The notes under the pieces: generated by a model
Seen by the model: the letters and a program-made list of their open reading frames with translations, nothing else
What the model was told of the DNA's origin: nothing
Databases searched by the model: none
Shown: positions 1-64,000 of the stretch, in pieces
Position numbering within the stretch: position 1 is the stretch's first letter
Layout of the letters: every line of letters starts with the position of its first letter
Assembly: GCA_003153375.1 (NCBI GenBank)
Contig: PLYM01000202.1
Location: 1-64,000, forward strand
Direction: 5' to 3'
DNA length: 64,000 nucleotides
Origin: Planctomycetaceae bacterium
Lineage (GTDB): Bacteria; Planctomycetota; Planctomycetia; Pirellulales; PALSA-1355
Position numbers and translations under genes: made by a program

Positions 1-2551
<2,551 letters not shown>

Positions 2552-2559
<8 letters not shown>

Positions 2560-4039
2560 TTTGCGCGGATTCATGACCCACGGCCGCAACAAGGTTCACA
2601 AGGAACCGGTTGCCCAGCGGTTGAAGCACTACAACGAGTTCCTCAAGATCCTGCCCGTCGAAGAGCTGCGCACCCAAGGCGCGCGGTGCATGGATTGTGG
2701 CATTCCGTTCTGTCACACCGGCTGCCCGCTGGGCAACATCATTCCCGACTGGAACGACCTGGTCTATCGCGATCGCTGGCGCGAAGCCTGCGACCGGCTG
2801 CACGCGACGAACAATTTCCCCGAGTTCACCGGCCGCGTCTGCCCCGCGCCCTGCGAGTCGGCCTGCGTGCTGGGCATCAACGAAGATCCGGTGTCGATCA
2901 AGCAGATCGAAATGTCGATCGCCGACCGTGGCTTCGAGGAAGGCTGGATCCTGCCCGAGCCTCCGGCCACGCGCACCGGCAAAAAGGTGGCGGTCGTCGG
3001 CAGCGGACCCGCCGGCCTGGCCGCCGCTCAGCAACTCAACCGCGCCGGGCACCAGGTCACCGTCTTCGAGCGGGCCGACCGTCCCGGTGGGTTGTTGATG
3101 TATGGCATTCCCGACTTCAAGCTCGAAAAGTCGCGCGTCTGGCGGCGTATCGACCAGATGCGGGCCGAGGGGGTCGAGTTTCGCACCAATGCCAACGTCG
3201 GCGTCAATGTCTCGGTCGAGCAGTTGCGTAACGACTATGACGCGCTGCTGCTCACCGGCGGCGCCACGGCCGCCCGCAACCTGGCGATTCCGGGCCGCGA
3301 ACTCCAGGGCATTCACTTCGCCATGGAGTTCCTGCCGCAGCAAAACAAAGTCAACCAAGGTGACGTCGTCGGCGATCAGATTCTGGCCACCGGCAAGCAC
3401 GTGATCGTCATCGGTGGCGGCGACACCGGCAGCGACTGCACCGGCACCTCGAACCGGCAGGGCTGTGCCAGCCTGACGCAGTTCGAAATCTTTCCGGCCC
3501 CGCCCGATCTGGGTCCGTTTCCCCGCGCGGTCGATCGGCCGGCCGCGAGCCCTTGGCCCTACTGGCCGCTCATCCTGCGCACCAGTACCTCGCACGAGGA
3601 AGGCTGCGAGCGGCAGTTCAGCATCGAAACCCGCGAATTCCTGGGCGATGAATCGGGCCGCGTCAGCGGTTTGCGCACCGTGCAGGTCGAGTGGACGCGC
3701 GACGAAACGGGCCGGCAAACCATGCGCGACGTGCCAGGCACCGAAAAGGTTTGGCCTGCGCAACTGGTGTTGCTGGCCATGGGCTTCGTGGGCCCGGAGC
3801 GCAACGGCGCCATCGAGCAGTTGGGGCTCGAGCTCGACGCGCGCGGCAACGTCAAATGCGACGAGCAGTACATGGCGAGCGTCGAGGGCGTATTTGCCGC
3901 CGGCGACATCCGCCGTGGCCAGTCGCTGGTCGTGTGGGCGATTCACGAAGGCCGCGAAGCCGCCCGCTCGATCGACCGCTTCCTGATGGGCGTCACCCAC
4001 CTGCCCAGTGTCAACGCCGGCGACTTTGCCTGGAAGTAG
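2552..4039 (+). CDS. gltD: Glutamate synthase small subunit
   Basis: FAD-dependent NADPH oxidoreductase subunit (495 aa, normal length) that passes electrons through iron-sulfur clusters to GltB. The N-terminal cysteine motif is [13 protein letters not shown], followed by a second group in [10 protein letters not shown]; together these are the two 4Fe-4S sites. An FAD-binding Rossmann motif ([17 protein letters not shown]) lies near residue 145 and an NADPH-binding motif ([13 protein letters not shown]) near 285. The ATG at 2552 lies inside the last codons of gltB, giving an 8-base overlap, and the pair forms a classical gltBD operon. No terminator is obvious in the 22 bases before the convergent next gene. 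Confidence 0.97.
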
Positions 4040-4061
4040 TCTGGGCCGGAAGCAACCTGGC

Positions 4062-5486
4062 TTAAAAGGGCTCGGCTTCCCACAGAGCAGCTAGTTCGGG
4101 AGGTAATCCCAACATCGGCTGGTTCTCGAGCAGCGCCTCGTCAACGCCATGCCGCTTGGGATTCCGGTTTTCGAAGCGCGGCAACGATCCGCGCGTGTAA
4201 CTATATCCGGTTCCGGGCCGCAACAGCACGCGCAGATCGAGATCCTCATCGACACGACCGCACAACACGACTTGTTGAACGTGGTCGACGCTCCGATTCT
4301 TCATCGACAAACAATAGCCCTGGATCAGATGGGTGCCGGGACTGTGAAACGACAACACCATGGTCTCGGAGGGCACGCCCCAAAACTCGAAATTCCCCGC
4401 GTCGTCGACGCCAACTTCCTGCCAGTCGGCGGACAGGTTGCGCCGTTCAATCGATGCGCGCGTTCCCCTCGGCAGCGGCCCGCCGTCGCTGGTCAGCAGT
4501 CGCCCGCGCACGCAGTGGGCCGGATGCAGGTTGAAGTCGCCGGTTTCCAACTCGCCGCCGTTGGCCGGCACGCGAACTTCCTGCGGAATGGCAGCCAGGT
4601 TCTTCTCCGCCAGGGACTGCATCTGGGTGCAGATGCAAAGTTCCGAGTCGGCGGCAACATTCTCGAACTTGAAACAGCCCTCCGCGTCCGTCAGCTGCTC
4701 GTGCGCCAAGAACACGACCTCGATGGTCTTCCTGGCCGCCATGACCCGGTGCGTCGACCGGGCCACGACCTTCACTCCCGGGGCCGGCCTAATTCTCGAC
4801 AGCACGCGCCCCCGCACGGTCGCTCCGGCGGTCAGTTGCAGTGTATTTTCCTCGCCGCCGGGTTTCAGTGAGTAGATCTGGCCCCCCGCGGCACCTAGTG
4901 CGCGAACGGTCACGTCGACGCGCCACATGTGCCGGTCACTCACCAGCACAAAACGTCCGTCGGGACCCGTGACCACGAATTGCTCGACCGCGGACGGCGG
5001 CTGCGAACTGTGCACGCTCACCAGAGCGTCGGCCGCCGGGGTGCCGTCGGGCCGCAGCACCCGGCCCAAGACGCGATGCGTGGCGGCAGCGGGCGGATCG
5101 GTTTGCTTGACCAGCACGACCTCGCCCAACGGCTGATTCGAGTTGGGATTGATGACCGTGGTGCCGGGGTGAAAGCCCTTGGCCTCGACCAGCACCTCGA
5201 ACCGCGCGCCACTTTCCAGACCGTCGAGCGAAAACATGCCGCGTTGGTCGGTCACGGTGTGCTTGCCGCAATCGGGCGCGCACCAGGGGTTGGTGTTGCC
5301 TTCGTCATCGGCTCGAACGCTGAGGATCCACACCTTGACGCCAGCCGCGGGTCGGCCGTCGGTCGTCCTGACCGTTCCGCCGATCTCGACGCCGCCGGCT
5401 GACAGCGCACCCCCCACGGTCGCCAGCACAGCCCACGCCGCCACCCAACACGCCCGTGCAAACCTTGCCGCGGCCCTGCTTGGCAT
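4062..5486 (-). CDS. Exported protein with carboxypeptidase-regulatory-like repeats
   Basis: 474 aa, no enzymatic domain recognised. The start at 5486 (MPSRAAARF) is preceded by GGAGGAG about 7 bases upstream and opens onto a basic region, a hydrophobic stretch (AAWAVLATVGGALSA) and a likely Sec cleavage site. The mature part holds at least four beta-sandwich modules of the carboxypeptidase regulatory type, each opening with a 'G.V...DG.P..G..V' pattern: EIGGTVRTTDGRPAAGVKV, VLGRVLRPDGTPAADALV, VRGRVLSRIRPAPGVKVVA, VRGRLLTSDGGPLP. Such modules usually mediate binding or stability in exported planctomycete proteins. Several paired cysteines would fit an oxidising compartment. The frame is open further upstream, but that part has no coding character or signal peptide. 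It converges on gltD and is divergent from the receiver gene. Confidence 0.8.
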   Translation of the reverse strand: MPSRAAARFARACWVAAWAVLATVGGALSAGGVEIGGTVRTTDGRPAAGVKVWILSVRADDEGNTNPWCAPDCGKHTVTDQRGMFSLDGLESGARFEVLVEAKGFHPGTTVINPNSNQPLGEVVLVKQTDPPAAATHRVLGRVLRPDGTPAADALVSVHSSQPPSAVEQFVVTGPDGRFVLVSDRHMWRVDVTVRALGAAGGQIYSLKPGGEENTLQLTAGATVRGRVLSRIRPAPGVKVVARSTHRVMAARKTIEVVFLAHEQLTDAEGCFKFENVAADSELCICTQMQSLAEKNLAAIPQEVRVPANGGELETGDFNLHPAHCVRGRLLTSDGGPLPRGTRASIERRNLSADWQEVGVDDAGNFEFWGVPSETMVLSFHSPGTHLIQGYCLSMKNRSVDHVQQVVLCGRVDEDLDLRVLLRPGTGYSYTRGSLPRFENRNPKRHGVDEALLENQPMLGLPPELAALWEAEPF

Positions 5487-5899
5487 ACGCTTGCTCCTCC
5501 AGACCCGTCCGGGGCGCTCCACGCGTCGAAATTGATTCTCACCGATTTTCACTTGAAATGCACCCAGAACTTCTGGCCGCGACCGTTTCCGCTTGCAAGC
5601 ACTTGCTTCCGAGCCCTTGCAGGGGCTGACACAAGTGTCCTGGAAACGGTTCCCAAGCGGTTCGATCCGAGTCCAACCCCCCAACGGACGCATGGTGGCC
5701 AGGCTGGTTGGCTCGAGCATAACGCCGTTTATGCCGGCAATTCGGATCAATCCGCCTAAGGAAAGGTCACGGATTACACAAATTGGCTGAGCCCGGTGAA
5801 GAAAAACGATTGGCTTTGTCGAATATAATGATGTCGGTGAGAGCGACTCGACCAATCGAGTGCACCTCACCCCGACTGGAACTCGGAAGAAGCGGCACC
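5487..5899. other. Divergent intergenic region with two short palindromes
   Basis: 413 bases between the divergent starts at 5486 (minus) and 5900 (plus), with no gene I can support. It holds a perfect 10-base palindrome GCTTGCAAGC (5591-5600) and an inverted repeat GACAC-AA-GTGTC (5628-5639). Either could be an operator, but no convincing -35/-10 pair ties them to a start. Confidence 0.4.
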
Positions 5900-6406
5900 A
5901 TGAAAGAAGCGAACCACGCTCCGGTAACACTCCTGGCGATCGACGACGAAGCCGATGTGCTGGCTCGAATTGCCGAGGTGCTCCACGAGGCCGGTTATCA
6001 GTGCCTCTGTGCCCAGGACGAAAAAAGCGCTCGCGAAGCCCTGCGGCAGTGCACTCCGCAAGTGATCATCTCGGACGTGAACCTGGTTGGACACAGCGGT
6101 TCAACTGTCTGCGAACAACTCAAGCAGCAAGCGGGATTGCGTGACGTGCCGGTGATTTTTCTGGCAGCCGCTCAAGTGCCCGATGTCATTCGCCGTTCGT
6201 CAGCATCGGGAGGCAGCTACTACCTGCGCAAGCCGTTCGACTCGCCGGTGCTGTTGCAAATCATCGAGAAGGTTCGTGCGGCCACCCCCGATCGGACTCC
6301 CGAGCCCGCCCCCACCACGGTGCCACGGCCCAACGTCTGCGACCCGCCCAAATCGGCTGGTGCCCGGGCAAGCGCTCTCCGCAGCGGCGTGCTGATCGCG
6401 AAGTAA
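5900..6406 (+). CDS. Orphan response-regulator receiver protein
   Basis: 168 aa, a single CheY-like receiver domain (residues about 8-125) plus a proline-rich tail and no DNA-binding output domain. The acidic pair D15/D16 (AIDDEAD), the phospho-acceptor D59 (IISDVNL) and the invariant lysine K111 (LRKPF) are present. The conserved Ser/Thr that normally follows beta-4 is alanine here (A89 in VIFLAAAQ), which could weaken phosphorylation-dependent switching. The ATG at 5900 is chosen because GGAAG lies about 10 bases upstream and the domain begins right after it; an in-frame start at 5783 would add unconserved sequence. No histidine kinase is adjacent, so the partner is unknown. It may be a phospho-relay or protein-interaction module. 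Confidence 0.85.
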   Translation: MKEANHAPVTLLAIDDEADVLARIAEVLHEAGYQCLCAQDEKSAREALRQCTPQVIISDVNLVGHSGSTVCEQLKQQAGLRDVPVIFLAAAQVPDVIRRSSASGGSYYLRKPFDSPVLLQIIEKVRAATPDRTPEPAPTTVPRPNVCDPPKSAGARASALRSGVLIAK

Positions 6407-6633
6407 TCGCTTCGCGGCCACGTTCGATCGACGCCGCCCCGTTCGCCACGTGCCGCGAGATTCTGGCGGTTCACGCTGCTCGAAACGCCGGCAGGCAGCA
6501 CCGACTCTCGGTTCTGCCGACGGCCATGGGCTCATTTGACGTGCTGGTGCCGCGGAAGATAATGCCTACGGACGAAGAGTGCGCCAGATGCTCTCGTCCG
6601 AGCGATCTCTCATCTTGCTTGGAGGGCTGTCTG

Positions 6634-6996
6634 ATGGAAACGCAAACTCCCGAACAACTGACGGGCAAGAAATGCGTGCCGTGCGAGGGGGGTGTGGCGA
6701 AATACACGCTCGACGAAGCTCGCGCGCAACTGAGCACCTTGGCGGGTTGGCGACTGACCCACGACGGCCAGCGGATTCGCAAGGATTGGGTGGTGAAGAA
6801 CTTCCTGTCCGGAATCGAGTTCTTTCAGAGCGTTGCCGACGTGGCCGAACAGGAAGGTCATCACCCCGACCTGCACCTGGAGGGTTATCGCAACGTAGGG
6901 ATCGAGATCTACACGCACGCGATCGGCGGACTGTCGGAAAACGACTTCATCCTGGCCGCCAAGATTGACCGTCTGCCGATCACGCTCAAGAAATAA
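6634..6996 (+). CDS. phhB: Pterin-4a-carbinolamine dehydratase
   Basis: 120 aa, near the usual length. Enzymes of this family dehydrate 4a-hydroxytetrahydrobiopterin, recycling the pterin cofactor of aromatic amino acid hydroxylases. The catalytic histidine motif is clear (QEGHHPDLHLEGYRNVGIEI), as are the hydrophobic core around FLSGIEFFQSVADVAEQ and the end motif GGLSENDFILAAKID. The start at 6634 (METQTPEQL) follows GGAGG with about 8 bases of spacing; an upstream in-frame ATG at 6526 adds a segment without family resemblance. No aromatic amino acid hydroxylase is in the window, so the pterin substrate in vivo is open; many bacteria carry this family for other pterin or molybdopterin roles. 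The next gene follows by 31 bases on the same strand. Confidence 0.9.
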   Translation: METQTPEQLTGKKCVPCEGGVAKYTLDEARAQLSTLAGWRLTHDGQRIRKDWVVKNFLSGIEFFQSVADVAEQEGHHPDLHLEGYRNVGIEIYTHAIGGLSENDFILAAKIDRLPITLKK

Positions 6997-7027
6997 CGAA
7001 TCGTTCGTTTTCCCGCCCCAATCGCGC

Positions 7028-7714
7028 ATGGAGGCCGTGCTGGTGCAACAGACTGAAGCCCCCCTCGCCCTGCGTCGCCGCTTCGAACTAGCGACAACCG
7101 AGCAGTTCGTGATCGGCCGACGCTATGAGTTACTGCGGCCGCGCAGCGTCGACGACCTGATCAGCGAAGAGGATTTCGCGATCGACGAGCGGATTCCCTA
7201 CTGGGCCGACTGCTGGCCCAGCGCCTGTGTGCTGGCTGACCGCATTGCCAGTCAAGTGGGCCAAGACCGACGGCTCCTGGAACTGGGTTGCGGCATCGGG
7301 CTGGTGAGCCTGGCAGCGGCGCAGGCCGGTTTTGACGTGCTGGCCACGGACTACTATGGCGATGCCTTGGAGTTCACCGCCGCCAATGCAGCTCGCCATG
7401 CCCTGGCGAACGTCGACACGCGTTTGGTCGACTGGCGCCGCTTGCCGGAGGATCTGGGAACCTTCGACGTGGTGCTCGCCTCCGACGTGCTCTACGAACG
7501 ACCGCACGCCGAACTGATTGCCGCGGCCTTGGCCCGTACGCTGGCGCCCAGCGGACTTGCCATGCTCAGCGATCCTGGCCGCCGCACGGCCGATTCGCTG
7601 GGTGAAGTTTGCTGCCAGCACGGCCTGACCGCCCGGTGCGTCGAGCGCGTCCCCTATCTCGCAGCCAATGGCCAGCCGACGATCTCGATCTTCGAGATTC
7701 GCCGTACCGGTTGA
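7028..7714 (+). CDS. METTL/Methyltransf_16-type SAM-dependent methyltransferase
   Basis: 228 aa. The SAM-binding motif I is RLLELGCGIGLVSLAAAQAG, followed by VLATDYYGDAL (acidic end of beta-2) and the family-characteristic DVVLASDVLYE. This is the arrangement of the nicotinamide N-methyltransferase/METTL21-23 branch, whose characterised members methylate protein lysines or small amines. The N-terminal part carries the ..IPYWADCWPS.. segment typical of the branch. I chose the ATG at 7028 because the upstream extension from 6965 would overlap the previous coding region and looks unrelated. The target cannot be deduced. Confidence 0.82.
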   Translation: MEAVLVQQTEAPLALRRRFELATTEQFVIGRRYELLRPRSVDDLISEEDFAIDERIPYWADCWPSACVLADRIASQVGQDRRLLELGCGIGLVSLAAAQAGFDVLATDYYGDALEFTAANAARHALANVDTRLVDWRRLPEDLGTFDVVLASDVLYERPHAELIAAALARTLAPSGLAMLSDPGRRTADSLGEVCCQHGLTARCVERVPYLAANGQPTISIFEIRRTG

Positions 7715-7725
7715 ACGACTCCACC

Positions 7726-7821
7726 ATGGAAGACCCGAGAATCCTGGGCCGCGTGCTTCCCATCGCGATTCTCGTCGTGCTGACCATGGTGGCGATCCTT
7801 TGGCTTTGGGGTCGGCTTTAA
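7726..7821 (+). CDS. Possible 31-residue single-pass membrane miniprotein
   Basis: A short reading frame 11 bases after the methyltransferase stop. It starts at an ATG in a CCACC context, reads a charged N-terminus (MEDPRILGR) followed by about 20 strongly hydrophobic residues ending in WLWGRL, and stops at TAA. The clean N-in helix and the immediate downstream position favour a real miniprotein; the lack of a recognisable ribosome binding site argues against. No family recognised. Confidence 0.4.
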   Translation: MEDPRILGRVLPIAILVVLTMVAILWLWGRL

Positions 7822-7969
7822 TCGCCTGCGACCGCCTTTGCGCTTTGCTCGACCGTGATTTGACTCGCATCCTGACGCGGGCCAGAATGGATGTTTCCTT
7901 GGGCCCACCGGTCGCGCCGGTCTGGCTTTTCGTCCAGTATTTCACGGATATTCCGTCAAGCGAGCCGCC

Positions 7970-9100
7970 ATGCAATGTCCTTATTGTCAGACTGTCATCG
8001 AAGCCGACGACAACGAAGCGACCCCGACGAAGTGTCCCGAATGTGGTGCGTCGCTCGCGCCCCCCTCGCGCGGTTCGCGGCTGGTAACGCTGGTCGTCGT
8101 GGCGCTGCTGACCATGGCCATCGTCGCCGGCCTCGTGGCCGTGCGGGCGGACCGGCTGAGCAAACAGGCTGAAGAGAATCTGGCCAAGTCGCAAAAGGAC
8201 TTCGCGCTGGCAAACCAGATGATCGACCGCTCGCTCGTCAACCTCATGGCCGACAGCCGCGTCAAGGATTCGGTGAAGTTGCGAGAGCAGTTGCTGAAGC
8301 CCTATCTCGACTACTATCAAGCCTTCATCGGCGCCCACACCGGGGACGAACGATACCTGGGTGAAATCTCCACCGCGCACTTCCATATCGCCGCACTACA
8401 AGCCAAGCTCCGCGCAAAAGGGGCAATTGCCTCGTTAGGACAAGGCGTTTCATTCCTCAACCAACTCAAGAATTCCGGCGCCGACCCCACCACACTCCCC
8501 AGCGTGCAGGAATCGGCCTTCCAATTCACTGCGCCCGGCGACTGGAATCCGGTGCGAGACGCCAACGCGCAAGCGGAAGTCATGGGCATGCTCATGACGT
8601 TCGGAGCGGCCAACTCGACGATCGACTCGCTCGTTGCCGAATATCCGCAGGTTCCCAGCTTCCGAAATGACCAGGCGGGACTGGGCCGAACGGTCGGCAC
8701 GTTAACCACCCTGATGTCCGCGGTTGCTCCGGCTGACATGCGCGAGCAACTTCGCGGCCAAGGCCAGGCGGCCTGGCTCAAGACGCGCAATGCCCTCGAA
8801 TCGCTAGCGAAAGAGCAGCCCAACAATGTCGACTACAAGACTCGGTTGATCGAGGCTCTGGTGGCACTGGGCAAAGCGCAGCGCTCAAAATCGCGCGACG
8901 AGGCGATTGCCAACTACACCCGAGCCGTCGAGCTGCGCGAGCAACTGGCAGCCGGCGCGCCAACTGACGAGGCGTTGAAGAAAGAGCTGGAATCGCTCAA
9001 GGGCGACCTGGAGCGAATGAAGGCCTCGCGTCCCGCGGCCAAGGCCGCGCCGGCCGAAAAGGCGGCAGCGAACGATGCCGCCCCGCCGGCTGAAAACTAG
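7970..9100 (+). CDS. Membrane-anchored zinc-ribbon protein of unknown function
   Basis: 376 aa. The N-terminus is a zinc ribbon with two CxxC pairs (CPYC at 3-6, CPEC at 22-25), a common opening of planctomycete membrane proteins. It is followed by a single transmembrane helix (about 37-58, LVVVALLTMAIVAGL) and a long soluble region rich in Glu, Lys, Gln and Ala with predicted helical and coiled-coil character. A stretch near 300-330 (RDEAIANYTRAVELREQL) looks like one tetratricopeptide-type repeat. The tail is an Ala/Lys/Pro low-complexity segment. The ribbon should face the cytoplasm and the helical part the other side, or the reverse; the sequence does not decide. No enzymatic motif is visible. 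Confidence 0.75.
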   Translation: MQCPYCQTVIEADDNEATPTKCPECGASLAPPSRGSRLVTLVVVALLTMAIVAGLVAVRADRLSKQAEENLAKSQKDFALANQMIDRSLVNLMADSRVKDSVKLREQLLKPYLDYYQAFIGAHTGDERYLGEISTAHFHIAALQAKLRAKGAIASLGQGVSFLNQLKNSGADPTTLPSVQESAFQFTAPGDWNPVRDANAQAEVMGMLMTFGAANSTIDSLVAEYPQVPSFRNDQAGLGRTVGTLTTLMSAVAPADMREQLRGQGQAAWLKTRNALESLAKEQPNNVDYKTRLIEALVALGKAQRSKSRDEAIANYTRAVELREQLAAGAPTDEALKKELESLKGDLERMKASRPAAKAAPAEKAAANDAAPPAEN

Positions 9101-9115
9101 GTCTACGGCGAATTA

Positions 9116-9147
9116 GGCCCTCAGCGAAATCGGCCCTCAGCGAAATC
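9116..9147. repeat. Perfect 16-base tandem duplication
   Basis: The 16-mer GGCCCTCAGCGAAATC occurs twice head to tail (9116-9131 and 9132-9147) in the 103-base gap between the zinc-ribbon gene and the ABC transporter gene. No function is evident; it looks like a recent local duplication. Confidence 0.85.
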
Positions 9148-9203
9148 GAACGGCAGGCCCGCGAGGTCTCGGCACGCGACGTACGATTCGCTAGATTTTA
9201 GCG

Positions 9204-11693
9204 GTGCGCAACACCTCCGCCCCGCTTCTCGAATTGGTCGACATCACGCGACGCTTTCCCGGCGTTGTCGCCCTCGACGGCGTCTCGTTCTCGCTGGAGC
9301 GCGGCGAAGTCCATGCCCTGGTCGGCGAAAACGGCGCCGGAAAAAGCACGCTGATCAACATCATCGCGGGTCTGCTCCCCAGCGACAGTGGGCACCTGCT
9401 GCTCGCCGGCCAGCGCGTCGCCTGGACCAATCCCCTCGAATCGCGCGGGCAAGGCATTGTCACAGTCCACCAGGAAGCCGAGTTGTTCGGCACGCTGTCG
9501 GTCGCCGAGAACATGGCGCTCGAACAAGGATTGCCGGCCGGACCCGGAGGTTGGATCCGCTGGCGAGCCATCCACGAGCAGGCGCGACAAGCCGTCGCCG
9601 TGCTCGGCGAGCCGCTCGACATCCGCCAGCCGGCGGCGTGGCTCAGCGTGGCTCAGCGCCACATGACGCAAATCGCCGCCGCCGTGGCACAGCGCGCCCG
9701 CGTGCTGGTGCTCGACGAACCGACCAGCGCTCTGACCGGCGCCGAGACGGCCTGGCTGTTCGGCCAGATCTCTCGGCTCAAGGCCTCCGGCGTGGGCATC
9801 ATCTACATCTCGCACCGGCAGGAGGAAATCTTCCAGCTCGCCGACCGAATCACCGTGCTGCGCGACGGCCGCCGCGTCTGGTCCGGTCCGCGCGACGCCA
9901 TCGACCGCTCGGGCCTGATTCGCCAGATGGTTGGCCGCGGCGGCGACACCACGGCCCGCACCCCGGGGGCTCTCCCGCACGGTGTGCCCCGCTTGCAAGT
10001 CACCAGCCTGACGGCCGCTGACAAACGTTGCGCCGACGTTTCGCTCACTGCCCACGCCGGAGAAATCGTGGGTGTCTATGGACTGATTGGCTCGGGCCGT
10101 AGCGAGTTTGCCCGCGCGGTCTTCGGCCTCGACGAGTCCAGCGGGGGCACGATCGCGATCGACGGCCGGCCGCGCACCATCGCGAATCCCGGCGATGCCG
10201 TCGCGGCGGGCCTAGCCTACTTGCCCGAGGACCGCCTGCGGCAAGGTGTGTTCCGCGAACTGACCGTGCGCGCCAACGCGGTCGTCAGCGCGCTGCCGAC
10301 CCTGGGTCGCGGTCCCCTGACCAGTGTCCGCCGTGAACGGACCGTGACGCGGCAACAAATCGACCGTCTGGCAATTCGTTGTCGCGACGCCGAGCAACCC
10401 ATCGGCGAGCTCTCGGGCGGCAACCAACAAAAAGTGGTGCTCGCGCGCTGCCTGCTCGCGCGCCCGGCCGTGTTGATCCTCGACGAACCGACTCGCGGCG
10501 TCGACATTGGCGCCAAGGCCGAGATCCACCGCATCCTGCGGCAATTGGCAGCCGACGGCACGGCCATCGTGCTCATCAGCTCCGATCTGCCGGAAGTGAC
10601 CGAGAACTCCGATCGCGTCATCGTGTTTCGCGCGGGGCGCGTGGCCGCCGAATTCAGCGCTAACCAGCTCGATCCCGAGCGGATTGCCGACGCCGCCCTG
10701 CCCGACCACTCGACGGTCAAGGCCGCGGCTCGAGTGACACGGCAGCGGGCGAGACGGCCCGCAACCGGCGAGCTCGCGCTGGTCGCGGCCATCGGGCTCA
10801 TGTTCCTGGTGCTCGGATTGACCACCGAGGCCTTCTTCACCAGCGACAACTTGTGGGGCTTGCTGGCCAACACCAGCGTTTGGGTGATCCTGTCGCTCGG
10901 TGCGGCCGCGATCATTCTGGCCGGGGCCATCGACATCTCCTTGGGCTCGCTCTTGGCGCTATCCGCCGGCGTCGGGGGCCTCGTGCTCAAGCTCCCCTAC
11001 GACAGCCGCGTCACGATTCCGGCCGGAATTCTGGCGGCCCTGGCAGTCGGCGCGGCCGGCGGGTTGTCGAATGCCGCGCTGTCGCTGTGGGGTCGCGTCC
11101 ATCCGATCGTGATCACACTGGGCACCATGACCATCTATCGCGGGTTGTTGATCTCGCTATCGGGCGGCAACACGATCACGGACTTGCCTGCCGCGTTCGT
11201 TGGCATTTCGACGCGAACGGTTTTCGGGGTCAACGGCTCGGTGGCCCTGGCCGTGCTGGCGGCGGTGACGATCTACTTGTGGCTCGCTCACTTCCGCTCG
11301 GGTCGCTATGTGCTGGCCATGGGCGCTAGCCCCACCGCGGCGCGATTGGTCGGCATCTCCCGCACCCGTACCTGGCTGGTTGCCTTCGGCGCCGGGGGTC
11401 TGCTGGCGGCCCTGGCGGGGCTGTTGGAATTGTCGCAAACCGGCGCCATGCAATCGGGCATGGGCAGCGGCTATGAACTGCGAGCGATCGCGGCGGCCGT
11501 GATCGGCGGGGTGGCGATCTCGGGCGGTCGCGGCAACGTGTTCGGCGTCTGCCTGGGGGCGCTGTTGCTGAGCCTGATCTACAACGCGCTGGTGCTGTGG
11601 CAAATCTCGCGCTATCACTATGCGCTCGTCACCGGCGCGCTGCTGCTGGCGGCGGTGTTGGTGGATCTGGCCTGGCGGAGGCTCGATCGATGA
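9204..11693 (+). CDS. Sugar-type ABC importer: fused double ATPase and permease
   Basis: 829 aa. Residues about 5-500 are the double ATPase of the RbsA/MglA/XylG type. NBD1 has Walker A GENGAGKSTLI, a degenerate signature (LSVAQRHM) and Walker B VLVLDEPTSAL. NBD2 has the lysine-less P-loop usual in this family (GLIGSGRSEFARAV), a good signature (LSGGNQQKVVLARCLL) and Walker B VLILDEPTRGVD. Residues about 515-829 are an RbsC-type permease with the family motif AGAIDISLGSLLALSAG and many membrane helices. These parts are normally separate proteins, so this is a natural fusion. The start is a GTG at 9204. Its stop overlaps the next permease start by 4 bases (ATGA), so the two make a heterodimeric channel. 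No substrate-binding protein gene is adjacent; a sugar or autoinducer-2-like ligand is likely but unproven. Confidence 0.9.
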   Translation: MRNTSAPLLELVDITRRFPGVVALDGVSFSLERGEVHALVGENGAGKSTLINIIAGLLPSDSGHLLLAGQRVAWTNPLESRGQGIVTVHQEAELFGTLSVAENMALEQGLPAGPGGWIRWRAIHEQARQAVAVLGEPLDIRQPAAWLSVAQRHMTQIAAAVAQRARVLVLDEPTSALTGAETAWLFGQISRLKASGVGIIYISHRQEEIFQLADRITVLRDGRRVWSGPRDAIDRSGLIRQMVGRGGDTTARTPGALPHGVPRLQVTSLTAADKRCADVSLTAHAGEIVGVYGLIGSGRSEFARAVFGLDESSGGTIAIDGRPRTIANPGDAVAAGLAYLPEDRLRQGVFRELTVRANAVVSALPTLGRGPLTSVRRERTVTRQQIDRLAIRCRDAEQPIGELSGGNQQKVVLARCLLARPAVLILDEPTRGVDIGAKAEIHRILRQLAADGTAIVLISSDLPEVTENSDRVIVFRAGRVAAEFSANQLDPERIADAALPDHSTVKAAARVTRQRARRPATGELALVAAIGLMFLVLGLTTEAFFTSDNLWGLLANTSVWVILSLGAAAIILAGAIDISLGSLLALSAGVGGLVLKLPYDSRVTIPAGILAALAVGAAGGLSNAALSLWGRVHPIVITLGTMTIYRGLLISLSGGNTITDLPAAFVGISTRTVFGVNGSVALAVLAAVTIYLWLAHFRSGRYVLAMGASPTAARLVGISRTRTWLVAFGAGGLLAALAGLLELSQTGAMQSGMGSGYELRAIAAAVIGGVAISGGRGNVFGVCLGALLLSLIYNALVLWQISRYHYALVTGALLLAAVLVDLAWRRLDR

Positions 11694-12664
11694 GCAGTCC
11701 CTGGGCGCGGAGGCTGCTGACCTATTTGCCGGGGTCGATTTTGCTGGCCGTCGCCGTGGCGCTGGTCGCCTCGCAAAGCCTTCGACCCACGGCGGTGCTC
11801 GACATGTGGCGCCCCTGGGGCGAGATCGGCGTGCTGGCTGCGGTGATGACGGCCATCATCCTCACCGGCGGTATCGACCTGTCGGTCGGTTCGATCATTG
11901 CCCTGGCCAGCGTGACCTTCGGACTCGCCTGGCAACAGGGCTGGTCGCCGGCGCTGTCGGCAGCGGCCACGCTCGTCGTGGGCTTCTTGGCCGGGGCCGC
12001 CAATGGCACCTTGATCACACTGGGAATCGCGCCGCTGGTGGCCACGTTGGCGACGATGGCCTTCTATGCCGGACTCGCCATGGCGCTGTCCGAGGGTCAG
12101 CGCGTTGCCGGCCTGAGTGAGAGCTTCACCGATTGGGGCCAAGGCAGTTGGCTCGGCGCGCCGAGTCAATGGTGGCTGTTTGTCGGCGTGTGGTTGGCGG
12201 CTTGGGTCGTTGTACACCACACGCGATTCGGGCGCTATCTGTTCGTGATTGGCGAGAATCGGCTGGCTGCCGAGTTCGCCGCCGTGCCGGTGCGCTCCGT
12301 CGAGTGGTCGCTGTATGCCGCCAGCGGAACGATCGCCGCGCTCGTGGCCCTGTTCTACACGGCGCGCGGCGGCGCGGCGGTGCCCAATGCCGGCGCGGGG
12401 ATCGAGTTGCAGACGATTGCCTGTGTCGTGTTGGGCGGAACGCGCGTTACGGGCGGTCGCGGCGGACTCACACGCACCCTCTTTGGTCTGGCCATCTTGT
12501 CGCTGTTGGACATCGGCCTGCAATTCGTCGCCCGCAAGATTTACGTCCCCTGGAGCGACGCCCCCTGGCAGTTCAACGCCAATGCCCGCCTGTTGCTCCT
12601 GGGCCTGCTGGTGATCGGCGTGGCCATTTGGAACGAACGCACGTCGCGAGCCCGCGAGGCGTGA
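11690..12664 (+). CDS. ABC transporter permease, RbsC/RhaP/LsrD type
   Basis: 324 aa integral membrane protein, the second permease of the importer encoded immediately upstream (ATGA overlap at 11690-11693). The diagnostic carbohydrate-uptake-2 permease motif is LTGGIDLSVGSIIALAS, aligned with the equivalent motif of the fused permease. About 8-10 hydrophobic helices alternate with short charged loops, including the conserved GENRLAAEFAAVPV segment. Two different permeases plus one double ATPase is the arrangement of rhamnose and AI-2 importers (RhaTPQ, LsrACD), which favours a heterodimeric channel. It converges with the oxidoreductase gene starting on the other strand, with only 3 bases between the stops. 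Confidence 0.88.
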   Translation: MSSPWARRLLTYLPGSILLAVAVALVASQSLRPTAVLDMWRPWGEIGVLAAVMTAIILTGGIDLSVGSIIALASVTFGLAWQQGWSPALSAAATLVVGFLAGAANGTLITLGIAPLVATLATMAFYAGLAMALSEGQRVAGLSESFTDWGQGSWLGAPSQWWLFVGVWLAAWVVVHHTRFGRYLFVIGENRLAAEFAAVPVRSVEWSLYAASGTIAALVALFYTARGGAAVPNAGAGIELQTIACVVLGGTRVTGGRGGLTRTLFGLAILSLLDIGLQFVARKIYVPWSDAPWQFNANARLLLLGLLVIGVAIWNERTSRAREA

Positions 12665-12667
12665 GCG

Positions 12668-13957
12668 TCACACCCGGGGTTGCCAATTCGGCCGATACTC
12701 GCGGCCCCACAGCGCCGTGGCCGCCGAATCGTCCTGCGGGTGACCCGTTTTCTCGTCGAGGTTCAGCGTGTGCCCGGTGCGATAGGCGATGTTCCCCAGA
12801 TGGCAGAGCAGCGTGCTCTTGTGCCCCTCTTCGATGTCGGTGTTGGGCCGCGCGCCGCTGCGCACGCAGGCCAGAAAATTGCGCAGGTGCGGGTCGTGAC
12901 CATCAAATCCCTTGGCCTGGCTGGCTAATTCTTTACCTGCTGGGTCGAGGATCTTGTAGCTGCTGCCGTCGAGAATCAGCGAGCCCTGGTCGCCGTAGAA
13001 GGCGATGCCAAACGTCGAGCCCTCGAAGCCGCGGCGATGCCAATTGCGGCCTTCCCAAGTGATGGCCTTGTCGCCGAAATCATACGTCACGACCTGCGTG
13101 TCGGGCGTTTCCTGGTCGTCGTCGAAGAAGTACTTGCCGCCGCCAGCCGTGACGCGCCGCGGATAATCAACGCCCAGTCCCCACCGGCAGACGTCGAGCG
13201 AATGGATGCCGTTGTTGCCCAACTCGCCGGTGCCCCAATGCCAGAACCAGTGCCAGTTATAGTGTACGACGTTGTCCTGATAAGGCCGCTCGGGAGCCGG
13301 ACCCTGCCACAGCGCATAGTCCAGCCCCGATGGGATTGGCGCAGGCTTGCCGTGGCCGATCGGCTTGCGATCGGCGTTGTACCAGCCGCGCGAAAACAAC
13401 ACGCGGCCAATCTCTCCCGCCCGCAGCCGCTCGATGGCTTCGATCGTGCCTGGCATGCTGCGGCGCTGCGTGCCGACTTGCACCACGCGCCCATACTTGC
13501 GGGCCGCCTCGACCATCCACTCCCCTTCGCGCGGATTGTGGCAGCACGGTTTCTCGACATAAACATGCTTGCCGGCGGCGCAAGCCAGGATCGTGGCCGG
13601 GCCATGCCAGTGGTCGGGCGTGGCGACCACCACCGCATCCACCGACGCGTCGTCAAGAATGCGCCGCAGGTCGGTGACTTGCTTGGGGGCGTCGCTTTGC
13701 TTGCCGTCGACCGCACTGACGGCCTTGCCGATCACGCGCTCATCGACGTCGCACACATAGGCCACTCGCGCGCCGCCGATGCCGGCAAAGCTGCCCGCCA
13801 GTGCCGTGCCGCGGCCGTTGGTGCCGATCACACCCAGCACAACGGTCTCTTGCGCGCTATCGGCCGCCCGCAAGCTGCGGCTCGCACTGACCGCCAGACT
13901 GCCTGCGAGCAACGTCGAATGTTTCAGAAACGTGCGTCGCGAATTTGTCGGATTCAT
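12668..13957 (-). CDS. Tat-exported Gfo/Idh/MocA family oxidoreductase
   Basis: 429 aa. The N-terminus has a twin-arginine signal (NSRRTFLKHSTLLAGSLAV), so the folded, cofactor-loaded enzyme is expected outside the cytoplasmic membrane. The Rossmann fold follows (VVLGVIGTNGRGTALAGSF, acidic end in YVCDVDE) and the family's EKP motif is present (VYVEKPCCHNP). Characterised relatives oxidise or epimerise sugars and inositols with NAD(P). The exported versions are strongly expanded in Planctomycetes, and the substrate here cannot be named. The start at 13957 puts the twin arginines at 6-7; an upstream in-frame start lacks support. The ABC sugar importer beside it is convergent, so the two are not one operon. 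Confidence 0.92.
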   Translation of the reverse strand: MNPTNSRRTFLKHSTLLAGSLAVSASRSLRAADSAQETVVLGVIGTNGRGTALAGSFAGIGGARVAYVCDVDERVIGKAVSAVDGKQSDAPKQVTDLRRILDDASVDAVVVATPDHWHGPATILACAAGKHVYVEKPCCHNPREGEWMVEAARKYGRVVQVGTQRRSMPGTIEAIERLRAGEIGRVLFSRGWYNADRKPIGHGKPAPIPSGLDYALWQGPAPERPYQDNVVHYNWHWFWHWGTGELGNNGIHSLDVCRWGLGVDYPRRVTAGGGKYFFDDDQETPDTQVVTYDFGDKAITWEGRNWHRRGFEGSTFGIAFYGDQGSLILDGSSYKILDPAGKELASQAKGFDGHDPHLRNFLACVRSGARPNTDIEEGHKSTLLCHLGNIAYRTGHTLNLDEKTGHPQDDSAATALWGREYRPNWQPRV

Positions 13958-14144
13958 CGGCGTGAGGCGTCCCGAGTGGATGGAATGATCACGCCAAGCA
14001 AGATAACCCCCGGCCCGCGCCGCATGCAAATCTTAGCGCACCCGGCATGCCACCCGCCCTATAGCGATCGCTGCAAAGTGTTCATTACTGGATACGCGGC
14101 CTGGAGTTGCGCACTGACTTGAACGACAATCGTGAACTCGCCGA

Positions 14145-14174
14145 TTGACAGTGGCGGAGATGGCATTTTAACAT
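14145..14174 (+). promoter_or_regulatory. Candidate sigma-70 promoter for the APC permease
   Basis: A perfect TTGACA (14145-14150) is followed after 18 bases by TAACAT (14169-14174, four of six matches to TATAAT). It sits 56 bases before the ATG at 14230 in a locally AT-richer stretch. Planctomycete promoter consensus is poorly known, so this is a plausible reading only. Confidence 0.4.
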
Positions 14175-14229
14175 GACCCCGCTTTCACCTGGGTAAGAGG
14201 GCGAGACAAGCCTTCCCTTACAGACCTGT

Positions 14230-16398
14230 ATGAACTCCCCTCAGGAGCCGTCGAGAACGAGTGTTCCCGGCTCATCGTCTTCCCCCAACCCTCCCGCCCC
14301 GGCCGGCAACGGCCCTGAGGATCTGGACGCGTTGGCTGAATCGGCGGCGGCGCGATTGGGCATCTCTCCGGATGTCGCCGAGCTCGATCCCACCAAATCG
14401 TTCGGCGATCGGGTTAAGACGGTTCTGATCGGCAAGCCGCGCGACCTGAGCGACCGCACGATTTTTCACACGCTCTCGCTGGCCGCGTTTCTGGCCTGGG
14501 TCGGGCTAGGCGCTGACGGTTTGAGCTCCAGCGCCTACGGCCCGCCCGAAGCGTTTAGCGCCCTGCTGACTCCCGAGGGGGACTTCACCTACCTGGCCAT
14601 TTTTCTGGCGCTGGCCACGGCCGTGACGGTGCTCGTCATCTCGGCCTGCTACAGCCACATCCTCGAAGAGTTTCCGACCGGCGGCGGCGGCTATCTCGTG
14701 GCCTCGAAACTGTTGGGGCCCCGCATCGGCGTGGTCTCGGGCTGCGCGCTGTTGGTGGATTATGCGCTGACGATTACCACCTCGATCGCCGCGGCCGGCA
14801 ACGCCTTGTTCGGCCTGTTGGGCACCGAGTGGTCGTTTGGCAACCTGGGCCATCATGAGTGCAAGCTGCTGTTCGAGTTCGCCGCCATTCTGCTCTTGAT
14901 CGTGGTCAACTTGCGCGGCATCAAAGAATCGGTGATCATGCTCTTGCCGATTTTCATGCTGTTTCTCATTACGCATGCCATCCTGATCTTCGGCACCGTG
15001 ATCTTCAATGCCGGCGCCGTGGCTTCGACGGCCGAGAAAATTGTCGACGAAGTGAGCACAGGGCTCAACAATCCGAGCGTCGGATTCATCGGCATGCTGC
15101 TCATGTTCCTCAAGGCCTATTCGCTCGGTGCCGGCACCTATACCGGCATTGAGGCCGTTTCCAATAGCATGCCCGTGATGCGCGAACCGCGCGTGGCCAC
15201 CGGCAAGCGCACCATGATGTACATGGCCATCTCGCTGGCTTTGACGGCCGGCGGGTTGATCATCGGCTACTTGCTGCTCAACATTCGTCCGATGGAAGAC
15301 CGGACGATGAATCAGTTGCTCACCGAAGCATTCGTTCACGAGCTGGGCTTGCCCGACTGGTTTGGCGGCTCCTTCGTGTTGGTGACCGTCATTTCCGAGG
15401 GCCTGCTGCTGGTCGTGGCCGCGCAGGCCGGCTTCATCGATGGCCCCCGCGTGTTGGCCAGCATGGCTCGCGACTCGTGGGTGCCGCACTGGTTTGCCAA
15501 CCTTTCGGAACGGCTGGCGGCGCATAACGGCGTCTTGCTGATGGGCTTCGCGGCCTTGGGCGCGCTGTGGATCACCGGCGGAGAGGTCGTGGCGCTCGTC
15601 GAGATGTATTCGATCAACGTGTTCGTGACGTTCTCGCTGTCGATGATCGGCATGAGCCGCCACTGGTGGGAAGTGCGTGGCACGAGTCCCGTGTGGAAGC
15701 GACGGCTGGCGCTGTTTCTGTTCGGCGCCGTGATGTGCTTGTCGATCCTGGCCGTCACGATTTCCGAGAAGTTCATGTCGGGCGGCTGGCGCACGTTGGC
15801 GGTCACGGGCTTGTGCGTCATGTTTTGCTTCGCGATTCACCAATACTACGACCGCGTCGTGCAGAAGCTCATGCGGCTCAGCTCGCTGCTCGAAGTGGTC
15901 GCACCCACCGGCAGCCCGACCGCGGGCCAGCCCGACGCCTCGAAACCCGTCGCCGCGATTCTCGTGGGCGGCTACAGCGGCCTCGGCGTCCACACCTTCT
16001 TGAACGCCATTCGCTTTGGACCCGGCCGCTTCGAGGGCACCGTGTTCCTTTCGGTCGGGGTGGTCGACTCGGGCAACTTCAAGGGCTCCGACGCCGTCGA
16101 CGATTTGCGCAAGTTCACGTCCGAGTCGCTGGACACCTATGTCGATCATGCCCGCTGCCTCGGCATGCCGGCTATCGGCTTCATGTCGATCGGCACCGAC
16201 CCGGTCGATGAGCTGGAACACCTGTGTGTGGCGGTCAAGAAGCAGTATCCCCGGGCCGTGTTCTTCGCCGGGCAGTTGGTCTTTCAAAAAGACACCTGGT
16301 ATCAGCGTTGGCTGCACAACGAGACCGCCTATTCGCTGCAGCGGCGGTTACAATGGGATGGCGTGCCGATGGTCATCCTGCCAACCCGCGTCAAGTAA
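14230..16398 (+). CDS. APC-superfamily permease with C-terminal soluble domain
   Basis: 722 aa. About 75 polar N-terminal residues precede a transport core of roughly 12 hydrophobic helices. The first helix motif (GLGADGLSSSAYGPPEAF) contains the unwound small-residue segment typical of amino acid-polyamine-organocation carriers, and GAGTYTGIEAVSNSMPVM is a second conserved spot. Residues about 560-722 form a soluble domain with alternating strand/helix character (AAILVGGYSGLGVHTFLNAI onward), resembling the regulatory domains appended to some cation and amino acid permeases. The substrate may be an amino acid or a cation. A candidate promoter lies upstream. A small hairpin, GTGCG/CGCAC, follows the stop at 16401-16418 but lacks a T-tract. 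Confidence 0.88.
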   Translation: MNSPQEPSRTSVPGSSSSPNPPAPAGNGPEDLDALAESAAARLGISPDVAELDPTKSFGDRVKTVLIGKPRDLSDRTIFHTLSLAAFLAWVGLGADGLSSSAYGPPEAFSALLTPEGDFTYLAIFLALATAVTVLVISACYSHILEEFPTGGGGYLVASKLLGPRIGVVSGCALLVDYALTITTSIAAAGNALFGLLGTEWSFGNLGHHECKLLFEFAAILLLIVVNLRGIKESVIMLLPIFMLFLITHAILIFGTVIFNAGAVASTAEKIVDEVSTGLNNPSVGFIGMLLMFLKAYSLGAGTYTGIEAVSNSMPVMREPRVATGKRTMMYMAISLALTAGGLIIGYLLLNIRPMEDRTMNQLLTEAFVHELGLPDWFGGSFVLVTVISEGLLLVVAAQAGFIDGPRVLASMARDSWVPHWFANLSERLAAHNGVLLMGFAALGALWITGGEVVALVEMYSINVFVTFSLSMIGMSRHWWEVRGTSPVWKRRLALFLFGAVMCLSILAVTISEKFMSGGWRTLAVTGLCVMFCFAIHQYYDRVVQKLMRLSSLLEVVAPTGSPTAGQPDASKPVAAILVGGYSGLGVHTFLNAIRFGPGRFEGTVFLSVGVVDSGNFKGSDAVDDLRKFTSESLDTYVDHARCLGMPAIGFMSIGTDPVDELEHLCVAVKKQYPRAVFFAGQLVFQKDTWYQRWLHNETAYSLQRRLQWDGVPMVILPTRVK

Positions 16399-16484
16399 TC
16401 GTGCGCCGCTGATCGCACAGGGCATTGCCGGCGATGGCGCCGCGCGGTCCGCGTGCGATTCGAATGCCCCAGGGGTCTTTGCTC

Positions 16485-17861
16485 ATGGCCGATAAGCAAC
16501 TTCGCGCCGGCGCCGCCGCGAGCCACATCACGCCCCCCTTGGGCATCTCGCTCAACGGCGGCATGCAAGATCGCACGGCGGTGCACATTCACGACGAGCT
16601 GCACGCCCGCTGCCTGGTGCTCGACAATGGCGAGACCAGCCTGGCGATCGTGGTCTGCGATAGCTGCATGATTCCGCAGTCGATCTTGAACCACGCCAAG
16701 CACCTGGCTCACGGCCACACCGCGATTCCGCTCGATCAGATGCTCGTCTCGGCCACGCACACCCACACGGCGCCCACGCTGGGCGCGGTGTTTCAGAGCG
16801 AGCCCGATCCGCGCTATGGCGAGTTTCTGGCCGTTCGCATCGCCGACGGCATCCGCCGCGCCCACCACAACCTGGCGCCGGCCGAAATCGGCTGGGGCGT
16901 GGGTCGAGACGAGACGCAAGTCTTCAATCGCCGTTGGAAGATGCGCGAGGGGCTCGCGATGCTCGATCCGTTCGGCAAACCGGACCACGTGAAAATGAAC
17001 CCGCCCGTCGGCAGCCCCGACCTGGTTGAACCGGCTGGCCCGATCGATCCCGAGGTGGGCGTGCTGGCCGTGCGCTCGCGCGAGGGCCGCCCGCTGGCCT
17101 TGCTGGCCAATTACTCGCTGCACTATGTTGGCAACACCGGCCCCGGCGACGTCTCGGCCGATTACTTCGGCGCCTTTGCCGATCGGCTGCAACAACTACT
17201 TTCGGCCGATCGCCTTTCCGCCGATAATCTAGCTCCGCCTTTCGTGGGCATCATGTCCAACGGCACCAGCGGCAACATCAACAACGTCAACTTCCGCCAG
17301 GCGGGACCGGCCCAGCCGCCCTACGCCCAGATTCATTTCGTCGCCGATCGCCTGGCCACGGAAGCCGCCCGAGTGGCCGGCCAAATCGAGTATCGCCCCT
17401 GGGTGCCCCTGGCCATGCGCCAAGCCAAGTTGCGACTCGCCCGCCGCTCGACGCCCAAGGATGAGGTGGCCCGCGCGAAGTTCATCCTCTCGCAAGCCAA
17501 GACGCCCGTCCTGGCCCGCGTTGATGAAGTCTACGCCCGCGAGACTGTGCTTCTGAACGAGTATCCCCCCTTCGTCGAGACGATCGTGCAAGCCTTGCGG
17601 ATCGGCGATTTGGGCATTGCCACCAGCCCTTGCGAGACCTTTGTCGAAACCGGCCTGGCCATCAAATCCGCCAGCCCACTCAAGCCCACCTTCACCATCG
17701 AACTGGCCAACGACTACTGCGGCTACCTACCCACCGCCGAGCACCACCAACTCGGCGGCTACGAAACCTGGCGCGCCCGCAGCAGCTTCTTGGAAGTCGA
17801 CGCCGAAGCCAAGGTTCGGGCGACGATTCTGGAGCAGTTGAAGCTGGTGGCGATGGGGTAG
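16485..17861 (+). CDS. Neutral/alkaline ceramidase-like hydrolase
   Basis: 458 aa, matching the N-terminal catalytic domain of neutral/alkaline non-lysosomal ceramidases, which cleave the amide bond of N-acylsphingosines. Recognisable are the opening AGAAASHITPPLGISLNGG, the zinc-ligand region SATHTHTAPT, the NYSLHYVG histidine segment and SNGTSGNINNVNF. The C-terminal immunoglobulin-like domain of full ceramidases is absent, as in the short planctomycete homologues. No signal peptide follows the chosen start (16485, with AGGGG about 10 bases upstream), so it may be cytoplasmic. Many short members of the family are of unknown substrate, so 'ceramidase-like' is safer than 'ceramidase'. Confidence 0.85.
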   Translation: MADKQLRAGAAASHITPPLGISLNGGMQDRTAVHIHDELHARCLVLDNGETSLAIVVCDSCMIPQSILNHAKHLAHGHTAIPLDQMLVSATHTHTAPTLGAVFQSEPDPRYGEFLAVRIADGIRRAHHNLAPAEIGWGVGRDETQVFNRRWKMREGLAMLDPFGKPDHVKMNPPVGSPDLVEPAGPIDPEVGVLAVRSREGRPLALLANYSLHYVGNTGPGDVSADYFGAFADRLQQLLSADRLSADNLAPPFVGIMSNGTSGNINNVNFRQAGPAQPPYAQIHFVADRLATEAARVAGQIEYRPWVPLAMRQAKLRLARRSTPKDEVARAKFILSQAKTPVLARVDEVYARETVLLNEYPPFVETIVQALRIGDLGIATSPCETFVETGLAIKSASPLKPTFTIELANDYCGYLPTAEHHQLGGYETWRARSSFLEVDAEAKVRATILEQLKLVAMG

Positions 17862-17881
17862 CGGTGGCTTTGTCTTCAACT

Positions 17882-19036
17882 CTAGTTGTTGCCAATTATC
17901 CGAATGGGCGCGAGCTCTTTAACTGCGGATTTACTGAACGCACCGAAGCTAACAAAGACCCCCTCCAGCTTCGGAAACCGCTTCAATTCTGGAACCGCGG
18001 AGTCATCGATCGAGCATCCTACGAGCGAAAGTGTCTCCAATCGCGACAGTCCTCGTAGTTGGACAATCCCATTACTTGTAATCGGATTGCTGTCCAACCA
18101 CAGGTGCTCCAGATTAGTGATCCGCCCGATGCTGGTGAGGCCCAAGTTCGTGACCCCGCAATCAGTAAGATTTAAGCCTCTTAAACTGACTAATCGCTCA
18201 ATGTGAACAAGCCCCGCATCACCAAGATTCGGGTTCCTATCTAGCCCAAGCGATTCGAGTTGGCGCATTCCCTGCAAACACTTCAATGAACTTTCGCTTA
18301 TACGGCCGCCTTGCACAAGTAACCGCTTCAAAGCGGTCAATGATCGCAAGACTTTGAAACCCTCATCCGTCAGCTGATCCGAGCCCGAGACCGTAAGATG
18401 TTCGAGCGATCGCAAGTCCGCCAAATTCCGCATTCCGGCATCGTCGAATTGGGTTCCCGTCGCGTAGAGATTCCTCAGGTGCCGCGAGTCGCCAAGATGA
18501 ATTAAGCCTACCCCGGTGACTGGATTGTCGTTTAGGGAAAGTGCCTCCATTGCAACGAGCCCGCGCAAATCCTCCAAATCCGAGTCGCTCAAGTTGCAAT
18601 GCGAGAACTCCGCAAATTTGGCTTTTGCAAGTCCTGCAACGTAAGGCATGATCGCCTTGCCCGGCGCATTGTGAAAATACACGGACTCAAGCCGCTCGAG
18701 GTCCGATAAGCATTGGAGACACTCGAAGGCCGCAAGTTTCGATCCGTCAATGGATTTTATTGAGTAGAAAAAGTCTTCGCCAAACAACTTGACGAGCCAT
18801 CGCGGCATGCGTGGCTCGTTAATCTGAAGACCACGTTCGTCGAGGCCGTAACTTACGTGACAATACGAGCCATTCTTCGTCAACACTTCAATCGCTCTGC
18901 GCTGTCGCTCGGCTTTCTGAACGTTGCGGACCACAAGTCCCAACCCGACGCCCACGACGAGTACCGCCACGAACAACGTTCGCAAGCTGAAGCGCAGCCA
19001 ACGGCGACGAGGTTTCGTTGTCGGCACTTCGCTCAT
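17882..19036 (-). CDS. Membrane-anchored leucine-rich-repeat protein
   Basis: 384 aa. The N-terminus RRRWLRFSLRTLF followed by a hydrophobic helix (VAVLVVGVGLGLVV, about 20-36) is the 'RFSLRTL' anchor common in planctomycete membrane proteins. Residues about 110-370 carry ribonuclease-inhibitor/FBXL-like leucine-rich repeats with units such as LRGLNLTDCGVTNLGL and LEHLWLDSNPITSNGI, spaced about 23-26 residues. The domain is a likely protein-binding surface. Its start overlaps the stop of the upstream moeA-like gene by 4 bases (ATGA), so it is translationally coupled. Base composition differs sharply from its neighbours: the line 18181-18240 has 27 G/C of 60 by hand count. That suggests a separate origin or relaxed selection. 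Confidence 0.85.
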   Translation of the reverse strand: MSEVPTTKPRRRWLRFSLRTLFVAVLVVGVGLGLVVRNVQKAERQRRAIEVLTKNGSYCHVSYGLDERGLQINEPRMPRWLVKLFGEDFFYSIKSIDGSKLAAFECLQCLSDLERLESVYFHNAPGKAIMPYVAGLAKAKFAEFSHCNLSDSDLEDLRGLVAMEALSLNDNPVTGVGLIHLGDSRHLRNLYATGTQFDDAGMRNLADLRSLEHLTVSGSDQLTDEGFKVLRSLTALKRLLVQGGRISESSLKCLQGMRQLESLGLDRNPNLGDAGLVHIERLVSLRGLNLTDCGVTNLGLTSIGRITNLEHLWLDSNPITSNGIVQLRGLSRLETLSLVGCSIDDSAVPELKRFPKLEGVFVSFGAFSKSAVKELAPIRIIGNN

Positions 19037-20958
19037 GATTCACTCGCCGGCAATCCCAAACTCGTCAGATGCGCCCGCACAGCCGGATCACTCAGCAGTT
19101 CGCGAAACGCCAGCACGGCTGGGCGGCCGAGGCGCACCTGGGGGATGATGAAGTCGTAGTGCTCGTCGGCGAGCGGCAAAAAGCTCAGGCCTTCGCTGCG
19201 GGCGACGGTTTCGATGGCGACGCCCCAGTCGGCGCGGCCTTGCTGGATGGCGACGGCCACGGCGTTGTGGTTGCGGGCTTGCACGGCATAGCCGGCGGGC
19301 TCGGTGCCCTCGAGCATCCGATCGATCAGGATGCGGGTGCCGCTGCCCTGGTTGCGATTGACCATCAGGCATTGGGGATCGTGCTTCGCGCGCTCGATCG
19401 CCTGCTCGGCGGAAAGACCCTCGAAGCGCGGATCGCCGCTTCGATAGACCACGCCTTGCAGCCGGCGATAGCCCTTGATGAGCTCGAGCTCGGCGGTGAT
19501 GTAGGGATGGTTATATTGCCCGGTGTTGACGTCGAGCAGGTGGATGCCGGCCAGGTCGCACTCGTTGCGCGTGACGGCCGACAAACCGGCGGTGCTGCCC
19601 ACGGAGAGAAACTTGGTGTGAAAGCCCAGGTCCTGCAGCAGGCCCAACAGGTAGTCGAGCCCGATGCAGTGGCTGCCAATGACGACCAGATCGGCCGCCC
19701 GCAGCTCGCGCCCCAGCGGTTGCACGCGAACCACCGTGCCGGCTTCGACGATTTCCTCGTGACGGCCGATCGTGATGAACCCATCGGCACGGCTGAACGT
19801 GGTCACCGAGCCCGAGCCTTTGCCCAGCGGAAAGGCGACCATTTCGCCGGCCACCGGATCGGCGACCAGCCCGACCAGCACGTACTCGGTGCGTCCGATC
19901 TCGGAATTGATTTTCACCGCCACCCGGGCCGTCAACGACGCGCGCTCTTCGGGCGCCCGCCCCGCGAGGGCGGCGATCACCGGGGCCACGAATTCGTGAA
20001 ACGTGAAAATGGCCGAAGTCGGAAAGCCCGGCAGGATGACCACCGGTTTGCCGTGCTGAGCCGCCAGGCAAATCGGCTTGCCCGGCTTGAGCGCCACGCC
20101 GTGGGCCACGATGCCCGGCGCGTCGAGCTCGGCGACCACCCGATAGGAAAGATCGCCGCCCCCCTTGCTCGTACCGCCCGAGAGCAGCACCACGTCGGCC
20201 TTGGCCAAGGCCTCGTCGAGCGCCCGGCGAAGCTGCTCGCGATCGTCGCGGACGATGCCCAACGGCAAGGGCTCGCCGCCCAACTCGATAACGGCGTCGG
20301 CCAGAATCTGGGCGTTCGAGTCATACACCAGCCCCGGTCGCATCGGCTCGCCGGGGGCAATAATCTCATCACCCGTCGAGATGATCGCGACGCGGGGCCG
20401 TCGCCATACCTGTACGCTGGCGCAGCCGATCGCGGCCAGCACCCCGGTCTCGCGACTGGTCAGCAACTCGCCGCGCCGCAGCACCGTTTCGCCGCGCGAA
20501 ATGTCGGTGCCGGCAAACGTCACCCCCGAGCCCGGCGTGACGGCCTTGGCGATTGACACGCCGTCCTCCGTGGCATCGGTCACCTCGACCGGCACCACCG
20601 CATCGGCTCCGCGCGGCAACATGCCTCCGGTGGCGATCGACACCGCGTTGCCGGAGGTTACTTCGGTCGTCGGCACGACGCCGGTCGCCACGACTTCGCC
20701 CAGCAGCTTGAGCGTTCGCCGGCTTTCCTCGCGCGCGCCGTAGGTATCGGCCGCGCGGACGGCAAAGCCATCGAGATTCGACCGATCGAACGACGGCACG
20801 TCGACCGTGGCGATCACGTCCTCGGCCAACACGCGCCCCAAGGCCGCCCGCAGCTCAACCGTCTCGGCCCCCAGCGGCGCCACGCGCACTGCCGCGCGAA
20901 ACCGCCGCTCCGCCTCGTCGCGGTCGACCACTTCCAGAAACTGTTCTTGCGTGTTCAT
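19033..20958 (-). CDS. MoeA-like molybdopterin molybdotransferase fused to a PBP-like domain
   Basis: 641 aa. Residues about 1-410 are a full MoeA/gephyrin-E type protein, which inserts molybdate into adenylated molybdopterin: domain I (DVPSFDRSNLDGFAVRA), the MPT-binding core (STGDEIIAPGE, VVLLSGGTSKGGGDLSYRV) and LKPGKPICLA. Residues about 420-641 form a periplasmic-binding-protein-like domain (LVVIGSHCIGLDYLLGLL, LAGIHLLDVNTGQYN, VNRNQGSGTRILIDRM, GRADWGVAIETVA), the PBP_like class found in molybdate-related and MoeA-fused proteins. There is no signal peptide, so the binding domain should act in the cytoplasm. A separate moeA lies 54 bases upstream on the same strand, and an LRR gene overlaps its end, making a three-gene operon. 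Confidence 0.93.
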   Translation of the reverse strand: MNTQEQFLEVVDRDEAERRFRAAVRVAPLGAETVELRAALGRVLAEDVIATVDVPSFDRSNLDGFAVRAADTYGAREESRRTLKLLGEVVATGVVPTTEVTSGNAVSIATGGMLPRGADAVVPVEVTDATEDGVSIAKAVTPGSGVTFAGTDISRGETVLRRGELLTSRETGVLAAIGCASVQVWRRPRVAIISTGDEIIAPGEPMRPGLVYDSNAQILADAVIELGGEPLPLGIVRDDREQLRRALDEALAKADVVLLSGGTSKGGGDLSYRVVAELDAPGIVAHGVALKPGKPICLAAQHGKPVVILPGFPTSAIFTFHEFVAPVIAALAGRAPEERASLTARVAVKINSEIGRTEYVLVGLVADPVAGEMVAFPLGKGSGSVTTFSRADGFITIGRHEEIVEAGTVVRVQPLGRELRAADLVVIGSHCIGLDYLLGLLQDLGFHTKFLSVGSTAGLSAVTRNECDLAGIHLLDVNTGQYNHPYITAELELIKGYRRLQGVVYRSGDPRFEGLSAEQAIERAKHDPQCLMVNRNQGSGTRILIDRMLEGTEPAGYAVQARNHNAVAVAIQQGRADWGVAIETVARSEGLSFLPLADEHYDFIIPQVRLGRPAVLAFRELLSDPAVRAHLTSLGLPASES

Positions 20959-21012
20959 TGACGACCGCCCGGTTTGCCGCTCCGAATCGCCGCGTCGAAT
21001 TCCGAATCGCCC

Positions 21013-22260
21013 CTAATCGTAAAGAAACACGTCCACGTCATGTCCCGCCGCATAGCCTTCCAGGTCCGCTGGAATGATCACAAAGCCATCGGCCCGGGTG
21101 GTCGACGAAAGGATCGACGCGCCGCCGATCGCCAACGGTGTCGCCAGGCCATCGGCCACGGTAACCCTGGCATAATCGACCCGGCCGATCTCGGAGCTGA
21201 TCTTGCGCACCAGCTTGGCGCTCTGCTGCCGATAGGGCCAGGCGAGTTTTTGACCTCCCAAGCCGCGGATCGCCCGGCCGGCGAAGAAATCGTAGGCACA
21301 CAGACACGACACCGGATTGCCCGGCAGCAGAAACACCAGCCGATTGCCCAGCCGTCCCATGCCTGCCGGACTGCTCGGCCGCATGGCCACGCCGTGGATC
21401 GCCAATTGGCCGCCGGCCTCGGCCAGCAACGTCGGCACGTGGTCCTCTTGCCCCACGCTCGATCCGCCAGACACCAGCACGACGTCGGCCTCGGCCAACA
21501 AGGCCGCGCGAATCGCGTCGCGGTTGTCATCAACAATCGCACGCCCAGCAATCTGCCCGCCGTCGCGCTCGACCAAAGCCGCCAGCATGGGCCCGTTTGC
21601 ATCGGTGATCTGGTTGCCGTGCGGCCGGCTGCCTTCGGCGAGCAGTTCGCTGCCCGTGACCACCACGCTGACCCGCGGCCGGCGGACGCACGACACGGCG
21701 GCGACGCCGATTGACGACAGCAGGCCCAAATCCTGCGGTCGCAGACGGCGGCCGGCCGGCAAAACGACCGTCCCAGCGGCGACGTCCTCGCCCGTCGGGC
21801 CCACATGCTTCCGAGGTGACACTTCGCCGTGCGCCTTGAGCATGGTCGCCGAGAACTCGGCCAATTCGGCCGGCAACACAGCGTCGGCGCCCGAGGGCAG
21901 GGGCGCGCCGGTCATGATCTTGACCGCCTGCCCCCGTTCCACGTGGCCTGAAAACGGCCGCCCGGGAAACGCCTCACCGACGACTGGCAATTCGATCGGG
22001 TTATAGACGCTGGCTCCGGCGACACTGGCCGCGCGCACGGCAAAGCCGTCCATCATCGCCCGATCGAAGCCCGGCACGTCGACGGCACTGGCCACGGACG
22101 CGGCCAGCACGCGCCCCGCCGCCGCCGACAGTGCCACGGGTTCGGAGGGCAGTGGCCGCACCTGCGCGTCCAGCCACTCGATCGCTGCCGCCACCGTTGC
22201 GCGACGGGCAAAGCCTCGCATGCGGACGTCGGCTTGATGCTCTTCGGGGGCCATAGTCAT
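21013..22260 (-). CDS. moeA: Molybdopterin molybdotransferase MoeA (second paralogue)
   Basis: 415 aa, the usual length for stand-alone MoeA. Conserved pieces are DVPGFDRAMMDGFAVRA (domain I), the molybdate/MPT site VTGSELLAEGSRP and VVLVSGGSSVGQEDHV, and the C-terminal domain MRPSSPAGMGRLGN leading to FLLPGNPVSCLCAYDFF. It precedes the fused MoeA-PBP gene by 54 bases on the same strand. Two MoeA-type proteins in one organism often serve Mo- versus W-cofactors or different target enzymes; the sequence does not say which. The first ATG at 22260 is used; a second Met two codons later (22254) is equally possible. Confidence 0.93.
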   Translation of the reverse strand: MTMAPEEHQADVRMRGFARRATVAAAIEWLDAQVRPLPSEPVALSAAAGRVLAASVASAVDVPGFDRAMMDGFAVRAASVAGASVYNPIELPVVGEAFPGRPFSGHVERGQAVKIMTGAPLPSGADAVLPAELAEFSATMLKAHGEVSPRKHVGPTGEDVAAGTVVLPAGRRLRPQDLGLLSSIGVAAVSCVRRPRVSVVVTGSELLAEGSRPHGNQITDANGPMLAALVERDGGQIAGRAIVDDNRDAIRAALLAEADVVLVSGGSSVGQEDHVPTLLAEAGGQLAIHGVAMRPSSPAGMGRLGNRLVFLLPGNPVSCLCAYDFFAGRAIRGLGGQKLAWPYRQQSAKLVRKISSEIGRVDYARVTVADGLATPLAIGGASILSSTTRADGFVIIPADLEGYAAGHDVDVFLYD

Positions 22261-22363
22261 GCACTAGCGCGGCACAGCGTGAGGTGGGGCCAAGGCAAGT
22301 CTTTTCCCATCATAACTGCTAACGAAGTACCCGTGCCGGGAGCTGACTGCTTTTCTCGAGCCC

Positions 22364-22418
22364 GCACCAATGAAGGTGGGTGCCCTGCTTCGCTGGCAGG
22401 CGCGTCAGGCCATGGTGC
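22364..22418 (+). promoter_or_regulatory. Alternative hairpins in the moeA/Hsp70 divergent gap
   Basis: The gap 22261-22582 (322 bases) contains no gene I can support. Within it, CACC (22365-22368) can pair with GGTG (22375-22378), or as GCACCA (22364-22369) with TGGTGC (22413-22418). The second option encloses a strong CCTGC/GCAGG hairpin (22384-22388 with 22396-22400). The two foldings share bases and exclude each other, as in attenuators. No known riboswitch consensus was recognised. Confidence 0.3.
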
Positions 22419-22582
22419 AGGGAATTCTCACCAAAATACCCGTCCTCATGATCACGGGCCGCGTGCCGTAAGCAGCATCGCTGTCAGTCGGTTGCCTCAT
22501 GGGCGGCAGCCGGTTACAGTCAAAGTTCTACTCGCATCCGAGCCGCCCGCTACCCGGACGGCGTCACCCTTCCGCGCCGCCA

Positions 22583-24496
22583 ATGCCGTCCAGTCGTGCC
22601 GTAGGAATCGACCTGGGAACCAGTTGCGTGGCCCTTGCGCGCATTGACGAGGTGGGGCGCAGCGGCATGATTCGCAACGCCCAGGGCGACTTGCTGCTCG
22701 AGAGCATCGTCTACTTCGAAGATGAGGAATTGCTCTTCGCCCGGCCGGCCAAACAGGCGGCGGCCGCGCAGCCCAACCGGGCGGCCGAGTACGTGAAACG
22801 CGACTTCGGTCAGACGGCCTACTCGCGCGCCATCGGCGGCGAGCTGCTGCCGGCCGAAGTGATCGAGGCCTGTCTGTTGAAGAAGGTCTATGGCGAGATC
22901 ACGACCGGTCCTCCGGGCCCGCCGCCGGCCGTGGTGCTATCGGTCCCTGCTTCCTTCAACCAGACGCAGCGCAAGGCCTTGCTCGATGCCGCTCAGATCG
23001 CGGGGCTCGACATCGTCGGCACGATCAACGATCCGCTCGCCGCCGCCTTGGCATTCGCCGAAATCCAGGGCTATCTGACTCCCGGCGGCGCCGATAAACC
23101 CGGCTGCCGCGTTTTGGTTTTCGACCTGGGAGGCGGCACGCTCGACGCCGGCATCATCGAAATCAAGCCGGGCATCATCCGCGCGCTATCGGTCGTGGGC
23201 GACGCGCGGCTCGGCGGTCGCGATTGGGACCTGCGGCTGGCCGACCACCTGGCCGAGCAATTTGCCAATCAGTTCGGCGAAGATCCGCGCTATGACATGA
23301 AGAGCGTGCGGCGATTGGTCGAGAACGCGGCCGAAGCCAAGCACACGCTCACCGCGCGTCTGCAAGCCCGCGTGCACATCGAGCGCCAGTCGCATTCGGC
23401 CGACATCACGATCACGCGCCAGGCGTTCGAGGACATCACGGCCGATCTGTTGGCTCGGGCAAAAGCAGTCGCCGAAGCCGCGCTGTCGCAAGCCGCCATG
23501 GCCTGGCCCGACGTGGCCCATTTGCTGCTGGTGGGGGGCGCCACGCGGATGTCGATGATCTGCCGCATGCTCGAAACACTGACCGGCCTGAAGGGCGTGG
23601 CCAATCTGCATCCCGAGGAAGCGGTGGCCCGGGGCGCCGCCTTGCGCGCCGCCAGTTTGCTCGCCGCTCGCGAAGGCCGCGCGTCGACGGTGCCGCTCGA
23701 GCTGGTCGACCTAACGACGCATAGCCTGGGCCTGGAGTGGTCCGACCCGCAGACCAAGCGCAGTGAAAACGTCGTGATCGTGACCCGCGGCACGCAACTG
23801 CCCTGTGGCACCAGTTCGAAACTGGCGACCACGGCCGACGATCAACGCTCGCTGACCGTGCAATTGCTCGAAGGCGAAAGCCGCAAGGCGGCCGAGTGTA
23901 CGCGCGTGGCCGAGCTGACGATCTCGGGCTTGCCCGGCAACCTGCCCAAGGGCACGCCGATCGAAGTTCACTATCAGCTCACGGTCGACCGCCGTTTGCA
24001 GGTCAAAGCCCAGTTGGCCACGAACAACGCGCCGCTCTCGGTCGAAGCGCGCCGCAACCTGGGGCTGTCGGTCGACCAGGTGAACCAGTGGAAAAAACTG
24101 CTGGCCAGCGAGGTGGGGCTGAAGGCCGTTTTGGCCCACCTGGCCAGCCACAAGGACCGTGGCCCGGCGCTGCCCGTCGGCGAGCCCGCGCTGGAGCCGC
24201 CGTCACACGACCCGCACGAGCCGGCCGAATTGCCCATGGGACAACTGGTGCCCAGGCAGGTCGATTTCGACGAAATCGACGCGGCCATCGGGGTGCGGGG
24301 CAGAAGTCGAAAATCGTCCCCCCGTCAGATGGCGATCATGCTGGGCGGGTATGTGGTCTTTTCGGTCCTGGGCTTGCTCATCGGGTATTATATTTTGATG
24401 TTTATCGAACCCAGTTATAACTGGTATCACCTACCTCTGCCGGGGCTTGGCGGCGATCCGCCGGCCGGCGGCGCGGCTTCGACCGTGCCGCGCTAG
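22583..24496 (+). CDS. Hsp70-family protein with C-terminal membrane anchor
   Basis: 637 aa. The Hsp70/actin-like ATPase domain spans about 1-370, with phosphate 1 motif VGIDLGTSCVALA, phosphate 2 motif LVFDLGGGTLDAGII and the adenosine motif LLLVGGATRMSMI. A shorter beta-rich substrate-binding-like region follows (about 390-520), then a linker with Pro/Glu/His, and a single transmembrane helix near the end (about 583-607, LGGYVVFSVLGLLIGYY) with a 30-residue tail. The canonical alpha-helical lid and C-terminal EEVD-type end are absent. The anchor would tether the chaperone to a membrane with the ATPase in the cytoplasm. A second Hsp70 gene follows 48 bases downstream. No J-domain or GrpE gene is nearby. 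Confidence 0.9.
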   Translation: MPSSRAVGIDLGTSCVALARIDEVGRSGMIRNAQGDLLLESIVYFEDEELLFARPAKQAAAAQPNRAAEYVKRDFGQTAYSRAIGGELLPAEVIEACLLKKVYGEITTGPPGPPPAVVLSVPASFNQTQRKALLDAAQIAGLDIVGTINDPLAAALAFAEIQGYLTPGGADKPGCRVLVFDLGGGTLDAGIIEIKPGIIRALSVVGDARLGGRDWDLRLADHLAEQFANQFGEDPRYDMKSVRRLVENAAEAKHTLTARLQARVHIERQSHSADITITRQAFEDITADLLARAKAVAEAALSQAAMAWPDVAHLLLVGGATRMSMICRMLETLTGLKGVANLHPEEAVARGAALRAASLLAAREGRASTVPLELVDLTTHSLGLEWSDPQTKRSENVVIVTRGTQLPCGTSSKLATTADDQRSLTVQLLEGESRKAAECTRVAELTISGLPGNLPKGTPIEVHYQLTVDRRLQVKAQLATNNAPLSVEARRNLGLSVDQVNQWKKLLASEVGLKAVLAHLASHKDRGPALPVGEPALEPPSHDPHEPAELPMGQLVPRQVDFDEIDAAIGVRGRSRKSSPRQMAIMLGGYVVFSVLGLLIGYYILMFIEPSYNWYHLPLPGLGGDPPAGGAASTVPR

Positions 24497-24544
24497 GCCA
24501 CACGGGTCGGCCAATTTCCTGATTCCTTTCTTTCGCGAATTCGC

Positions 24545-26146
24545 ATGACAGAAGACAACACTCCGGCCGTAGGTATCGATCTGGGAACCACCTACTCGGC
24601 CGTCGCTTATATCGACGACACCGGTCGACCGATTACCTTGGTCAACGCCGAAGGTGACCTGGTCACGCCCAGCGTGGTGCTGTTCGAGGGCGATCTGGCC
24701 GTGGTTGGCAAGGAAGCACTGAAAGCCATCGCCACCGAGGCCGAGCACGTCGCCCAATGCGCCAAGCGCGAGCTGGGCGACCGCACGTTTCACAAGCCGC
24801 TGTTGGGCCGCAAATATCCGCCCGAGGCGCTGCAAGCCTTCGTGCTCAACAAGCTGCGTCAGGACGCGGCCCGGCAGATCGGCGACTTCAAGAAAGTCGT
24901 GATCACGGTGCCGGCCTACTTCGACGAAGTGCGCCGCAAGGCCACGCAAGACGCCGGCTACATGGCCGGCTTCGAAGTGCTCGACATCATCAACGAGCCC
25001 ACGGCCGCGGCCATCGCCCACGGCTTCTTGAAGGGCTTCTTGAATAAGCAAGGCGAGTCGAACGCGCCGCGCAAGTTGCTGGTCTATGACCTGGGCGGCG
25101 GCACGTTCGACGTCACGGTCATGGAAATCCGCGGCAACGAGTTTCTGGCCCTGGCCACCGACGGAGACGTGCAGCTGGGCGGCCAGGATTTCGACATGCG
25201 ACTGGTCGACTACGTGGCGCAGGAATTCATGCGCACTTATCAGCTCGATCCGCGCGAGGACCCGAACACCGCTGGCCGGCTGTGGCGCGAGTGCGAAGAC
25301 GCCAAACGCACACTCTCGGCCCGTGCCAAGGTATCGATCAGTTGCGACTATAAGAGCCAGGCGACGCGCGTCGAGGTGACCCGCGAGAAATTCGAAGAGC
25401 TGACCCAGGATCTGCTCAACCGCACGCAATTCACCACCAAGCAAACGCTGCAAGCCGCGGGGCTGACCTGGAACGATTTGGACTACGTGCTGCTGGTCGG
25501 CGGATCGACGCGGATGCCGATGGTCGCCAAGATGCTCCGCCAACTTTCGGGCAAGGAGCCCGACGCCTCGGTGGCGGTCGACGAGGCCGTGGCCCACGGC
25601 GCCGCGCTGCACGCCGGCATCATCCTGGCACGCAATCGCGGCGAGGCGCCCTCGGTGGTGGTCCGCAATGTCAACTCGCACAGCCTGGGTGTCGTGGCCA
25701 CCGACGCACGCACGCAGCGCAAGCGCAACGCGATCTTGATTCCGCGCAACACGGCGCTGCCGGTCACGGCCCGCCGCGTGTTTCGCACCCAAAACGCGGG
25801 TCAGCAATCGATCCTGGTGCGGATCGTCGAGGGCGAAAGCGCGACTCCTGCCGACTGTACGCCGATCGGCCGCTGCGTCGTCCGCGATCTGCCCCGCGAT
25901 CTGCCGGCCCAGACGCCGATCGAAGTCCGCTTTTCCTATCAAGAAAATGGCCGGCTCACTGTTCACGTCAGCGTGGCCGGCACGCAGCACGAACTGAAGC
26001 ACGAACTGGCCCGCGACAATACCCTGACGCAAGAGCAGCTCGACGCCTGGCGGCTCTACATTCTGGGCCAACAAGCCGAACAGCCCGAAGTCACCGACGA
26101 CTACAAGCCGATGGAAGAAGGCGGCTCGGGCAGCATCACCATGTGA
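24545..26146 (+). CDS. Hsp70-family (DnaK-like) protein without lid domain
   Basis: 533 aa, shorter than DnaK (about 640). The ATPase domain is well conserved: AVGIDLGTTYSAVAYID, VVITVPAYFDEVRRKATQDA, INEPTAAAIAHG, LVYDLGGGTFDVTVME and LLVGGSTRMPMVAKML. A beta-sandwich substrate-binding domain follows at about 385-490 (including GRCVVRDLPRDLPAQTPIEV), after which only about 40 residues remain, so the helical lid is missing. It ends in a short Gly/Ser segment. It is probably cotranscribed with the membrane-anchored Hsp70 upstream, and the pair shares the shortened C-terminal plan. This is likely a specialised chaperone, not the housekeeping DnaK. Confidence 0.92.
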   Translation: MTEDNTPAVGIDLGTTYSAVAYIDDTGRPITLVNAEGDLVTPSVVLFEGDLAVVGKEALKAIATEAEHVAQCAKRELGDRTFHKPLLGRKYPPEALQAFVLNKLRQDAARQIGDFKKVVITVPAYFDEVRRKATQDAGYMAGFEVLDIINEPTAAAIAHGFLKGFLNKQGESNAPRKLLVYDLGGGTFDVTVMEIRGNEFLALATDGDVQLGGQDFDMRLVDYVAQEFMRTYQLDPREDPNTAGRLWRECEDAKRTLSARAKVSISCDYKSQATRVEVTREKFEELTQDLLNRTQFTTKQTLQAAGLTWNDLDYVLLVGGSTRMPMVAKMLRQLSGKEPDASVAVDEAVAHGAALHAGIILARNRGEAPSVVVRNVNSHSLGVVATDARTQRKRNAILIPRNTALPVTARRVFRTQNAGQQSILVRIVEGESATPADCTPIGRCVVRDLPRDLPAQTPIEVRFSYQENGRLTVHVSVAGTQHELKHELARDNTLTQEQLDAWRLYILGQQAEQPEVTDDYKPMEEGGSGSITM

Positions 26147-26375
26147 TCGTGCGTGTTCCGTTGGCCCGAAGCCGCCGCCTGTCGTGGCCGGAGCATTTCC
26201 TCGCCCCGAGCCAAGGCCGCGCACGGCAACCGGCCGCCACGCCCCCCAAGCGCAGCGCTCGCTAGGCTCATCGCCATTCCAGCCAGCGACAACGCGACCA
26301 TCGGCACCGCGTTGCCCGGCGCTGGGGGCCGATTTATACTAGCTTCGCTCTCCTTCCCTCCCAGGATTGCTCTCC

Positions 26376-29372
26376 ATGAATGCTCGTTCCCGTGGTGTCT
26401 GGCTGTGCGCGGCGGCTTTGGTGCTTCCCCTGGCCTTGCCGGTCGCGGCTCGTGGGCAATTGTCGGCCGACGAGGAATTGAGAACGCTCCGGGCGACGCC
26501 GCCGATCGAAGTCTCGGTGTTCGCCGCCGAGCCGATGATCACCAACCCCGCAGCCATTGACGTCGACACGCACGGCCGGGTGTGGGTCGCCGAAATTCAG
26601 TGGTATCGCTCGGGAGCCAAGACCCCGCCGGCCGACAAGATCAAGGTGCTGGAAGACACCGACGGCGACGGCAAGGCCGACAAGATGACCGTCTTCGCCG
26701 ATGGCGTCTTCTGTCCGATGAGCATTTGCGTGGCCGGCGACAAAGTCTATGTGGCCACCAGCCCTGACTTGTGGGTCTACGAAGACAAAGACCACGACCT
26801 GAAAGCCGACGGCCCGCCACACAAACTGCTCACCGGCTTCGGCGGCCACAATCACGATCACGGCGCGCACAGCCTGGTGCTGGGGCCCGACCACAAATGG
26901 TGGATGTCGCACGGCGATGCCGGCTTCAATGTCACGGGCACCGACGGTTCGAAGATCAAGTTCCAATGGGGCGCCATGCTGCGTGGCGAGTTGGACGGAA
27001 GCCACCTGGAAACGGTTGCGGTGAATTTTCGTAATCCCTACGAAATCTGCGTTAGCTCGTTCGGCGAACCGTTCGTCAGCGACAACGACAACGACGGCAA
27101 CGAGAGCGTGCGCATCTGCTGGATCATGGAGGGCGGTAACTATGGCTGGTTCGGCGGTCCGCCGTTCGACAAGCAGGAGTTGGCCACGCGGCTTTCGGCC
27201 GAGACTCCCTTCCGCGAACACTGGCACTTCCGCGGCCACATCCCCGGCTATGTGCCGGGCACGCTGATCACCGGCTTCGGTTCGCCGACCGGCATGTGTT
27301 TTTATGAAAGCGACGCGTTCGGCGAAAAGTTTCAGAATGCCCCGCTGCACACCGACCCCGGCCCGCGCGAGTGCCGAGTTTATCGTCACCAGTTGAACGG
27401 ATTTGGCATGCAGGCAACGAGCGAAGTTTTCCTGAGCAACGAAGGGGACAGCTATTTCCGTCCCGACGACATTTGCGCCGCACCCGACGGACGATTGTAC
27501 GTCTCCGACTGGTACGACGGCGGCGTGGGCGGCCATGGCTACAACAATCCCGATCAGGGACGCATTTTCATGCTCGTGCCTCGCGACAAGAAGCTCGCGC
27601 GCCGCGACAAGCCTGGACCTTATGCAAACACGGCTGACGCGATCGAAGCACTGCAAAGCCCGAATCTGGCCACGCAGTTCCTGGCCCGCGAACGTCTGCT
27701 GGCCGACGGATCGAAGAGCACGCCGGCGTTGATCGTGCTCGTGGCCGATCGCAACCCGGTAAACCGCGCTCGGGCGCTGTGGCTGTTGGACCGCATCGGC
27801 GGTGACGCGCGCAATGTCGTGGTCGATCAGTTGCGGCAGGACGATCCGGCGTTTCGCGCGCTCGGCGTGCGCATCCTGCGGCGGCACGGTAACGAGTTCG
27901 GCCCAGCGATCCTGGGCCTGGCCGGCGATCCGTCGAGCGAGGTCCGCCGCGAAGTGCTGCTGGCGATTCGCACCCTCTCGGGTGACTCGGCCACGGACGC
28001 GCTGGCCAAGATCGCGGCCACCTACGACGGCAGCGACCGCTATCAGCTCGAAGCCATCAATGTCGCCGCCGGCGATCGCAAGGCAGCCCTGCTGGCCCGG
28101 CTGGAACAGAAGGGTCCCCTGGCTATCGAACAATTTCCGCTCTTGCAGCTGCTCAACCCTCAGCGGGCGGTCGATCAACTGCTGGCGCGCTTGGCCGACA
28201 AGAACCTGGACGACAAATCGGCCCGCCTGGCGTTCGACAGCGCCGTGAACATGCCGTCACCCGACGCCGGTTGGGGTCTGTTGCGATTTGCCGAGGATGG
28301 CCAGCGACCTGCACCACTGCGACGCCGAGCGCTCGACAAGGTATTGGGCAACTTGCACGGTCGCAGTCCCTGGGCAGCCATGACTTCCGACGAACGATTC
28401 GGCGCCGCGCTGGGCAAACTGCTCGACGACCCCGACCTGCGCGCCCCGGTTCTCTCGGCCATCGGCCGCTTGCACCTGGCCGGCCTGGGCAGCCAGGTGC
28501 TAGCACTGGCCGATTCGCCCAAGACCGAGCCGGGCGTGCGTGCGCAAGCCATCGACGTGGCCGCCAAGCTCAAGATTGACGGCATCGCCGCGTCGCTGCG
28601 CACGTGGCTGAGCGACTCGAACCCGCAAGTCGTGAAAGCGGCCCTGCGGGGAATCGTCGACGTGCAGGATATTCGCGTGCTGCGCGAGATTCTTTCGACC
28701 GACACCTATTCGGCCGAGCTGCGGGCCCGCGCCGCCGAGCGCCTGGTTGACTCGACCGGCGGAGCACTGGTGCTGCTGCGATTGATCGACGAAAAGCAAT
28801 TGCGACCCGAGCTCGAGCGACCCGTGATCAAAAAGGCCATCGCGCATCCCGACTCGAACGTCCGGGTCCTCTATGAGAAGTTCATTCCCGAAGCCGAGCG
28901 TCCGCAAAAACTGGGCAAGGCCGTAGCGCAGGATCAGATTCTGTCACTCGAGGGAGATGCGAATCGCGGCCGAGAGATCTTCTTCAAGAGTTCGGCGGCG
29001 CAGTGCAAACAGTGTCACGCCGTGCAAGGCTTCGGCAACACGCTCGGCCCCGACCTGAGCAACATCGGCAAGAAATACGAACGCAAGGCGCTGCTGGAGA
29101 CCATCATCGAACCGTCAAAAGCCATCGCGCCCGAGTTCATTCCCTACTTGCTCGAGACGAAAGAGGGCCAGGTCTACGCCGGCTTTCTGACCGAACGCAC
29201 TGCCGACCACGTCGTACTCAAAGACGTCAAAAGCCAAACGGTGCGCGTGGCCACGGGCGACATCGAGGCCCTGGTGCCGCAGCAGAAGTCGCTAATGCCC
29301 GAGTTGGTCCTTAGCGACGTGACGGCCCAGGACGCCGCCGACCTGCTGGCCTTTCTGACCACACTCAAATGA
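26376..29372 (+). CDS. Exported PVC-type dehydrogenase/HEAT/c-haem protein
   Basis: 998 aa with a Sec signal (ALVLPLALPVAARG). The first ~400 residues form a membrane-bound-dehydrogenase-type beta-propeller (FAAEPMITNPAAIDVDTHG, VLEDTDGDGKADKMTVFAD, ALVLGPDHKWW-like blades, YVSDWYDGGVGGHGY). HEAT/armadillo-like repeats occupy about 420-830. The C-terminal Planctomycete/Verrucomicrobia haem-binding domain has C877-x2-C880-H881 (QCKQCHAVQGFGNTLGPDL) with an axial-Met region further on (SLMPELVL). Such proteins are thought to act in periplasmic sugar or polymer oxidation, but biochemical data are scarce. I used the ATG at 26376, preceded by AGGA about 9 bases away. Its stop overlaps the next gene's start by 4 bases. 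Confidence 0.92.
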   Translation: MNARSRGVWLCAAALVLPLALPVAARGQLSADEELRTLRATPPIEVSVFAAEPMITNPAAIDVDTHGRVWVAEIQWYRSGAKTPPADKIKVLEDTDGDGKADKMTVFADGVFCPMSICVAGDKVYVATSPDLWVYEDKDHDLKADGPPHKLLTGFGGHNHDHGAHSLVLGPDHKWWMSHGDAGFNVTGTDGSKIKFQWGAMLRGELDGSHLETVAVNFRNPYEICVSSFGEPFVSDNDNDGNESVRICWIMEGGNYGWFGGPPFDKQELATRLSAETPFREHWHFRGHIPGYVPGTLITGFGSPTGMCFYESDAFGEKFQNAPLHTDPGPRECRVYRHQLNGFGMQATSEVFLSNEGDSYFRPDDICAAPDGRLYVSDWYDGGVGGHGYNNPDQGRIFMLVPRDKKLARRDKPGPYANTADAIEALQSPNLATQFLARERLLADGSKSTPALIVLVADRNPVNRARALWLLDRIGGDARNVVVDQLRQDDPAFRALGVRILRRHGNEFGPAILGLAGDPSSEVRREVLLAIRTLSGDSATDALAKIAATYDGSDRYQLEAINVAAGDRKAALLARLEQKGPLAIEQFPLLQLLNPQRAVDQLLARLADKNLDDKSARLAFDSAVNMPSPDAGWGLLRFAEDGQRPAPLRRRALDKVLGNLHGRSPWAAMTSDERFGAALGKLLDDPDLRAPVLSAIGRLHLAGLGSQVLALADSPKTEPGVRAQAIDVAAKLKIDGIAASLRTWLSDSNPQVVKAALRGIVDVQDIRVLREILSTDTYSAELRARAAERLVDSTGGALVLLRLIDEKQLRPELERPVIKKAIAHPDSNVRVLYEKFIPEAERPQKLGKAVAQDQILSLEGDANRGREIFFKSSAAQCKQCHAVQGFGNTLGPDLSNIGKKYERKALLETIIEPSKAIAPEFIPYLLETKEGQVYAGFLTERTADHVVLKDVKSQTVRVATGDIEALVPQQKSLMPELVLSDVTAQDAADLLAFLTTLK

Positions 29373-32300
29373 ACGTTCGCCAACTTGGATATTGGACCAT
29401 GATCGCGATCGCCAGCCGATTTCCGACCTTGCCGCGCGTCGCTCGTCTGCTCACGATGCTCGCGGTAGTGGCTATCACTCTGGCGACGGTCTCGCCGCGA
29501 CCGCTGCGGGCCGACGCGCTCACGCCCGAGGAAGCGCTCAAGCACTTCAAGGTGGCCGAAGGCTTCGAAGTTCAGCTCTATGCCAGCGAGCCGCTAGTGC
29601 GACAGCCGGTCACGATGACCTTCGACGACCGCGGGCGGATGTGGGTGATTCAGTATCTGCAATATCCCACGCCCGCGGGGCTGAAGCCGGTCGAAGTCGA
29701 TCGATATCTGCGCACCAAATACGATCGCGTGCCCGAGCCGCCCCCGCGCGGGCCGAAGGGCGCCGACAAGATCACGATCCTGGAGGACACGGACGGTGAC
29801 GGTCGCGTCGATCGGGCCAAGGATTTTGCCACGGGCTTGAACCTGGCCTCGGCGCTGGCCATCGGCAACGGTGGCGTTTATGTCGGCGCCGCGCCGTATT
29901 TATTGTTCTATCCCGACCGAAACGGCGACGACGTTCCCGATGGCGACCCGGAAGTTCTGTTGCGTGGCTTCGGTCTGGAGGACGCCCACGCGGTCGTCAA
30001 CTCGCTGCAATGGGGCCCCGATGGATGGCTCTATGGCACGCAAGGCAGCACGGTCACGGCCAACATCCGCGGAATTGGTTTTCAACAAGGCATCTGGCGC
30101 TATCACCCCGCGACCAAAAGGTTCGAGCTGTTTAGCGAAGGTGGTGGCAACACCTGGGGACTCGATTTCGACGCTCACGGCAATGCCATTGCCGGCACCA
30201 ACTGGGGCGACGCTCTCTGCCTGCACCAGGTGCAAGGCGGCTATTACGTCAAAGGCTTCACCAAGCACGGCCCGTTGCACAATCCCTATACCTACGGCTA
30301 CTTCGACCACGTCAAACACACGGGCCACGTGGGCGGACACGTCACCTGCGGCGGCATCGTCTATCAAGGCGGCGCGTTTCCCGCGGAGTTCAACAACACC
30401 TACGTCGCCGCCAATCTGCTGTCGAACGCGGTCTACTGGAGCGCCATCGAGCCCGACCGCTCGACGTTCAAAACCCGCTTCGTCGGCACGCTGCTGGAAA
30501 CCGACGACATTTGGTTCCGGCCCATCGATTGCCTCTCGGGCCCCGACGGCTCGGTATTCGTGGCCGACTGGTACGATCAACGGGCCAACCACGTAATTCC
30601 CGACGACACCTGGGACCGCAGCAATGGCCGCATCTGGAAAATCGTAGCCCGCTGCACCCAGCCCGCCGAAAAGCTCGACCTGTCGCGGCGAACCAGTGCC
30701 CAACTGGTCGAGCTGCTCTCACAGCCCAACGTTTGGCATCGCCGCGAAGCCCGCCGCATTCTTTCCGAACGACGCGACGCGAGCGTTTTGCCCCGACTGC
30801 AAGAGCTGATCGACCACGCGCCCGATGGGCAACTGGCGCTCGAGGTTCTGTGGGCCCTTTACGTCAGCGGCGGCTGGAACGACACGCTGGCCATGCGACT
30901 GCTCGATCATCCCAGTGCCGACGTTCGGGCGTGGACAATCCGACTGGTGGGCGACGACCGCCGCGCCTTGCCACCGGCGATGGCTCAGCGGCTGGTTCAA
31001 TTGGCCGCCAGCGAACCGTCCGCCAGCGTGCGCAGCCAGTTGGCCTGCACCTGCAAACGACTGAACGCTGCCGACGCTCTGCCAATCATCGCGCAATTGT
31101 TGCGTCGCAATGAAGACGCGGGCGATCCGCACATTCCGCTGTTGCTGTGGTGGGCGATCGAGGACAAGGCCCTGACCGATCGCGAGCCGGTGCTCGATTT
31201 GCTCGCCACGAGCGAAGCCTGGCAATTGCCGATCGTACACAACACGATTGCCGAACGCCTGGCGCGGCGCTTCATGGCTGACCGATCTTCGGACGGCTAC
31301 GCGGCTTGCGCGCGGTTGTTATCGCTGGCCCCCAGCCGCGAGGATGTGCATCTGCTGATCTCGGCGCTCGATAAGGATCTCTCGGGTCCGCCGCTCGCCG
31401 AAGTGCCCGCGCCATTGGTCGAATCAGTGGCCAGGCTGTGGCAACAGGATGGCGCCGATCCGACCGTGGCCCGATTCGCGATGCGGCTGGGCAATCCGGA
31501 CGCCTACGCTCGCATCCTGGCGCGCCTGGCCGATCCGAACGAGTCGGCAGCCGTGCGGCTGGCATTCATCTCGGCCATGGGACAAGCGGCCCGAGCCGAT
31601 GCGCAAGCGCCACTGGCCCGACTGCTCGACGAATCGCGCCACGAGGCGGAGCCGATTCGTATGGCGGCCCTGGCGGCCCTCGAACATTTTTCCGACGACG
31701 AGGTCGCCCTGCAAGTGCTGCGGCATTACTCGCAGTTCAACGCCCCACTGCGTGCCCGCACGATTACGCTCTTGGCCAGTCGCCCCGCCTGGAGCGCCGC
31801 GTTGGTGGCGGCCGTGGCCCATGGCGACGTCGACGCCAAGGATGTGTCCGTCGATCAGATTCGCCAGATGCTCGCGCACCAAGACGCGTCGCTGGCGGCC
31901 GCCATTGAAGCCCGCTGGGGTAAGATTCGCTCTGCCACCCCCGGCGAGAAGCAAGCCTATGTGCCGGTGCTGGGCCGGGTGCTCAACGAGGCGCCCGGTG
32001 ATCTCGACAGCGGCCACAAGTTGTTCGTCAAGCACTGCGCCATCTGCCACACGCTCCACAGCGAAGGAAACAAGGTGGGGCCCGACCTGACCAGCGCCGA
32101 CCGCAAGAACCGCGACGCCCTGCTGTTGAACATCCTGGACCCCAGCGGCTACATCCGTCCCGAGTTCGTTTCGCAGATTGCCGTGCTCACCGACGGTCGC
32201 GTGCTCACCGGCCTGGTGATTGAAGCCACACCGCAGCAATTCACCTTGGTCGACGCCAAGAACCAGAAGACCACGCTCGCGCGCGACGAAGTCGAACAGA

Positions 32301-32425
32301 TCAATCCCTCGGCCCAGTCGTTGATGCCCGAGCGGCTGCTGGAAACGCTCGCACCGCAAGAGGTGCGCGACCTGTTCCGCTACCTGCAATCCGATGCTCC
32401 GCCCGCGACCGCGGCGGGCAAGTGA
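29369..32425 (+). CDS. Second exported PVC-type dehydrogenase/HEAT/c-haem protein
   Basis: 1018 aa, same plan as its upstream neighbour and coupled to it by an ATGA overlap (29369-29372). A basic N-terminus leads into a hydrophobic signal (LLTMLAVVAITLATV). The propeller part starts with FKVAEGFEVQLYASEPLV and carries DDRGRMWVIQYLQYP, ILEDTDGDGRVDRAKDFA and VFVADWYDQRANHV. The middle is HEAT-like, and the haem site is C890-x2-C893-H (KHCAICHTLHSEGNKVGPDL). The two neighbours are clearly paralogous in order of domains but not close copies. Coupled expression suggests a functional pair. Confidence 0.92.
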   Translation: MNVRQLGYWTMIAIASRFPTLPRVARLLTMLAVVAITLATVSPRPLRADALTPEEALKHFKVAEGFEVQLYASEPLVRQPVTMTFDDRGRMWVIQYLQYPTPAGLKPVEVDRYLRTKYDRVPEPPPRGPKGADKITILEDTDGDGRVDRAKDFATGLNLASALAIGNGGVYVGAAPYLLFYPDRNGDDVPDGDPEVLLRGFGLEDAHAVVNSLQWGPDGWLYGTQGSTVTANIRGIGFQQGIWRYHPATKRFELFSEGGGNTWGLDFDAHGNAIAGTNWGDALCLHQVQGGYYVKGFTKHGPLHNPYTYGYFDHVKHTGHVGGHVTCGGIVYQGGAFPAEFNNTYVAANLLSNAVYWSAIEPDRSTFKTRFVGTLLETDDIWFRPIDCLSGPDGSVFVADWYDQRANHVIPDDTWDRSNGRIWKIVARCTQPAEKLDLSRRTSAQLVELLSQPNVWHRREARRILSERRDASVLPRLQELIDHAPDGQLALEVLWALYVSGGWNDTLAMRLLDHPSADVRAWTIRLVGDDRRALPPAMAQRLVQLAASEPSASVRSQLACTCKRLNAADALPIIAQLLRRNEDAGDPHIPLLLWWAIEDKALTDREPVLDLLATSEAWQLPIVHNTIAERLARRFMADRSSDGYAACARLLSLAPSREDVHLLISALDKDLSGPPLAEVPAPLVESVARLWQQDGADPTVARFAMRLGNPDAYARILARLADPNESAAVRLAFISAMGQAARADAQAPLARLLDESRHEAEPIRMAALAALEHFSDDEVALQVLRHYSQFNAPLRARTITLLASRPAWSAALVAAVAHGDVDAKDVSVDQIRQMLAHQDASLAAAIEARWGKIRSATPGEKQAYVPVLGRVLNEAPGDLDSGHKLFVKHCAICHTLHSEGNKVGPDLTSADRKNRDALLLNILDPSGYIRPEFVSQIAVLTDGRVLTGLVIEATPQQFTLVDAKNQKTTLARDEVEQINPSAQSLMPERLLETLAPQEVRDLFRYLQSDAPPATAAGK

Positions 32426-32439
32426 CTCGCGGCAGCCGC

Positions 32440-33105
32440 TCACGGCGCGGCGGGCGGCTGATGGGCGCGGCGGATCGCGGCCAGCAGACGATCGCGGGTT
32501 TGCTCGCGCGCTCGGCGCCGTGCCGCGCGGGCGATTTCTTCCTGCTGGCTCTTGGCCTTCCGCGCCCGGCAAAGTCGGCAAGGCTTGTAGACCATGCCGC
32601 CGCACTCGGCGCAGCGCTCGAGAGGGCCCAGCGGCTCGCGCTCTTTCGCGCGCTCCAAGTGCCGCGCTTCGTAGTCGGCACGCTTGCCCGAGGCGATCGC
32701 GCCGACCGTGGCGCGCGAAACGCCGGTGGCCTTGGCGATCTTGCGATGCGACAACTTGCCACCGACCAACAGCCGCTCGACTTCCTTCACCTTCGCCAGT
32801 GCAATCATCTGCGATCCTCCGTCTCCTGGGTGCGTCTTGGTCTGTAAGTAAACTGATGGGCGAGGTACGTCAGCCAGCGTCGTCGGCCGACTCGTCGGGG
32901 TCTGCCCAAAATCGCCCCGCTCGGGCAGTGGCTCGTCGTCATCAAACGGGTCTACCTCGAGCGACTCGTCCCCCGCCGATTCGGGGTCCGGCGCGTCCCA
33001 GTCCTCATCGAGGTCTTCATCTCCCGGAACAGAATGTTCGGCGGCGCGAAACTCCCGGAGCGAGCCGTCGGCATCCGCTCGGGGGCGTGAATGGAAAGGC
33101 TTCAT
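32440..33105 (-). CDS. HTH and zinc-ribbon protein with acidic N-terminus
   Basis: 221 aa if translation starts at 33105 (GGAG nine bases upstream). Residues about 1-95 are highly acidic and low-complexity. Residues about 104-145 form a helix-turn-helix of the Hin/resolvase or Xre-like kind (LSHRKIAKATGVSRATVGAI). It is followed by a C-x2-C-x7-C-x2-C zinc knuckle (C165, C168, C176, C179 in CAECGGMVYKPCRLC) and a basic C-terminal helix. A strong GGAGGA sits six bases before an internal ATG at 32808, which would give a 122-residue form holding just the HTH and zinc knuckle; either or both may be made. Probably a DNA-binding regulator. Divergent from the small gene at 33388 across an AT-rich palindromic region. 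Confidence 0.75.
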   Translation of the reverse strand: MKPFHSRPRADADGSLREFRAAEHSVPGDEDLDEDWDAPDPESAGDESLEVDPFDDDEPLPERGDFGQTPTSRPTTLADVPRPSVYLQTKTHPGDGGSQMIALAKVKEVERLLVGGKLSHRKIAKATGVSRATVGAIASGKRADYEARHLERAKEREPLGPLERCAECGGMVYKPCRLCRARKAKSQQEEIARAARRRAREQTRDRLLAAIRRAHQPPAAP

Positions 33106-33214
33106 GTCTGTCATCTCCGGTGAATCTCGAGCCGAGCGCCTTTGACGGCCAATTGGAGCAACCTGGCTCCAATCTCAACGGCCGCATCGTATGACATGAA
33201 CTGGCCACATTGCA

Positions 33215-33292
33215 ACCATAATTTTGATCATATTTGTGAACATTTTATGCGGATCATTTCGATGTTGATCGAAATATTTGAGCAATTATGGT
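33215..33292. promoter_or_regulatory. AT-rich nested inverted repeats in a divergent promoter region
   Basis: An outer inverted repeat ACCATAATT (33215-33223) / AATTATGGT (33284-33292) encloses a perfect 8-4-8 inverted repeat ATTTCGAT-GTTG-ATCGAAAT (33256-33275) and a TGATCA palindrome (33225-33230). The stretch is strikingly AT-rich in a GC-rich window and separates the HTH gene from the small gene on the other strand. The best reading is a divergent control region with operator sites, perhaps for the adjacent HTH protein; the binding protein is inferred. Confidence 0.5.
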
Positions 33293-33387
33293 CGCGATAA
33301 CTCGACAACGACGTTCAAACCTCGGTAGGATAGTGGGCACCACGGGGCCTAATGGCCAATTTTTTACTCGTAAAGGTGACCAGCACT

Positions 33388-33651
33388 ATGACCCTGGAAC
33401 CGTATAACGCCGACCGCCTGGACGGGCTCTCCCTGCGTGTGCTCGATATCTGCAGCCGTCTGCGCACGCTGGCCCAGATCAGTCGCCAAGAAGAACTGCC
33501 GCCGATCGACTTGCACGACCGCAAGGCGCTGGAATGGATTAGCAACTTCGAGGTCTGGCTGTGTACGGCCGAGGGCGCGGTGAACGCCCAGATCACGAAA
33601 AGCCAGGGTGCGCGGCGAGCCCGCCAGACGCACACGGCACGACCCCAATAG
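33388..33651 (+). CDS. Small conserved-looking hypothetical protein
   Basis: 87 aa from the ATG at 33388, which follows AAAGGTGA with about 8 bases spacing; an in-frame ATG at 33352 lacks such a site. The sequence is mostly helical and polar (LEPYNADRLDGLSLRVL, ISRQEELPPIDLHDRKALEW) with a basic tail, and has no signal or membrane segment. No family recognised. Codon use has the GC-rich third positions of real genes here. It is transcribed away from the AT-rich palindromic region. Confidence 0.6.
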   Translation: MTLEPYNADRLDGLSLRVLDICSRLRTLAQISRQEELPPIDLHDRKALEWISNFEVWLCTAEGAVNAQITKSQGARRARQTHTARPQ

Positions 33652-33999
33652 ACTTCCCACCTTCGCGCCCGCGCGAAACAGCGAAGTCGCGGGGGTTATT
33701 GATTACCATGTTTCCGTGCGTCCGAGCAGCGGTTTTGCCGGCGTTTTTGAATTTCAGTAGTTGGGAACGCCCCGGAATTGTGTGAATGTGTGTGTCAACA
33801 ACGGCCCAAAACGATTTCGCTCGGGAAAACCATAGTGTACAGATGCTTTTGAACGGTAATCAATTACTCGCGGGGTCAAAGCGCTCGTGCACCGCGCGCC
33901 GCGCAGGTCAGACTGTGCCGGTCGTGCCGACCAAGGAGACTGGCACAACAATCAGCAATTTTCGCGGCCATCGCGGGTCGAAAAGATAGCAGCGGCAGC
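33652..33999. other. Intergenic region with strong hairpins, no gene supported
   Basis: 348 bases. It starts with a 6-4-6 hairpin TTCGCG-CCCG-CGCGAA (33662-33677), which might terminate the preceding gene although a T-tract is missing. It also holds a 10-base imperfect hairpin, TGTGCCGGTC (33914-33923) with GACTGGCACA (33938-33947, one mismatch), with a competing inner GGTC/GACC stem. Short open frames exist on both strands but lack start signals and coding composition. Confidence 0.4.
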
Positions 34000-34131
34000 A
34001 TGACGTTGCCGCCTCAGAAATCCGCGAGGATCCTGGCGATGCTGATGATGGAATTGATCAACCTGACGATCTGCGTCGGGTTCGTCAGCGTTTGGTTGCT
34101 GGTCGGCAGCGTGTTGATCCGCGAACAATAG
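34000..34131 (+). CDS. Possible 43-residue membrane miniprotein
   Basis: The frame starts at ATG 34000 and ends at TAG 34129-34131. It begins with a polar basic segment (MTLPPQKSARILAM), then a hydrophobic helix (LINLTICVGFVSVWLLVGSVL) and a short charged tail (IREQ), i.e. a typical single-pass small membrane protein. It lies in the gap before the convergent mutase operon. No clear ribosome binding site; no family recognised. Confidence 0.45.
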   Translation: MTLPPQKSARILAMLMMELINLTICVGFVSVWLLVGSVLIREQ

Positions 34132-34155
34132 TCGCGCAACCGTCGCCCGCGGCAG

Positions 34156-35067
34156 CTAACGAATCAAAAGTTGCAGCAGCTCGTCGGCGGCCTGCGCCTC
34201 GTCGAGCTCGTGGCGCTTCCAACGATCGACCACCGGACCGACTCGCTGCACCCGATCGGCGAAACGCTCGGCCAACACTTGCTGGGCGCGGCGCAGCAGC
34301 GCTCTCGCGTCACCCACCCGCGCGTCGTGCCGCGGACACGCCAGAATCGCGGCCCAAAGTTCGGCCAGTCCCTGCTGCTTGGTCGAGCTGACTCGCAGCA
34401 CCGTGATCTCGCGGCAACCGGGCAACGTCAGCAGCTCGCGCACCTGTGATTCCATTCGCTCGGCGCCAGCCAGGTCGGCTTTGTGTACCACGACCACGTC
34501 GGCCACTTCCAACAGGCCGGCCTTCTCCCATTGCAACTCGTCGCCTGTCTCGGGCTGCACCAATAGCACGACCACGTCGGCCAGCTCGCGCACCGCCGTA
34601 TCACCCTGGCCCGCGCCAACGGTCTCCAACAGAATCACGTCGAACCCAAATCCGGCCAACAGGCGGATCATCAGCTCGACGTGCTCGGCCACGGCCTGAT
34701 TGCCGCTGACGGCCGCCAGGCTGCGAATATAAAGCCCCAGATCGTCGGGCCGGCTGGGCATCCGCACCCGATCGCCCAACAGGGCCCCGCCTGTCAACGG
34801 GCTTTGCGGATCGCAAGCCAACACGGCCACGCTCTGGCCCTGGCCGCGCAAATACTCAGCCAGTTTGCCCACTAGCGTGCTCTTGCCGACCCCGGCGTTG
34901 CCGGTGAGTGCCACGACCGGCGGCGCGGGCCTGGATGCCGCGGAATCGGCGGCTGCAAGCGCCAAGCGAATCGCATCCAGATGCTCGCCGCGGGCCACGA
35001 GGGTCAGCAAACGTGCCAGCGCCAGCCGGTCGCGCTTGCCAAATCGCGCCAGCAGATCGTCAAGCAT
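34156..35067 (-). CDS. meaB: MeaB/ArgK-type G-protein chaperone of acyl-CoA mutase
   Basis: 303 aa P-loop GTPase of the SIMIBI class that loads and protects B12 in acyl-CoA mutases. Motifs: Walker A VVALTGNAGVGKSTLVGKL, switch region ACDPQSPLTGGALLGDRVRM, VILLETVGAGQGD and the base-recognition motif VVVHKADLAGAE (HKAD in place of the usual NKxD). The start MLDDLLARF at 35067 overlaps the end of the B12-binding subunit by 8 bases and has GGGAG 9 bases upstream; a longer start at 35082 is possible. It is the last gene of the three-gene mutase operon, whose order (large subunit, small subunit, G-protein) supports its role. Confidence 0.93.
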   Translation of the reverse strand: MLDDLLARFGKRDRLALARLLTLVARGEHLDAIRLALAAADSAASRPAPPVVALTGNAGVGKSTLVGKLAEYLRGQGQSVAVLACDPQSPLTGGALLGDRVRMPSRPDDLGLYIRSLAAVSGNQAVAEHVELMIRLLAGFGFDVILLETVGAGQGDTAVRELADVVVLLVQPETGDELQWEKAGLLEVADVVVVHKADLAGAERMESQVRELLTLPGCREITVLRVSSTKQQGLAELWAAILACPRHDARVGDARALLRRAQQVLAERFADRVQRVGPVVDRWKRHELDEAQAADELLQLLIR

Positions 35068-35482
35068 GGGTCCGACTCCCATGCGCGCGAAGAAAGTCGA
35101 TGATCTCGGCCATCGGCGTGCCCGGTCCAAAAACGCGGGCCACGCCCAGCTCGAGCAGCTTGGGAACGTCGGTCTCGGGGATGATGCCGCCCACCAGCAC
35201 GCCGACGTGATCGAGACCCGCGGCGCGCAGCATCTCGACGATTCGCGGAACCAGCGTCATGTGGGTGCCGCTCAGCAGGCTGATGCCCAACCAATCGGCA
35301 TCCTCATCGGCCACGGTTCGCACCACCGCCTCGGGCGATTGCCACAGCCCGGGATAGATCACGTGAAACCCCGCGTCGCGCAAGGCCCGCGAAACCACTT
35401 TGACGCCGCGATCGTGGCCGTCGAGCCCGACCTTGGCCAGCACGATTCGCAAGGGAATTTGATTTTCCACGCACTTCACCAT
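35060..35482 (-). CDS. Acyl-CoA mutase small (B12-binding) subunit
   Basis: 140 aa cobalamin-binding domain, the usual length for a stand-alone mutase small subunit. The B12 signature is complete: the DxHxxG motif in AKVGLDGHDRGVKVVSRAL (lower-axial histidine), the S-L motif in WLGISLLSGTH and the GG motif in VLVGGIIPETDVPK. I chose the start at 35482 (MVKCVENQ), which fits known small subunits. An in-frame start at 35578 would give 172 aa and overlap the large-subunit gene by 29 bases. It works with the large subunit upstream and the G-protein downstream. Whether it serves isobutyryl-CoA or methylmalonyl-CoA mutase depends on the large subunit, discussed there. Confidence 0.93.
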   Translation of the reverse strand: MVKCVENQIPLRIVLAKVGLDGHDRGVKVVSRALRDAGFHVIYPGLWQSPEAVVRTVADEDADWLGISLLSGTHMTLVPRIVEMLRAAGLDHVGVLVGGIIPETDVPKLLELGVARVFGPGTPMAEIIDFLRAHGSRTHA

Positions 35483-35549
35483 CGTTGAAACGATCGCCCA
35501 GAATCCGCGGCAGTCAGCCAGGCGATTCGGCTCGGGCTCGAAACTGTGT

Positions 35550-37199
35550 TCACACCACCGCCGCGTCACATCGGCCATAGACTTCGGCCAGGGCGACCAT
35601 CACCTCGCCCACCGTCGCGCGAGCGCGGGCCGCGTCGAGCAGCGTGGGCAGCAGGTTTTCCTGCGCCTCGGCCGCGCGGCGCACCGCGTCGAGCGTGCGC
35701 CGCTGCTCTTCGCCGCTGCGCTCCTTGCGCACGCGCCGCGTCTGGGCGACCTGCTCGGTCTCGACCGCGTGATCGATCGTCAGGATGTCGAGCGGCTTGC
35801 GCTCGGCCTCTTGATAGGCGTTCACGCCCACGATGATCTTGTGCTTGGCGTCGAACTCGCGCTGGAAGGCGAACGCGGCGTCGGCGATCTCGCGGCGGAA
35901 AAAACCCCGCTCGATGGCCGGCAGCATGCCTCCCAGGGCCTCGATGCGGTCGAAGTAGCCGCGGGCTTCCTGGGCCATCTGCCGTGTCAGGGTCTCGACA
36001 AAATAACTGCCGCCCAGCGGATCGACCGTGTTGGTCACGCCCGTCTCGTGGGCCAACACCTGCTGCGTGCGCAGGGCCAGCGTCACGGCGTGCTCCGAGG
36101 GCAGCGCCAGCGTTTCGTCCATACTGTTGGTGTGCAGCGACTGGCAACCCCCCAGCACCGCGGCCAGCGCCTGATAGGCGACACGAATCAGGTTCACCTC
36201 GGGCTGCTTGTCTTGCAGCGAGCAACCGGCCGTCTGAGCGTGGAATCGCAGCTTCCAGGAATTCTCGTTGCGGGCGCCATAATGATTGCGCAGCCGATCG
36301 GCCCACACCGCGCGGGCGGCCCGATACTTGGCCACCTCCTCGAACAGATCGTTGTGCGCGTTGAAGAAGAAGCTGAGCCGCGGGGCGAACTCGTCGACTT
36401 GCAGCCCGCGGGCCAGGCACTGATCGACATAGTGCAGGCCGTCGGCCAGCGTGAAGGCCAGCTCCTGGGCGGCCGTCGAGCCGGCTTCGCGAATGTGATA
36501 GCCACTTATCGAAACCGGGTTCCACTGCGGCACGTGTCGCGTGCAAAACTCGATCACGTCGATCGCCAGCCGCACCGAGGGCTCGGGCGGAAAATAAATC
36601 TCGTTCTGGGCGTGGAACTCCTTCAGCGTGTCGTTCTGAATCGTGCCCCGCAGCTTCCGCCAATCGACCCCTTGATCCTGGGCATTGGCCAGATAGAAGG
36701 CCATGATCACCGCGGCCGGGGCGTTGATGGTCATCGAGACCGAAATCTTGCCGATGTCGATGCCGGCGAACAACTGCCGCATGTCGTCGATCGTGTCGAC
36801 CGCCACACCCAGCCGACCCACCTCGCCCAGCGAGCGCGGGTCGTCGCTATCCAAGCCCATCAGCGTGGGCAGATCGAACGCCGTGCTCAAACCGGTCTGG
36901 CCCTTGGCGACCAGGAACTTGAAACGCTCGTTGGTTTGCTGAGCCGTGCCGAAACCGGCGAACTGCCGCATCGTCCACAGCCGCCCGCGATACATCGTGG
37001 CGTGAACGCCGCGCGTGTACGGATACTGACCCGGATAGCCCAGGCTCGAGTCGTACTCAAACCCGTCCAAGTTGTCAGGCGTGTACAACGGATCGATCGG
37101 CACGCCGCTCACCGTCGTCGCCGGCTGCTCACCCGGCGGCGCCGCCTCGATTTCTCGCTGCCACTGAGACCAAAGTTTTCGATCGACGGCGGTCGCCAT
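35550..37199 (-). CDS. Acyl-CoA mutase large subunit, isobutyryl-CoA mutase-like residues
   Basis: 549 aa TIM-barrel catalytic subunit of a B12-dependent carbon-skeleton mutase, without the cobalamin domain. Conserved motifs include TRGVHATMYRGRLWTMRQF, GQTGLSTAFDLPTLMGLDSD, NPVSISGYHIREAG and GGCQSLHTNSMDETLALP. Two substrate-reading positions are informative: methylmalonyl-CoA mutase has Tyr (..RQYAGF..) and Arg (..VRN..), whereas here they are F80 (MRQFAGF) and Q198 (KEFHAQNE). Phe and Gln are the residues described for isobutyryl-CoA mutase, and the numbers match too. The true reaction is therefore probably isobutyryl-CoA/butyryl-CoA isomerisation or a related acyl-CoA, not methylmalonyl-CoA. 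Start ATG at 37199; the small subunit and MeaB-like protein follow. Confidence 0.93.
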   Translation of the reverse strand: MATAVDRKLWSQWQREIEAAPPGEQPATTVSGVPIDPLYTPDNLDGFEYDSSLGYPGQYPYTRGVHATMYRGRLWTMRQFAGFGTAQQTNERFKFLVAKGQTGLSTAFDLPTLMGLDSDDPRSLGEVGRLGVAVDTIDDMRQLFAGIDIGKISVSMTINAPAAVIMAFYLANAQDQGVDWRKLRGTIQNDTLKEFHAQNEIYFPPEPSVRLAIDVIEFCTRHVPQWNPVSISGYHIREAGSTAAQELAFTLADGLHYVDQCLARGLQVDEFAPRLSFFFNAHNDLFEEVAKYRAARAVWADRLRNHYGARNENSWKLRFHAQTAGCSLQDKQPEVNLIRVAYQALAAVLGGCQSLHTNSMDETLALPSEHAVTLALRTQQVLAHETGVTNTVDPLGGSYFVETLTRQMAQEARGYFDRIEALGGMLPAIERGFFRREIADAAFAFQREFDAKHKIIVGVNAYQEAERKPLDILTIDHAVETEQVAQTRRVRKERSGEEQRRTLDAVRRAAEAQENLLPTLLDAARARATVGEVMVALAEVYGRCDAAVV

Positions 37200-37219
37200 A
37201 GCTGGTTCGATTCCTGGTT

Positions 37220-37654
37220 ATGGTGTGGCCGAATGAAGAGCGGCGTAGCGGCCGATTTCACAAACGCCTCAACTCCACCCAATTGGGCTCCCACTACGAG
37301 TTTAGGGCCAAAACCAGCGAGAAACAAGGCGGAATCGCCCGCCCTGTAAGTCGGCTACAATGCCGAAATGACCAATCGGCCATCCGGCTGCAGTTCACGT
37401 TGCGGCGCATCCTGCACTCCATATTATGGATCGGCATCGCGATGGCATTGGTCAACCGCGGCATGAACCTTCCCGCCCCACTGGCGGGCCACTCGCCGGC
37501 CGAAAACGCTCCTTGGCTCGCCGGCTATTGGGGCGGAGCAGCCGTGGCCCTTGGATTCAGTATCGGCGCGTTGTGCGGACGACTGATCGTGGGGGCCCTG
37601 GTAGTTGCGTTTATCGCCGCGACACTCGTGCTTACTATCCGACTCTGTTTGTAG
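37220..37654 (+). CDS. Small membrane protein, start uncertain
   Basis: The open frame is 144 codons, but only the last ~85 look like protein: RLQFTLRRILHSILWIGIAM with a helix, then two further hydrophobic segments (YWGGAAVALGFSIGALCG and LIVGALVVAFIAATLVL). 'FTLRR' before a helix is a planctomycete membrane-protein opening. No good in-frame start is near it; an ATG at 37368 in the neighbouring frame reads MTNRP and would join this frame with a one-base shift, hinting at a frameshift or a non-ATG start. The part 37220-37350 is better seen as the mutase upstream region. Confidence 0.5.
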   Translation: MVWPNEERRSGRFHKRLNSTQLGSHYEFRAKTSEKQGGIARPVSRLQCRNDQSAIRLQFTLRRILHSILWIGIAMALVNRGMNLPAPLAGHSPAENAPWLAGYWGGAAVALGFSIGALCGRLIVGALVVAFIAATLVLTIRLCL

Positions 37655-37709
37655 CAGGCGATAGGCAGCAACTCGCCTCACCCACTCAAACGTCGCTGGT
37701 GTCGGGACT

Positions 37710-38249
37710 TCATGACGATTTCACGTCGTAGTCTTTTTTCCTTTCGTTGAAGGTCCGCGTCATCTTATGCGGATAATCGTTACCGACTTTCTCGAATAGC
37801 TCAATGATCTGGTCTAGTTCCACGCAATAGAGTCGATCGTTTCTGTGGCGATCGGAATTGAACAAAATACCGCTCAGAGACAGACCGTCCTCACTGAACA
37901 AGGGAATGAAGATATAGCTATGGACAATCTGGTGGCAGACAAAAAGCAAGTCTCGCGGCTCGGTGACAGGATTCTCCAAGTCATAGAGTTGATCAATATT
38001 ATGCCAGTTAATCAGCGTGACCAGTTTTCCAGACGATAAGAAGGCGGTAACTGGAATCAGTTGAGTCACCGTAGAGTCCGACAACTTCGCCGCCTCTATC
38101 AATTTGCGGACCACATAAAAGCCGAGCATGACCGACTTCTCAAGGCTGGCAAATGAAACGTCTGGCCATCGACGTTGTTGCTTGCGACGCCGAAGCACCT
38201 TTGCCTGTTTCAGCAGATCGTCTTTCCAGAAGGACGATTCACCTATCAC
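37710..38249 (-). CDS. Hypothetical protein of low GC
   Basis: 179 aa, no signal peptide or transmembrane helix, no recognised domain. The N-terminal third is basic (LLKQAKVLRRRKQQRRWPD); the middle has mixed alpha/beta character (LVTLINWHNIDQLYDLENPV, FVCHQIVHSYIFIPLF) and the C-terminus is charged. Codon usage is much less GC-rich than in neighbours (the line 37861-37920 has 26 G/C of 60 by hand count), suggesting acquisition by transfer. It precedes the crotonase-like gene by less than 40 bases in an opposite order of transcription units and is not obviously linked to it. Confidence 0.65.
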   Translation of the reverse strand: MIGESSFWKDDLLKQAKVLRRRKQQRRWPDVSFASLEKSVMLGFYVVRKLIEAAKLSDSTVTQLIPVTAFLSSGKLVTLINWHNIDQLYDLENPVTEPRDLLFVCHQIVHSYIFIPLFSEDGLSLSGILFNSDRHRNDRLYCVELDQIIELFEKVGNDYPHKMTRTFNERKKDYDVKSS

Positions 38250-38286
38250 GCTTGACTCCCTCTGGCTGCCAATTCGCTCATGGCCT

Positions 38287-39063
38287 TCACCCCCCGCCCC
38301 ACTTCGGTTGTCGTCTTTCCAAAAACGCCTTCATCCCCTCAATCGCGTCCGGCGCGCGCGCGTTCTCGACCATGATTTGTTCGGTCAACTGATAGGCGCG
38401 CTCGACGTCGAGGCCGAGTTGTTCGTAAAACCCGCGCTTGCCAATGCCGAGGGTGTAGGGGCTTGAGCGGGCGATCTTGCGGGCGAGTTCGAAGGTGGTT
38501 TGCTCGAGCGCTTCGCGGGGCACGACGCGGTTGACGAGTCCGATCCGCTCGGCTTCGCGGGCGGGCACGACGTCGGCGGTGAGCAACATCTCCATGGCCT
38601 TCTTCTGACTCACGGCGCGCGACAAGGCCACGGCCGGGGTGGAACAGAACAGGCCGATCTTGATGCCCGGCGTGGCAAAGCCGGCCTCTTCGGCCGCCAC
38701 GATCAGATCGCACGTGGCCGCCAACTGGCAGCCGGCCGCCGTGGCCAGCCCCTGCACCTGGGCGATCACGGGCAGCGAGAGCTCGCGAATGGTCCGCATC
38801 GCTTGCGAACAGAGGGCGAACAGCGACTCGCGCTCGGCGTCGCTGGCGGCGATGACCTCGGCCAGGTCGTGCCCGGCACTGAACACAGGTCCCGTGGCCC
38901 CCAGAATGACGCACTGCACCCCAGCAGCGGCTTCGGCCTCTTCCAGCCGCGCAATCAAATGGCCAAGCGCCGCACGCGACATCACGTTGCGCTTCTGGGG
39001 ATTGTTGAGCGTGATCCGCCCGATCTCCTCGCAGCGCTCGAAATCGACAACCGAATGTTCCAT
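38287..39063 (-). CDS. Crotonase-fold protein lacking both catalytic glutamates (ECHDC3-like)
   Basis: 258 aa, normal for the enoyl-CoA hydratase/isomerase superfamily. The oxyanion-hole segments are intact (GPVFSAGHDLAEV and QVQGLATAAGCQLA). The two hydratase glutamates (E144 and E164 of the rat enzyme) are replaced by Q113 (AAGCQLAATCDL) and G133 (FATPGIKIG), so ordinary hydratase chemistry is unlikely. Together with GLFCSTPAVALSRAV, this resembles the ECHDC3 branch, whose reaction is poorly defined. The start at 39063 (MEHSVVDFE) is chosen since the longer frame adds an arginine-rich segment that is not family-like. It lies 41 bases downstream of the selenium-binding protein gene on the same strand. 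Confidence 0.88.
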   Translation of the reverse strand: MEHSVVDFERCEEIGRITLNNPQKRNVMSRAALGHLIARLEEAEAAAGVQCVILGATGPVFSAGHDLAEVIAASDAERESLFALCSQAMRTIRELSLPVIAQVQGLATAAGCQLAATCDLIVAAEEAGFATPGIKIGLFCSTPAVALSRAVSQKKAMEMLLTADVVPAREAERIGLVNRVVPREALEQTTFELARKIARSSPYTLGIGKRGFYEQLGLDVERAYQLTEQIMVENARAPDAIEGMKAFLERRQPKWGGG

Positions 39064-39104
39064 GAGACGCGATGATCCTGTGAAGTGTGTCGCCGTGAAA
39101 GATT

Positions 39105-40544
39105 TCAAATCCAAATGTCGGAGGTGCAATCGCCGCCGGGAAAACGCATCTCGTGTGCCCGCGCGGGTCCGCCGGGCTCTTTGCCAAAATCGACGAAGAA
39201 CTTTTCGTTGAGCCGCATGCCGCCGCGGTCCGTGTCGCAATCAACTTGCAACAGCGTCGAGCCGGCCGTTTTCATCGTGGGATAGAACTGGTTGTCCCAA
39301 CTGCTGAAGAGCGAATTGGTGACATACAGCCGGCGGCCGTCGAGGCTGAGCTGCAACATTTGCGGCCCGCCGACAAAGTCGCGTCCGCGAAATTTCCCCG
39401 ACTTGCCCAGCACGCCGCCCAGCCACAACTGGCCGGTCAGCTTAGGCCGTGCCGGGTCGCTGACGTCATACTGTCGCAGGTCGCCGTGCAGCCAGTTGGA
39501 AAAATACAGATAGCGGTCGTCCATCGAGACCAGCAGATCGGTGATCAAGCCCGGCATCGGAAAGGGCCAGCCCTTGGTTTCGATCGCCGCCACGTCGATC
39601 ACCTTGTCGACCTGCCACTGGCGGTCCTTTTGGAACCAGTGCCACATCGTGCTGCTGAGGGCCGCGCCGACGAAGCCGTGGGTGCTGTCGGGGTTGTGAT
39701 GAAAACGGACTTCGAGCGGGATCATTCCCTGCGGGCCGAGATCGATCTTCTTGGCCAACTTCTTTTCATTCCAATCCCAGAACAACAACGAATGGCCATA
39801 CTTGCCGGCCTCGACGTCCTTCAGGTCGAATCCGCCGCCGAACGTCGTGGGCGCGGCCCACTCGCTGCTGACCATCACGTTGTGCCGCGGCTGATACCAG
39901 AAGTCGTAGTTGAACTCCAAGCCGCTGTCCTTGCCCTCCCAGCGACCGACGATGTCGAACTTGTCGTCCAGCAACAGAAAGCCGCCCGGCGAGCGCCCCT
40001 GGCCGTCGCCCAGCATCGAGATCATGACCTGGCCGCTGGGCAAGCAGTGAACCGTGTGCGGCGCGCTCAGATTCGCGCGAGCCGCGATCTCGCTGGGCTC
40101 GATCACCTTGTGCATCTTCAACGCGCGCGGCCGCGCGGCATCGAGCACGTGGATGCGCCCCGACTTCAAGCCGGGCACGATCAGATAGCGACGCGACTTG
40201 CTGGGGTCCGCATGACAACTGCTGCACGCATTCCAACCAAAATGGTGCAGCTCATCGCCTGCCTGCGGCATCATCGCCCGCGACACGACCTGCGAGTACG
40301 TCGGCGAAGCCGGATCGGCATCGACCGTGGCCAGGTAGTCGGGCGCCTGATCGTCGATACCCACCCGCAGCGCCGTGACAAAAATCTCCTTCTCCCGCGG
40401 CGACCGCATCGCCTCGGCCGGCGAAGCATACGTCTTGCACTCCTCGGCGTGCTCGCCGCCCAGGGCCGGCCATCGCCCGCCCCCCAGCCAGGCCGCCGAA
40501 AGCGCCCCCGCCGCCGTCGTGCCGAGGAATCTTCTTCGCCGCAT
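39105..40544 (-). CDS. Tat-exported selenium-binding protein / methanethiol oxidase (SBP56)
   Basis: 479 aa. SBP56 proteins are beta-propellers; bacterial members with this type of sequence oxidise methanethiol to formaldehyde, H2O2 and sulfide. The N-terminus has a twin-arginine-like signal (MRRRRFLGTTAAGALSAAW). The selenium/metal motif CSSCHAD (C107, C110) and further family blocks are present (GLKSGRIHVLDAARPRA, FNYDFWYQPRHNVMVSSEW, YLYFSNWLHGDLRQYD, RAHEMRFPGGDCTSDIWI). ATG at 40544 follows GGGAGGG about 6 bases upstream. A SelA-like PLP enzyme is encoded just upstream on the same strand, but a shared selenium role is not shown by sequence. Copper has been proposed as cofactor in the family. 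Confidence 0.93.
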   Translation of the reverse strand: MRRRRFLGTTAAGALSAAWLGGGRWPALGGEHAEECKTYASPAEAMRSPREKEIFVTALRVGIDDQAPDYLATVDADPASPTYSQVVSRAMMPQAGDELHHFGWNACSSCHADPSKSRRYLIVPGLKSGRIHVLDAARPRALKMHKVIEPSEIAARANLSAPHTVHCLPSGQVMISMLGDGQGRSPGGFLLLDDKFDIVGRWEGKDSGLEFNYDFWYQPRHNVMVSSEWAAPTTFGGGFDLKDVEAGKYGHSLLFWDWNEKKLAKKIDLGPQGMIPLEVRFHHNPDSTHGFVGAALSSTMWHWFQKDRQWQVDKVIDVAAIETKGWPFPMPGLITDLLVSMDDRYLYFSNWLHGDLRQYDVSDPARPKLTGQLWLGGVLGKSGKFRGRDFVGGPQMLQLSLDGRRLYVTNSLFSSWDNQFYPTMKTAGSTLLQVDCDTDRGGMRLNEKFFVDFGKEPGGPARAHEMRFPGGDCTSDIWI

Positions 40545-40642
40545 CAAATCGCCCTCCCAACCGGTCGCCCGCGTGGGCCTGGATGCTTGGAACTCGCCGC
40601 CGCTGGCTATTATATCGCTCGAAGTGGCACAGGGCGGCCAAA

Positions 40643-41848
40643 TCAGGCGGGCAGCGTCAGCTCCTCTCGCAACCTCCGGGCCAACTCGCCGGCTGACTTG
40701 TCGGTCAAGTGCAACGGGTTAATGATCAGCTTGCCCTCGGGCAACGCGGCATGGCCGACGTAGCAGGGAGGCGAACTGGCGCGGAGGCGGCGGCAGACTT
40801 CGATCGCCGAGCGGCCCAATCGCGACTCGTCAACGGCAATCTCGAGCAGCGGCAGGCATTCGTCGCCGGCGTCGTGCAACTGGCAATCGGCGGCTGAGCC
40901 TTTCAATTGCCCAGCGATTGTATCCAGGCGCCGGCGATGAGCGGCTAGCTCACGATCGTAATCACCGCGGACGAACATGCGCAGGGCGGTGAGCAGGGCG
41001 ACGATTTGCTCCTTCGAGACTTTGAAGCCGCGGCCGATGCCGTGGCGAGGCATGCCGGCGAACTTTGCGCGGTCGATCAGCTCGACGGGCGCCTGCCACA
41101 ATTCTGGGTGGTCGTCCATGTCGAGCATTTGCAACGCGGCTGCGCCGATCAGATCGCGGCGGCCGCAGAGGATGCCAGTGGCTTGCGGCCCGCGAATCGC
41201 CTTGCCGCCGCTGAAGGCGACCAGATCGGCCCCGCTGGCGGCGATCGCTTGCAAATTGGATCGTGGCGGCAATTCTCCGGCCGCGTCGACCAGCACCGGC
41301 AGGTAATGCGCATGTGCGCGCGCCACGACCTCGGCCAACGGCGGCCGCGCGCCGGTGGTCATCACATACAGTACGCCCGCTGTGCGCGGCGAAAAGGCGG
41401 CTTCATACTCCCAGGCTTCGACGCGCCGCACGCCCGCCCCCGAGGCCAGTTCGTCAAAGCCCACTTCGACCAGGCGCGCGCCGGCGGCCCGCACGGCGTG
41501 GTCATAGCCGTTGCGATGCTCGCGGGCGACGACAAACTCGTGCGGAAAGTCATCGCATCGCGGCAATCGCTCCATGCGACCCAGATCGTAACGCGTGAGA
41601 ATGGCCGCCGTGCCCAGCGTCAGCGCAGCCGCCGCACCGGCGGTGATCAGGCCGCTCTCGGCACCGGTGGCCTCGGCGATCGCCCGGGCGGCGGCGCCCT
41701 GCAACCGATCGAGCGGCACCGCCTCGGCGGCGGCCTGGCAAAAGGCATCGAGCACGGCCGCGCTCATCGGCGCGCCGCCCAATCGGGTCACCGCGCCCGA
41801 GGCATTGATGATCGGCTCAATTCCCAGTTCTTCGTAGACGCCCACCAC
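40643..41848 (-). CDS. SelA-like PLP-dependent enzyme (COG1921 type)
   Basis: 401 aa fold-type-I PLP protein. It resembles L-seryl-tRNA(Sec) selenium transferase in the core (EPIINASGAVTRLGGAPMS, ITAGAAAALTLGTAAIL, VDAAGELPPRSNL) with the Schiff-base lysine in VAFSGGKAIRGPQATG. It lacks the N-terminal tRNA-binding extension of true SelA. Related proteins act as sugar-acid ammonia-lyases (for example D-glucosaminate-6-phosphate ammonia-lyase). The gene starts with GTG at 41848, only 14 bases after the MR/MLE sugar-acid dehydratase gene, which favours sugar-acid chemistry over selenocysteine. The selenium-binding protein next in line is 98 bases downstream. Confidence 0.82.
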   Translation of the reverse strand: MVGVYEELGIEPIINASGAVTRLGGAPMSAAVLDAFCQAAAEAVPLDRLQGAAARAIAEATGAESGLITAGAAAALTLGTAAILTRYDLGRMERLPRCDDFPHEFVVAREHRNGYDHAVRAAGARLVEVGFDELASGAGVRRVEAWEYEAAFSPRTAGVLYVMTTGARPPLAEVVARAHAHYLPVLVDAAGELPPRSNLQAIAASGADLVAFSGGKAIRGPQATGILCGRRDLIGAAALQMLDMDDHPELWQAPVELIDRAKFAGMPRHGIGRGFKVSKEQIVALLTALRMFVRGDYDRELAAHRRRLDTIAGQLKGSAADCQLHDAGDECLPLLEIAVDESRLGRSAIEVCRRLRASSPPCYVGHAALPEGKLIINPLHLTDKSAGELARRLREELTLPA

Positions 41849-41862
41849 TGGCCCCGCTTTCT

Positions 41863-42972
41863 TTATCGCACGCGATACTGTTCGATCACGGCATCGTCCA
41901 ATTCGATTCCCAATCCCGGCCCCCTGGGCACGCTGACGCGCCCCGCGACGAGCGGCGGCAAGTTGCTAACCAGCTTGCGCAGCAGCGGCGACGGGCGCAG
42001 ACAATACTCGACCAGGTCGCCGCCCGTGGCCGCCATCCAGTGTAACGACGCAGCGAGATTCACCCCGGTGCTGAAGCAATGCGGCACCGCTCGACGCCCG
42101 GCCGCGCGGCACATCTGGCTGACTTCGCGACACACCGACAAGCCGCCGCAGATCGCCACGTCAGGTTGCAGCACGTGTACCCCCCGCTCGATCAACTCGG
42201 CGAACCCATACCGGGTTACTTCCCCCTCGCCGGCCGCGATCGGCAGGGGCGATTGCGGACAAAGCTCGCCATAACCCTTCAGATCATCTTGCGACAGCGG
42301 CTCCTCGAGCCACGCCAGCCGAAACGGCGCCAGCAACCTGGCCCGCTCGAGCGCGGTCGGGGCGTCCCACTTGCAGCCGGCATCGACCATCAGCTCGCAA
42401 TCGTCACCCACACCACGACGCGCCGCCGCGACGTGATCGCGATCGACGTCCGCATCGGCGCCAAACGGTCCCCAGCCAAACTTCACCGCGGTCAAACCCA
42501 ATTCCCGCGCCTCGCGCGCCAGCCGCAAGGTTTCGTCCGGCGTGTCGCCAAACAAATAGCTGGCATAGGCCCGAATCGGCGCCGGATCGCGGGCGCCCCA
42601 CAATTGATAAACCGGCTGACCGAGCGCCTTGCCACGCAGATCCCACAGCGCCAGGTCCACACCGCTGATGGCATGAATCGCGGCTCCGCGGCGACCATAG
42701 CGGTTGGTGTGCAGATACATCCGCTGCCAGAGCGCGTCGATGTCCTCGGCCGGCTGACCGACGACAATCTCGCGCAAGCCATGGCGTCGCTCGGCCGAGC
42801 GCGGCGCTTCGATAATTGCCTTACAGACATACGACTGGCTGCTCACCTCGCCGATGCCGACTAGTCCGCTATCCGTGTGCACGCGGACGATGAGCACGTC
42901 TTGCGTGCCGTCGGCAATTTCCTCCACGCCAGGTATGCGGAGGTGCAAGGCTTCGACGTCAGTGATTTTCAT
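41863..42972 (-). CDS. Mandelate racemase/muconate lactonizing enzyme family protein
   Basis: 369 aa enolase-superfamily enzyme, probably a sugar-acid dehydratase. The N-terminal capping domain (MKITDVEALHLRIPGVEEI) is followed by the barrel with lysine motif TAVKFGWGPFG, metal-ligand acidic residues in LMVDAGCKWD, AWLEEPLSQDD and IAAGEGEVTRYGF, and the histidine in RAVPHCFSTGV. The second Lys of the usual KxK pair is Gly, as in some acid-sugar dehydratase groups. Substrate not deducible. The start at 42972 is the first Met that opens the family fold; the longer open frame up to 43644 runs antisense through the next gene and is not real. It is followed by the SelA-like gene. Confidence 0.9.
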   Translation of the reverse strand: MKITDVEALHLRIPGVEEIADGTQDVLIVRVHTDSGLVGIGEVSSQSYVCKAIIEAPRSAERRHGLREIVVGQPAEDIDALWQRMYLHTNRYGRRGAAIHAISGVDLALWDLRGKALGQPVYQLWGARDPAPIRAYASYLFGDTPDETLRLAREARELGLTAVKFGWGPFGADADVDRDHVAAARRGVGDDCELMVDAGCKWDAPTALERARLLAPFRLAWLEEPLSQDDLKGYGELCPQSPLPIAAGEGEVTRYGFAELIERGVHVLQPDVAICGGLSVCREVSQMCRAAGRRAVPHCFSTGVNLAASLHWMAATGGDLVEYCLRPSPLLRKLVSNLPPLVAGRVSVPRGPGLGIELDDAVIEQYRVR

Positions 42973-43191
42973 GGCGCGTGCGGGCGGAAATAGCGGTGTG
43001 CCGGGCTGGCGAGGCCCATTGTAATTGGCCGGCATCGCCACCCGCCAGCCATTGCCACGACACGCCCCCATGGCGCGTTTCGCCCGAAAAAGTTGGCGTC
43101 GCCGCGGGGCCCTGTTACGATAAACGCTCCACGCGCATGGCCGAGCGACCATGCGATCGATCCTGCCCGTTGCCCTTCCGAGGTGCCTGCC

Positions 43192-44298
43192 ATGACCCGA
43201 TCCCTTTGGCCCATCGTTGCGCCCTCGATGCGTTTGCTTTTCCATCGGGGCGCGATGGTCTTGGCGGTGCTGCTGGCCGGGCCGATCGTGTTGGCCGCTG
43301 AGCCAGGCGAGCGGACGTATGAAAACCGGCTGACGCGGTTGAACAACCCGCCGCCCCTGCTGGCCGATCATCCCGAGTTCGTGGAGCCGGTGCTCGAGAC
43401 GATGCGCTATGAAGCGCCGCTGTTGGTCGACGATCCGCAAGCCGACTTGCACGTGCGCGCGTGGCGCTTTTCCTACAATGTGCGCGGCATCGTCGAGATG
43501 CCCAATCGTCTGGTCGCAGCCAAGACGGCGTTGATCATGGTCCACCCCTGGGGCATCGACGACGGACAAGGTTGGCGCACCCCCGAGCCGGCCGGCGCCG
43601 CCGATTTCTGCACGCCCGAGAAGAACCACCTGGCCGCGCGGCACACGCGAGAAGTGATCGACCCGCTGCTCAAGGCGCTGCGCGGCAAGCTGTCGCTGGT
43701 GATGTACAGCCTGCCCGGCAGTGAAGATCCGATTCGCAAGAAGCTCTATCGTTCATTCACCGCGCGGCCCAGCGAAAACGAGCGGCGCGAAGGGGCGCGG
43801 GAGTTGGCCACGAAATTGAACAGCTTTGTCTACCAGGGCCAGCCCGTGGCCACGCGGATCACGCTGTCGGCCGACCGGCCGGTGATCGACTACTTCAAGC
43901 AGTTCAGTGGCCTGGATGCCACGGCCCGTTTCAACAACGCCGGCTTTTGGGATCTGCCGATTCCGGTCACCCGCGACGTGACGGTCGACCCCGAAGACGT
44001 GGTGATTTACGACGCGGCCGGCTATGAGCCCTTGAAACAATTCCTGCAATCGCAGGGTATTCACCATGTGTTGTTGACCGGCTATGCCACCGATATGTGT
44101 TACTGCAAGACGACGGCCGGATTTCAGAATTTGTCGAAGGATTTCAACGTTTTCCTGGTTGGCGACGCTACGTTGGCGACGTTTCCGGCCAATTCGAGCC
44201 CGCGGTTTGCCACCAATGTCGCGATTTCTTTTGCCAGCTTGCAGCAACTGATCACCCAGACCTCGTGGATTGAACTCCAAAAGAAACCCGACCGCTGA
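43192..44298 (+). CDS. Exported isochorismatase-like cysteine hydrolase
   Basis: 368 aa with a signal peptide (MVLAVLLAGPIVLAAEP). The isochorismatase-like fold shows in ALIMVHPWGIDDGQGW (strand with catalytic acid), the central alpha/beta part, and GIHHVLLTGYATDMCYCKTT, where the Cys after TDM is the predicted nucleophile, followed by VFLVGDATLATFP. Family members hydrolyse amides or enol ethers, mostly in the cytoplasm, so export is unusual. The start at 43192 follows GAGGTG and fits the signal peptide. It is the first of four consecutive plus-strand genes for exported proteins and is 88 bases upstream of the redoxin gene. Confidence 0.85.
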   Translation: MTRSLWPIVAPSMRLLFHRGAMVLAVLLAGPIVLAAEPGERTYENRLTRLNNPPPLLADHPEFVEPVLETMRYEAPLLVDDPQADLHVRAWRFSYNVRGIVEMPNRLVAAKTALIMVHPWGIDDGQGWRTPEPAGAADFCTPEKNHLAARHTREVIDPLLKALRGKLSLVMYSLPGSEDPIRKKLYRSFTARPSENERREGARELATKLNSFVYQGQPVATRITLSADRPVIDYFKQFSGLDATARFNNAGFWDLPIPVTRDVTVDPEDVVIYDAAGYEPLKQFLQSQGIHHVLLTGYATDMCYCKTTAGFQNLSKDFNVFLVGDATLATFPANSSPRFATNVAISFASLQQLITQTSWIELQKKPDR

Positions 44299-44386
44299 GA
44301 CTCCTGCACCACCCAGCCAAATCGGATGTCGCGACGTGTCGTTCAACCAGCTCCCGCGAACACAATTCACCGCTCCCGAGGCATGC

Positions 44387-46171
44387 ATGTCGAAAACTCT
44401 GTTGGCCCTCGCCGTCTCGTGTTCGTTGCTGGCGATGCCCCTGGCGGCGCGTGCCGAGCCGGATGCCGCGTTAGACAAACACGTCGACGATTTCTCGCTG
44501 CGTGACTTTCACGGCAATCCGCACACGCTGGCGCAGCATGCCGGCAAGAAGCTGATCGTGCTGGCGTTCTTGGGAGTCGACTGCCCGCTGGCCCGGCTCT
44601 ACGCTCCGCGTCTGGCCGAGCTCTCGCGCGAGTATGCCGATCGAGGTGTGGTGTTCCTGGGTCTCGATGCCAACTCGCTCGACACGCCCACTCGGCTCAC
44701 GGCGTTCGCGCAATCCTATAAGGTCGAATTCCCGTTGCTCAAAGACGGCGGCAACGTCGTGGCTGACGCGATCGGAGCGACCCGCACGCCCGAGGTCTTC
44801 GTGCTCGATGCCCAGCGCAACGTGCGCTATCACGGCCGCATCGACGATCAATATGCCGTCGGCGGACAGCACGACAAGGTATCCAAGCGCGATCTGGCCA
44901 CGGCGCTCGACGAGTTGCTCACCGACAAGCAAGTCAGTCAGCCATCGACGCCCTTCACCGGCTGCCGCATCGCGCGGATGCTCAAGACCGAGCCCAAGGG
45001 ATCAATCACCTATGCCGGCCAGGTGGCCGCGATCGTCAACAAGCATTGCGTCGAGTGTCACCGCGAGGGTGAGTTGGCGCCATTTCCGCTCAACACCTAT
45101 GAATCCGTGGCCGGTTGGGCCGAAACGATTCGCGAAGTCGTGAGCGAGCGCCGCATGCCTCCCTGGTTTGCCGATCCGAAATACGGCACCTTTATCAACG
45201 ATTGCAGCATGAGCGCAGCCGACCAGACAACACTGTTTGCCTGGATCGACAACGGCTGTCCCGAAGGCAATCCGGTCGAGGCGCCGGCGGCTCCCAAGTT
45301 CGTCAGCGGCTGGCGGATGGGTCAGCCCGACATGGTCTATCGCATGACCGAGCCCTATACCGTACAGGCCGAAGGGACGGTCGACTATCAATACTTCACG
45401 GTCAACACGAACCTCAAAGACGACGTGTGGGTCGTCGAAGCCGAAGCCCGCCCAGGCAACGCGGCGGTGGTGCACCACATCGTGCTCTACAGCGTGCCGC
45501 CGGGCAACAACATCGGCAACCCGGCCGAGGCCCAGCGAATGGGCAAGCTCGTGGCTGTTTATGCCCCAGGCATGAATCCCTGGCGCTATCCCGAAGGCTC
45601 GGCGATGAAGATCGAGGCCGGTTCGACCCTGGTGATTCAGGCCCACTACACGCCCAACGGCACCGAGCAACAGGACCGCAGCTACGTCGGGCTCAAGCTC
45701 GTCGACGCCAGCAAAGTGAAGCGCCAGGTGCGCTATGGCATGGCCGTGAACATGGGATTCGTCATCCCGGCCGGAGCCAACGACGTGGAAGTCGTTTCGA
45801 AGAAAGAGTTCCTCAAAGACCTGATGCTGGTGAACCTCTATCCGCATATGCACTATCGCGGCAAGTCGTTCAAGTTCGAAGCCGAGTACCCGGATGGCCG
45901 CCGCGAGGTGCTGCTCGACGTGCCCCGTTATGACTTCGCCTGGCAGCTACGCTACGACCTGGCCGAGCCCAAGCTGATGCCCAAGGGATCGAAGCTGGTC
46001 TGCACGGCCCACTTCGACAACTCGGAAGCCAATCGCTGGAATCCTGATCCTACAAAAGAAGTCCGCTTCGGGTTGCAAACCTGGCAGGAAATGATGGTCG
46101 GCTACTACACCGCCATCTCGGCCACCGACGAGAACCTGACCAAGGGCGTATCGACCGCTGCCGCGCAGTAG
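44387..46171 (+). CDS. Exported redoxin / c-haem / copper monooxygenase-like chimera
   Basis: 594 aa with a Sec signal (1-23, LAVSCSLLAMPLAARA). Residues about 30-185 are an AhpC/TSA-type thioredoxin fold with one Cys in VDCPLARLYAP (C66). A CxxCH motif follows (C221-x2-C224-H225, HCVECHREGELAPF). Residues about 330-560 resemble copper type II ascorbate-dependent monooxygenase C-terminal domains, with histidine clusters VVHHIVLYSVPP (H363, H364), QAHYTPNG (H420) and YPHMHYRG (H487, H489). This order (redoxin, haem, copper-like) recurs in Planctomycetes and Acidobacteria but I know of no characterised member. Start at 44387, as the longer frame adds unrelated sequence. Confidence 0.88.
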   Translation: MSKTLLALAVSCSLLAMPLAARAEPDAALDKHVDDFSLRDFHGNPHTLAQHAGKKLIVLAFLGVDCPLARLYAPRLAELSREYADRGVVFLGLDANSLDTPTRLTAFAQSYKVEFPLLKDGGNVVADAIGATRTPEVFVLDAQRNVRYHGRIDDQYAVGGQHDKVSKRDLATALDELLTDKQVSQPSTPFTGCRIARMLKTEPKGSITYAGQVAAIVNKHCVECHREGELAPFPLNTYESVAGWAETIREVVSERRMPPWFADPKYGTFINDCSMSAADQTTLFAWIDNGCPEGNPVEAPAAPKFVSGWRMGQPDMVYRMTEPYTVQAEGTVDYQYFTVNTNLKDDVWVVEAEARPGNAAVVHHIVLYSVPPGNNIGNPAEAQRMGKLVAVYAPGMNPWRYPEGSAMKIEAGSTLVIQAHYTPNGTEQQDRSYVGLKLVDASKVKRQVRYGMAVNMGFVIPAGANDVEVVSKKEFLKDLMLVNLYPHMHYRGKSFKFEAEYPDGRREVLLDVPRYDFAWQLRYDLAEPKLMPKGSKLVCTAHFDNSEANRWNPDPTKEVRFGLQTWQEMMVGYYTAISATDENLTKGVSTAAAQ

Positions 46172-46298
46172 ACCGCGTGCAGTCGTGCGGTTGGCTGGCG
46201 GGGAAATTCGTTGCGGGCGTGGCAGTTGGCGTGTAGCATTGCATCGGCCTCCTCCGATGTAACTGCCCGCCTTGCTTGCCCGCAGGTCCGCCATCCCC

Positions 46299-49200
46299 AT
46301 GCGATTCGTTACCCGCCGTGCTCGGTGCCATTGGGGGCGATTTCATTTAGGCTGGACGGCCATTCTCTCCGGTCTTTCGCTGCTTCTCGCGCCCCTGGTG
46401 GTCCAGGCGCAGCACGCCAGGCTCGATCAAACGCCGGTCAATGCGGCCGACGAAGCCCACGTGTTCACGCCGCAGGGTTTTGCGCGCGAAGGCAAACCGG
46501 CCACGGCCGATGCCGCCAACGCGGCGCGGCTCAACGTCAAGATCATCGACAGCGCCACGGGCAAGCCAACCTTCTGCCGCGTCAACGTGGTTGGAGCCGA
46601 CGGTAACTTTTATCAACCGCGCGACAACCCGCTGCTGCCGTTCAGCCTCACCGGCAAATGGCCCGACACTCTGGCCGGCAATCGGCCGGGTAAGGCGCCC
46701 ATCCGCTACTTCGGCCGTTTCTTCTACACCCCCGGCACCCTCAGCGTCGACGTGCCGCCGGGGCAAACGCGGATCGAAGTCTGGAAGGGATTGGAATATC
46801 GACCCGAGACGTACAGCGTGAAGCTCAACCAGGGCGAATCGCGCGAGATTCCGCTTGCGCTGGCGCGCGTCGCGCCGATGGCCGCGGCCGGCTGGCACTC
46901 GGGCGATCCTCACTTGCACTTCATCCGCTCGAGCGATGCCGATGACAACACGATCTTCGACCTGCTCGAAGCCGAAGACGTCCGCGCCGGAATCGTGCTG
47001 TGCTACAACGAGCCCACGAACGTCTACCCGGGCGTGATGCCCGAGATGGCCACACCGCAATTGCGCGGGCTGGGCAGCAAGTCGATTCGCCGCCGCGGCG
47101 ACTATCAGATCATCTCGGGCCAGGAGTATCGCAATGGCGTGTTCGGGCACCTGAATCTCTTCCTGCGCGATTCGCTCGTGCTCGATGGCAGAAAGCTCGA
47201 CCCGAACCTCGGCCCCGTGTTCGGCACCCTCGGCGCCGAAACGCAGGAGCAAGGCGGCTATGCATTCCACGCCCACGGCGGCTACGGACTCGAGATTTGG
47301 GCTGACCTGGTGCAGGGTGCGACCAACGGCGTGGAACTGCTGCAATTCGGCATCTATCGCGGCATCGGGCTCGACGGCTGGTATCACGTGCTCAACGCCG
47401 GCTTCCGCTTCCCGGGCGTCGCGGCCTGCGATTATCCGGCCTGCCGCAAGCTGGCCGACTGTCGCACCTATGTGCATCTCGACGGCGAGTTGAACTTTCA
47501 GGATTGGTTTCGCGCCGCCGCCGAGGGGCGCAGCTTCATGACCACCGGTCCCCTGCTGCTGCTCTCGGTCGACGGCAAACTGCCCGGCGACACGATGACC
47601 ACGACCACGGCCGACCCGCACACCGTGCACGCGAAGGTGCAGGTGCAAAGCCCGACGGCGCCCGTGACCGACGTGCAATTAATCGTCAACGGAACCGTGG
47701 TCTCGGAGTGGAAGGCCAAGCCGGCGCCGGGCGAGAGCCAGAAGCTGGCGTTTGAGTGTGCTTATGAAATGAAGGAGCCGGGCTGGATCGCCGCCCGGGC
47801 GTTTTCGAAATCGCCCTCGGGCAGCGCCGATGCCGAATCGCATACCAACCCGGTATACGTTCATCTGAACGGCAAGCTGCCTTATCACGAAGCCGATCTC
47901 GATTGGCTCGTGGCGCGGCTCGACGAGCAGATCGCCGACCACGAGGCTCGCCAGGTGGCCGAGAAGGCCGTGCCCATCGAATACTTCCGCCGCTCGCGCG
48001 AGCTGCTGCTGGAGCGGCGCGGCCGCAAAGGACAATCGGCAGCCGTTGGCGTGCCCGGCGATCCCCCGGGCGAGTCGCTCTCCGAATTCTTGAAGCCAGT
48101 GCCCGCCCGCTCGCCGGAAGAAGCCGAAAAAACATTCGAAGCCCTCGACGGCTTTCGCATGCAGCTCGTGGCCCACGAGCCGGAGGTGACCGATCCGGTG
48201 GCGGCCTGCTTCGACGAAAACGGCGGCATGTACGTGGCCGAGATGATCGACTATCCCTACCGCCCCAAGGAGGGCCAGGAGCCGCTGGGCCGCGTCCGCT
48301 ATCTGGAAGACACCGACGGCGACGGCCGCTATGACAAGAGCTGGATCTTCGCCGATAAGCTCGTCTGGCCCACCGGCGTGGTTTGCTGGAAGGGTGGAGT
48401 CTATGTCGCGGCCGCGCCCGATATCTGGTATCTGAAAGACACCAGCGGCGACCACCAGGCCGACGTGCGAGAGAAAATCTATACCGGCTTCGGCGACCGC
48501 AACCAGCAAGGCGGCGTCAACAATCTCAATTGGGGCATCGACCAGGCCATCTATGGCTCGGGTTCGACCAACGGCGGCTCGATTCGCCCGGCCGGCAAGC
48601 CCGACGCCGCACCCATCGTGCTGTCGGGTCGCGATTTTCGTTTCGATCCCCGCACGCATCGCTTCGAGACGGTCAGCGGCTCGATGCAGTTCGGCAACGC
48701 GTTCGACGATTGGTACAACCGTTTTCTGTGCAGCGAGTCGCGGCCCGCCTATCACGTCGTGCTGCCGCAGCACTACTTGGCCCGCAATCCGTTGCTCGCC
48801 GTGCCCTCGGCCCTGCAAAACCTGGCGCCGGGCGTGACGCAGATCTTTCGCACGAGCCCCATCGAGCGCTGGCGGCAGATTCGCTCGAGCCGGCGGTTGG
48901 CGGCCGGCGAGCGCTCGGCCACTTCGTCAGGACTGAGCCACAACGTCATCGACGCCGCTGCTGGACTGACGATCTATCGCGGCCACGCCTATCCGCCGCA
49001 ATACCTGGGCAACCTGTTCGTTGGCTGCTCGCAGAACAATCTCATCCACCGCCGTAAGCTCTTGCCCAACGGCGCCAGTTTTACCTCCGAGCGGGCCGAC
49101 GAGCAGACCGAGTTCGTGCGCACGACCGATACCTGGTTCCGGCCGGTCAACTGCATCAACGCGCCGGATGGCACGCTGTTCGTGCTCGACATGTCGCGCG

Positions 49201-50999
49201 AAGTCATCGAATCGATCCACATCGCCAACGACGTCGTGGCGCATTTGGACCTGACCAGCGGCCGCGACAAGGGACGGATTTATCGCCTTGCACCACCCGG
49301 CTTCAAGGCGCCGCCGCAACCACGGTTGGGCCAGGCCAGCATGGCGGAACTGGTTGGCTACCTGGAGCATCCCGGCGGCTGGTGGCGCGACACGGCGGCC
49401 CGGTTGCTGTTCGAGCGGCAATACAAGTCGGCCGTTGAATTGCTGCGACAGCGATTGACCGAAAGCCCTTCGCCCCTCGGCCGGATGCATATTCTGTGGA
49501 CGTTGCACGGTCTCGACGCCCTGGAGGACCGCGACCTGCTGACGGCGCTCGGCGACGCCTCGCCTGGCGTTCGCGAGCACGCGATCCGGCTCGCCGAGCC
49601 GCGAATCGCTCACTCGGCCGAACTGCTCGACAAAGTGATCGCATTGGCCAACGATCCGGAACCCCGCGTGCGGTTTCAGGCCGCGTTCACAATCGGCGAA
49701 ACATCCGACTCGCGCGCCGTCCCGGCACTGGCCGCCCTCGCCGCCCGGGATGCCAAGGACCCTTGGACTCGCACCGCCGTGCTCTCGTCCTGCGGACAGC
49801 GCCCCGACGCCGTGTTGCTCGCGATTGTGCAGCGCAGCGAGTTTCTGGCCACGCCGGCCGCCGGCGCCTGGCTCGAACAACTGGCCACGCTCGTTGGTGC
49901 TCGCAAGGAGCCGGGCGAAATTGGCCGTGTGTTGGACGCGGCGGCCGGGCTGACGCGCGACTCGAGCAACCCGCGCGCGATCGTCGCCGGCTTGGGCGTT
50001 GGCTTGCAGCGCGCCAATAGTTCGCTCGAAGAAGTCAAACCCGCAGCCTCGGTCGCGGGACGGCGCCTGCTCGATGAACTGTTTGAACACGCCGTCGCGC
50101 AGGCCAATGACCCAACCGCGACGCCCGACGAGCGACAATCGGCCGTGCGGCTATTGGGATATGCCGGCAGTCCGCGCGTCACAGCGGCGCTAGCCAGACT
50201 ATTCGAGCCCGGCACGCCCGAGGCGGTGCAGATCGCCGCGGTGCGCACGCTGGCGCGCTTCAGTGAACCGGAGATCGCCAAGATTTTCGTCAACTCCTGG
50301 CGCCGCTCGACTCCCAAAGTGCAGGAGGAAATGATCGTCGCGCTGGCCTCGCGACGCCCTTGGGTCGAGCAGATGCTGGCCGCCTGCGACCGCAATGACG
50401 TGTCGGCCAGTCAGATCGGCCGCGCCACGCGAACCGCGCTGTTGAGCGATCAGGACTCGGCGGTGCGCGAACATGCCGAGAAACTCTTCGGCGGGGCGTC
50501 GAGCCCGCGCAACGAAGTGATCGCCCGTTATCAGAACGCGCTCTTGCTCGATGGCGACGCCGCGCGGGGCGACAAGGTCTATGAGCGCGAGTGCATGACC
50601 TGTCACCGGCTCGGCGATCGCGGCTTTCAGGTTGGGCCGAACCTGGCCCTGATCCGCAACCGCACGCCGGCGGCCCTGCTCGAGGCCATCTTGGATCCCA
50701 ACCGCGAAGTGCAACCCAGCTTTGTCAACTACGCCGTGGTCGACGACAGTGGTCGCACCGTCACCGGGCTGATCCTGGCCGAGACGGCCAACAGCATCAC
50801 CTTGGTCCGCGACAAAGGCGTCACCGAAACCCTCCTGAAGCAAAATATCGCCGAGTTGCACAGCACCGGCAAATCGCTGATGCCCGAGGGCTTGGAAAAA
50901 AACGTCGATCCACAAGGGCTGGCCGACTTGCTAACCTTCCTGCGCCAGGTGCAATACGACATCGGCACGCTCCCGGATTTCGCCCAGCCCCAGGAGTGA
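46299..50999 (+). CDS. Giant exported CehA-like / PVC propeller / HEAT / c-haem protein
   Basis: 1566 aa with a Sec signal (AILSGLSLLLAPLVVQA). After a carboxypeptidase-regulatory-like module (about 65-160), residues about 195-530 look like a CehA/McbA-type PHP metallohydrolase: GWHSGDPHLHFIRSS (near 197), FHAHGGYGLEIW (near 323), FPGVAACDYPACRKL. Residues about 610-1000 are the PVC dehydrogenase-type propeller (MQLVAHEPEVTDP, YLEDTDGDGRYDKSWIFAD, PDGTLFVLDMSREVIES). HEAT repeats span about 1010-1400, and C1432-x2-C-H (ERECMTCHRLGDRGFQVGPN) closes with the haem domain (SLMPEGLEK). The fusion of hydrolase and redox parts in one chain is notable. Start ATG 46299; a TTG at 46272 is possible. Confidence 0.9.
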   Translation: MRFVTRRARCHWGRFHLGWTAILSGLSLLLAPLVVQAQHARLDQTPVNAADEAHVFTPQGFAREGKPATADAANAARLNVKIIDSATGKPTFCRVNVVGADGNFYQPRDNPLLPFSLTGKWPDTLAGNRPGKAPIRYFGRFFYTPGTLSVDVPPGQTRIEVWKGLEYRPETYSVKLNQGESREIPLALARVAPMAAAGWHSGDPHLHFIRSSDADDNTIFDLLEAEDVRAGIVLCYNEPTNVYPGVMPEMATPQLRGLGSKSIRRRGDYQIISGQEYRNGVFGHLNLFLRDSLVLDGRKLDPNLGPVFGTLGAETQEQGGYAFHAHGGYGLEIWADLVQGATNGVELLQFGIYRGIGLDGWYHVLNAGFRFPGVAACDYPACRKLADCRTYVHLDGELNFQDWFRAAAEGRSFMTTGPLLLLSVDGKLPGDTMTTTTADPHTVHAKVQVQSPTAPVTDVQLIVNGTVVSEWKAKPAPGESQKLAFECAYEMKEPGWIAARAFSKSPSGSADAESHTNPVYVHLNGKLPYHEADLDWLVARLDEQIADHEARQVAEKAVPIEYFRRSRELLLERRGRKGQSAAVGVPGDPPGESLSEFLKPVPARSPEEAEKTFEALDGFRMQLVAHEPEVTDPVAACFDENGGMYVAEMIDYPYRPKEGQEPLGRVRYLEDTDGDGRYDKSWIFADKLVWPTGVVCWKGGVYVAAAPDIWYLKDTSGDHQADVREKIYTGFGDRNQQGGVNNLNWGIDQAIYGSGSTNGGSIRPAGKPDAAPIVLSGRDFRFDPRTHRFETVSGSMQFGNAFDDWYNRFLCSESRPAYHVVLPQHYLARNPLLAVPSALQNLAPGVTQIFRTSPIERWRQIRSSRRLAAGERSATSSGLSHNVIDAAAGLTIYRGHAYPPQYLGNLFVGCSQNNLIHRRKLLPNGASFTSERADEQTEFVRTTDTWFRPVNCINAPDGTLFVLDMSREVIESIHIANDVVAHLDLTSGRDKGRIYRLAPPGFKAPPQPRLGQASMAELVGYLEHPGGWWRDTAARLLFERQYKSAVELLRQRLTESPSPLGRMHILWTLHGLDALEDRDLLTALGDASPGVREHAIRLAEPRIAHSAELLDKVIALANDPEPRVRFQAAFTIGETSDSRAVPALAALAARDAKDPWTRTAVLSSCGQRPDAVLLAIVQRSEFLATPAAGAWLEQLATLVGARKEPGEIGRVLDAAAGLTRDSSNPRAIVAGLGVGLQRANSSLEEVKPAASVAGRRLLDELFEHAVAQANDPTATPDERQSAVRLLGYAGSPRVTAALARLFEPGTPEAVQIAAVRTLARFSEPEIAKIFVNSWRRSTPKVQEEMIVALASRRPWVEQMLAACDRNDVSASQIGRATRTALLSDQDSAVREHAEKLFGGASSPRNEVIARYQNALLLDGDAARGDKVYERECMTCHRLGDRGFQVGPNLALIRNRTPAALLEAILDPNREVQPSFVNYAVVDDSGRTVTGLILAETANSITLVRDKGVTETLLKQNIAELHSTGKSLMPEGLEKNVDPQGLADLLTFLRQVQYDIGTLPDFAQPQE

Positions 51000-51008
51000 A
51001 CCGACGTC

Positions 51009-53087
51009 ATGCGCCACCGATCGGACACTCGCTTCAAACTCTCGTCATGGCTTCTGATCGGCCTGTCGCTTCTCTTGTCGACGGTTGCCCTCGCCGACGA
51101 CGCCGAGAAACTCGCAGCCGTCTTGTCCACGATGGTTCTGCCGGCCGGTGAGCCCCTTCGCGAAGTCCGTGCGTTCATCGAACCGCGCATCACCGAGATG
51201 CCGCAGTTCACCACGCGAGCACTATGGGAAGGGGCGGCCGCTCAATGGCGCCGCGACATGCTCGAACAAGTCGTGTTTCGCGGCACGGCCGCCGCCTGGC
51301 GCAATGCCCGCGCGGGCGTCGTCTGGCTCGATACGATCGACGGCGGACCCGGCTATCGGATTCGCAAGTTCCGCTATGAAGCCCTGCCCGGCATGTGGAT
51401 TCCCGGATTGCTCTACGTGCCCGACAAGCTCGAGGGCCGCGTGCCGCTGGCCATGCACGTCAACGGCCACGCCCCCGAGGGCAAAGCAGTCAACTACAAG
51501 CAACTGCGTTCGATCAACCTGGCCAAGCGGGGCGTGCTGGTGCTCAACCTCGAGTGGTTCGGCATGGGGCAGTTGCGCACCAGCGGCTTTTCGCACTACC
51601 GCATGAACCAGCTCGACCTGTGCGGCGCTAGCGGCCTGGCCCCGTTCTATTTGGCGATGGAACGTGCCCTCGATCTGGGCCTGGCGCTGGAGCATGCCGA
51701 TCCCAAGCGCGTCGCGGTCTCGGGCTTGTCGGGGGGCGGCTGGCAAACGATCGTGATCAGCGGCCTCGATCCCCGCGTCACGCTGGCCAATCCCGTCGCG
51801 GGCTATGGCAGCTATCGCACCAACATTCTCTTCGATGACCTGGGCGACTCCGAGCAAGTGCCCACCGACATGGCCGTGGTCGCCGACTATACGCACCTGA
51901 CCGCCATGCGCGCTCCGCGGCCGACGCTGCTCACGTACAACGCGGGCGACGACTGTTGCTTCAAAGCGGGCCACACGCTCGAGCCACTGCTGCAGGCCGC
52001 CCGCCCCGCGTTCGCCTTGTATGGAGCCGAAAAGCACTTGCGATCACACGTTAATCACGTGCCCGGCACGCACAACTTCGAGCAAGAGAACCGCGAACAG
52101 TACTATGCGTTCCTCGGCGACTATTTCTATCCCGGCGATGCGTCGTTCGTTCGCGCCGAGATCCCCTCAGAGGGCGAACTGAAGACCGCCGAGGAATTGA
52201 CCGTGCCGTTGCCCAGCGACAACGTCGACTTTCACCGCATGGCTCAAACGCTGTTGCCGAATCTTCCCCGATCGCCAGAGCTGCCAACGGACAAGATCGC
52301 CGCGGAAGCGTGGCAACAACAGCAGCGCGAGCAGTTGATCGGCTTGCTCAAGGTGCCCAACTACACGGCCAAGGCCGTCGAGGACAATGCGGGCACGGCA
52401 GGAAAGCTCGAAGCGGGCGACGGTCTGGCAGCTCGACAATTGACGTTCCGAATCGGCGCCGACTGGACCGTGCCGGCCGTTGAACTCGCGCGCCAGGCCG
52501 CGACCGACGCGCCGCTGACGCTGCTGGTCGGCGATGCGGGCCGCGCGGCGTTGGCTTCCGAAGTGGCACGTCTGCTGGCCGCCGGGCAGCGGGTGATCGC
52601 GATCGATCCCATGCTGTGGGGCGAGTCGAAGATCAAGGCCCAGGATCCCGATTACTTGTTTCCCTTGTTCCTGGCCGCCGTAGGCGAGCGGCCGCTAGGC
52701 ATTCAAGCCGCGCAATTGGCGGCCGTCGCTCGTTGGGCGAAGCAAGAGCGGGGCCATGTGCCTGTCCACGTCGTGGCGGTCGGCCCACGTTCCAGTATGG
52801 CGGCGCTCGTGGCCGCGGCCGTGAAGCCCAATGCGATTTCAGGCCTCGAACTCTTGGGCTCGCTTTCCAGCCTGAAGCAACTGATCGACGACGACAAAAC
52901 GGTCGAGACGCTGCCCGAGCTGTTCGCCTTCGGCCTGCTGCGCGACTTTGACGTCGTGCAACTCGCCGCGCTGGCCGCTCCCCGGCCGCTTGTGTTCCGC
53001 GCACCCGACGACCGTGCTCGCCGTGACCTGGCTCCGCTCGATGCCTGGTACCAATTGTTTGGCGAGAAGTTCAGCCTGTCGCCGTGA
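51009..53087 (+). CDS. Exported alpha/beta hydrolase (acetyl xylan esterase-like)
   Basis: 692 aa with a Sec signal (LLIGLSLLLSTVALA). The catalytic part (about 100-400) has the nucleophile elbow VAVSGLSGGGWQT, an acidic residue in LLTYNAGDDCCF and histidine in VPGTHNFEQ, the order of acetyl-xylan-esterase/dipeptidyl-peptidase-like serine hydrolases. The C-terminal ~250 residues repeat an alpha/beta-type arrangement (LTLLVGDAGRAALASEVARL) but with no visible catalytic serine. It starts 9 bases after the giant haem protein gene and is the last of the exported four-gene series. A deacylase for polysaccharide or a small ester is plausible. Confidence 0.83.
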   Translation: MRHRSDTRFKLSSWLLIGLSLLLSTVALADDAEKLAAVLSTMVLPAGEPLREVRAFIEPRITEMPQFTTRALWEGAAAQWRRDMLEQVVFRGTAAAWRNARAGVVWLDTIDGGPGYRIRKFRYEALPGMWIPGLLYVPDKLEGRVPLAMHVNGHAPEGKAVNYKQLRSINLAKRGVLVLNLEWFGMGQLRTSGFSHYRMNQLDLCGASGLAPFYLAMERALDLGLALEHADPKRVAVSGLSGGGWQTIVISGLDPRVTLANPVAGYGSYRTNILFDDLGDSEQVPTDMAVVADYTHLTAMRAPRPTLLTYNAGDDCCFKAGHTLEPLLQAARPAFALYGAEKHLRSHVNHVPGTHNFEQENREQYYAFLGDYFYPGDASFVRAEIPSEGELKTAEELTVPLPSDNVDFHRMAQTLLPNLPRSPELPTDKIAAEAWQQQQREQLIGLLKVPNYTAKAVEDNAGTAGKLEAGDGLAARQLTFRIGADWTVPAVELARQAATDAPLTLLVGDAGRAALASEVARLLAAGQRVIAIDPMLWGESKIKAQDPDYLFPLFLAAVGERPLGIQAAQLAAVARWAKQERGHVPVHVVAVGPRSSMAALVAAAVKPNAISGLELLGSLSSLKQLIDDDKTVETLPELFAFGLLRDFDVVQLAALAAPRPLVFRAPDDRARRDLAPLDAWYQLFGEKFSLSP

Positions 53088-53088
53088 A

Positions 53089-55209
53089 TCAACCTGGCAA
53101 CGGTTCGTCAGCGGTTCGCAGCAGCGTCCAAGCCCGGTGTACTTTCTTGTTGCGAAAATCGGGCGGCACGGTCTGCCGCGTGATTTCGCGCACCGTGGCT
53201 CCGCGAATTTGCTCCGACTGGAACGTCAACCGTCGAAACGACGTGACGAAATAGATCTTTCCGCCCGGGCTCATGCAGGCCAGCAGGCGATTGAGCAACT
53301 CAGCGTGCCCATCCTGCACGTTCCAAACGCCAGCGCGCCGCTGGCCGCCAAAGCTCGGCGGCTCAACGACGATCAGCTCGTAGCGCCCGACGTCCGCCGG
53401 ATCGAGATCTCGCACGAATTCGAGCGGATCCTGGCAGAGCACGTCGTGCCTGGCTCCAAAGCGCCCTAGATTGCGTCGAGCCCACTGCACCATGGCCGAC
53501 GAGCCGTCGACGGTCGTCGTCGAACTGGCTCCGCCCGCCGCGGCCGCGACCGATAGCGTGCCGGCGCGACCGAACAGGTTGAGCACGCGCTTGCCCTGTG
53601 CCTCGCCGCGCAGCATCGCGCGCAACACGCGTTGATCGAGCGGTAAGCCAGGCTCCGAGCCGCCGCCCAGATGCACCTCGAATTCCAAATCGCCCTCGCC
53701 AACGCGCGCGGTCTGAGGCCTAATCTTGTGCCGGGTCTCCTCGGCTGCCGACCGCCGGGCGAGCAACGTCACCCGTTCGCGCGGCACTTCGAGCGTCTTG
53801 GCTGCCAGGGCCACCATCCGCTCCAGCCAGCCGGCATGTTCAAACTCGGTGCGGCCGTGCGGCCGGGTGTGCTCGGCGATCACCAGCCAGCCCTCGTACC
53901 AATCGATCGACAGCGGCACCTCGGCCACGTCGCGATCGTATACACGGTAACAAGTGATTCCTTGCCGCCGCGCCCAGCGATGCCAGTGCTTGGCCATTCG
54001 CGCCAGCCGGTTGCCAAAGTCGGTGCCTCCATCGCTTGCCGTCCGCGCAACCGGCGCGACCGCCGTGCCTTCTTCGGCCGCGAACAACGCATACCGCAGC
54101 AGCCGGCATTCGATCGGCCCGTTGAACAGTCGCGTCGCGCCGCCCGGCCGCAGGCCGATGTGCGCTCCGGCGTCTGGATTGCCGGTGAAAACGAACGCCG
54201 TGTGCCCCTTCCAGCGTTGCTTCAGTGCATCGCCAATGCGCCGATAGACGGCCTCGATCGCCGCCAGTTTCATGCGTTCGTCGTAGGGCGGATTCGTCAC
54301 CAGCCAGCCCGATGCGGCCGGCGGTGCCACGGCATCAAAGTTTTCAACCACCAGCCGCACGTCGCGCTCCACCCCGGCCCGACGAGCGTTTTCGCGAGCA
54401 GCTTCGATCATCCGCGGATCGAGATCCGAGCCTTGAATCTCAAATGGCAGACTCGGCAGAACCTGCTCGCGCGCGGCCGCCATCTCGGACTCGTGCAGCT
54501 CCGACGAAAAATCCTTCCACCGCATATAGCCGAACCGCTGGCGCACCAGTCCCGGCGCGATGTTGCGCGCAATCAGTGCGGCCTCGATCACGAACGTGCC
54601 CGAGCCGCACATGAAGTCCGACAGGGGCGATTCGGCGTCCCAGCCCGTCAGGCGCAGAATTCCGGCAGCCAGCACTTCGTTGATCGGCGCCTCGCCCGTG
54701 ACCGCGCGATAGCCCCGCTTGTGCAGCGAGTCGCCCGACGCGTCGAGATAGACCGTCACGCGGTCCTGATCGATGTGCAGGTTGATGCGCAAGGTGGGAT
54801 CGGCCAAATCAACCGAGGGGCGCTGGCCGGTGGCGGCGCGAAACTGATCGACGATCGCATCCTTCGCCTTTTGGGCCGCATAGAGCGAATTGGTGAAGAT
54901 CGAACTGTGTGCCACGGGGTCGATGGCCAGCGAATCGCCCGGCGCCAGGTGCTCGGACCAATCAACCAGCCCCAAACCCCGATACAGCGCCTGCTCGTCG
55001 GTAGCGGTGAAGGTCACGATCGGCTTCAGAATGCGCACCGCCGTGCGGCAGTGGATGTTGGCACGGATCATCGTGGCCGTGTCGCCGCGAAAGGCAGCCA
55101 TGCGGCGGCCGGTGCGCACGTCGCTGGCGCCTTGCGCCTTCAGCTCGGCGGCCAGCACGTCTTCGAGTCCGAAGAACGTCTTGGCGATCATTTCGAATGG
55201 TTCAGCCAC
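53089..55209 (-). CDS. rlmL: Bifunctional 23S rRNA methyltransferase RlmKL
   Basis: 706 aa, the length of fused RlmKL. RlmL (N-terminal) makes m2G2445 and RlmK (C-terminal) makes m7G2069 in 23S rRNA. Visible are a THUMP domain (about 45-165), the RlmL methyltransferase (SDFMCGSGTFVIEAALIARN, QGSDLDPRMIEAARENAR, catalytic NPPYDERM) and the RlmK part (GKRVLNLFGRAGTLSVAAAA, VVEPPSFGG). The start is GTG 55209, preceded by GGAG five bases upstream; a later ATG (55191) has no such site. It overlaps the rdgB stop by 8 bases and converges with the esterase with one base between the stops. Confidence 0.94.
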   Translation of the reverse strand: MAEPFEMIAKTFFGLEDVLAAELKAQGASDVRTGRRMAAFRGDTATMIRANIHCRTAVRILKPIVTFTATDEQALYRGLGLVDWSEHLAPGDSLAIDPVAHSSIFTNSLYAAQKAKDAIVDQFRAATGQRPSVDLADPTLRINLHIDQDRVTVYLDASGDSLHKRGYRAVTGEAPINEVLAAGILRLTGWDAESPLSDFMCGSGTFVIEAALIARNIAPGLVRQRFGYMRWKDFSSELHESEMAAAREQVLPSLPFEIQGSDLDPRMIEAARENARRAGVERDVRLVVENFDAVAPPAASGWLVTNPPYDERMKLAAIEAVYRRIGDALKQRWKGHTAFVFTGNPDAGAHIGLRPGGATRLFNGPIECRLLRYALFAAEEGTAVAPVARTASDGGTDFGNRLARMAKHWHRWARRQGITCYRVYDRDVAEVPLSIDWYEGWLVIAEHTRPHGRTEFEHAGWLERMVALAAKTLEVPRERVTLLARRSAAEETRHKIRPQTARVGEGDLEFEVHLGGGSEPGLPLDQRVLRAMLRGEAQGKRVLNLFGRAGTLSVAAAAGGASSTTTVDGSSAMVQWARRNLGRFGARHDVLCQDPLEFVRDLDPADVGRYELIVVEPPSFGGQRRAGVWNVQDGHAELLNRLLACMSPGGKIYFVTSFRRLTFQSEQIRGATVREITRQTVPPDFRNKKVHRAWTLLRTADEPLPG

Positions 55210-55855
55210 GATCGCTCCACTCGCCCGCGTCGATCAGGGCCTGAATCTGAGGCACGAGGCGGCCGATGGCCCGCGCGCGGTGGCTCAAGCAACTCTTGAC
55301 CGCCGGCGACAGCTCGCCAAACGTGCGATGGTATTCCACGATCTCGAACAACGGGTCGTAGCCAAACCCGCCCACGCCGGATGGCTCGAGACGAATCCGA
55401 CCCTGGCAGCGCCCCTCGCTCGTCGCCCGCACCGCTCCGCTCGGATCAGCCAGCACGAGGTAGCAGACAAAATGTGCCGTGCGTCGCTCGAGAGGCACGC
55501 GGGCCAATTCGGCCAGTAGTTTCTTGCGATTGTCCTCATCGGTCGCCCCCGGTCCGGCAAAGCGCGCCGAAAAAATGCCGGGCGCCCCACTCAGCGCGTC
55601 GACGGCCAGCCCGCTATCGTCTCCCAGCACCCAGCGCCCCAGATGCCGGGCTTGCTCGACGGCCTTGAGCCGGGCATTCTCGGCAAACGATTGCCCGACT
55701 TCGTCGACCGCCAGCGCCGTCGGATAATCGGCCAACGTCTCGAGCCGCAAACCGAGCGGGACGAGCAGGTCGTTGAGCTCCACGGCCTTTTTGCGGTTGG
55801 CACTGCCGACGACGAGCAGTCGCCCATTGGCCGGCGTGGATTCGGCTCGATTCAT
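55202..55855 (-). CDS. rdgB: ITP/XTP pyrophosphatase
   Basis: 217 aa Ham1/RdgB family protein that removes dITP, XTP and ITP from the nucleotide pool. Motifs: SANRKKAVELNDLL (N-terminal phosphate site), SFAENARLKAVEQAR (metal-binding Glu), LGDDSGLAVDALSGAPGIFSA (split in two blocks here), GGFGYDPLFEI and the terminal SHRARAI. The start at 55855 is fixed by a one-base overlap with the stop of the U32 gene (TGATG), and the end overlaps rlmL by 8 bases. All three genes are thus one translation-coupled unit. Confidence 0.95.
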   Translation of the reverse strand: MNRAESTPANGRLLVVGSANRKKAVELNDLLVPLGLRLETLADYPTALAVDEVGQSFAENARLKAVEQARHLGRWVLGDDSGLAVDALSGAPGIFSARFAGPGATDEDNRKKLLAELARVPLERRTAHFVCYLVLADPSGAVRATSEGRCQGRIRLEPSGVGGFGYDPLFEIVEYHRTFGELSPAVKSCLSHRARAIGRLVPQIQALIDAGEWSDRG

Positions 55856-58389
55856 CAGAGGATCGCCAGCGGATTGCGTCGTTCTTCCATCGTGCCCCGC
55901 GTGACGCCGACGCGATTGGCGGCCCGCAGCTCGCGCCAGACTTGCGTGCCCTTCAGTTCGCCGGCCAGCAACCGGCGATAGAGGTCGATCGTGCGGCCAA
56001 TCTCCTCGTGCGGCGCGTCGTGCAACAGTTCCAGGCGGAAATCGCGCACGCCCCGCTCGATCAGTTGCGGCACGGCCTCGGCGGCGCTTTGCGGCACGGC
56101 GTTGAACAGCGTGTTGCGGCAGCCGACGTCGGCCGTCAGCGTGTGTTCCATGCCCACGCGATCTCGCAGTTGAACCTGGTGGACGTCGCAGGGTCGGCCG
56201 CAGTTGTGTTTGTTCGTACCCGGCGACAGCACGGCGCAGAACACGCAGTGCTCCATGTGAAACATTGGCATGTGCTGGTGCACGACCACTTCCAGCCATC
56301 GTGGCGGCACGGCCGCGACCAGATCGAGCAACTGCTCGCGGTTCAGGTCGTAGGACGCCGTCACGCGCCGCGCGCCCAGGCCGCGGAGATAGTCGACCGT
56401 CAGCTCATTCGTGGCGTTCAGCGAAAAATCGGCCACCAGCGGCACCTGCTGTTCGGCAAAAAACAGCAGCCCGGAAAAATTGCGAACCAGGATGCCGTCG
56501 GCGCCGTGGCGTTGCATGACGCGCAGGATGCCCATCTCGTCGGGCTTTTGGATACGGGGCGTGGCGATCAGGATTTCGCCGCCCGCGGCGTGCGCTAATT
56601 CAACGGCCTCGGCATACTGGCGAATATCCTGCAAGTCGGTCATCACGTCGCGCACGCCGTGGGCCAACACCGAGCGCAATTGATCGAGCGAACGGCACAA
56701 CACGCGCAACGCGGGAGAGCTCTCGCCAGACGGCGTCTCCGGGGACGCAAGAGAAGGCCGCATCGCGGGCAGCACGGAGGTTTCCACGATCCGTCGCTCG
56801 GCGGGCCGGGCGGCCGCCTCGTCGAGCAGCCGCACCATTTCATGCCGCAGCTTTCCCAACACGCTCAAGGGGATCATCGGCTCGCCCGATATCTCGGCCC
56901 GGCAGTCGCGCAACAGATAATGGGTTCCGCCCAAGCGGCCGAACTGCTCGGCCAGCACCTCGCACGTCAGCGGATGCTTGCGTGCCAGGGCCAGCGGCTC
57001 GCTCGACTCGAGGCGGCAGGCGACGCCCGCGTCGGTGCGTGCACGAACGATCAAGGGACTGCCGACCGTGGCCTCGACCGTCACGTCGAGCGGCACGCGC
57101 CGGCGCGGCTCCGTGCCCGAGAACGTCTTTCGCAGTCGACTGGTCAGTTGTTGGTCGTCGGTTTTCCACACCTGCTGGCCGCTCCGCAGGGCTTCCATCG
57201 CGATCGCGCCGTGCGCGAAAGCCAGTTGCACCGCGCCGTCGGCCACCGGCTCGCTGGTGGAATAACCCTGACAAAACACTTCGAAGACGCGGCCCCCCTG
57301 CTCTTCGTTCTGGGCCCGATTGCCTTCGAACACCACGCCGTCGCCGCGCTTGATCGACGAAATCAGTTCGACCGTCACGCGCTGCCCACCCGTCGACACC
57401 ACGTGCCCCAGCAGCACGCCGCGCTTGGCCGAACTGATCGCCGGCACCAACATCTTGTGATCGCAGCCCCCCAACCAGCCGGGCGAGAACCCGCGCGAAA
57501 ACGACAGCTCCATCTCCTCGACCTGGCTCGGCGTGAACTCAACTGGCCGCCCGGCCAGCGCCGTGTCGATGGCCTCGCGATAGTGCCGGGTGATGTTGGC
57601 CACGTACTCGGGCGTCTTCAGCCGGCCTTCGATCTTAAAGCTGGTGACGCCTGCCGCGATCAGTTGGTCGATCAAACCATAAGCCGCCAGATCCTGCGGG
57701 CTGAGCAAATACTGCTGATCGCCCAGGTCGACGTCCTTGCCGTCGCAGATCAACGTGTAGGGTAACCGGCAGGCCTGAGCACACTGGCCACGGTTGGCAC
57801 TGCGTCCCCCCAGCGATTCGCTGGTCATGCACTGGCCTGAATAGGCCACGCACAGCGCGCCGTGTACGAACACCTCGAGCGGCATCGCCGTCTGTCGAGC
57901 AATCTGGCCGATCTCGTCGATCGACAGTTCGCGGGCCAACACGACGCGCTCGACGCCCAGCGTTTCGACCAGGCGAATCGTTTCGGCGCTCGAAAGCGTC
58001 ATCTGCGTCGAGGCATGGATCTGCAGCTCGGGACACACGGCACGAATCAACCGCACCAACCCCAAATCCTGCACCAGCACCGCGTCAACACCCGCGCGGG
58101 CCACGCGACGAACGATTGCTTCGACGCTCTCCAGCTCGCTGGTGAACACGAGCGTATTGAGCGTGACGTAGCCTTTGACGTCCCGCTGGTGCAAAAACTC
58201 CATCAACTGGTCGAGCACGTCGAGCGAGATGTTCGTGGCCCGCGCCCGGGCGTTGAAGCCGGAGTCGAGCCCGAAATAGATCGCATCGGCCCCGTTCTCG
58301 ACCGCCGCCCGCGCGCAATCCCAATCACCGGCCGGAGCCAAAAGCTCGGGCCGAACGCGGGGGGCGACCTGGGAAGCCGATGCGTGCAT
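55855..58389 (-). CDS. U32-family protein, RlhA-like
   Basis: 844 aa. U32 proteins of this length with a C-terminal extension include RlhA, which hydroxylates C2501 of 23S rRNA. The N-terminal barrel starts with RPELLAPAGDWDCARAAVENG and contains DAIYFGLDSGFNARA, LEVFVHGALCVAYSGQC and RSANRGQCAQACRLPYT. Cysteines clustered in QC..QCAQAC and later in HMEHCVFCAVLSPGTN and HNCGRPC would fit the 4Fe-4S cluster of this family. In operon with rdgB and rlmKL, whose rRNA methyltransferase supports an rRNA-modification role. Start ATG at 58389. 'Peptidase' naming is historical for several U32 members. Confidence 0.88.
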   Translation of the reverse strand: MHASASQVAPRVRPELLAPAGDWDCARAAVENGADAIYFGLDSGFNARARATNISLDVLDQLMEFLHQRDVKGYVTLNTLVFTSELESVEAIVRRVARAGVDAVLVQDLGLVRLIRAVCPELQIHASTQMTLSSAETIRLVETLGVERVVLARELSIDEIGQIARQTAMPLEVFVHGALCVAYSGQCMTSESLGGRSANRGQCAQACRLPYTLICDGKDVDLGDQQYLLSPQDLAAYGLIDQLIAAGVTSFKIEGRLKTPEYVANITRHYREAIDTALAGRPVEFTPSQVEEMELSFSRGFSPGWLGGCDHKMLVPAISSAKRGVLLGHVVSTGGQRVTVELISSIKRGDGVVFEGNRAQNEEQGGRVFEVFCQGYSTSEPVADGAVQLAFAHGAIAMEALRSGQQVWKTDDQQLTSRLRKTFSGTEPRRRVPLDVTVEATVGSPLIVRARTDAGVACRLESSEPLALARKHPLTCEVLAEQFGRLGGTHYLLRDCRAEISGEPMIPLSVLGKLRHEMVRLLDEAAARPAERRIVETSVLPAMRPSLASPETPSGESSPALRVLCRSLDQLRSVLAHGVRDVMTDLQDIRQYAEAVELAHAAGGEILIATPRIQKPDEMGILRVMQRHGADGILVRNFSGLLFFAEQQVPLVADFSLNATNELTVDYLRGLGARRVTASYDLNREQLLDLVAAVPPRWLEVVVHQHMPMFHMEHCVFCAVLSPGTNKHNCGRPCDVHQVQLRDRVGMEHTLTADVGCRNTLFNAVPQSAAEAVPQLIERGVRDFRLELLHDAPHEEIGRTIDLYRRLLAGELKGTQVWRELRAANRVGVTRGTMEERRNPLAIL

Positions 58390-58548
58390 GCGATCAAACT
58401 GCGAAAGAACGTGGCGCGGAGAAAAAAATCAGGGACCGTGCATTTTAACAGCCCCCGCCCCTCCCTGCACGGCAAAACGGCGACGATGTGCTACGATGAT
58501 GCTGCGATTCTCAAGTCATGCCGCCGTACCCGCCGCAGGCCGCTCGCG

Positions 58549-58971
58549 ATGCGCATCGTCAAATGGATCCTCAAAATCGTGTTCGCGGTGTTTTTCATTG
58601 GCGCCGGCGTGTCGCACTTTCGCAGCCCGGAGTTCTTCCTGCGGATCGTGCCCGACTACATCCCCCAGCGTCTGCACGGCCCGGCCGTCGATGTGAGCGG
58701 CGTCTTCGAGATCCTGCTGGGGGCACTGCTGCTGGTGCCGCGCGCCACCCGGCTGGCCGCCTGGGGGTTGATCGCGTTGTTGATCGCCGTATTTCCGGCC
58801 AATATCTATCTCTTCCAGCATCAAGAGCTGATGCCTGACGTGAGCCCGACGGCCCAATTGGTGCGATTGCCGTTGCAAGGCGTGCTGATTGCCTGGGCCT
58901 ATTGGTTCACTCGGCCCGACCGTCCGCGATCCGCGCAACTCGCGAGCGAACCCTCGTCACCGAGCGAGTGA
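58549..58971 (+). CDS. DoxX-like small membrane protein
   Basis: 140 aa, four hydrophobic helices (IVKWILKIVFAVFFIGAGV, FEILLGALLLVPRATRLAAW, LIALLIAVFPANIYLF, LVRLPLQGVLIAWAYWF). The GVSHFRSPEFFLRIVPDYIP segment after helix 1 is characteristic of the DoxX/DUF417-like group. Family members are often linked to redox or oxidative-stress proteins; here the next gene on the opposite strand encodes a peroxiredoxin-kinase fusion, 20 bases away. The ATG at 58549 is chosen because it starts the first helix; an in-frame ATG at 58486 is possible. Function unknown. Confidence 0.8.
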   Translation: MRIVKWILKIVFAVFFIGAGVSHFRSPEFFLRIVPDYIPQRLHGPAVDVSGVFEILLGALLLVPRATRLAAWGLIALLIAVFPANIYLFQHQELMPDVSPTAQLVRLPLQGVLIAWAYWFTRPDRPRSAQLASEPSSPSE

Positions 58972-58991
58972 ACCGTGGTTCGTCCGAGCCG

Positions 58992-60422
58992 TTAGCCGCC
59001 GGCGATCGAAAAATCGCGCCAGTCGAGCAACTCGACGATGTCGCTCATCGTGATGTCGCGCTGCCTCGGATCGCCCACCAGGGCGCGACGCAGAATCGTG
59101 GCCAGCGGCTCGGGCATGCCCTCGGCAAACCGGGCAGCGTCGAGCGTGTCGATTTGCCGCAGCACGTCGAGCAGGTTGCCGGTCGTCACCGCTTTGCGAC
59201 CGCTGACCATCTCATAGAGCATCAGCGCCAACGCGAACACGTCGCTGCGCGAGCTGGCCGGCTCGCCGCGCGTCTGCTCGGGCGACATATAGTCGGGCGT
59301 GCCCGACAATCCACCGGCTTCGCTGATGGTGTCCCAAGTGCCGGTCTCGTCCGTGGCCCGCGGTTCGCGATGGGCCAGGCCAAAATCCATGATCTTGGCC
59401 AACCCGTCGGAGGTGACCATGATGTTGCCCGGCTTCAGGTCTCCATGCACGATCTGCTGAGCGTGCGCGGCGGCCATGCCCAGCGCGATCTGCCGAGCGA
59501 TGTTCTTGGCCTCTTCGAGCGAAAGCTTGCCGCCGGAGAGCACTTTCTTCAGCGAGTTGCCGTCGATGTACTCCATCACGATCATCGACACGCCGTCACT
59601 TTCGTCGATCGCGAAGATCGTGCAGACGTTTGGATGATTGAGCGCCGCGGCCGACCGGGCTTCATCGAGCGCCCGGCGCGGCGAACCGTTGCTCTCGCGA
59701 TGAAAAATCTTCAAGGCCACGGGCCGTTCGAGCGTCAGATCGTGCCCGCGAAACACCACGCCGAACGAGCCCGTGCCAATTTGCTCGTCGACCCGATACT
59801 GTCCCACGACGCTGCTGGGTCCAATCACCCACGCCGGATTGATCACCGGGTCGTCGCGGACCCAATTTTCGGGGCACAACCCGCCGGTTTGCAGACCGTC
59901 CAACACACGCAGCACTTCCTCGCTGCGCCGGCCCACGCTCAGATTGTGTACCACCTGATATTGCAGCACGCCGTTGACGTCGATGATGAACAGCCCGCGG
60001 AGGGCGATGTTCTGCCGTGGCAGATAGACGCCATAGGTCTGGCAAACCGCGCCCTCCAGATCGCTCGCCAAGGGAAAGGCCAGGCGGCCAATTCCTCCCT
60101 GGCTGCGCGGCGTGGTCAGCCATCGTTCGTGACTCTCGAGCGAGTCGGTGCTGATGCCCAAAATGTCGCAGTCGCGGCGGGCGAACTCCTCGAACTGCAC
60201 GCTCATCGCGGTCAGCTCGGTGGGGCAAACCAGCGAAAAATCGCGAGGATAGAAGAGTAAAATCAGCCACCGATCGCGGAAATCGTCGAGCGAAACTTCT
60301 CGCGCCTCGGAGGTCGGCGTCGCCGTGCAGGGCAACCTGAAATCGGGCGCTCGCGTGCCAACACAGACTGCCGGCGCGGCGTTTTTGCGTCCCGTCTTTT
60401 TTCGATCGGATTGAGAGCTCAT
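58992..60422 (-). CDS. Peroxiredoxin fused to Hanks-type Ser/Thr kinase
   Basis: 476 aa single open frame. Residues about 18-190 form a typical 2-Cys peroxiredoxin of the AhpC/Prx1 group: peroxidatic C66 in FYPRDFSLVCPTEL (PxxxSxxC) and resolving C183 in GLCPENW. After a short linker, residues about 205-470 are a protein kinase: Gly-loop IGTGSFGVVFRG, ATP lysine K238 (VALKIF), alpha-C Glu near 254, catalytic loop VHGDLKPGNIMV (D328, N333; Gly replaces Arg, a non-RD kinase), DFG at 346-348 and APE-like GTPDYMSPEQ. No transmembrane helix, so cytoplasmic. The direct fusion suggests peroxide oxidation could be passed to the kinase. Divergent from the Tat-exported gene at 60613. Both catalytic sets look intact. 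Confidence 0.94.
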   Translation of the reverse strand: MSSQSDRKKTGRKNAAPAVCVGTRAPDFRLPCTATPTSEAREVSLDDFRDRWLILLFYPRDFSLVCPTELTAMSVQFEEFARRDCDILGISTDSLESHERWLTTPRSQGGIGRLAFPLASDLEGAVCQTYGVYLPRQNIALRGLFIIDVNGVLQYQVVHNLSVGRRSEEVLRVLDGLQTGGLCPENWVRDDPVINPAWVIGPSSVVGQYRVDEQIGTGSFGVVFRGHDLTLERPVALKIFHRESNGSPRRALDEARSAAALNHPNVCTIFAIDESDGVSMIVMEYIDGNSLKKVLSGGKLSLEEAKNIARQIALGMAAAHAQQIVHGDLKPGNIMVTSDGLAKIMDFGLAHREPRATDETGTWDTISEAGGLSGTPDYMSPEQTRGEPASSRSDVFALALMLYEMVSGRKAVTTGNLLDVLRQIDTLDAARFAEGMPEPLATILRRALVGDPRQRDITMSDIVELLDWRDFSIAGG

Positions 60423-60612
60423 CGTAGCTTCATTTTAACGGCGCGCCGGCAATCGACCACCGCATTCGCGCCGCGTCACTCAGACCAGCCCCGGCCATGG
60501 GCTTACGTCGTCCAATCACCACAGCTTGCAATCGCCGCGCAGGTCGATTTGAATAAAGGCCGCTCCCGCCCCGCCTCGCGCCATCGAACTCGCCGCCCGG
60601 AGACCACCCACC

Positions 60613-61977
60613 ATGCCAGGCCCCCAGGTCACGTCCCGTCGCGACTTTTTGACGCAAGCCGCCGCCACAGCCGCCGGCGCCAGTTTGCTCGGCACCGGTT
60701 TACTCGGCACCAGCGCCGGAAGAATCCTGGCCGCTGACAATAGCAAGCGTCCGCGGGTGGCGGTACTGATCAACACGTTCTATTACTCCAGCCACGCGCA
60801 CGTGATCCTGGAAAACTTCCTGGTTCCCTACCTGTTCAACGGCCAGGTGGTTCAGCCCCAAATGGACGTGGTTAGCTTTTACGTCGATCAAATTCATCCC
60901 AACGACATGGCCCGCGACGTGGCCAAACAGTTCAACATTCCGATCCATGCCACGATCGCCGAGGCCCTCTGCACGGGCGGTGACAAACTGACGGCCGACG
61001 CCGTGCTGCTGATCGGCGAGCATGGCACCTATCCGACCAATGCCAAGGGCCAGGTCGAATATCCTCGCAAGCAGTTCTTCGACCAGACCGTGGAAGTGTT
61101 CAAACACAGCGGCAAGGTGGCGCCCATTTTTTGCGACAAGCACCTCTCGTATCGCTGGGATTGGGCCAAGGAGATGGTCGACACCTCGCGGGCGATGAAA
61201 ATTCCGCTGATGGCCGGCAGCTCGGTGCCGCTGGCCGAGCGCCGCCCGCCGCTGGAGCTGCCCGCTGCCTGCAAGATCTCCGAGGCGGTCTCGATTCATG
61301 GAGGGGGATTGGAAGGCTATGACTTTCACGCGCTGGAAGTGCTGGAGTCGATGGTCGAAGCCCGGCAAGGCGGCGAGGCGGGCGGGCGCGACGTGCAGTT
61401 TCTGGAAGGCGAACCCCTCTGGAAAGCGGCCGAGGCGGGCGTCTGGTCGAGCGAATTGGCGGCGGCGGCGATGGCGGCCGAAGTCGGACCCGATCACGAA
61501 TTGACGAAGCTCATCCAATCGCGCGGCAAATCGACGACGGCCGAAAAAACACCGATTCACGCCATCGTCGTTCACTATCGCGACGGCCTGCGCGGCGTGG
61601 CGATGAAAGTGGGCAATAACGGCATTCGCTGGAACTTCGCCTGCCAACTAGCCGGCGAACAGCAACCGCGGGCCACGAGCTTCTACGTTGGCCCCTGGCA
61701 GAATCGCAACCTGTTCCGCGCCCTGTCGCACGCCATCCAGACCTTCTTCCGCGAGCACAAGTCGCCCTACCCCGTCGAGCGCACGTTGCTCACGAGCGGC
61801 ATTCTCGACGCCGCCATGGACTCTCGCCTGGCCGGCAAGCAGATCGAGACCCCGCAGCTCGACATTGCTTACGCCCCGCAAGATTTTCGTGCCATGCGCG
61901 AAATGGGCGCCACTTGGAAGATCATCACCGACGCCATCCCCGCCCCCAAAGGCATCGAAGCAGTGGGCATCAACTGA
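60613..61977 (+). CDS. Tat-exported protein of unknown function
   Basis: 454 aa with a twin-arginine signal (SRRDFLTQAAATAAGASLLG). The mature part begins RPRVAVLINTFYYSSHAHVI, a nucleotide-binding-like strand-turn-helix, and continues with VLLIGEHGTYPTNAKGQVEYP, FCDKHLSYRWDWAKEMV and IPLMAGSSVPLAERRP. This outline somewhat recalls Gfo/Idh-type folds, but no clear dinucleotide motif is seen. The later part has YVGPWQNRNLFRALSHAIQ and a DIAYAPQDFRAMREMG ending. Similar Tat proteins seem common in Planctomycetes; no function is known to me. GGAG 9 bases before the ATG at 60613 supports the start. Confidence 0.8.
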   Translation: MPGPQVTSRRDFLTQAAATAAGASLLGTGLLGTSAGRILAADNSKRPRVAVLINTFYYSSHAHVILENFLVPYLFNGQVVQPQMDVVSFYVDQIHPNDMARDVAKQFNIPIHATIAEALCTGGDKLTADAVLLIGEHGTYPTNAKGQVEYPRKQFFDQTVEVFKHSGKVAPIFCDKHLSYRWDWAKEMVDTSRAMKIPLMAGSSVPLAERRPPLELPAACKISEAVSIHGGGLEGYDFHALEVLESMVEARQGGEAGGRDVQFLEGEPLWKAAEAGVWSSELAAAAMAAEVGPDHELTKLIQSRGKSTTAEKTPIHAIVVHYRDGLRGVAMKVGNNGIRWNFACQLAGEQQPRATSFYVGPWQNRNLFRALSHAIQTFFREHKSPYPVERTLLTSGILDAAMDSRLAGKQIETPQLDIAYAPQDFRAMREMGATWKIITDAIPAPKGIEAVGIN

Positions 61978-62030
61978 CGATCGAATTTGTTCCTGTACCA
62001 ACCACTAACCACCAGCCACTAATCACTACT

Positions 62031-63356
62031 TCACTGGCTCGTTACAATCTTCCCCACCAATCGCAGGTCCGGAAAATTGGCCAGCATGTAGGTGTTGCGG
62101 CCGTTCACGATCGTGACGTTGGCCGTCTCTTCGCGACCCACGCCCGCCGAACCCTCGGCCTGCAGGGCAACCTGGTGCGGTCCGGCCGGCAATTCGACGC
62201 GCAACACCTGAATTTTGTCGGGCAGCAATCCCCAACAGCGCGTGTCGGCCGCCTCGGTCGCTTCCCAGGCCACGCCGACCGCGTCCAGGCCAAAGTTCAG
62301 CAGCGAATCGCGTTGGCCGCCGATCGCTTCCTTGGTGCCATAGATCACGCCCTTCTTGACGACTCGCCGCACGACGGCCGTGCCAATTACGCGCGGATAG
62401 ATCGCCTCGTATTGTTCCGTGGCCATGTGGCCGATGTCGGTGATCGTGGCCGTCGAGCCGACGCGCCGCTGATCGACCGCCACGCGCACGTTGCTCACGC
62501 CACTGTCACGGGTGACCACTTTCGGCACTTTGATCGGCGCGATCGTGGGCGGCAGCGTGTACTTGCTGTTGTTGCTCAGGATGCGGTCGGCCACCAGAAG
62601 CGCCACGGTGCTGGGTATCTCAAGCGTTTCCTGCTTGTAGGGACCATGACCGGTCATCGAGAACACATAGAGCACGCCATTGCCCGGTCGCGAGTGATGG
62701 CCATGCTGAGCCCGATCCAAATCCTGCCGGCCGTAGATAAAGTCGGGCTTCCAACTGACGACCATCATGCTCGCCCGAGCGACGTCGTCGAAGTTGGCGT
62801 GCGTTTCCTCGCGAATCATGCCGTTGATATAAGGACCGAGCGCCACCTGCTTATAGGCCAGCTTGGGGTTCTCGCCGTGCTTGTCGAGTCCGGCCTGAAT
62901 GATCTGCTGCTGCTTGTCGGTAATCTGCAGGCTGTAGGCCTGGGCGTCGGTGCCGCCCGTGAACAGGTTCGAGAGGGCCAGGAACGAGCGAATCAGGATC
63001 TTTTCATAATCCTCGCCGGCATAGCTCTTGACGTTCTCGTCGGTGAGCATCGACAGCGCGCCTTCGGCCAGGCTCTTCTGCTCCAGATAATCAAAACGGT
63101 CGCGCACTTCACGCAGCGTCTGCTCGGCCTCTTTGGGCCGGCCGGCCGAGAGATCGACCACGGCCCGTTCCAGCTTGAGCACGTCGGCGTCGTGGTGCGG
63201 GCTTTTGAGGGCCTTGTCGATGACCTCGGTCGTGTGGGCCAGGTCGCCGTTGTAGAAGCCCTGGCGAATGTCGACCAGCCGGTCGCTGTAGGTGGCACAG
63301 CCCGCCAGACAGAGCACCAGCCCGGCCAGGGCGACAACGCACGCGCGACACGACAT
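62031..63356 (-). CDS. Lipoprotein, COG3014-like
   Basis: 441 aa. The lipobox is in VLCLAGCATYSDRL, so the mature protein is lipid-anchored. After it comes a helical, tetratricopeptide-like region (about 20-200: FYNGDLAHTTEVIDKAL, RPKEAEQTLREVRDRF), then a beta-rich C-terminal region ending in PAGPHQVALQAEGSAG, a PEGA-like surface motif. The architecture resembles COG3014 lipoproteins, which in Proteobacteria lie beside lpoB; here an LpoB-like lipoprotein gene is immediately upstream (14-base gap), supporting the assignment. Role likely in envelope or peptidoglycan synthesis, inferred. Confidence 0.75.
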   Translation of the reverse strand: MSCRACVVALAGLVLCLAGCATYSDRLVDIRQGFYNGDLAHTTEVIDKALKSPHHDADVLKLERAVVDLSAGRPKEAEQTLREVRDRFDYLEQKSLAEGALSMLTDENVKSYAGEDYEKILIRSFLALSNLFTGGTDAQAYSLQITDKQQQIIQAGLDKHGENPKLAYKQVALGPYINGMIREETHANFDDVARASMMVVSWKPDFIYGRQDLDRAQHGHHSRPGNGVLYVFSMTGHGPYKQETLEIPSTVALLVADRILSNNSKYTLPPTIAPIKVPKVVTRDSGVSNVRVAVDQRRVGSTATITDIGHMATEQYEAIYPRVIGTAVVRRVVKKGVIYGTKEAIGGQRDSLLNFGLDAVGVAWEATEAADTRCWGLLPDKIQVLRVELPAGPHQVALQAEGSAGVGREETANVTIVNGRNTYMLANFPDLRLVGKIVTSQ

Positions 63357-63370
63357 GGTTCACGCGACCT

Positions 63371-64000
63371 TTATTTGAACAAGCCCGTCTTGTGATAGCC
63401 CTTGGTCAGCGTGGCCGATTGCTTGTCATATTCGCCGGTGCGCACGTTGACCATTTCCATCGTCAACAGGTAGTCGCGCTGATAGTTCTGATTCTGCCGC
63501 GTCGTGCCCGAGGTGAGCGTGGCATAGAGCAGGAAGTCGAACGGCTGCCCTTGCTGTTCCATCACGGCCACGAAGGCCCGCATGTTGGCGGGCAGGAAGA
63601 GCTGATCGGGCCGCATCCGCGTCTGTTCCAGGCCGGCGTCGACAAACCGCTTGTTGACCGGCTGAAAGACGTGCGTCTCGACGATCCGCGTGTCGATCAC
63701 CTGGTAGATCTGGTCCTTGAAGTCGCCGATCTCCTCGGCACTCTTGTTTTCGACCGCCACGAAACAGATCCGCATCGGCGGCCGCGCGACGGCCTCGGGG
63801 CCCTGCGCCCCGGCTGGAGTGCTGACGGTCGTGAACTGCGGCGGCGGCGTGGCGTGTCGCGCCAGTAGGCTGCTCGTGGCCTCGTCGACCAGCGGCTTGA
63901 AGGTCTCGGAGCCGGCGGCATGGCTGCCGACCATTTGCTGGTCGCCCGGCTTGACGACCTTGCCCACCTGGCCGCTGCGGCAGCCGTTGAGAATCGCAGC
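63371..64000 (-). CDS. LpoB-like penicillin-binding-protein activator lipoprotein (5' end outside window)
   Basis: 209 residues visible; the frame is open to the right edge of the window. The first visible codons read A-A-I-L-N-G-C-R-S-G-Q, a lipobox, so the gene's signal peptide lies just beyond base 64000 and the GTG at 63967 is not the start. The remainder resembles LpoB-type activators of class A penicillin-binding proteins: MRICFVAVENKSAEEIGDF, TRIVETHVFQPVNKRFVD, FLLYATLTSGTTRQ and YLLTMEMVNVRTGEYDKQS. It precedes the COG3014-like lipoprotein gene by 14 bases. Partial because of the window edge. Confidence 0.75.
   Translation of the reverse strand, partial: AAILNGCRSGQVGKVVKPGDQQMVGSHAAGSETFKPLVDEATSSLLARHATPPPQFTTVSTPAGAQGPEAVARPPMRICFVAVENKSAEEIGDFKDQIYQVIDTRIVETHVFQPVNKRFVDAGLEQTRMRPDQLFLPANMRAFVAVMEQQGQPFDFLLYATLTSGTTRQNQNYQRDYLLTMEMVNVRTGEYDKQSATLTKGYHKTGLFK

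Follow-up and report, generated by a model that had tools for sequence, protein, structure and literature searches.

The window, by which we mean the whole 64,000-nucleotide stretch of DNA analyzed here, carries on its minus strand a gene for a peroxiredoxin joined to a Ser/Thr protein kinase. The gene is one frame from ATG to TAA (476 amino acids plus stop) with no internal stops, and its product has two Pfam matches, AhpC-TSA (residues 21-155, E 9.6e-34) and Pkinase (residues 209-459, E 1e-45). A first-pass annotation, made from the letters alone, had given the correct coordinates but no strand, and every residue that it named lies at its assigned position in the translation and alignment. 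A gene for a DoxX/MauE-like membrane protein (58552-58971, plus strand) converges on the fusion gene tail to tail, ending 20 bases from its end, and the other flank is occupied by a divergent gene at 60613 (plus strand). Within the fusion gene, the following features were assigned.

58992..60422, minus strand: peroxiredoxin-Ser/Thr kinase fusion gene (open frame; Pfam AhpC-TSA and Pkinase)
59829..60368, minus strand: typical 2-Cys peroxiredoxin (Prx1/AhpC type) domain, residues 19-198 (Pfam AhpC-TSA, phmmer, Foldseek)
60225..60227, minus strand: peroxidatic C66 in PRDFSLVCPTE (45/45 homologues)
60168..60170, minus strand: C85, conserved non-catalytic Cys of the peroxiredoxin fold (38/45 homologues)
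59874..59876, minus strand: resolving C183 in GGLCPENW (45/45 homologues)
59799..59828, minus strand: interdomain linker, residues 199-208 (C183-to-G216 spacing of 32-33 residues in all 45)
59022..59798, minus strand: Ser/Thr protein kinase domain, residues 209-467 (Pfam Pkinase, E 1e-45; Foldseek PknA/PknB)
59709..59711, minus strand: catalytic K238, partner of alpha-C E254 (both in 45/45 homologues)
59622..59624, minus strand: C267, immediately before strand beta-4 of the N-lobe (42/45 fusions)
59439..59447, minus strand: HGD catalytic-loop motif (non-RD), residues 326-328 (43/43 fusions)
59379..59387, minus strand: DFG motif, residues 346-348 (alignments)
59343..59345, minus strand: T360 of the activation-loop DET motif, candidate phosphosite (acidic-x-Thr in 32/43 loops)
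59274..59303, minus strand: GTPDYMSPEQ (P+1 loop/APE motif), residues 374-383 (translation, alignment)

The N-terminal half has the marks of a typical 2-Cys peroxiredoxin, namely the PxxxT/SxxC motif, an active-site arginine and a resolving cysteine in the C-terminal tail. Its best phmmer match among solved structures, over residues 17-197, was mammalian mitochondrial Prx3 (5jcg, E 6.8e-45). The peroxidatic motif of the window protein reads P59-x3-S63-x2-C66. P59, C66 and R142 are present in 45/45 fusions, position 63 is S or T in all, and W187, near the resolving C183, is retained in 42/45. The C-terminal YF helix of the sensitive eukaryotic type is absent from the fusion, whose tail CPENWVRDDPVINPAWVIGPSSVVGQYR continues into the kinase. 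This helix is not known to be a requirement of bacterial Prx1/AhpC members.

The C-terminal half gave StkP, PknB and PknA as best matches among solved structures. It has the Hanks-type motifs (Gly-loop with glycines G216/G218, VALK Lys, alpha-C Glu, HxD-K-N, DFG and an APE-type motif), which were invariant in alignment A1; D328, K330, N333 and D346 are kept in every fusion long enough to show them. Exceptions to the kinase motifs in the 45-member set were a truncated fusion (L070), whose sequence ends at the contig end, and one from a metagenome assembly (L051:8827-10137, plus strand) in which a deletion takes out Phe-Gly of the DFG motif together with most of the activation loop; either this kinase is dead or the assembly is wrong at this place. 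Another relative (L071:9983-12463, plus strand, the same protein as L141) has 827 amino acids and carries in one frame the peroxiredoxin, the HGD kinase and a second, HRD-type kinase. Against the PASTA kinase (PknB/StkP) equivalog model, the window protein scored 211 bits, over the kinase part only, versus the NCBIfam cut-off of 450 bits.

The catalytic loop sets these kinases apart from the 28 best-scoring other planctomycete kinases aligned with them: all 43 fused kinases have HGD, whereas all 28 of the others have HRD. The same alignment included HGD kinases from other phyla; as these had been selected for that very pattern, they are a biased sample. An RD loop marks the subclass usually activated by loop phosphorylation and is not required for the Hanks-type family; constitutive or weak activity is common among non-RD kinases. 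The first-pass annotation had read HGD as often meaning activation independent of loop phosphorylation, fitting control by the N-terminal domain. The non-RD assignment turned out to be better founded than that annotation could know, yet its bearing on activation is only suggestive. An acidic-x-Thr motif is found in 32 of 43 activation loops, versus 17.5 +/- 3.0 in shuffles (maximum 27 in 1000), a comparison made on the same loops in which the motif had been spotted and so not independent of them. Because the motif recurs, loop phosphorylation or docking may still play a part.

The AlphaFold2 monomer model comprised two confident domains (mean pLDDT 88.8, pTM 0.73), with pLDDT below 50 only at the activation-loop tip (357-369) and the C-terminus; the relative placement of the domains was not used as evidence. 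Foldseek searches with this model recovered human and bovine Prx2/Prx3 folds and mycobacterial PknA/PknB folds. At the level of sequence, an intact typical 2-Cys peroxiredoxin directly joined to a complete non-RD Ser/Thr kinase is thus confirmed.

After duplicate removal, 45 distinct fusion proteins, full or partial, were obtained, nearly all from Planctomycetota. This family size is a lower bound (at least 45), as is the count of at least 24 loci in the named genome collection, which include those of Tautonia sociabilis, Rhodopirellula solitaria and Blastopirellula marina DSM 3645. Within the window's order, 19 of 397 genomes (13 of 145 genera) carried the fusion, as did 12 of 392 genomes sampled across the phylum, with one copy per genome at the thresholds used. 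Among the matches listed, the only fusion outside Planctomycetota, by its label, comes from a MAG that bears the label Candidatus Zixiibacteriota (L058:9977-11362, plus strand, contig of 182 kb), by cross-phylum transfer or mislabelling of the contig.

The first-pass annotation had proposed asking whether the linker and both cysteines are conserved jointly with the kinase residues across Planctomycetes, and had reckoned with homologues lacking catalytic residues. The outcome was strongly positive, and the feared losses did not occur: C66 and C183 were present in 45/45, K238 and E254 in 45/45, and D328, N333 and D346 wherever the sequence covered them. C183 and G216, the first glycine of the Gly-loop, are 32 residues apart in 42 of the members and 33 apart in the other three. 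This spacing is constant although identity between fusions drops to about 41-45% and activation loops can be as short as 20 or as long as 86 residues. Features that the first-pass annotation had not described are the conserved C85, the kinase C267, the fixed linker, the co-inherited HGD and the variable activation loop with its acidic-x-Thr motif.

Phylogenetic trees were built for each domain. The peroxiredoxin tree compared the 45 fused domains with 33 separate enzymes of planctomycetes and 16 sequences from other loci, and a single branch (SH-aLRT 95) set the fused sequences apart from all others. In the tree of kinases, two fast-evolving sequences of other phyla fell among the fused ones; when the 43 fused kinases were constrained to group together, the likelihood improved, and this arrangement was not rejected (p-AU 0.865). 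Both trees split the family in the same way, into a 22-member set and the rest. Activation loops span 46-86 residues in the 22-member set (the long-loop half) and 20-31 in the rest (the short-loop half), which includes the window protein, except for 56 in L071. The trees were quick and many inner branches are weak, so only this coarse agreement was used. Since both domain trees give identical halves, they point to a single, ancient fusion event. Both domains are under purifying selection, with dN/dS of 0.04-0.29 in nine pairs and dS saturated in a tenth. As for a split precursor, with adjacent separate peroxiredoxin and kinase genes, no kinase motif was found in ten loci around the nearest separate peroxiredoxins.

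These data also bear on the idea that the architecture is an accident. The first-pass annotation had warned that a sequencing error might have removed a stop between two genes; a single recent joining event would likewise carry no functional meaning. The draft status of the assembly is the one point in favor of such an artefact, while against it stand 45 distinct in-frame homologues of the same architecture, forming one clade, with both halves under purifying selection. We rejected a lost stop or chance readthrough on the homologues and the dN/dS values (about 0.04-0.29 in both domains), and consider the probability of any artefact negligible.

The surroundings of the gene are variable. ORF clustering over 24 loci plus the window revealed no conserved operon partner, the fusion and its antisense frames being all that was common to most. 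Because no partner is conserved, the protein looks self-contained. L061, too, has a DoxX-type gene close to the fusion, and L060 has a ferritin gene there. Four loci have a gene for a di-haem cytochrome c peroxidase (CCP_MauG) no more than about 10 kb from the fusion.

L073:6852-8000: CCP_MauG gene, only about 75 bases upstream of the fusion
L068:7209-8261: CCP_MauG gene in the neighborhood of the fusion
L055:9624-10046: CCP_MauG gene in the neighborhood of the fusion
L071:18745-20607: CCP_MauG gene in the neighborhood of the fusion

This proximity, suggestive but not general, may reflect a peroxide-related neighborhood or chance.

Genome content differed between the two halves of the family. 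Among nine short-loop genomes sampled from the window's order, eight (G000, G001, G003, G021, G025, G037, G047 and G056) yielded no separate typical 2-Cys peroxiredoxin, the exception being G002. A separate enzyme was thus found in 1/9, versus 21/26 fusion-free genomes (Fisher p 4e-4, kinship ignored), the latter picked by hand and including five that also had none. As the only typical 2-Cys peroxiredoxin in those eight genomes, the fusion must carry any such function there, and the pattern suggests that it replaced the separate enzyme. In the long-loop half, 17/18 genomes have a separate peroxiredoxin besides the fusion. Because most fusions of this half coexist with a separate enzyme, their peroxiredoxin domain need not scavenge, a point against the peroxide-sensor reading given below. 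In the window's genome we found thioredoxin reductase, nothing over the cut-off for AhpF, no catalase match beyond 25 bits, a KatG piece at a contig edge and about 40 other kinase matches. With thioredoxin reductase present and AhpF not found, a thioredoxin-type reset would be available.

We interpret the fusion as a soluble, cytosolic, one-component peroxide-sensor kinase switched by the redox or oligomeric state of its peroxiredoxin, and put the probability of this reading at roughly 60%. Reduced Prx1/2 form decamers, and their disulfide forms partly dissociate to dimers (PMC10829873). In the fusion, the peroxiredoxin part would assemble dimers and rings, placing several kinase domains on one scaffold. 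H2O2 would oxidize C66, and a C66-C183' disulfide would then form between partner subunits, unfolding the C-terminal tail and loosening the ring into dimers. With C183 a mere 32 or so residues upstream of the Gly-loop, this rearrangement would move and re-pair the kinase N-lobes, altering autophosphorylation as well as phosphorylation of distant substrates. Thioredoxin would reset the sensor, and mixed rings could form in lineages that keep a separate peroxiredoxin. We favor a direction in which oxidation turns the kinase on rather than off. The proposal in the first-pass annotation that, with the kinase covalently attached, oxidation could switch phosphorylation directly is favored by the comparative data, from which we infer that such switching is likely. 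Against this reading count the ability of a sensor to operate without ring changes, the constitutive or weak activity common among non-RD kinases, and the disrupted kinase of the L051 fusion, although that sequence stems from a metagenome assembly. The fuller version, in which the protein is a natural, anciently fixed, one-polypeptide converter of peroxide to phosphorylation, with ring disulfide and oligomer state gating up to ten kinases and with mixed rings in those lineages that retain a free peroxiredoxin, is tentative, and we hold it somewhat more doubtful than not.

A covalent switch within the chain was also considered, in which oxidized C66 hands its oxidation on to kinase C267, by the alpha-C/beta-4 loop, through disulfide exchange. 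Such a relay has been proposed for Prx1 and ASK1, and Prx1 is documented to engage this kinase via mixed disulfides after H2O2 (PMC8300624). In the kinase alignment C267 was present in 40/43 fusions versus 6/28 other planctomycete kinases (Fisher p 4.8e-10, kinship ignored). Yet three fusions (L059, L071 and L072) have Ala or Gly there with the kinase core intact, whereas both peroxiredoxin cysteines are invariant, and Cys occurs at the same site in unfused kinases as well. We consider the relay unlikely.

Alternatively, the peroxiredoxin could be mainly an oligomerization scaffold, its ring keeping kinases close for trans-phosphorylation without redox control. Ring formation by 2-Cys peroxiredoxins (PMC10829873) agrees with this, and a linker of fixed length would be apt for a rigid scaffold. 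A scaffold, though, needs neither C66, C183 and R142 nor the P-x3-S/T-x2-C pocket, all invariant or nearly so in the 45 proteins, nor does it account for the lack of another typical 2-Cys peroxiredoxin in 8/9 sampled short-loop genomes; this makes it distinctly unlikely. Control might also run in reverse, the kinase phosphorylating its own peroxiredoxin domain and tuning the peroxidase, for example to let peroxide signals rise. Two intact, tethered enzymes are compatible with this, and phosphorylation of eukaryotic Prx1 affects its activity. But the roughly 40 other kinases matched in the window's genome could act in trans with no fusion at all, and we judge reverse control improbable.

Returning to the peroxide-sensor kinase, the first-pass annotation knew of no characterized protein of this architecture, in agreement with our search of the open-access literature, which found no papers on a peroxiredoxin-kinase fusion. 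Each module is known by itself, and so is the action in trans of a peroxiredoxin on a kinase; we found no description, in the open-access literature or the genome collections, of a conserved covalent fusion that occurs naturally. If the reading is right, many planctomycete bacteria probably convert peroxide to a phosphorylation signal in one step with one protein. It would add a type of cytosolic sensor to the bacterial Ser/Thr kinases, few of whose inputs are known in Planctomycetes. Since peroxiredoxins and kinases meet only briefly, the way in which peroxide signals pass between them is under debate; in the fusion, evolution has joined them with fixed stoichiometry and geometry, which makes it a clean system for measuring whether, and in what way, peroxiredoxin oxidation controls a kinase.

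The fusion shares with typical 2-Cys peroxiredoxins (human Prx2/Prx3, yeast Tsa1/Tsa2) the fold, PxxxS/TxxC, R142, the GG motif and a resolving Cys in CPxxW context. Unlike these, it has a kinase where many Prx1 proteins have a C-terminal tail with a YF helix; the nearest separate peroxiredoxins in our comparison set end shortly after the resolving Cys. With the Hanks-type kinases PknB, PknA and StkP it has in common the complete kinase fold and motifs. It differs from them in having no PASTA domains, no region left for a membrane anchor, its sensor at the N-terminus rather than the C-terminus, a non-RD HGD loop and, in half of the family, a long and variable activation loop. Like the mammalian Prx1-ASK1 relay (PMC8300624), it pairs a typical 2-Cys peroxiredoxin with a Ser/Thr kinase in what would be an H2O2 response; unlike Prx1 and ASK1, which are separate and meet via a mixed disulfide, it is one polypeptide. 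The engineered probe roGFP2-Tsa2 likewise joins a typical 2-Cys peroxiredoxin genetically to another domain, and still enters active mixed rings (PMC13038412). That probe is man-made and its attached domain is a redox-sensitive GFP rather than a kinase; the fusion, if our reading holds, would be the natural counterpart of such peroxiredoxin-based peroxide probes.
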